20,027 bases of DNA from a virus. The position numbers and the translations under genes are program-made. Numbering within the stretch: the stretch's first letter is position 1; each line of letters begins with the position of its first letter. The notes under the pieces are model-generated. The model was given only the letters and a program-made list of their open reading frames with translations. It searched no databases and had not been told where the DNA came from. This document shows positions 1 through 20,027 of the stretch, piece after piece. The stretch covers positions 1 to 20,027 of IMG/VR virus record IMGVR_UViG_3300037071_000364. One strand, written 5' to 3'.

Positions 1-39
1 GAGGAAATTTATACCTATTACTTAAAGAATAAGAGATGA
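1..39 (+). CDS. 3' end of an upstream gene (partial)
   Basis: The first 12 codons of the window are open and end in TGA at 37-39, reading EEIYTYYLKNKR. The stop overlaps the next start codon in the ATGA arrangement that is used repeatedly in this operon, which supports a real gene end. Too little is visible to name a function. Confidence 0.5.
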   Translation, partial: EEIYTYYLKNKR

Positions 40-230
40 ACAACTGGAGTAACGAATGGTTAAATAAATGTGTAGAGGTGTTTTTAGAAAATAGGCTTAA
101 GCGAGGGTTGCCGTCAGATACATTTAAAATATGCGTTAAACGAGAGTATTTTGAAAACAAAGAAAGTATATTAAATCCACCAAAAGATTCAAACTTGAAC
201 CTAAATAACATAAATAATGGAAGAGAATAA
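36..230 (+). CDS. Hypothetical small phage protein (64 aa)
   Basis: A 64-codon reading frame that starts inside an ATGA overlap with the preceding gene and overlaps the next gene by 14 nt, so it is probably translationally coupled to both. The protein is charged and has no signal peptide or membrane segment. Its N-terminal half looks helical (WSNEWLNKCVEVFLENRL) and its C-terminus is Asn-rich and low in complexity. I do not recognise a family. The last third (from about 155) also carries a second open frame ending KRFKLEPK-stop at 206-208. That frame resembles the C-terminus of the HNH gene at 3516-4037, so the end of this gene may be overprinted on an older fragment. Confidence 0.6.
   Translation: MNNWSNEWLNKCVEVFLENRLKRGLPSDTFKICVKREYFENKESILNPPKDSNLNLNNINNGRE
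182..208 (+). repeat. Repeat copy A linked to HNH 3' end and portal gene
   Basis: Bases 191-208 (AAACTTGAACCTAAATAA) are identical to 4020-4037 at the end of the HNH gene, and 182-201 (AAAAGATTCAAACTTGAACC) are identical to 7660-7679 in the portal gene. All three can be read in the phase FKLEPK or YKLEPK. Confidence 0.7.
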
Positions 231-651
231 ATATTACACGCCAGATTTAACAGAGCTTCATTTCGGACAGGAGATAGAAGTTTTTAATAATCCCCATAAA
301 TGCTATTTTGAACACGGTAACGACAATGAGTGGTTGGAGAATAAAATAAACTATGGATTATTGGGCGATATGGCTAATGTAATGCGTTTATTAATGGATA
401 AGCAGATTAGAGTTAAGTATCTTGATAAGAGTGATATTGAGTCATTAGGATTCATGGAAAGTTCAACTAAAGGTTTCTTTGAAAAGCCAAATGGTAGGTT
501 TTATATAATATTTGATTACTGGTTAACAGATAAAGATTATGAGTTTATGAAGGTTCGTATTGATGATGAAGAAAGTGAATTTAGTTTTTCTGGTATGTTA
601 AAGAATAAATCAGAGTTAATTAATCAACTTAAAAGATGTAAAGCTCTATGA
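217..651 (+). CDS. Hypothetical phage protein (144 aa)
   Basis: The start lies 14 nt inside the preceding gene, and the stop overlaps the next start (ATGA at 648-651). The N-terminus, YYTPDLTELHFGQEIEVF, matches my memory of an uncharacterised family common in Bacteroidota phages and prophages that opens with YYTPxxxExxxGxE. The protein is acidic, mixed alpha/beta, and has no membrane segment or catalytic motif I can point to. Its neighbours are other small unknown genes ahead of a nuclease cluster, so it is probably an early or middle accessory gene. The family resemblance is from recall and its function is not known to me. Confidence 0.75.
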   Translation: MEENKYYTPDLTELHFGQEIEVFNNPHKCYFEHGNDNEWLENKINYGLLGDMANVMRLLMDKQIRVKYLDKSDIESLGFMESSTKGFFEKPNGRFYIIFDYWLTDKDYEFMKVRIDDEESEFSFSGMLKNKSELINQLKRCKAL

Positions 652-980
652 TAAAGAATAAAGATTACTGGATTCACGAGCGATATTCTATGCTACAAGG
701 CAGTGAACTATATTCAGGTGACTTAGACACCGATCCGATTGAGCAAGCGGAGTTCGACGCACATGACCATATCGCTTATGATGGAAATGGTAATAAGTTG
801 CCATTTTCAATCAGTTTAAGTATCTTTGGGCAAGAGATTGATAGGAGAGAAGAGTTGATTGAGAATAAGCCGAAGACTTACCGCCGATGGGACCAGAAGA
901 TTTGTGTGAGTATAATTGTCTTTAGTAATATGGACAATTACTTTATTTATGAAAACAGTGATTTAATATTAGAGAAATGA
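648..980 (+). CDS. Hypothetical phage protein (110 aa)
   Basis: This gene overlaps both neighbours by 4 nt in the ATGA pattern (648-651 and 977-980), a strong sign that all three are real and translated together. The protein is soluble and acidic in the middle, with EQAEFDAHDHIAYDGNGNK around residues 31-50, and it has a hydrophobic beta-like strand (CVSIIVFS) near the C-terminus. No catalytic motif or known domain is evident. I do not recognise it. Confidence 0.65.
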   Translation: MIKNKDYWIHERYSMLQGSELYSGDLDTDPIEQAEFDAHDHIAYDGNGNKLPFSISLSIFGQEIDRREELIENKPKTYRRWDQKICVSIIVFSNMDNYFIYENSDLILEK

Positions 981-1141
981 AATTACAAGAGTTTATAGGA
1001 GAATTTGTTATTTATGGCGGTAGATTAAAATCGCCAAAGAAGACTGAAAATGGTTTTACGCAAGAATTTGATTTCAGCAGCCTTCCGAACGATAAAAGAG
1101 AATATTTTGAAAATAAGTTTAAAAAACTAAAACTTAAATAA
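977..1141 (+). CDS. Hypothetical small basic protein (54 aa)
   Basis: A short reading frame starts at the ATG inside an ATGA overlap with the previous stop and ends in a TAA that shares its last base with the next start (TAATG at 1139-1143). Without it, 160 nt of an otherwise gapless operon would be empty. The protein begins MKLQEFIGEFVIYGG, contains SSLPNDKREYFENKFKK, and ends in a lysine-rich tail (KKLKLK). The C-terminal half looks like a basic helix. Function is unknown. The two junction overlaps are the main evidence that it is real. Confidence 0.65.
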   Translation: MKLQEFIGEFVIYGGRLKSPKKTENGFTQEFDFSSLPNDKREYFENKFKKLKLK

Positions 1142-1326
1142 TGGATAACGAGAAAATGGAGAAATTAGCTGATGCGGCTTTAAAAAACTTATTAAAAAAT
1201 AAAGGACTTGAAGAGGCTTTCAAAAAAGATTTTGAAGATTTTTTAATTTTAGGTAATGAATATGGCACAAGACACACCGATAAGTGGATGGAAGAATATA
1301 AGCAAAGTTTAAAAACCAATAAATAA
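1141..1326 (+). CDS. Hypothetical small helical protein (61 aa)
   Basis: The start overlaps the stop of the 54-aa gene by one base (TAATG), and the gene ends 7 nt before the next start. The protein is rich in Lys, Glu and Leu and looks all-helical (MEKLADAALKNLLKNKG, then EEAFKKDFEDFLIL). It could be a small binding protein. I see no helix-turn-helix signature, membrane span or catalytic residues, and I do not recognise it. Confidence 0.6.
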   Translation: MDNEKMEKLADAALKNLLKNKGLEEAFKKDFEDFLILGNEYGTRHTDKWMEEYKQSLKTNK

Positions 1327-1333
1327 AATAAAT

Positions 1334-2032
1334 ATGTCAAAAGAAAGATTAATCAAGAAGATCGCGGTAAACGCAAACGGACTTAAGGGGCTTACCCTGT
1401 CTGGAATTTATGAAACAATGAAGGACAACAAAGTTGTAGAGAATGAGTTCTTAGATGGAGTTAAGACACCAATTAACACGGATTTAGAAGGCCGTATCGA
1501 AGACTTACGTACACACGTATTAGGCATTTGTGGATTACTACACGAAAAGACCTCTAAGCAGGAGAGAATTGACTTAATGGCTGGATGTGACATCGTCTCC
1601 TTCGAGTTCCGTAAAGGTAAATTAGGATGGTTAAAGATTAAGGCTACTAGCAGAGTATTCGATACTAAATTTCAAACATTAACCACCCCTAAGATTAGCT
1701 TAGAAGATGGATATGAGCATTTCGAGCCAATGATGGAAACTTTAGATGAGATATTAGAAGAAGTTGACCAGTACGTGAAGGGACTAAAGAAACTATCTGA
1801 TAAGGATTTAGCGGTAAGTTGGATTCGTCATAAAGGTGGTGATGTAACAATGGATATGTTAAACGCTATGACTGACGAGGAGTTAAAAGACTTCTGTGTT
1901 AATCATATCGAGAAGAAACTGGGTGGATTCACTATCTTAAACGAGGATGTGGTAGAAGAAGGTGAAGAATCTACTGAAGAGACAGAATCTACAGAAGAAG
2001 TTATTGAGGAAGAAACAGAAGATAAATTTTAA
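1334..2032 (+). CDS. Hypothetical protein with acidic C-terminal tail (232 aa)
   Basis: The N-terminal 200 residues look like a folded basic-to-neutral domain. About the last 30 residues are almost only Glu, Thr, Ser, Asp and Val and end in EEETEDKF. An acidic disordered tail ending in an aromatic residue is typical of single-stranded DNA-binding proteins and other replication-fork proteins, which use it to recruit partners, and of some DNA mimics. I see no clear OB-fold signature, so an SSB-like role is inference from the tail and the nuclease neighbours only. The gene sits 7 nt after its upstream neighbour and 2 nt before the exonuclease gene, so the three are probably co-transcribed. Family not recognised. 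Confidence 0.75.
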   Translation: MSKERLIKKIAVNANGLKGLTLSGIYETMKDNKVVENEFLDGVKTPINTDLEGRIEDLRTHVLGICGLLHEKTSKQERIDLMAGCDIVSFEFRKGKLGWLKIKATSRVFDTKFQTLTTPKISLEDGYEHFEPMMETLDEILEEVDQYVKGLKKLSDKDLAVSWIRHKGGDVTMDMLNAMTDEELKDFCVNHIEKKLGGFTILNEDVVEEGEESTEETESTEEVIEEETEDKF

Positions 2033-2034
2033 TT

Positions 2035-2730
2035 ATGAAGTATTTTATAGATACAGAGTTCATTGAGGGGTTTCACAAGCCCCTTTTTGGAAAGAAAAGA
2101 CACTTTATTGATTTAATCAGTATTGGTATTGTTTGCGAAGATGGTCGAGAATACTATGCTATTAGTAATGAGTTTAATACAAAAGATGCTGATAATTGGG
2201 TTAAAGAAAATGTTATTAATAAACTCCCAAGCAATGTATTTAATGGTCATAATGCTAATGAAGTGAAATTATATAAATCTAATACCCAAATATCTAAAGA
2301 TATAATTAAATTTTGTCAGCCATTGCATCCAGAAACAGCGCTTCCGTTTGATGAATCAGACTTGGAGTATAGTGTAAATAGAGAGGTTCTTAAAGCAGCT
2401 TTACCAGAATTTTACGCTTACTATGCAGATTATGATTGGGTTCTATTTTGCTCTCTATTTGGCAGAATGATTGATTTGCCAAAAGGCTTTCCAATGTATT
2501 GTAATGATATTAAGCAAATGCTACATGAATATGCTGAAAGGCTTTCTATCTATCTTCCAACTAGGTATATGTATGGTGACAAAGACGACACTCCTGAAAT
2601 AAAGTATTCTCATTTAACTTCTTGCAGAGCCTTTGAAGAGTTGAAAAACGAAAACGAGCATGATGCTTTAGCCGATGCGAGATGGAATAAAAAGGTTTAC
2701 GATTATTTACAAACTAGAAAATTAGGTTAA
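2035..2730 (+). CDS. DEDDh 3'-5' exoribonuclease, RNase AS-like
   Basis: The N-terminus carries the exonuclease motif FIDTEF (D6, E8), followed by IDLISIGIVCEDGREYYA, which is close to the signature I recall for the RNase AS/Rv2179c family. A second motif around YADYDW (D132 or D134), with FxxLFGRM after it, fits the ExoII position. H209-x4-D214 in EHDALADA gives the DEDDh C-terminal motif. All four metal or general-base positions therefore seem present, and 231 aa is a normal to slightly long size. Family members degrade single-stranded RNA 3'-5', the mycobacterial one preferring poly(A). The phage substrate is not shown by sequence. It lies 2 nt after the acidic-tail gene and 1 nt before a PD-(D/E)XK nuclease gene. 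Confidence 0.85.
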   Translation: MKYFIDTEFIEGFHKPLFGKKRHFIDLISIGIVCEDGREYYAISNEFNTKDADNWVKENVINKLPSNVFNGHNANEVKLYKSNTQISKDIIKFCQPLHPETALPFDESDLEYSVNREVLKAALPEFYAYYADYDWVLFCSLFGRMIDLPKGFPMYCNDIKQMLHEYAERLSIYLPTRYMYGDKDDTPEIKYSHLTSCRAFEELKNENEHDALADARWNKKVYDYLQTRKLG

Positions 2731-2731
2731 T

Positions 2732-3514
2732 ATGATTCATAATTTATTTCCAAACGAGGTATATTTAGAACCAATCTCTCATAGATATTATGACGGAGAA
2801 GGTAACGAGTATATCTCGTTTTCTAAACTATACGGATTCTTAGTAGAGAAATTCGATGCTAATAAAATAGCAGGACAGTATAAATCTATGTCTAAAGAAG
2901 AGGTGTTAGGCATGTGGCAGCAAGCTACAGACAATGGCACAAGGATAGATAAGGCTTTAGAAAAGTATGCTCAAACAGCCACTATTTTAGATTCTGACCA
3001 AGACTTAAAACAACTACTATCTCAAGTATTAGAAAAGTATAAAGTCTATAATAACACTTTTGAGCAAGGCATCCCGTACTCTAAGAAGTATAGAGTTGCT
3101 GGTAGCTGGGATAAACTAAGCTTAGTAACTAATCGCAAGGATAGTAAGTTTCATCTATCTGACTTTAAATGCTTCGAGAAAGGTTTTGATTCATTGTTTA
3201 AGGTAAGTGGACAGGCGTGGTTGCATGAGCCGTTTAGCCATCTGCCTAATAACAAATATTCTAAAATTAGTATGCAATTATCTTTTTATGCTTATTTATT
3301 TGAAAATCTAACTGGTCGTAAGTGTGAGAGGCTTTTTATTGATTTAATAATTCCTAAATGGAATAAGCAAAATCAATTATTGAGCTTTGAAAACATGACA
3401 ATTCCAGTGAATTATTTAAAAAATGATATAATCTGTTTTTTAGAACACTTTAAATCAGATATATTAAATTTATTGAGTAATACTGTAAATATTAACCATG
3501 AAGAATTATTTTAA
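2732..3514 (+). CDS. PD-(D/E)XK (RecB-like) nuclease
   Basis: Motifs of the RecB/Cas4-type nuclease fold appear in order: GTRID near residue 69, E111, AGSWDKL with D127, SDFK with D144 and K146, and QLSFYAYLFE with Q182 and Y186. The 260-aa length suits a stand-alone phage nuclease. Enzymes of this group are usually DNA exonucleases or endonucleases that act in recombination, replication clean-up or host DNA degradation. The exact role here is inference. It starts one base after the exoribonuclease stop (TAATATG) and ends one base before the chosen start of the homing endonuclease, so the three form a tandem nuclease block. The C-terminus appears intact. Confidence 0.8.
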   Translation: MIHNLFPNEVYLEPISHRYYDGEGNEYISFSKLYGFLVEKFDANKIAGQYKSMSKEEVLGMWQQATDNGTRIDKALEKYAQTATILDSDQDLKQLLSQVLEKYKVYNNTFEQGIPYSKKYRVAGSWDKLSLVTNRKDSKFHLSDFKCFEKGFDSLFKVSGQAWLHEPFSHLPNNKYSKISMQLSFYAYLFENLTGRKCERLFIDLIIPKWNKQNQLLSFENMTIPVNYLKNDIICFLEHFKSDILNLLSNTVNINHEELF

Positions 3515-3515
3515 T

Positions 3516-4037
3516 ATGGATGATTTTAAAGAAATAACTGGATATCCTAATTATCTTATTTGTAAAGACGGAAGGGTATGGAATAACAAAAGATTGTTTT
3601 TTCTTAAGCCAACTGTTTCTATGAATGGATATCATCAAGTAACTTTGTTTAATGATAAAATTCAAAAAACTCATAAACCACATAGATTGGTAGCATTAGC
3701 TTTTATTCCTAATCCAGAAAATAAACCTCAAGTAAATCACATCAACGGCATTAAAACTGATAATCGAGTTGAAAACTTAGAGTGGAATACATCTAGTGAA
3801 AATCTTTTTCATGCTCATAGAACTGGACTTAAAAAACCAGGAGAGCTTCAAAGGATTGTGGTTAGTAAAATGATGTCAAAAGAAGTTATAGATATCGTTA
3901 CTGGAGAAGTATATCCATCTAGAAAAATAGCTGCCGAAAAAAATGGTATTAATGAAGACACTTTATGTGGTTATTTGTTGGGGAATAGAAAAAACAAAAC
4001 AAATCTTAGATATAAATATAAACTTGAACCTAAATAA
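3516..4037 (+). CDS. HNH homing endonuclease (NUMOD4-HNH-NUMOD1)
   Basis: The N-terminus FKEITGYPNYLICKDGRVWN is a NUMOD4 DNA-binding motif. Next come PHRLVALAFIPNP and VNHINGIKTDNRVENLEW, the HNH_3 core, with the catalytic-type His in NHINGIKTDN near residue 75 and the Asn of DNR near 83. A NUMOD1 module (IVTGEVYPSRKIAAEK...) fills roughly residues 125-167. The domain order matches free-standing phage homing endonucleases, which nick or cut cognate DNA lacking them. I chose the ATG at 3516 because it gives the TAATATG junction seen at the two preceding or following genes and removes a 17-nt overlap. An in-frame ATG at 3498 is the alternative. Its last 18 nt recur at 191-208. Confidence 0.88.
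   Translation: MDDFKEITGYPNYLICKDGRVWNNKRLFFLKPTVSMNGYHQVTLFNDKIQKTHKPHRLVALAFIPNPENKPQVNHINGIKTDNRVENLEWNTSSENLFHAHRTGLKKPGELQRIVVSKMMSKEVIDIVTGEVYPSRKIAAEKNGINEDTLCGYLLGNRKNKTNLRYKYKLEPK
4020..4037 (+). repeat. Repeat copy B at the 3' end of the HNH gene
   Basis: Eighteen bases including the HNH stop codon are identical to 191-208. In both places an ATGGAA start begins exactly 8 nt after the repeat. Confidence 0.7.
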
Positions 4038-4045
4038 GTAAAAAA

Positions 4046-4228
4046 ATGGAAAGAATGAAAATAGCAAACATCGGATTTATGGCATGTATGGGACTGGCAT
4101 TATTCTCGATACTTTGTTTATGTCTCGCATGGATAGACAACGAAAGGGACTATAAAGAACTACAAAAGAGTATCAATAGTCCAGTTTATCCTGATACTCC
4201 TAATTACTACAAAAGGTGTAATAAGTAA
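4046..4228 (+). CDS. Small single-pass membrane protein (60 aa)
   Basis: A basic N-terminus (MERMKIAN) precedes one hydrophobic stretch of about 22 residues containing MACMGLALFSILCLCLAWI, then a charged, soluble tail of about 30 residues. This predicts an inner-membrane anchor with a short tail. Cysteines within the segment might suggest a lipoprotein, but no clear lipobox is placed after a cleavable signal. Holin, holin regulator or superinfection-exclusion roles are all possible, and nothing in the sequence selects one. It is the last gene before the terminator at 4258-4282. Confidence 0.65.
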   Translation: MERMKIANIGFMACMGLALFSILCLCLAWIDNERDYKELQKSINSPVYPDTPNYYKRCNK

Positions 4229-4247
4229 AATTGATTAAATAATTCAT

Positions 4248-4255
4248 TAAATTTG
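4248..4255 (+). promoter_or_regulatory. Candidate -7 promoter element TAAATTTG
   Basis: An exact match to the Bacteroidota -7 consensus TAnnTTTG in the gap before the pre-terminase gene. Initiation a few bases downstream would fall in the left arm of the hairpin at 4258-4282, so such a transcript would lack the full terminator stem. No TTG box at a proper -33 spacing is visible (nearest TTG at 4231-4233). Confidence 0.35.
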
Positions 4256-4257
4256 GA

Positions 4258-4282
4258 GAGGAACGAGATGTTCCTCTTTTTT
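4258..4282 (+). terminator. Intrinsic terminator after the early/middle operon
   Basis: A perfect 7-bp stem, GAGGAAC/GTTCCTC, with a 5-nt loop is followed by six T residues. It separates the small-gene and nuclease operon from the packaging genes. The next start codon is only 12 nt past the T run. Confidence 0.85.
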
Positions 4283-4294
4283 AATTTATATAAT

Positions 4295-4840
4295 ATGAGT
4301 TTACTATTTTACACAGACTTAAAGAACAATGTAGTTCTTAGAAGAGATTGCGTTGATTTATGTCCAGAATTAAAACTTATAAACGATAAAGAGCTACTCT
4401 TTATTATTCTAGTCTATGATTATCATTCTATCTATAGACAGTTCCCAGAAAGACAAAGATTATCAAGAGCCATATTCCATGTATTTGGAGATAATGTACC
4501 TAATTTATTAGACCCAGAAAAGCATCCACAAAAGATTAAAATTGCAATAGATTCTTATAGGTCTTTGCAATACGACCCAAACGTAGAGCTTATTGACCTT
4601 TACAATAGAAAGATTCAAGAGCAAATGTCTATATTGGAGGAAGATAAATCTACTATAGGTATTAAGAATGCCTCTGAGAATATTGACAGGTTCAGGAAAC
4701 TTATTAGAGCTATCGAATCAGAGGTCATTGAATCCACTTTAATGGAAGGTAAACTTAGTGGTAAAATGGAATTAAGTTTCTTAGAAAGATTCAAGTCCAA
4801 CCAAAAAATGTATAGAGCATCAACCGCTAAACGAGGATAA
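4295..4840 (+). CDS. Conserved pre-terminase protein, candidate small terminase subunit
   Basis: The frame is open from 4253, but an upstream start would put the terminator hairpin inside the gene, so the ATG at 4295 (TAATATG context) is the better start and gives 181 aa. The protein opens MSLLFYTDLKNN and contains VYDYHSIYRQFPERQRLSRAIF, which resembles my recollection of a protein found upstream of TerL in Bacteroidota phages. The second half is helical and charged, with QEQMSILEEDKS and a coiled-coil-like run up to about residue 165. It ends one base before terL, the usual place for the small terminase subunit. No helix-turn-helix is clear, so TerS is inferred from position. Confidence 0.6.
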   Translation: MSLLFYTDLKNNVVLRRDCVDLCPELKLINDKELLFIILVYDYHSIYRQFPERQRLSRAIFHVFGDNVPNLLDPEKHPQKIKIAIDSYRSLQYDPNVELIDLYNRKIQEQMSILEEDKSTIGIKNASENIDRFRKLIRAIESEVIESTLMEGKLSGKMELSFLERFKSNQKMYRASTAKRG

Positions 4841-4841
4841 T

Positions 4842-6875
4842 ATGAGAGCTGAAGAGATTGATGATATACCACACGCCCCTTATGTGAAGGGAAAGAATTT
4901 TTTGCCAAATCCCATAGTTGTAAATGGAATACCAGATTATGCCGATGGAGTTAAAAATCCAAAGATTATAGGTACTCCAGATTATGAGATATTTTGGCAG
5001 GAACAAATCTATAGATGTATTAATGGCTATCAAACTGGAGGTATATTCCTTCCAGGAAGATTCTATTATTATATGAACTTCAATTCTATGTTAACCATTA
5101 ATGGAGTTATTACACCTGATTTTTGCGATTTACATTTAGAATTATGTTATATAATCGAATGGTGTAAAAAGAATCAAAAGAACTTAGTTATTGGAAAGAA
5201 GCGTCGAGCTGGTGTATCTGAGTTTACTCAAAAGGCTGTAATAGATCATGGGTTTAGATTCAATGAGGTTTATCAGGGTGGTATAGCGGCAGGACAAAAG
5301 AAGTATGCAGAAGATTTCATGACAAAGTGGAGTGATTCTGAATCGCTATTAGTTCCTGAGTTAAAGGTAAATACTTTGCTTAAAAATCCTGACGAAGTGG
5401 TGTCTGGGTATAAGATAACAGAAAACGGTAAGGATGTAGAGAAGAATAATGGGTGTAAATTATTAGTTCGTACCATGCACAATAATCCTAATATGTTTAA
5501 GGGATTGTTTTTAAATGATGCTGTAGCAGAGGAGAGTGGAGAGTTTGAACATTTGATAGAATGGATTGCGGCTACAGAAGATTGCTTAGTGGATGGAGAT
5601 GTTCAAGTAGGTACTTTTTACATTTACGGTACGGGCGGCAGAATTGAAAAAGGGTCTAAGGACTTTAAGATAGTTTGGGAGAATCCTGATGAATATAATT
5701 GTGTTAAATTCTTAATAGCAGGAGATAGATTCAAAAAGCCTTTTTATGGTGGCGCTACTCGTAACGGTAAAGATATTTCTGTAATTCCAAATTTGCTTAA
5801 AAAATACAAAGCATATCAATGTGTAGGTATGGAAGATAGGGAAGCTGCATTAGAGCATATTAAGAAAAAGAGAATAGAATTAAAGAAAGGTAAGCTAGAG
5901 AAGTATCTTAAATATTGTCAGAATAATCCATTAGACGAATCGGAGATTTTCAGGAAAACAAATTCTAACGATTTTGATACAGAACTGTTAAATGCACAAG
6001 ATTTTTCGATTAACAGTAATAAGCCAAGGTATTCTAAATATAAATTAGAGTGGGATAGAGACATTGACGGTAAAATCAAAACACCGTTAAAAGTAACGGC
6101 TCATCCTGCGAAAGACTTAGACGACGAGAAAGATTGTATATTGATTTTAGACGGCTACCATCCTGCAAAGCAGTATCAAAATTTATATGTTGCTGGTATT
6201 GACGGTTACGATCAGGATAAGGCAGCGTCTTCTAAATCTTTAGGAGCTATGTGTGTTATTACTCGTAAAAATACATTTGGAATACCTCATAATATGCCAG
6301 TGGCAGTTATAAGAACGCGTCCTAAGCGTAAAGAAATATTCTTTGAGATGTGCGTAAAGCTTTCTGTTTATTATGATTTAGTGAGAAATACATTAGGTGA
6401 TTTAGCGCATAGTTCTGGTTTGTTGAAGACATATAGTGAGATGGGGTGTATTAAGTATTTAGCTCCACGTCCTACTAAGTTTGAGAGTGAAAATACCCAA
6501 CAGGCACATGAATATTGGGTAAGGCTAACTACATATAGTAGGCCAATGAGAACTGGTTTAATGCAATCAGCTATTTTCGATCACTCAACTAATATTTGGT
6601 TTCCTGATTTAATAAAGGAGTTAATGGATTTTGATGAAACTGAAGATGATAGTGATAATGACTTAGCGGATGCTTATGGTATTGCTTTAATGCAGGATGT
6701 AAGTGAAACGGCTCCTGTTCGAGATAAGAAAGAAACTAATCAAAACAATCCTTATTCTTTCGGATGTTGGATAGAAGAGAATGGAGAATTAGTTTACAAA
6801 GAAGAGTTTGTAGATTCTAATCAAAGAAGTAGACCTGACAATCCAGAAAAGGATTTTAATGGCTTTGGGTCATAA
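4842..6875 (+). CDS. terL: Terminase large subunit (ATPase and nuclease)
   Basis: This is the motor that drives DNA into the prohead and cuts the concatemer. The ATPase domain has a Walker A-like loop GKKRRAGVSE (G118-S126), a Walker B region LNDAVAEESGEF with acidic E230/E231, and a coupling motif YIYGTGG (262-266). The RNase H-like nuclease domain shows a first acidic residue in AGIDGYDQD (D454), a middle one near LGDLAH (D520) and the distal motif NDLADAYG (D607, D610). At 677 aa it is a usual TerL length with no truncation. The Walker A is a divergent form without the classic GKT/GKS ending, as seen in several phage terminases. It follows the pre-terminase gene by 1 nt and precedes the portal gene. 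Confidence 0.93.
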   Translation: MRAEEIDDIPHAPYVKGKNFLPNPIVVNGIPDYADGVKNPKIIGTPDYEIFWQEQIYRCINGYQTGGIFLPGRFYYYMNFNSMLTINGVITPDFCDLHLELCYIIEWCKKNQKNLVIGKKRRAGVSEFTQKAVIDHGFRFNEVYQGGIAAGQKKYAEDFMTKWSDSESLLVPELKVNTLLKNPDEVVSGYKITENGKDVEKNNGCKLLVRTMHNNPNMFKGLFLNDAVAEESGEFEHLIEWIAATEDCLVDGDVQVGTFYIYGTGGRIEKGSKDFKIVWENPDEYNCVKFLIAGDRFKKPFYGGATRNGKDISVIPNLLKKYKAYQCVGMEDREAALEHIKKKRIELKKGKLEKYLKYCQNNPLDESEIFRKTNSNDFDTELLNAQDFSINSNKPRYSKYKLEWDRDIDGKIKTPLKVTAHPAKDLDDEKDCILILDGYHPAKQYQNLYVAGIDGYDQDKAASSKSLGAMCVITRKNTFGIPHNMPVAVIRTRPKRKEIFFEMCVKLSVYYDLVRNTLGDLAHSSGLLKTYSEMGCIKYLAPRPTKFESENTQQAHEYWVRLTTYSRPMRTGLMQSAIFDHSTNIWFPDLIKELMDFDETEDDSDNDLADAYGIALMQDVSETAPVRDKKETNQNNPYSFGCWIEENGELVYKEEFVDSNQRSRPDNPEKDFNGFGS

Positions 6876-6891
6876 CATTAGATATTTTAGT

Positions 6892-6899
6892 TATTTTTG
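6892..6899 (+). promoter_or_regulatory. Candidate promoter element TATTTTTG before portal gene
   Basis: An exact TAnnTTTG match in the 40-nt gap between terL and portal, ending 16 nt before the portal ATG. An AT box (TAAAATAG) follows it. A TTTG at 6864-6867 is slightly too far upstream for a standard -33 element. Confidence 0.5.
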
Positions 6900-6915
6900 A
6901 ATAAAATAGTCATAA

Positions 6916-9141
6916 ATGAATAACCAAGTAAACTTCCCGATACAAACTTGTTTCCAAAAAGATAAGACACCTGAATGGGTGGCTAAACATTTAGACTACG
7001 CACAGCAACTTTGGAGAGGTTCTAATCCTATTAGAGATAAAATGGATAGAGACTTCCGTTCATATAACGGAGAACGTCCTAAAAACAGCATGAAGTACCT
7101 TACTAAACAGTTTGGTGCGGATAATAGAGCTGAGTTTATTTCTTACAGAGCGCATAAGCCAAAGATTCAATTAATGGTTGGTGAGTTCCTTACACAGCCT
7201 TTATCAGCTACGGTAGAAACAGTTAATAGAGATGCTAAGTCAGAGAAAATGGCTCAGATGGACTTTATGACTGGAGCTATGATAGCTCGTAAAGAGTTAA
7301 TGGATTTAAAGGATAAGGCTGGTGTAGATGTAATGGAAGGCGCGCTGATACCTGAGAGTGATGAAGACCCGATTTGGGCAAAACTATCATTTAAGGATAA
7401 GGAAGAAACTATCATGCAAATCATTTTAAATGAAATGATTATCTCTGAAAAGATGAAGCTTAAGTTGTCGGACGATGTGTTGAACGCTACTATTACTTCA
7501 ATGATGTTTAGTAAGGTAGAGAGAGATGAAGAGGGGGAAACTAGATTTATTTCTATCGACCCGCGCGAGGCAATTTACGAAAGAATAAAAGGAGATTATT
7601 TCTTTAAGAAGAGTCCAATATTAGGTTCTTGTCTTTATATGTCAGTACATGATGTATTAAAAAGATTCAAACTTGAACCGAAACAGATAGAATTATTAAA
7701 TTCAATTGCAGAGAATCCAACTATCTACACTAACAGAAGTAATGGTGGTGTAAGAATGGTAGGCGGTAACTTGATGATTCAGGTAATGCACATTGAATGG
7801 AAGTCGGTATTGCCTACGTATTTTAAAAAGATGCTTAAAACTACTAGTCAATTAGCAATGGATGACAATGAGAAGTATATGTTTAAAGAACTTGATACTG
7901 ATGAGTATGAGAACAATAAAGATAAATATGACTTTCAGGTAGCTAAAGGAGATTTCGAGATTTCAGTTAAATATGCAGAGGATTTATGGGAAGCAACTCG
8001 TATCGGAGGATTAAAGGAACTAGACGTTAATTGTCGTAGAGCTTTATTCCAAATGAGAAAGGTGGATGACCCAACAAGAATCTTCGGTAGTTCTTATACA
8101 GGATTTATTTGTCAGAATGTGGACGGGAAGATGTTCTCATTAATGAATGAATTAGATAACTTATCTAATGTATTTGATATTACTATGTATAAGATATTAC
8201 AGGATATTAATAAAGCTATAGGTAAGATTTTAGGATTCAATCGCGCGGCATTAGGAAAAGATAAGACTGTAAAACAAGTAATGTACGATGCTGTTAATAA
8301 CTCATTTGTAGAGTATGATACGTCAGCAAGTGGTAACTTTCACGGTAGAGACGTAAGTCTTAATAATATTCTACAGGATTATGACTTAGGATTAAGCTCT
8401 TCGTTTCCTTCGTTAGTAGCCTTTAAAGACAGTTTACTATTTATGATGGATAGAATGACTGGTATTAACGAGAACAGAGAAGGTCAGATATCAGCAAGCG
8501 CAACGGTAGCTAATACAGATTCGGCTATTACAGCGTCTAGGACTATTACAGCACCTTTCTTTTATGGAGTATATCTTTACGTAAGTGAGGTATTAGAGAA
8601 GGTTGTGGAGTCTACTAAAGTGACATGGGCATTCTATAAGATAGAAAAAGGAGAGCAGATATTAGGAACTTCTAAGCAAAGATGGTTACAGGTATCTCAA
8701 GAATTAGGATTTAAAGATTATGGTGTACATATCCAAGACGGAAGTAAGTATGCTAAGATTACATCGTTTATGGACCAGCAAATGGCTACTTCTTTAAATG
8801 CTAAAGAAATTAGACCAGAGGATGCGTTTAGTTATATGATTGCAGAAACATTCTCTGAGAAGAAAGCTATTTTAAATGATGCATGGTCTAAAGTAAAACA
8901 ATTTACTAGTGAACAACAACAAATGCAATTACAGGCTCAACAACAAATGTCTGCTCAACAACAACAGACTCAAATACAATTAGCTCAAGAAGATCGTGAG
9001 GATAAACAGAAGGCGGCTATGGATGAAATTGAGTGGAAAGCAACTAACCAGATAAGAATTGACGACAATAAGGGAGCGAATAATGTGATAGAGACACAAC
9101 ATAAAGTTTCTACTGAACAAATAAACAATACGAATATTTAA
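6916..9141 (+). CDS. Portal protein
   Basis: Placed directly after TerL and before the scaffold and capsid genes, at 741 aa, this is the expected dodecameric portal through which DNA enters and leaves the head. Near the N-terminus, RDKMDRDFRSYNGE and then AHKPKIQLMVGEFLTQPL (residues 79-96) match the RPKIxxLxGExxxRP-like signature I recall from portals of crAss-like and other Bacteroidota phages. Residues about 666-690 are very Gln-rich and probably form a helical barrel or flexible tail, followed by a charged C-terminus. It has its own candidate promoter at 6892. The sequence shows no frameshift. Assignment rests on context plus remembered similarity. Confidence 0.87.
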   Translation: MNNQVNFPIQTCFQKDKTPEWVAKHLDYAQQLWRGSNPIRDKMDRDFRSYNGERPKNSMKYLTKQFGADNRAEFISYRAHKPKIQLMVGEFLTQPLSATVETVNRDAKSEKMAQMDFMTGAMIARKELMDLKDKAGVDVMEGALIPESDEDPIWAKLSFKDKEETIMQIILNEMIISEKMKLKLSDDVLNATITSMMFSKVERDEEGETRFISIDPREAIYERIKGDYFFKKSPILGSCLYMSVHDVLKRFKLEPKQIELLNSIAENPTIYTNRSNGGVRMVGGNLMIQVMHIEWKSVLPTYFKKMLKTTSQLAMDDNEKYMFKELDTDEYENNKDKYDFQVAKGDFEISVKYAEDLWEATRIGGLKELDVNCRRALFQMRKVDDPTRIFGSSYTGFICQNVDGKMFSLMNELDNLSNVFDITMYKILQDINKAIGKILGFNRAALGKDKTVKQVMYDAVNNSFVEYDTSASGNFHGRDVSLNNILQDYDLGLSSSFPSLVAFKDSLLFMMDRMTGINENREGQISASATVANTDSAITASRTITAPFFYGVYLYVSEVLEKVVESTKVTWAFYKIEKGEQILGTSKQRWLQVSQELGFKDYGVHIQDGSKYAKITSFMDQQMATSLNAKEIRPEDAFSYMIAETFSEKKAILNDAWSKVKQFTSEQQQMQLQAQQQMSAQQQQTQIQLAQEDREDKQKAAMDEIEWKATNQIRIDDNKGANNVIETQHKVSTEQINNTNI
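7660..7679 (+). repeat. Repeat copy C inside the portal gene
   Basis: Twenty bases encoding KRFKLEP (portal residues 249-255) are identical to 182-201. The match ends before the stop region of the other copies. Confidence 0.6.
8911..8985 (+). repeat. CAA-rich low-complexity tract in portal gene
   Basis: Repeated CAA codons, interrupted by ATG, TTA and GCT, encode a poly-Gln-type segment (EQQQMQLQAQQQMSAQQQQ). Slippage at such tracts can change length between relatives. Similar Gln-rich C-termini occur in other phage portals. Confidence 0.7.
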
Positions 9142-9149
9142 TATATTTG
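9142..9149 (+). promoter_or_regulatory. Candidate late promoter element TATATTTG before scaffold gene
   Basis: The octamer begins on the base after the portal stop codon and ends 18 nt before the scaffold ATG at 9168. The same octamer precedes the genes at 12966 and 15048. It would drive scaffold plus capsid, which end at a strong terminator. Confidence 0.6.
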
Positions 9150-9167
9150 ACATTAAAATACAATAAA

Positions 9168-10322
9168 ATGCCAGAAATAACAGAAAATACCCCAGTAGAG
9201 CAACGAGATGTTGCCGAGGTAGCTAAACCAACGGCGAATTTAGATTTACTATCACAAGTTAAATGGACTGCTGATAATGTAAATAAAATTGAAACAGCGC
9301 CAGTAGTAGAAGAAGTAAAACCAGTAGAAACAGCAACTAATTTAGAAACTGCTAATCAAGATTTAAACATTGAGAAGCCAGCAGAAGAAGTTAAAGCTGA
9401 AGAAACTAAACCTGAAGAAACCGTAGAGGAAGCTCCACTAACTTTAGAAGGTGATGCTTTAACTTTAGATGAGAATACTGAAGAAGGTTGGAAAGCGGTT
9501 GCTAAACTAGAAGAGTTAGAACTTGAAAACGATTCTTATGAAGAGTTTAAGACTAAGTTCGAGGAGAAGGTAGCAGCTCCATTAAAGGCTGAAATTGAAG
9601 CGTTAAGAGCAGTATCAGAAGACAAGATATTTGAAGGTGTTGACCCACGAGTAAGATTAGAATTTGAACTTGCCAAGTCAGGACTATCTTATGAGCAAAT
9701 ACAAGCTCCTTTAAAGAACATAGAAGCTTTTAAAGCAATGAACACTGCTGAGTTAGTAAGAGCCGATATTGAAGCTAGATACCCTAATGCAGAATCTACA
9801 TGGGTGGATGCAGAGGTGGAAAAGCAAATTGAAAGTGGTAATGCAGCGCACGAAGAAACAAGAATTAGACTAGAACTTGATGCTATTGAGAATCAAATCA
9901 TAACAGAGAGAGAATCTAAGATACAAGAATATAAAGCAAACAGTGAGAAGTTAAATGCTGAAAGACGTAATAGTGAAATAGAAAACATATCAAAGGCTCT
10001 GAATGAAGTTCCGAGTTTTATGGGTTCTAATATTGCGCCTGAAGCAAAACAAATTATGGCTAAAAACTATGCAGAAGGAAAGTACGATACTGCATTAAAA
10101 GACCCTAATTTCATCGCGGCAGCTTTATTATACAAAGAGTTTGGTGAAAAAGCATTTCAAGCTGCGATAGCTAAGAGCGAAGCAAAGGGCAAGATGGCAA
10201 TAACCAACAAATTACACAATACACCACCGTTAGATAACATTGGGGGCGGTGCTGTAGTACAGAATGAAACATTAACAGGCTTTGATAAGCTTAAGAATGA
10301 CCCAAGGTTTAAAACAAATTAA
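9168..10322 (+). CDS. Scaffold-like capsid assembly protein
   Basis: The real start is the ATG at 9168. An earlier in-frame TTG at 9147 lies inside the promoter octamer. The 384-aa protein is strongly acidic. Residues about 1-95 are a disordered Glu/Pro/Val/Thr-rich region (KPAEEVKAEETKPEETVEE), the middle is a long charged helix or coiled coil, and the C-terminus holds a small helical region followed by a Gly-rich linker and a basic end (FDKLKNDPRFKTN). An acidic, helical protein with a basic C-terminus lying directly upstream of the major capsid gene is the normal arrangement for a scaffolding protein. No protease domain is evident. It shares a transcription unit with the capsid gene, 31 nt downstream. 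Function is inferred from composition and position. Confidence 0.75.
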   Translation: MPEITENTPVEQRDVAEVAKPTANLDLLSQVKWTADNVNKIETAPVVEEVKPVETATNLETANQDLNIEKPAEEVKAEETKPEETVEEAPLTLEGDALTLDENTEEGWKAVAKLEELELENDSYEEFKTKFEEKVAAPLKAEIEALRAVSEDKIFEGVDPRVRLEFELAKSGLSYEQIQAPLKNIEAFKAMNTAELVRADIEARYPNAESTWVDAEVEKQIESGNAAHEETRIRLELDAIENQIITERESKIQEYKANSEKLNAERRNSEIENISKALNEVPSFMGSNIAPEAKQIMAKNYAEGKYDTALKDPNFIAAALLYKEFGEKAFQAAIAKSEAKGKMAITNKLHNTPPLDNIGGGAVVQNETLTGFDKLKNDPRFKTN

Positions 10323-10353
10323 CTAAATTAAAAAACCTTAAAAACAAATAATT

Positions 10354-11835
10354 ATGTCACAAAATCCAGGACAAGTTAGAGTCGTACAAGGTGTATTCGG
10401 TGACGAATGTACTACAACGAATGACTTAATGCAAAATCAGAATCTTAAACCAGAGGTTAAAAAGATGATGTATCACGTAGATCAACGTCAGTTATCTACA
10501 TTAATCACTTCAGGAGCAGTAGGCCCTTGGGGAGTAAACGTAACTGAATTAGAGAAATTCGGTAAAGCGCCAGACGGTACGCCAATTGGTTCTAGTTCAT
10601 TACAGTTCGCTGTACAAGGTCGTTTAGACCAAGCTTCTACTATTTTACAACAAGTAGGTGCTTCAGGAGCAGATGGTTCATTCCAATTATTACTTAAAGA
10701 CAAGTATATTTATAAAGGACACGTTGTGTTGTTTCAAAACGCAGGACGTTACTCAGCAATCTGTACTACAGAACCAGTTAAAACAGCAGGAGGTTATTTA
10801 TATAACTTCATGAATCAACAAAGTGAAGTATTCGTTTATGCTACTCATGCAGCTCCAAACGGAAACGGTACAGCAACATGTATGGCTGTAACAACTAACT
10901 ACGGTGAAGGTTCTAACAAAGGATATTCTCGTACAATGCACCCAGATCGTTTTATTGTTGATATGACTATTCAACGTAAATCAGTATCAGTTACAGGAGC
11001 AGTTGCTAATCAAGTTACTTGGTATGAAACTGAAGTAGGTGGTGAAATGGTTCGTGGATGGAAATATACAGCTATGCGTCAAGCAGAAGCGTTATTCTCA
11101 GGAGAGAATGAGTATGCTAAAATCTTCGGTGTATCTACAATGAAGAATGCTGATGGTACTCGTAGACAGTTCCCAGTAGTTCCAGATTTAGATGCTGAAG
11201 ATGGAATCATTGCAGGTGATGGTATCGAAGAGCAAATCGCTGGTGGAAACGAGATATTCGGTTCAGGAACTAGTGGAGAAGCTACAGAAGATGACTTCAT
11301 TGATATGATTAAGTTATTGATTCGTAAATCAAATTCTGCTAACGGTAAAATTAATATCGTGTTATTAACAGGTGTTGATGGATTCTTTAACTTCCAAGAG
11401 AAAGCTGCTCGTATTGCTTCTGCTTTAAACATTGAGTTTAAACAATCAGTAAACGGTGGAGATGCTAATGTAGTATCAGGAGTTACTTTTACTCAAATTC
11501 ATTATGGTGGTTCTACAATTACTTGTATGCAACATCCTATGTTTGATGACGCTAAGAAATTCTCTGCAACATCTACTATCTCAGGACGTAACATTATGTC
11601 AGGTACTTACATGGGTGGTAACATCGAAGGAGAATACGGTAAGAATATCGAGATTATCCCAAGAGGAGCGCATGGTGGTAACCGTTCAATGGTAACTGCT
11701 GATTTAAAAGGTATGACAGGAGTAGGTGCTGGTGCAATCATCACACAGAAAGATGCTGATACTTATGCAATGTTAAAAGAGGACTTAATTGTTATCTATA
11801 ACACTCAAAATTGGGCTATCTTACGTCAATCTTAA
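10354..11835 (+). CDS. Major capsid protein
   Basis: This 493-aa protein follows portal and scaffold and is followed by a strong terminator, the standard position for the main head protein. Its composition is that of a soluble mixed alpha/beta shell protein rich in Gly, Ala and Thr. Its Arg codons are mostly CGT, whereas terL and the portal use AGA more often, which fits very high expression. The A-rich leader (TTAAAAACAAATAATTATG) closely matches that of the gene at 12966. No TAnnTTTG lies in the 31-nt gap, so it is probably co-transcribed with the scaffold gene. The HK97 fold is assumed for tailed phages and cannot be proven from sequence by eye. Confidence 0.85.
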   Translation: MSQNPGQVRVVQGVFGDECTTTNDLMQNQNLKPEVKKMMYHVDQRQLSTLITSGAVGPWGVNVTELEKFGKAPDGTPIGSSSLQFAVQGRLDQASTILQQVGASGADGSFQLLLKDKYIYKGHVVLFQNAGRYSAICTTEPVKTAGGYLYNFMNQQSEVFVYATHAAPNGNGTATCMAVTTNYGEGSNKGYSRTMHPDRFIVDMTIQRKSVSVTGAVANQVTWYETEVGGEMVRGWKYTAMRQAEALFSGENEYAKIFGVSTMKNADGTRRQFPVVPDLDAEDGIIAGDGIEEQIAGGNEIFGSGTSGEATEDDFIDMIKLLIRKSNSANGKINIVLLTGVDGFFNFQEKAARIASALNIEFKQSVNGGDANVVSGVTFTQIHYGGSTITCMQHPMFDDAKKFSATSTISGRNIMSGTYMGGNIEGEYGKNIEIIPRGAHGGNRSMVTADLKGMTGVGAGAIITQKDADTYAMLKEDLIVIYNTQNWAILRQS

Positions 11836-11853
11836 GATTAAAACTTAAATAGT

Positions 11854-11888
11854 AAAAACCTCCTAACTTAATTGCTAGGAGGTTTTTT
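11854..11888. terminator. Bidirectional terminator between capsid and RNA ligase genes
   Basis: A 12-bp stem (AAAAACCTCCTA with TAGGAGGTTTTT) and a 10-nt loop has T runs on both strands. It can end the rightward capsid transcript and the leftward RNA ligase transcript, whose stop codon lies 4 nt away. The long perfect stem makes it the strongest hairpin in the window. Confidence 0.92.
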
Positions 11889-11892
11889 AGTT

Positions 11893-12855
11893 TTATATTT
11901 GATTTAAGAACCATATTCTAGCTTTAGTGGTTATAGCGTTTTTAACTCTCTTTTCATCAAGTCCACTTTTATCTAACGTATCTTTTTCTTCTTTTAAAAC
12001 ATCGTTTACTACCCACCCCAAAAACTGTCCTGTATTTTTAGAATCAACTTCTATATTGCTCTCTTTAAAATATGAAATACCTTGATTTAATCTATTTTCG
12101 GAAACAACTGAATCAACAAATTCATTAATAGTTTCCATTAATTCTGTGTCAATTGGATTTAATACTTTGACTTTTGAGGCAGAATGCTTTTCTCCTTTTG
12201 ACTTAAATTTAAGTTCTTTATTTGTTGTACAAGTAAATACTATCCCTTCACCAACTCCGTCCTTGCCAAAGAATTTACCTACTGGACAAGATTCTTCAAC
12301 TGAAATTGTCATTTCTATGAGTTTGTTTTGAGAATATTCGGGACTGTTGAAATCTATATCTATTTCGTATGTAGGAAACTGATATATGTTATAAATAGAG
12401 TTTTCGTTATCTTTTAAGTTTTCATTAAAATCTACCCAGCAATCATCAATCATCACTCCGAAAATAACAAACATTTTAGGGACACCATTAATTGCAACTC
12501 CTTTTTGAATACTTCCACCGCACCACTCTCCGTAAATTGCAGTATAATCATCAAATGGCAAACTGAATAATGAATCTAAGTTTTTATTACATAAGGTTCC
12601 CATAAATCCAGCATTATCGTCATTTAAAGATAGGACACGTTCTCTTGATTGAAATTCAATTCTACCGTCTGAATATTTTACTATACCAGCGTTTGTTCCA
12701 TGTAGTTTAACCGTTCCTTCAAATTTTAAAGTTGGATAGTTGTCTGTGTGTGAATAAATAGCTTTTCCTTCTTCGTCTTTTCCTTTAAAGTCGTGAATAG
12801 CCTTTACTGCTCTAATTACGTTTCTGAATTGTTCAATGCTTGGGTATTTTTTCAT
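11893..12855 (-). CDS. RNA ligase, T4 Rnl2-type
   Basis: All nucleotidyl-transferase motifs are visible: motif I TVKLHGTN with the AMP-accepting Lys K50, an SRER element near residue 70, motif III IYGEW (Y108-E110), motif IIIa MFVIFGV (128-134), motif IV EGIVF (E203) and motif V LKFKSK (K216-K220). At 320 aa it is close to T4 Rnl2 (334 aa) and keeps a helical C-terminal region, so it appears complete. Such enzymes reseal nicked RNA and in phages can repair tRNA or mRNA cleaved by host defence nucleases. That role is inference here, since no kinase/phosphatase partner lies in the window. It is the only minus-strand gene, placed between capsid and later virion genes, as for a recently gained accessory gene. 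Confidence 0.93.
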   Translation of the reverse strand: MKKYPSIEQFRNVIRAVKAIHDFKGKDEEGKAIYSHTDNYPTLKFEGTVKLHGTNAGIVKYSDGRIEFQSRERVLSLNDDNAGFMGTLCNKNLDSLFSLPFDDYTAIYGEWCGGSIQKGVAINGVPKMFVIFGVMIDDCWVDFNENLKDNENSIYNIYQFPTYEIDIDFNSPEYSQNKLIEMTISVEESCPVGKFFGKDGVGEGIVFTCTTNKELKFKSKGEKHSASKVKVLNPIDTELMETINEFVDSVVSENRLNQGISYFKESNIEVDSKNTGQFLGWVVNDVLKEEKDTLDKSGLDEKRVKNAITTKARIWFLNQI

Positions 12856-12965
12856 GTTGTTTGTTTTTATATTTTCCTACTTATACCATAGACCAGCTCA
12901 AAAGGTTTCAATTTTGAATCTTTTTTATTGATATATTTGTCAGTATAATTTAAAAACAAATAAAT
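12856..12965. other. Divergent intergenic region between RNA ligase and 375-aa gene
   Basis: This 110-nt gap must hold leftward control signals for the RNA ligase and rightward signals for the virion gene. The rightward TATATTTG is clear. For the ligase, only an A-rich leader is visible and no TAnnTTTG on that strand. A small inverted repeat, TTCAA-TT-TTGAA at about 12908-12919, could be an operator but is too short to be sure. Confidence 0.4.
12932..12939 (+). promoter_or_regulatory. Candidate late promoter element TATATTTG
   Basis: The octamer is identical to those at 9142 and 15008 and ends 26 nt before the ATG at 12966. An AT box (TATAATTTA) follows, then the A-rich leader TTTAAAAACAAATAA. 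A TTTG at 12913-12916 is closer than the usual -33 spacing. Confidence 0.6.
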
Positions 12966-14093
12966 ATGAACTATTTAGAAAACGACCAAGATGTTAGCGA
13001 GACGCTACAGGTCGGCATTGACTACACGATAGTCAAAGACAAAAGCGGTTATGAGTTTAAGTATGTAAACTTCAATAAACCAGGATTAATTAAACGTGAC
13101 GGACTTGTTGAAATTAAGCAGATGAAGCAGAATTTAACATCGGACGGCAAGCGTAAGCATAACCAAGAGGTTAGATTTAAACGCTACACTGATTCAGCAA
13201 CAGGATTACTTTGGGGCTTACACAAAGGAGTAAATAACAGCACTGGTAATATTGCTCATGAAGAGATAGTATTAGAAGGTGATATGTTATTCGACCTTAA
13301 GAATAAGAAAGACGCTGTATTGTGTGCTATTATCTTAAATAGCCCGTTTGTAGAAGGAAGCCCTAACCAAGTTGGTAGACCACTTTACAAAGTATTCAGT
13401 AAAGAAGCAGAGGCAGCTAAATCAGTTGATAAACGTTCATTAAGACGTAAATGCGAGGATATTATCGAATCATTGGCTAAGCAAGATAAGGTTGCATTAG
13501 AAGAAATGGCACGTAATATCGGAGTTCATGTAGAGGCTAATAGATACGGAAATATGCTTTTAGATGAAGTATATCGTATCATGGAGAACGACCCACGTAA
13601 ATTCTTAGATATTTACAATAATCCAAACAGAGAATATATTACTATTTTCAATAGAGCGTTATCTAAAGGAATCCTTAAAGAAGACTTCGCTAGTGGCACA
13701 TTTATGTATGGTGCTATTCACTTAGGGTATAGTAAAGATGATGCTATTGGTCATTTAGTTAACGATTCAAGTATGGCATCTACTATTAAAGTACAATGTG
13801 ACGCGTTAGATAAAGGAACTCTTAAATCAATGGCTAATACTAACTTCGGGAAAGATGATTCTAGTAAAGATGCTGAGATTGCTAAATTGAGAGCTGAGTT
13901 AGCTAAACATCAACCTAAAGCAGAAAAAATTGAAGGTTCTGCTCCTGTAATCGGAACAATGCAATCTAATGAAGATGCTGATGAATATGCTAAACTTTTA
14001 GAAAGAGCTAAAGAATTAAAGATTAAAAGCCCTCACTTTATCAAAACTGTAGAAGGATTAAAAGCTAAAATAGAAGAGGCTGAAAACGCATAA
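12966..14093 (+). CDS. Probable virion-associated protein of unknown function (375 aa)
   Basis: The N-terminal third is beta-rich. Residues about 115-150 (AIILNSPFVEGSPNQVG) are followed by EAEAAKSVDKRSLRRKCEDI, and a long helical region then runs to about 290. A charged linker with a short coiled coil (DAEIAKLRAELAKHQ) follows, and the C-terminal helices end EEAENA. The pattern of a hydrophobic NxPxxxGSPN segment plus helical bundle recalls uncharacterised proteins in other phage head modules, but I cannot name a family. A late-type promoter octamer precedes it, its A-rich leader matches that of the capsid gene, and a terminator follows, so it is likely made in quantity late in infection. 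Confidence 0.75.
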   Translation: MNYLENDQDVSETLQVGIDYTIVKDKSGYEFKYVNFNKPGLIKRDGLVEIKQMKQNLTSDGKRKHNQEVRFKRYTDSATGLLWGLHKGVNNSTGNIAHEEIVLEGDMLFDLKNKKDAVLCAIILNSPFVEGSPNQVGRPLYKVFSKEAEAAKSVDKRSLRRKCEDIIESLAKQDKVALEEMARNIGVHVEANRYGNMLLDEVYRIMENDPRKFLDIYNNPNREYITIFNRALSKGILKEDFASGTFMYGAIHLGYSKDDAIGHLVNDSSMASTIKVQCDALDKGTLKSMANTNFGKDDSSKDAEIAKLRAELAKHQPKAEKIEGSAPVIGTMQSNEDADEYAKLLERAKELKIKSPHFIKTVEGLKAKIEEAENA

Positions 14094-14118
14094 ACAAAAC
14101 CACTAAACACAAAACTGA

Positions 14119-14147
14119 GGAGTAAGCTAAAAACTTGCTCCTTTTTT
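14119..14147 (+). terminator. Intrinsic terminator after 375-aa gene
   Basis: GGAGTAAG pairs with CTTGCTCC over 8 bp including one G-U pair, with a 7-nt loop, and is followed by six T residues. The next ATG is 27 nt past the T run. Confidence 0.8.
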
Positions 14148-14150
14148 ATT

Positions 14151-14158
14151 TACTTTTA
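14151..14158 (+). promoter_or_regulatory. Possible promoter element TACTTTTA after terminator
   Basis: TACTTTTAAGTCA directly follows the terminator T run and differs in one base from TACTTTTAACTCA at 17498-17510, which is also directly after a terminator. It matches TAnnTTT but lacks the final G. The shared 13-mer at equivalent sites is the reason to list it. Confidence 0.3.
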
Positions 14159-14174
14159 AGTCAAAATACTTACT

Positions 14175-14987
14175 ATGAACGCGATACAAACATACATGGC
14201 TATTGGGCTATATACTGATTACTCAAGAAACTCTAGATTCTTTAATACAGAGATTGACAGAGCTGTAAATGATGCTATTATGAAGAAGATAGATAGTATA
14301 ACAGATTCAGATAAGCCTAATGAATTAAGAGGGATAGATCGTATTCAGAAGTTCAGAGATGAATTGTTTACACTTGTTAAAACAGCAGCATTAACGGTTA
14401 CTAATATTGGAGCCTATAACGATGATGTTTACATTAATCACGCTAATTATCCTACAGATTATCAAACTTATGTAAGTATTACAACTACTATTAGTGGAAC
14501 ATCTACATATTGTAGAGATCAAATGACTCATAATACTAAAGGGCCAATCTTAGAATGCTCGTTCCTTAAGCCAAGTAATAAGAAGCCTTATATGCTAGAA
14601 GATGCAACTGGATTTAATATTTATAAAGGAACGTCCGCTACGATGACTGCAAATTTAGAATATATAAAAGTTCCTGCTACTTTTACTATGGGAGCTGATA
14701 CGGATTTGATTAACGCTGGCGCAGGTGTACTTGCTATTAACACTACCTATATCGCAGTTGATGTGTCAGTGTATAATGCTATTACTTACAGAGAGGGTGT
14801 GGAATTCACGACGAATGGCGCATTGACTGATTTAACTAGTGGACAAGTGATAAAGAAATCCCTAACAACTGCTATAGAATTACCTCCTAAGTGCCACGAA
14901 GAGATAGCTAAAATGGCTGCTGAGATACTATTAGGAGTTAATTCTGACTACGATGGTTCTCAGTTTGCAGAAAAAGAATCTAAGTAA
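14175..14987 (+). CDS. Connector or neck-like virion protein (270 aa)
   Basis: An N-terminal helical region (residues about 1-75, with RAVNDAIMKKIDSITDS and FRDELFTLVKTAAL) is followed by a beta-rich middle (about 80-225). A C-terminal helix LPPKCHEEIAKMAAEILLG comes near residue 240. An LPPxxHxEIxxxAAEIxL ending is one I associate with small phage structural proteins around the neck, and a helix-beta-helix layout suits a portal-docking adaptor. The link is from memory and position, not proof. The gene lies between two terminator- or promoter-flanked virion genes and is not interrupted. Confidence 0.6.
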   Translation: MNAIQTYMAIGLYTDYSRNSRFFNTEIDRAVNDAIMKKIDSITDSDKPNELRGIDRIQKFRDELFTLVKTAALTVTNIGAYNDDVYINHANYPTDYQTYVSITTTISGTSTYCRDQMTHNTKGPILECSFLKPSNKKPYMLEDATGFNIYKGTSATMTANLEYIKVPATFTMGADTDLINAGAGVLAINTTYIAVDVSVYNAITYREGVEFTTNGALTDLTSGQVIKKSLTTAIELPPKCHEEIAKMAAEILLGVNSDYDGSQFAEKESK

Positions 14988-15007
14988 TTTCATATTGAAA
15001 TACTAAT

Positions 15008-15015
15008 TATATTTG
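15008..15015 (+). promoter_or_regulatory. Candidate late promoter element TATATTTG before 535-aa gene
   Basis: The third copy of the identical octamer. It ends 32 nt before the ATG at 15048, with a TATAAAC box and an A/C-rich leader (AACAAAAACAAAAACAAA) in between. No TTG at 17-23 nt upstream. Confidence 0.6.
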
Positions 15016-15047
15016 ATACATTATAAACCAACAAAAACAAAAACAAA

Positions 15048-16655
15048 ATGTTAAACCCAACAAAATCGGTATTGTTTAAAGCATCCGCAGGTACGGACGT
15101 GCAATACGTAGGAGGTGAAATTCGCATCCCAGGATTAGATGAGGCAATTCGTCAGTCTCGCATTGTGAATTTTTCACAAGCAAATTACAAGGCGGAAGTA
15201 GCACAAGTAGTAACTATTGGAGCGTCAAGTTATGCTCCAACGGCAAGCACCCGTTACATCGTAACTATTAATGACCCGAATCGTAGAGATATGGGATTAG
15301 GAGAGCAACCGTTCATCTATGCGTATGATACTCCAGATGTCATTACTAATTTAGGGGCTACGGCTGCTTTACAGCGTGAAGCTATTCATTTAGCTTTAGT
15401 TGCTAAAATCAATGCTAAATCAGCTAATCATGTAGCTGCTGCTTCTTTATTAACAGGAACAGGATTTACTATTACTGATGATGCAAGTTATTACCCAGCT
15501 CCGAGCCAAGGAATGACTAATGTTGAAGGCGCTTCTACTATTAAATTGAAAAAAGATAGCAATGGTGGTGGTTTTGCTTTAACTGACATCGCTTTAACAA
15601 CTGCTGCTTCTTATGGATTAGGTGTAGGCGCTTATTTAGCTGCTTTAGCTCCAGTAGTAGATTACACAACTGGTAACTTAATTTCAGGTGGAGTTTCAGC
15701 TCCAAAAGCTGCTGACAATACTTATGCTACAAGTGGACAGAAATACAACTTGTTCAACATCTCTTATTTATCTGATGTACAATTGCCTTTAATGGCTTCT
15801 AATTACAAAGGACAAACATTAAGAAATGCCCAAGTTTGGGTAGATAACGGTGCTGGTTCAGCTACAACTAACTTAGCTGGATATATTGCTTTTGAACGCG
15901 CTATGCACGAATCAGTATTAAAGAATTTATATTCTTCTGATAAGTCAGCTACAATTCAATTTTTCGATAAAAACTTCGTTATTCAAGGGCCATTAGGAGC
16001 TGTACCAGTTACAACTACTTCTTTGAAGAATAAGTTCTTAACTGTAGAAGGTTTAATGAATCACTACAATATCGGCACACAAACCATCGTGGCTCCTACG
16101 CAAGGTGCTGCTGGATTATTAATCGAGCAAGATGCGGCTGCAACTGAAGGAGCGCATTATTCTGCTGAAGTAGTAGCTATTTGTCCTCAAGAGTTCGTGG
16201 TAGGTAAATCAGAGATTACTTTGATTAATAAGTTCTCTGCTGGCACTGTAGCTAATATTGTTTATATGGCAGGTCTTCGTAAGAAAGAGGCTTTCACATT
16301 AGACTTTAATGATTATACAGAGATGGCTGCTGCTGGAACTGGCCCTGCTGGAACAGACTTATATACTTATGGTATTTTAGGTAATGCGGCTACTGTAGCA
16401 ACTGATTCTGGAGCTAATGCTGCTGATGCAACTGCTGTAACCATCGTTATTAAAGTGGCTATTAGTGGAGCTGTAAGTATCTATATTAATGACGTTAAAT
16501 ACCCAGTTTACTCTGTTGGTACAACTCCATTAGTATTTGCTGCTGCAACTGTATTGATTCCTTTCTTCCAATATACTAACTTAAATAGTGCTGCGGCTGT
16601 GCCAAATGTAACTGAGTTGGTTGCTGTAGGGAATGCAAACGTTTATAATTACTAA
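15048..16655 (+). CDS. Large Ala/Thr-rich structural protein (535 aa)
   Basis: A large abundant-type virion protein, rich in Ala, Thr and Val, with its own promoter octamer and terminator. Residues about 60-125 contain TRYIVTINDPNRRDMG, FIYAYDTP and ATAALQREAIHLALVAKINA, a pattern I recall from uncharacterised Bacteroidota phage structural proteins. The region 240-310 (YLSDVQLPLMASNYKGQ, then a helical AFERAMHESVLKNLYSS) seems a second domain. The last 110 residues form a beta-sandwich-like, low-charge domain. Length would suit a tail tube/sheath, a second shell protein or a muzzle-type tail component. I see no tail-sheath signature and do not choose. Its isolated transcription unit suggests that it is needed in high copy. 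Confidence 0.7.
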   Translation: MLNPTKSVLFKASAGTDVQYVGGEIRIPGLDEAIRQSRIVNFSQANYKAEVAQVVTIGASSYAPTASTRYIVTINDPNRRDMGLGEQPFIYAYDTPDVITNLGATAALQREAIHLALVAKINAKSANHVAAASLLTGTGFTITDDASYYPAPSQGMTNVEGASTIKLKKDSNGGGFALTDIALTTAASYGLGVGAYLAALAPVVDYTTGNLISGGVSAPKAADNTYATSGQKYNLFNISYLSDVQLPLMASNYKGQTLRNAQVWVDNGAGSATTNLAGYIAFERAMHESVLKNLYSSDKSATIQFFDKNFVIQGPLGAVPVTTTSLKNKFLTVEGLMNHYNIGTQTIVAPTQGAAGLLIEQDAAATEGAHYSAEVVAICPQEFVVGKSEITLINKFSAGTVANIVYMAGLRKKEAFTLDFNDYTEMAAAGTGPAGTDLYTYGILGNAATVATDSGANAADATAVTIVIKVAISGAVSIYINDVKYPVYSVGTTPLVFAAATVLIPFFQYTNLNSAAAVPNVTELVAVGNANVYNY

Positions 16656-16673
16656 AAATTAATTACTAATCTT

Positions 16674-16709
16674 AAAAGGGCTGATTCTAAAAAGTGTCAG
16701 CCCTTTTTT
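16674..16709 (+). terminator. Intrinsic terminator after 535-aa gene
   Basis: An 11-bp stem, AAAAGGGCTGA with TCAGCCCTTTT, has a 12-nt loop and six T residues. The next ATG is only 14 nt beyond, with no recognisable promoter in that space. Confidence 0.9.
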
Positions 16710-16723
16710 AAAAACTATAAAAA

Positions 16724-17440
16724 ATGAATTTACTTTTCAAAAACAACAGATTTTATCCAGCAGTTAAAGCAATACTTTCTGGATTCAAACAAGGCGCAAG
16801 AGCAGGGGACTGTATTTTGTATGAACAAACAGTTATAAAAGATGGCAATGGTGCTGTACCTGAAGTAATTGCTTTTACGGGAGCTAATACTCATGCTGGA
16901 GCAGAAACGCATACTGGACTAGAAATCTTCTCTAATGCTTTAGGTTTAAAATCAGATATGATTTCTGAGAGAACAGCAGGAGCAGGTACTATTATTAAAA
17001 CGCCTGTTTTAGCTGTTACAGGAGCTACATTAACTGCATTAACTACACCAGCTATTTCGGCAACTACAAGTGGAACTACTTATACTTTATCTAAAGTTGA
17101 TGGTATTACTGTGACGTTACCAGCTTGTTCAGCTACGAATGTAGGACTGAAATATAGATTTGCCATTATTACATCTGTAACAAGCGTTGGTTATATTATC
17201 AATACAACTGGAGCGGATGTGTTTGTTGGAGGTGTTTGGGGAGCTATTGCAACTCCTGACGCTGCTAATGACATGAAGTTCGGTGCTTCTACTGCAAATA
17301 AAACTATTACATTAAGCGCAACCACAACTGGTGGCTTAGTAGGTGGTTATATTGATGTAGTTTGTGTATCAGCAACTCAATGGCATGTGGCTGGAGTTAC
17401 TTTAGGAACTGGAGTAATAGCAACTCCATTTAGTAACTAA
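16724..17440 (+). CDS. Fibre or decoration-type virion protein (238 aa)
   Basis: Residues about 80-92 (ISERTAGAGTIIKTPVL) are a variant of the ISExTAGAGVTIDG linker that recurs in phage tail-fibre and appendage proteins. The C-terminal domain, beginning TYTLSKVDGITVTLPACSA near residue 118, has the beta-barrel pattern seen in many phage surface proteins, in which a TLP strand is followed by GLKYRF. It is low in charged residues, with no membrane span. The gene begins 14 nt after a strong terminator without an obvious promoter, so some read-through from the 535-aa gene is likely. Decoration, head-fibre and tail-appendage roles are all open. Confidence 0.7.
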   Translation: MNLLFKNNRFYPAVKAILSGFKQGARAGDCILYEQTVIKDGNGAVPEVIAFTGANTHAGAETHTGLEIFSNALGLKSDMISERTAGAGTIIKTPVLAVTGATLTALTTPAISATTSGTTYTLSKVDGITVTLPACSATNVGLKYRFAIITSVTSVGYIINTTGADVFVGGVWGAIATPDAANDMKFGASTANKTITLSATTTGGLVGGYIDVVCVSATQWHVAGVTLGTGVIATPFSN

Positions 17441-17462
17441 GGAATTAACTAACTTTAAAATT

Positions 17463-17496
17463 AAAGGGATGAGATAAAAACTTGTCCCTTTTTTTT
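17463..17496 (+). terminator. Intrinsic terminator after 238-aa gene
   Basis: GGGATGAG pairs with CTTGTCCC over 8 bp with two G-U pairs, extended by AAA/TTT, and is followed by an eight-T run. The true start of the next gene is 30 nt downstream. Confidence 0.8.
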
Positions 17497-17497
17497 A

Positions 17498-17505
17498 TAC
17501 TTTTA
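17498..17505 (+). promoter_or_regulatory. Possible promoter element TACTTTTA after terminator
   Basis: TACTTTTAACTCA follows the T run and repeats, with one change, the 13-mer found at 14151-14163 in the same position relative to a terminator. It ends 21 nt before the ATG at 17527. Confidence 0.3.
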
Positions 17506-17526
17506 ACTCACTTAAAATATATTAAA

Positions 17527-17916
17527 ATGACAGCATCAGAAGCAAAACAAATGATAGCAGCAGCGCAAGCCGCTAATTCAAAACTAGCAGACAAGGTTTG
17601 CTTAGGAACAGAAGATTTAACATTAACGGCTGCGGCTCTACCATTACCTTTTACGGCATTACCTACTGGGACTACCTCAACAGATGTTGGTGGAGTTATT
17701 ATTAAAGTAAGGAAAATAGGAAGTCCGACAGATGCAACTTATTTATTAAGATATACTCAAAAAGTAGGAGATGTTCCTGTAGCTGCAACGAAAGGTATGT
17801 GGATGGGCGATGGAGATTTATTTGAGATCAACAATAATACTAACGTGGTAGCTCTTAAGCTAATAGCTACAGATGCCTTGTTTTGCACTATCACTATTGA
17901 ATATTACGGTAAATAA
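17527..17916 (+). CDS. Small beta-rich structural protein (129 aa)
   Basis: The frame is open from a TTG at 17482, but that codon sits in the terminator stem, so the ATG at 17527 is chosen. The N-terminal 20 residues are an Ala-rich helix (TASEAKQMIAAAQAAN), and the rest is a run of beta strands with few charges (DLTLTAAALPLPFTALP, VVALKLIATDALFCTITIEY). This is the profile of a head decoration or fibre-tip domain with a helical peptide. It belongs to the same short unit as the next two genes (6 nt gap, then overlap). No family recognised. Confidence 0.65.
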   Translation: MTASEAKQMIAAAQAANSKLADKVCLGTEDLTLTAAALPLPFTALPTGTTSTDVGGVIIKVRKIGSPTDATYLLRYTQKVGDVPVAATKGMWMGDGDLFEINNNTNVVALKLIATDALFCTITIEYYGK

Positions 17917-17922
17917 ATAATT

Positions 17923-18375
17923 ATGACTGGTTTCAGTAAAAGAAAAACAATATCTCAAAAAGCACCTCCTATAACTGCGGGTGAAGTTTCGAGGTGGATT
18001 AAAATTACTAAAACATATAGTGATTTTTCAACAGCGGGATTGACAAATGACATAGAGATATATTCATTACCAGCGAAAGGGATAATTCAGTCTTGTGTTA
18101 TAAAGCACACTACTTTATTTACAGGTGGACTTATTGCTACTTATACTGCTTCGGTAGGTATTAATGGCAACTTAGTTAAATATGCAGCCACACTTAATGT
18201 ATTACAGGCGGTAGGAAATACTACGTTTGGATTAGGAGCAGCTATTGTGCCTACAGTTGAAAATTTTGGAGCAGCTACTTCTATAAGAGGTTCTGTAGTT
18301 TCTACTGTAGGGTTATTAAATGCAGCTACTCAAGGAAGTGTAGATTTTTATTTATTGGTATCAACTTTGCCATAA
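17923..18375 (+). CDS. Small beta-rich virion protein with docking-type N-terminus (150 aa)
   Basis: The N-terminus MTGFSKRKTISQK shares eight of 13 residues, plus two Lys/Arg swaps, with the start of the next protein (MTQFQRKKIISQK), while the remaining sequences look unrelated. The body is beta-rich and low in charge (SCVIKHTTLFTGGLIATYT, SVDFYLLVSTLP) and looks like a single jelly-roll-like domain. Its stop codon overlaps the start of the fibre gene (TAATG), so the two are co-translated. The shared basic peptide suggests that both proteins attach to the same virion site. That is inference. No enzymatic motif is present. Confidence 0.7.
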   Translation: MTGFSKRKTISQKAPPITAGEVSRWIKITKTYSDFSTAGLTNDIEIYSLPAKGIIQSCVIKHTTLFTGGLIATYTASVGINGNLVKYAATLNVLQAVGNTTFGLGAAIVPTVENFGAATSIRGSVVSTVGLLNAATQGSVDFYLLVSTLP

Positions 18376-20027
18376 TGACACAGTTTCAAAGAAAGAAAAT
18401 AATATCACAAAAAAGCGGAAATTCTGGATTATCTCCAGTAGATGAGGCGCGTTTGGTAACATTAGAAGACAATGAATATAAAATCACCTATTTTACAGAA
18501 ATTAGCTCAACAACGGGTACAATTACAATCCCAACAGGAGCAACAATCTTGCTCAACCAATTGCAAGGAGGAATTGACGCATACGTCTCAGTTATTGAAA
18601 ACGGACAGCCTAATGGTGAATTTCCGAGAACGAGTGGTGGAGTTACAGTGGATGTCTCCAGTTTTGATGCGTTGGGGAATTATACTATTGATGGCACTCC
18701 AAGTGGTTATCCTGTTGCGTTAATTTATGTCTTAAAGATAAAAGCAAAAGATTATTCCAATCTTACAGTTGCTAATATATTAGATTTAGAAGATAATCCT
18801 CAGTTAGAGGACAGAGTTGATAGATTGCAATCTACAGGAGTAATTGATGGCGTAGGAGTTTCTATTAATGCAGATACCACTAAGTTTGATATTCAGGTTA
18901 GAGGGTGGATTATTGACCCAGATACATTTGCGCCAGAGTATATTAATGTAAACTTAACAGCTCAATCTGTAACTAATTTATCTCAAAAAATAACTTATGT
19001 TAGAGTTGAAACTGGTGGGACTGTTATTCAACAAGCAGCTCCATCTACAACAGAGCAGTTATATTCTAGTTTAGGAGAATTTGTATTAGTTCATACTAAT
19101 GGAACTAGTTTAAATGCAGTGAACAATTATCCTAATCGTGTATCTGAAATTGGAGTTCAATTACATTCTTTTATGAGAAATGTAGGGATTTTAAATTTAT
19201 CAGGAAACATTATTAGTGCTAATGGCGCTAATTTAAAATTAAATAAATCGTCTGGCGTTATGTCCAGAGTTGGAGTAGGTAATTCAGATACGGATAACCC
19301 TAATGAATTGGGGTTGGCTGCATTAACAGCGCCTAATACAATTAGATTAAGGACTCAGACTGGTACTGAAACGGCAAATACAGATGTTATAGATACTGTA
19401 AATTATGACTTAAATGGTGTAGTAACAGCATTGCCAACCGCAGCAGATTGGCAAGTATATAGAGTTAATGTATTTTCTTCTAATTTATTAAGGCTTCAAT
19501 ATGGTCAGTTTATATACAGTTCTATGTCTCAAGCTGAAGCTAGTATTCAATCTGAAGCGTTTGTTATCGAAACTAATATTAGAGAGAATGGATTGCTGAT
19601 TGGTTATATTATTGTTAGGCGCGGTACTACTAATTTAACTGATGCTAATAGAGCTAAGTTTATTCCAGCAAATAAATTCGGTTCAGGTCCAACTAGCGGA
19701 GGTGTCATTCCTACACTACAAGCTGTAATAGATATTTCTGGACAACCTCAAGGCACTATGACTGATGCTACTGGTTCATTACAGATAAACAGCACTATGG
19801 CTTCTGATGCTAGTAGATTATTTGAATGGATGTTTGGTGGTACTGCAACAGCATGGATTACAGGAGCAGGAGATTTTTTCTCCAATTCATTTAAAATATT
19901 GGGAACTGCTGGTGCAGGTTTTTTTGATATGGCAGCTCAAAGTTCAGATGCATCAGCACCTGCCGCTTCAATTAGAAGACTATTTGCAGATGCTAACAAA
20001 AGACTATCGAGTGTTGATGATGGAGGT
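18375..20027 (+). CDS. Tail fibre/appendage protein (partial, open at window end)
   Basis: The frame is open for 551 codons from the ATG at 18375 to the window edge, and the C-terminus lies outside. After the docking-type N-terminus, residues about 35-125 form a domain with TGTITIPTGATILLNQ, GGIDAYVSVI and GNYTIDGTPSGYPVALIY. A short coiled segment (LEDNPQLEDRVDRL) follows, then a long beta-rich region with FIPANKFG near 425, preceded by RLQYGQFIYSSMSQAEA from about 373. Near the edge, RRLFADANKRLS resembles the LFADsxxRLSW motif of phage fibre ends. These patterns recur in receptor-binding and baseplate fibres of many phages. It follows the small docking protein with a one-base overlap. Host binding is inferred. 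Confidence 0.8.
   Translation, partial: MTQFQRKKIISQKSGNSGLSPVDEARLVTLEDNEYKITYFTEISSTTGTITIPTGATILLNQLQGGIDAYVSVIENGQPNGEFPRTSGGVTVDVSSFDALGNYTIDGTPSGYPVALIYVLKIKAKDYSNLTVANILDLEDNPQLEDRVDRLQSTGVIDGVGVSINADTTKFDIQVRGWIIDPDTFAPEYINVNLTAQSVTNLSQKITYVRVETGGTVIQQAAPSTTEQLYSSLGEFVLVHTNGTSLNAVNNYPNRVSEIGVQLHSFMRNVGILNLSGNIISANGANLKLNKSSGVMSRVGVGNSDTDNPNELGLAALTAPNTIRLRTQTGTETANTDVIDTVNYDLNGVVTALPTAADWQVYRVNVFSSNLLRLQYGQFIYSSMSQAEASIQSEAFVIETNIRENGLLIGYIIVRRGTTNLTDANRAKFIPANKFGSGPTSGGVIPTLQAVIDISGQPQGTMTDATGSLQINSTMASDASRLFEWMFGGTATAWITGAGDFFSNSFKILGTAGAGFFDMAAQSSDASAPAASIRRLFADANKRLSSVDDGG

Follow-up and report, generated by a model that had tools for sequence, protein, structure and literature searches.

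A peptide shared by the N-termini of two adjacent adhesin genes in a distant crassvirus, and a candidate adaptor encoded upstream

RESULTS

Two consecutive adhesin genes at the end of a crassvirus DNA fragment begin with variants of one basic 13-residue peptide (here called the tag), and this tag is conserved among related phages while the protein bodies behind it change. We consider it probable, from patterns of sequence similarity, that the tag is a modular plug for adhesins and that a small protein encoded just upstream is an adaptor, with a helix that would face the virion and a body that would face the tags.

Source of the DNA. The window (the whole stretch of DNA analyzed, 20,027 nucleotides) is the 20-kb virus record IMGVR_UViG_3300037071_000364, with a GC content of 32-37%. 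To judge from its gene content, it is a fragment from a distant crassvirus, an uncultured relative of the gut crAss phages. Its major capsid protein (MCP), which we took as the backbone marker, matches Pfam PF23898 (Crass_capsid; 1.7e-12, 47 bits against a cut-off of 27) and the PHROG major head protein (1.1e-15). PHROG matches were also obtained for the portal (4.3e-42) and the terminase (5.8e-61), and the portal resembles 59 phage records, mostly of crassviruses, at 20-25% identity. Crassvirus tail ring or muzzle families (PF25702, PF24228, and PF25731) were seen in relatives; the window stops short of these genes. The 535-aa head protein encoded 5' of the adhesin cassette was not significantly similar to crAss001 gp36 by hhalign, and its profile (A7) found nothing meaningful among PDB sequences. 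The coordinates of the main features are collected in Table 1. Outside these features, an RNA ligase gene (PF09414, 2.8e-11) lies on the minus strand at 11893-12855, with the capsid gene on one side and the next head gene on the other, and runs counter to the operon direction. A 238-aa protein of unknown function is encoded at 16724-17440, after the 535-aa head gene and before the candidate adaptor gene, a place in which relatives L002 and L014 have no gene.

Table 1. Positions of the adhesin cassette and of the backbone genes used for comparison
Feature	Position	Strand	Remark
MCP	10354..11835	+	Pfam PF23898 match; backbone marker
535-aa head gene, 5' of cassette	15048..16655	+	Homologues in 14 relatives; position of crAss001 gp36 (auxiliary capsid)
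Candidate adaptor, 129 aa	17527..17916	+	N-terminal helix and jelly-roll-like beta body
Candidate adaptor helix, residues 3-17	17533..17577	+	Predicted virion-backbone plug; DNA breaks at or just after helix
Candidate adaptor body, residues 25-129	17599..17913	+	Predicted tag receptor; tag similarity tracks body
Tag 1, MTGFSKRKTISQK	17923..17961	+	Starts gA; DNA similarity to L014 stops at codon 13
gA body	17962..18375	+	Probably beta-rich; homologue not found
Tag 2, MTQFQRKKIISQK	18375..18413	+	Starts fibre
Fibre body	18414..20027	+	Cut by window end; PHROG tail-fibre matches, residues 153-465

Two adjacent genes share a start that is kept at the protein level. The tagged genes are gA (17923-18375, 150 aa) and a fibre gene whose ATG, at 18375, overlaps the last base of the gA stop codon and whose reading frame is still open at 20027. 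Their first 13 residues are identical at 8 positions without a gap (7 of 12 when Met is left aside), and beyond the tag the two bodies do not align; the shared peptide on adjacent, otherwise unrelated genes that an earlier note on this DNA had reported is thus real, and its coordinates were right. Among the 190 pairs formed by the 20 window genes, the next best N-terminal pair agrees at 3 of 12 positions after Met. A profile built from the tags of other lineages only gave the two tagged genes 10.4 and 5.9 bits, the next of the 20 genes scoring -1.2. A short peptide in a low-GC genome might in principle show such likeness by chance, but the probability of the match is about 1.7e-6 per pair and about 3e-4 over all window pairs, and independent genomes show the pattern again. 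We regard a chance resemblance of two basic N-termini as having a negligible probability, and we rejected it as refuted by conservation in relatives.

The likeness begins at the ATG (of the preceding 30 nt, only 8 are identical between the two genes), and different codons encode 3 of the 7 residues common to tags 1 and 2, which indicates that the tag is kept at the protein level. These observations bear on the idea that the shared start is mere recombination homology between adhesin genes, with no structural role. Such homology would fit the changes in DNA similarity that several pairs of genomes show at the tag (see below), but it is the residues that are conserved rather than the DNA: across type 1 tag comparisons, 18 of 49 common residues differ in codon, with Ser alternating between TCT and AGT, and diverged lineages retain the hydrophobic-basic pattern. 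A purely DNA-level repeat was rejected on the codon differences, and recombination homology as the sole explanation is very improbable.

The fibre matches PHROG tail-fibre families (2.5e-23 and 4.5e-17), and its residues 24-140 recur behind other tags in relatives. For the gA body, PHROGs, Pfam, viral contigs, and a phage collection gave no match, and the single-sequence structure model (pLDDT 42) was too poor for a fold search. The earlier description of the pair as a small beta-domain protein and a long fibre therefore holds for the fibre, whereas the beta domain ascribed to gA was not borne out by a homologue or by the model.

The tag is conserved in relatives and confined to one cassette. 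The earlier note had staked its reading on the peptide not being absent from relatives, and the relatives searched keep the tag across many lineages. When 2.9 million viral contigs were scanned for the exact motif, two further contigs came up, both true relatives; more genomes came from searches with the 535-aa head protein, the fibre, and the small upstream protein. About 25 related genomes were compared, with 25 representative genomes as the comparison set. Three extra matches obtained from viral contigs with a relaxed tag pattern were rejected; they lay inside unrelated reading frames and not at gene starts.

In these relatives the tag always starts proteins of the same adhesin cassette, and its spelling is lineage specific: MTxF..K.ISQK in one lineage, MISAIKNIKRVFSQ plus MGQSAVKNPRKIFSQ in another, and MSNSLFKKFKIFTS in a third. 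Diverged spellings keep one pattern, namely a hydrophobic residue, a basic stretch, a hydrophobic residue plus an aromatic residue or Ile, and Ser/Thr. In several genomes a diverged spelling stands on two proteins at once, as with MISAIKNIKRVFSQ and MGQSAVKNPRKIFSQ in L016 and L026, MANSLFSKVRIFTT and MSNNLFKKFKIFTS in L032, and MSNSLFKKFKIFTS and MINVMFQKRKIFTV in L055. In L002, MTNFSKKRSISQK is found on a third, unrelated body, and in L014 and L004 MTHFSKKKIISQK starts a homologue of the window fibre in the absence of gA. On two large contigs (107 and 103 gene-like open reading frames [ORFs]), exactly two genes each are tagged, with 24 to 26 bits against 5.4 and 7.1 for the next gene; on a third (116 ORFs), two tags rank first with 19.2 bits and a weaker 12.0 bits, followed by 8.1. 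The profile used on these contigs included the tags of their own lineages, so that the ranking speaks for confinement to the cassette and is not an independent discovery. The start of the L019 fibre is a poor fit to the motif, and L058 and L078 have tags that match it weakly. A gene in L064 (12367-13116; MSVFLKRLRLFSQST), about 3 kb 3' of the fibre and among small genes resembling a lysis region, possibly encodes a further tagged protein.

The tag might instead serve assembly, through co-assembly of the two proteins, as a chaperone or export signal, or as a propeptide removed in maturation, and short basic N-termini could presumably act in such ways. We consider this quite improbable. The contigs of L002, L047, and L053 show just one tagged protein, so co-assembly of two is not required; in many relatives a Gly-rich linker follows the tag, an arrangement that would suit a tethered domain; and the tag co-varies by lineage with the body of the adjacent candidate adaptor (see below).

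Adhesin bodies, and probably whole cassettes, are exchanged at defined break points. Between L014 and the window, DNA similarity stops exactly at tag codon 13, and between the fibre genes of L014 and L018 it begins at codon 24. L016 and L018 share 93% DNA identity from 5' of the small upstream protein to gA codon 20, after which the bodies are different; their fibre genes are 98% identical over codons 1-36 and then differ. L016 and L046, in turn, are similar in DNA from adaptor codon 12 onward, that is, over the adaptor body and the cassette, with no similarity detectable in the upstream genes.

L014 combines several of these exchanges. Its MCP is 89-90% identical to those of L016 and L021 and 51% identical to that of the window, and its adaptor helix is likewise L016/L021-like. 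Its adaptor as a whole is 84% identical to that of the window and 32% identical to that of L016, with both the adaptor body and the tag being window-like. Its fibre body is 70-78% identical to those of L010, L018, and L020, yet the tag in front of it is of the window type. Read from these similarities, L014 is a natural chimera of an L016-like capsid and helix, a window-like adaptor body and tag, and an L018-like fibre body. In the second lineage, the gA body is also the C-terminal domain of a collagen-like tail fibre of cyanophage S-CRM01 and is C-terminal in a virion protein of a Rhodobacteraceae phage, and in both of these it sits behind other N-termini. The earlier proposal of a modular attachment tag is thus well supported, the tag being conserved while the bodies behind it change.

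The tag co-varies with the body of a small upstream protein and not with the capsid. In 24 of the 25 representative genomes, the gene directly 5' of the first tagged one encodes a homologue of the 129-aa candidate adaptor. In the 11 genomes with an MCP, tag similarity followed the adaptor body (Mantel r 0.83; partial 0.85 given MCP) and not the MCP (partial -0.40 given adaptor body), whereas the adaptor helix followed the MCP (r 0.91; partial 0.89 given adaptor body); Mantel tests of this kind ignore shared ancestry among genomes. Across all 25 genomes the tag again followed the adaptor body (r 0.64; partial 0.66 given helix) and not the helix (partial -0.31 given body). Part of the correlation between tag and adaptor could be linkage, since the adaptor gene adjoins the first tag. 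A tendency to match its own cassette was likewise seen for the tag of the distal, nonadjacent fibre (P = 0.035 for 7 sets; P = 0.08 to 0.09 for independent lineages), a result that is no more than suggestive. The likely partner of the tag is therefore this small protein, which the earlier note had missed.

An alternative is that the tag docks directly in a conserved component of the virion, either the tail hub or a capsid hexon pocket, and that the small protein is a co-travelling appendage. There is precedent for this in crAss001, in which residues 1-26 of the fibre gp22 lie in the THA/THB hub of the tail and the N-termini of the head fibres gp21 and gp29 lie in hexon pockets (PMC10172136), and the small upstream gene is a physical neighbor of the first tag. 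On the other side, the tag does not track the MCP after correction for the adaptor body, L016 and L046 carry the same tags even though their upstream backbone genes lack detectable DNA similarity, and the distal fibre tag tends to go with its own cassette. We judge direct docking to be unlikely.

The candidate adaptor gave no clear match to a known adaptor in profile and fold searches. An AlphaFold2 model of the protein (pLDDT 82.5) has a helix at residues 3-17 and strands over residues 25-128. Its profile (A8) found nothing meaningful among PDB sequences, PHROGs and Pfam gave no profile match for it, relatives sought in bacterial and archaeal genome contigs were not found, and hhalign comparison of its alignment with crAss001 gp38, gp39, and gp22 was not significant. 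Fold searches gave common jelly-roll or cupin-like matches only (best Z 7.9); the best Foldseek match, a Bacillus Ena pilin at 4.3e-3, was not taken as evidence. Profile and fold searches together thus gave no sequence match or clear fold match to any known adaptor. Comparison of the relatives' THA-like and THB-like alignments with crAss001 gp38, gp39, and gp22 by hhalign was not significant either, and the corresponding profiles (A10 and A11) found nothing meaningful among PDB sequences. In L021 (9671-12211), an adaptor-type helix (QETVALIRAIKESDK) directly starts an 846-aa protein, which looks like omission of the adaptor step.

DISCUSSION

We favor a mechanism in which the N-terminal helix of the adaptor would anchor it to the virion, more likely at the tail than at the head, and in which its jelly-roll body would hold the adhesins by their basic N-terminal peptides. 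A protein of any kind with the right peptide could then be mounted, so that bodies might be replaced while the tag stays, and entire cassettes might cross between capsid lineages by alteration of the adaptor helix only. Since both carry the same peptide, gA and the fibre would use the same plug and sit at equivalent sites, where they might compete or alternate as the earlier note suggested. The most complete form of this proposal is a two-tier plug-and-socket arrangement, with a helix matched to the capsid lineage, a body matched to a lineage-specific tag on several adhesins, bodies and cassettes that move, and two adhesins sharing equivalent sites; we would give this full version an even chance of being correct.

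The principle of docking through short N-terminal peptides is already known. In phages K1-5, K1E, and SP6, the adaptor gp37 is associated with a heptapeptide (MAKLTKP) and an undecapeptide (MIQRLGSSLVK), according to the account in PMC6872550 (citing Leiman et al. 2007). There, as in the system proposed here, very short N-terminal peptides mount exchangeable receptor-binding bodies, the small adaptor being a candidate in our case. In K1-5 and SP6, however, two proteins use different peptides at two sites on a T4gp10-like adaptor, whereas here the same peptide stands on both proteins, and the candidate adaptor, a 129-aa helix plus jelly roll, has no detected relation to gp37. A T4gp10-like domain or T7-type anchor sought in the candidate adaptor gave no profile match, and the jelly-roll model gave weak fold matches. 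Klebsiella phages of the KP32, KP34, Menlow, and PhiK64-1 groups carry a group-specific "conserved peptide" on secondary receptor-binding proteins, as presented in PMC6872550; these peptides, like the tag, are short and N-terminal (theirs down to seven residues) and stand on variable bodies. According to the same source, the Klebsiella bodies are depolymerases that attach to another receptor-binding protein at its T4gp10-like domain, and the portion of that source drawn on here describes no adaptor whose two ends follow different parts of the genome. The phages studied here resemble crAss001 in having a crassvirus-type virion and fibres that would be held by short N-terminal segments, but the crAss001 fibre N-termini are unlike the tag, and the candidate adaptor has no crAss001 counterpart by sequence. 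Open-access titles and abstracts yielded no description of one peptide on two adhesins with an adaptor whose ends follow different partners in crassvirus relatives.

Little is known of how crassviruses, which are abundant and for the most part uncultured, recognize their hosts. A recognizable tag should allow adhesins to be found in metagenomes even when their bodies are unknown or unrelated, should predict which proteins have a common particle site, and provides a natural test of the exchange of receptor-binding parts among phages. The proposal that the two ends of the adaptor evolve with different partners likewise makes a prediction on virion architecture that can be tested.

Several other peptides were likewise seen at the start of more than one protein. 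A second shared peptide (MSSRFGSRTDSGIIRDFIES / MSNIKFGLRTRKGLIRPIIES and similar) starts other protein pairs in the same cassettes (L056, 13168/14223; L040, 3009/4097; L079, 5585/6557) and is probably another docking tag. In other phages encoding the same fibre domain, neighboring proteins share still other N-termini (MSQLISLTATQR..., MLVTDYRVKKDLTDFAQF..., and M.AGTG..QS; L044, 4375/5545; L039, 2836/4769; L027, 5138/5956). Finally, small and probably nonstructural genes share N-termini (MEKKQTAVEWLYERL and MTPKEKAMELVDKF) that are apparently unrelated to the adhesin tag; in record coordinates, these are at 1388-2652 in L085 and 86298 in L089 (record G003), and at 45756/46923 in L083 (record G001).
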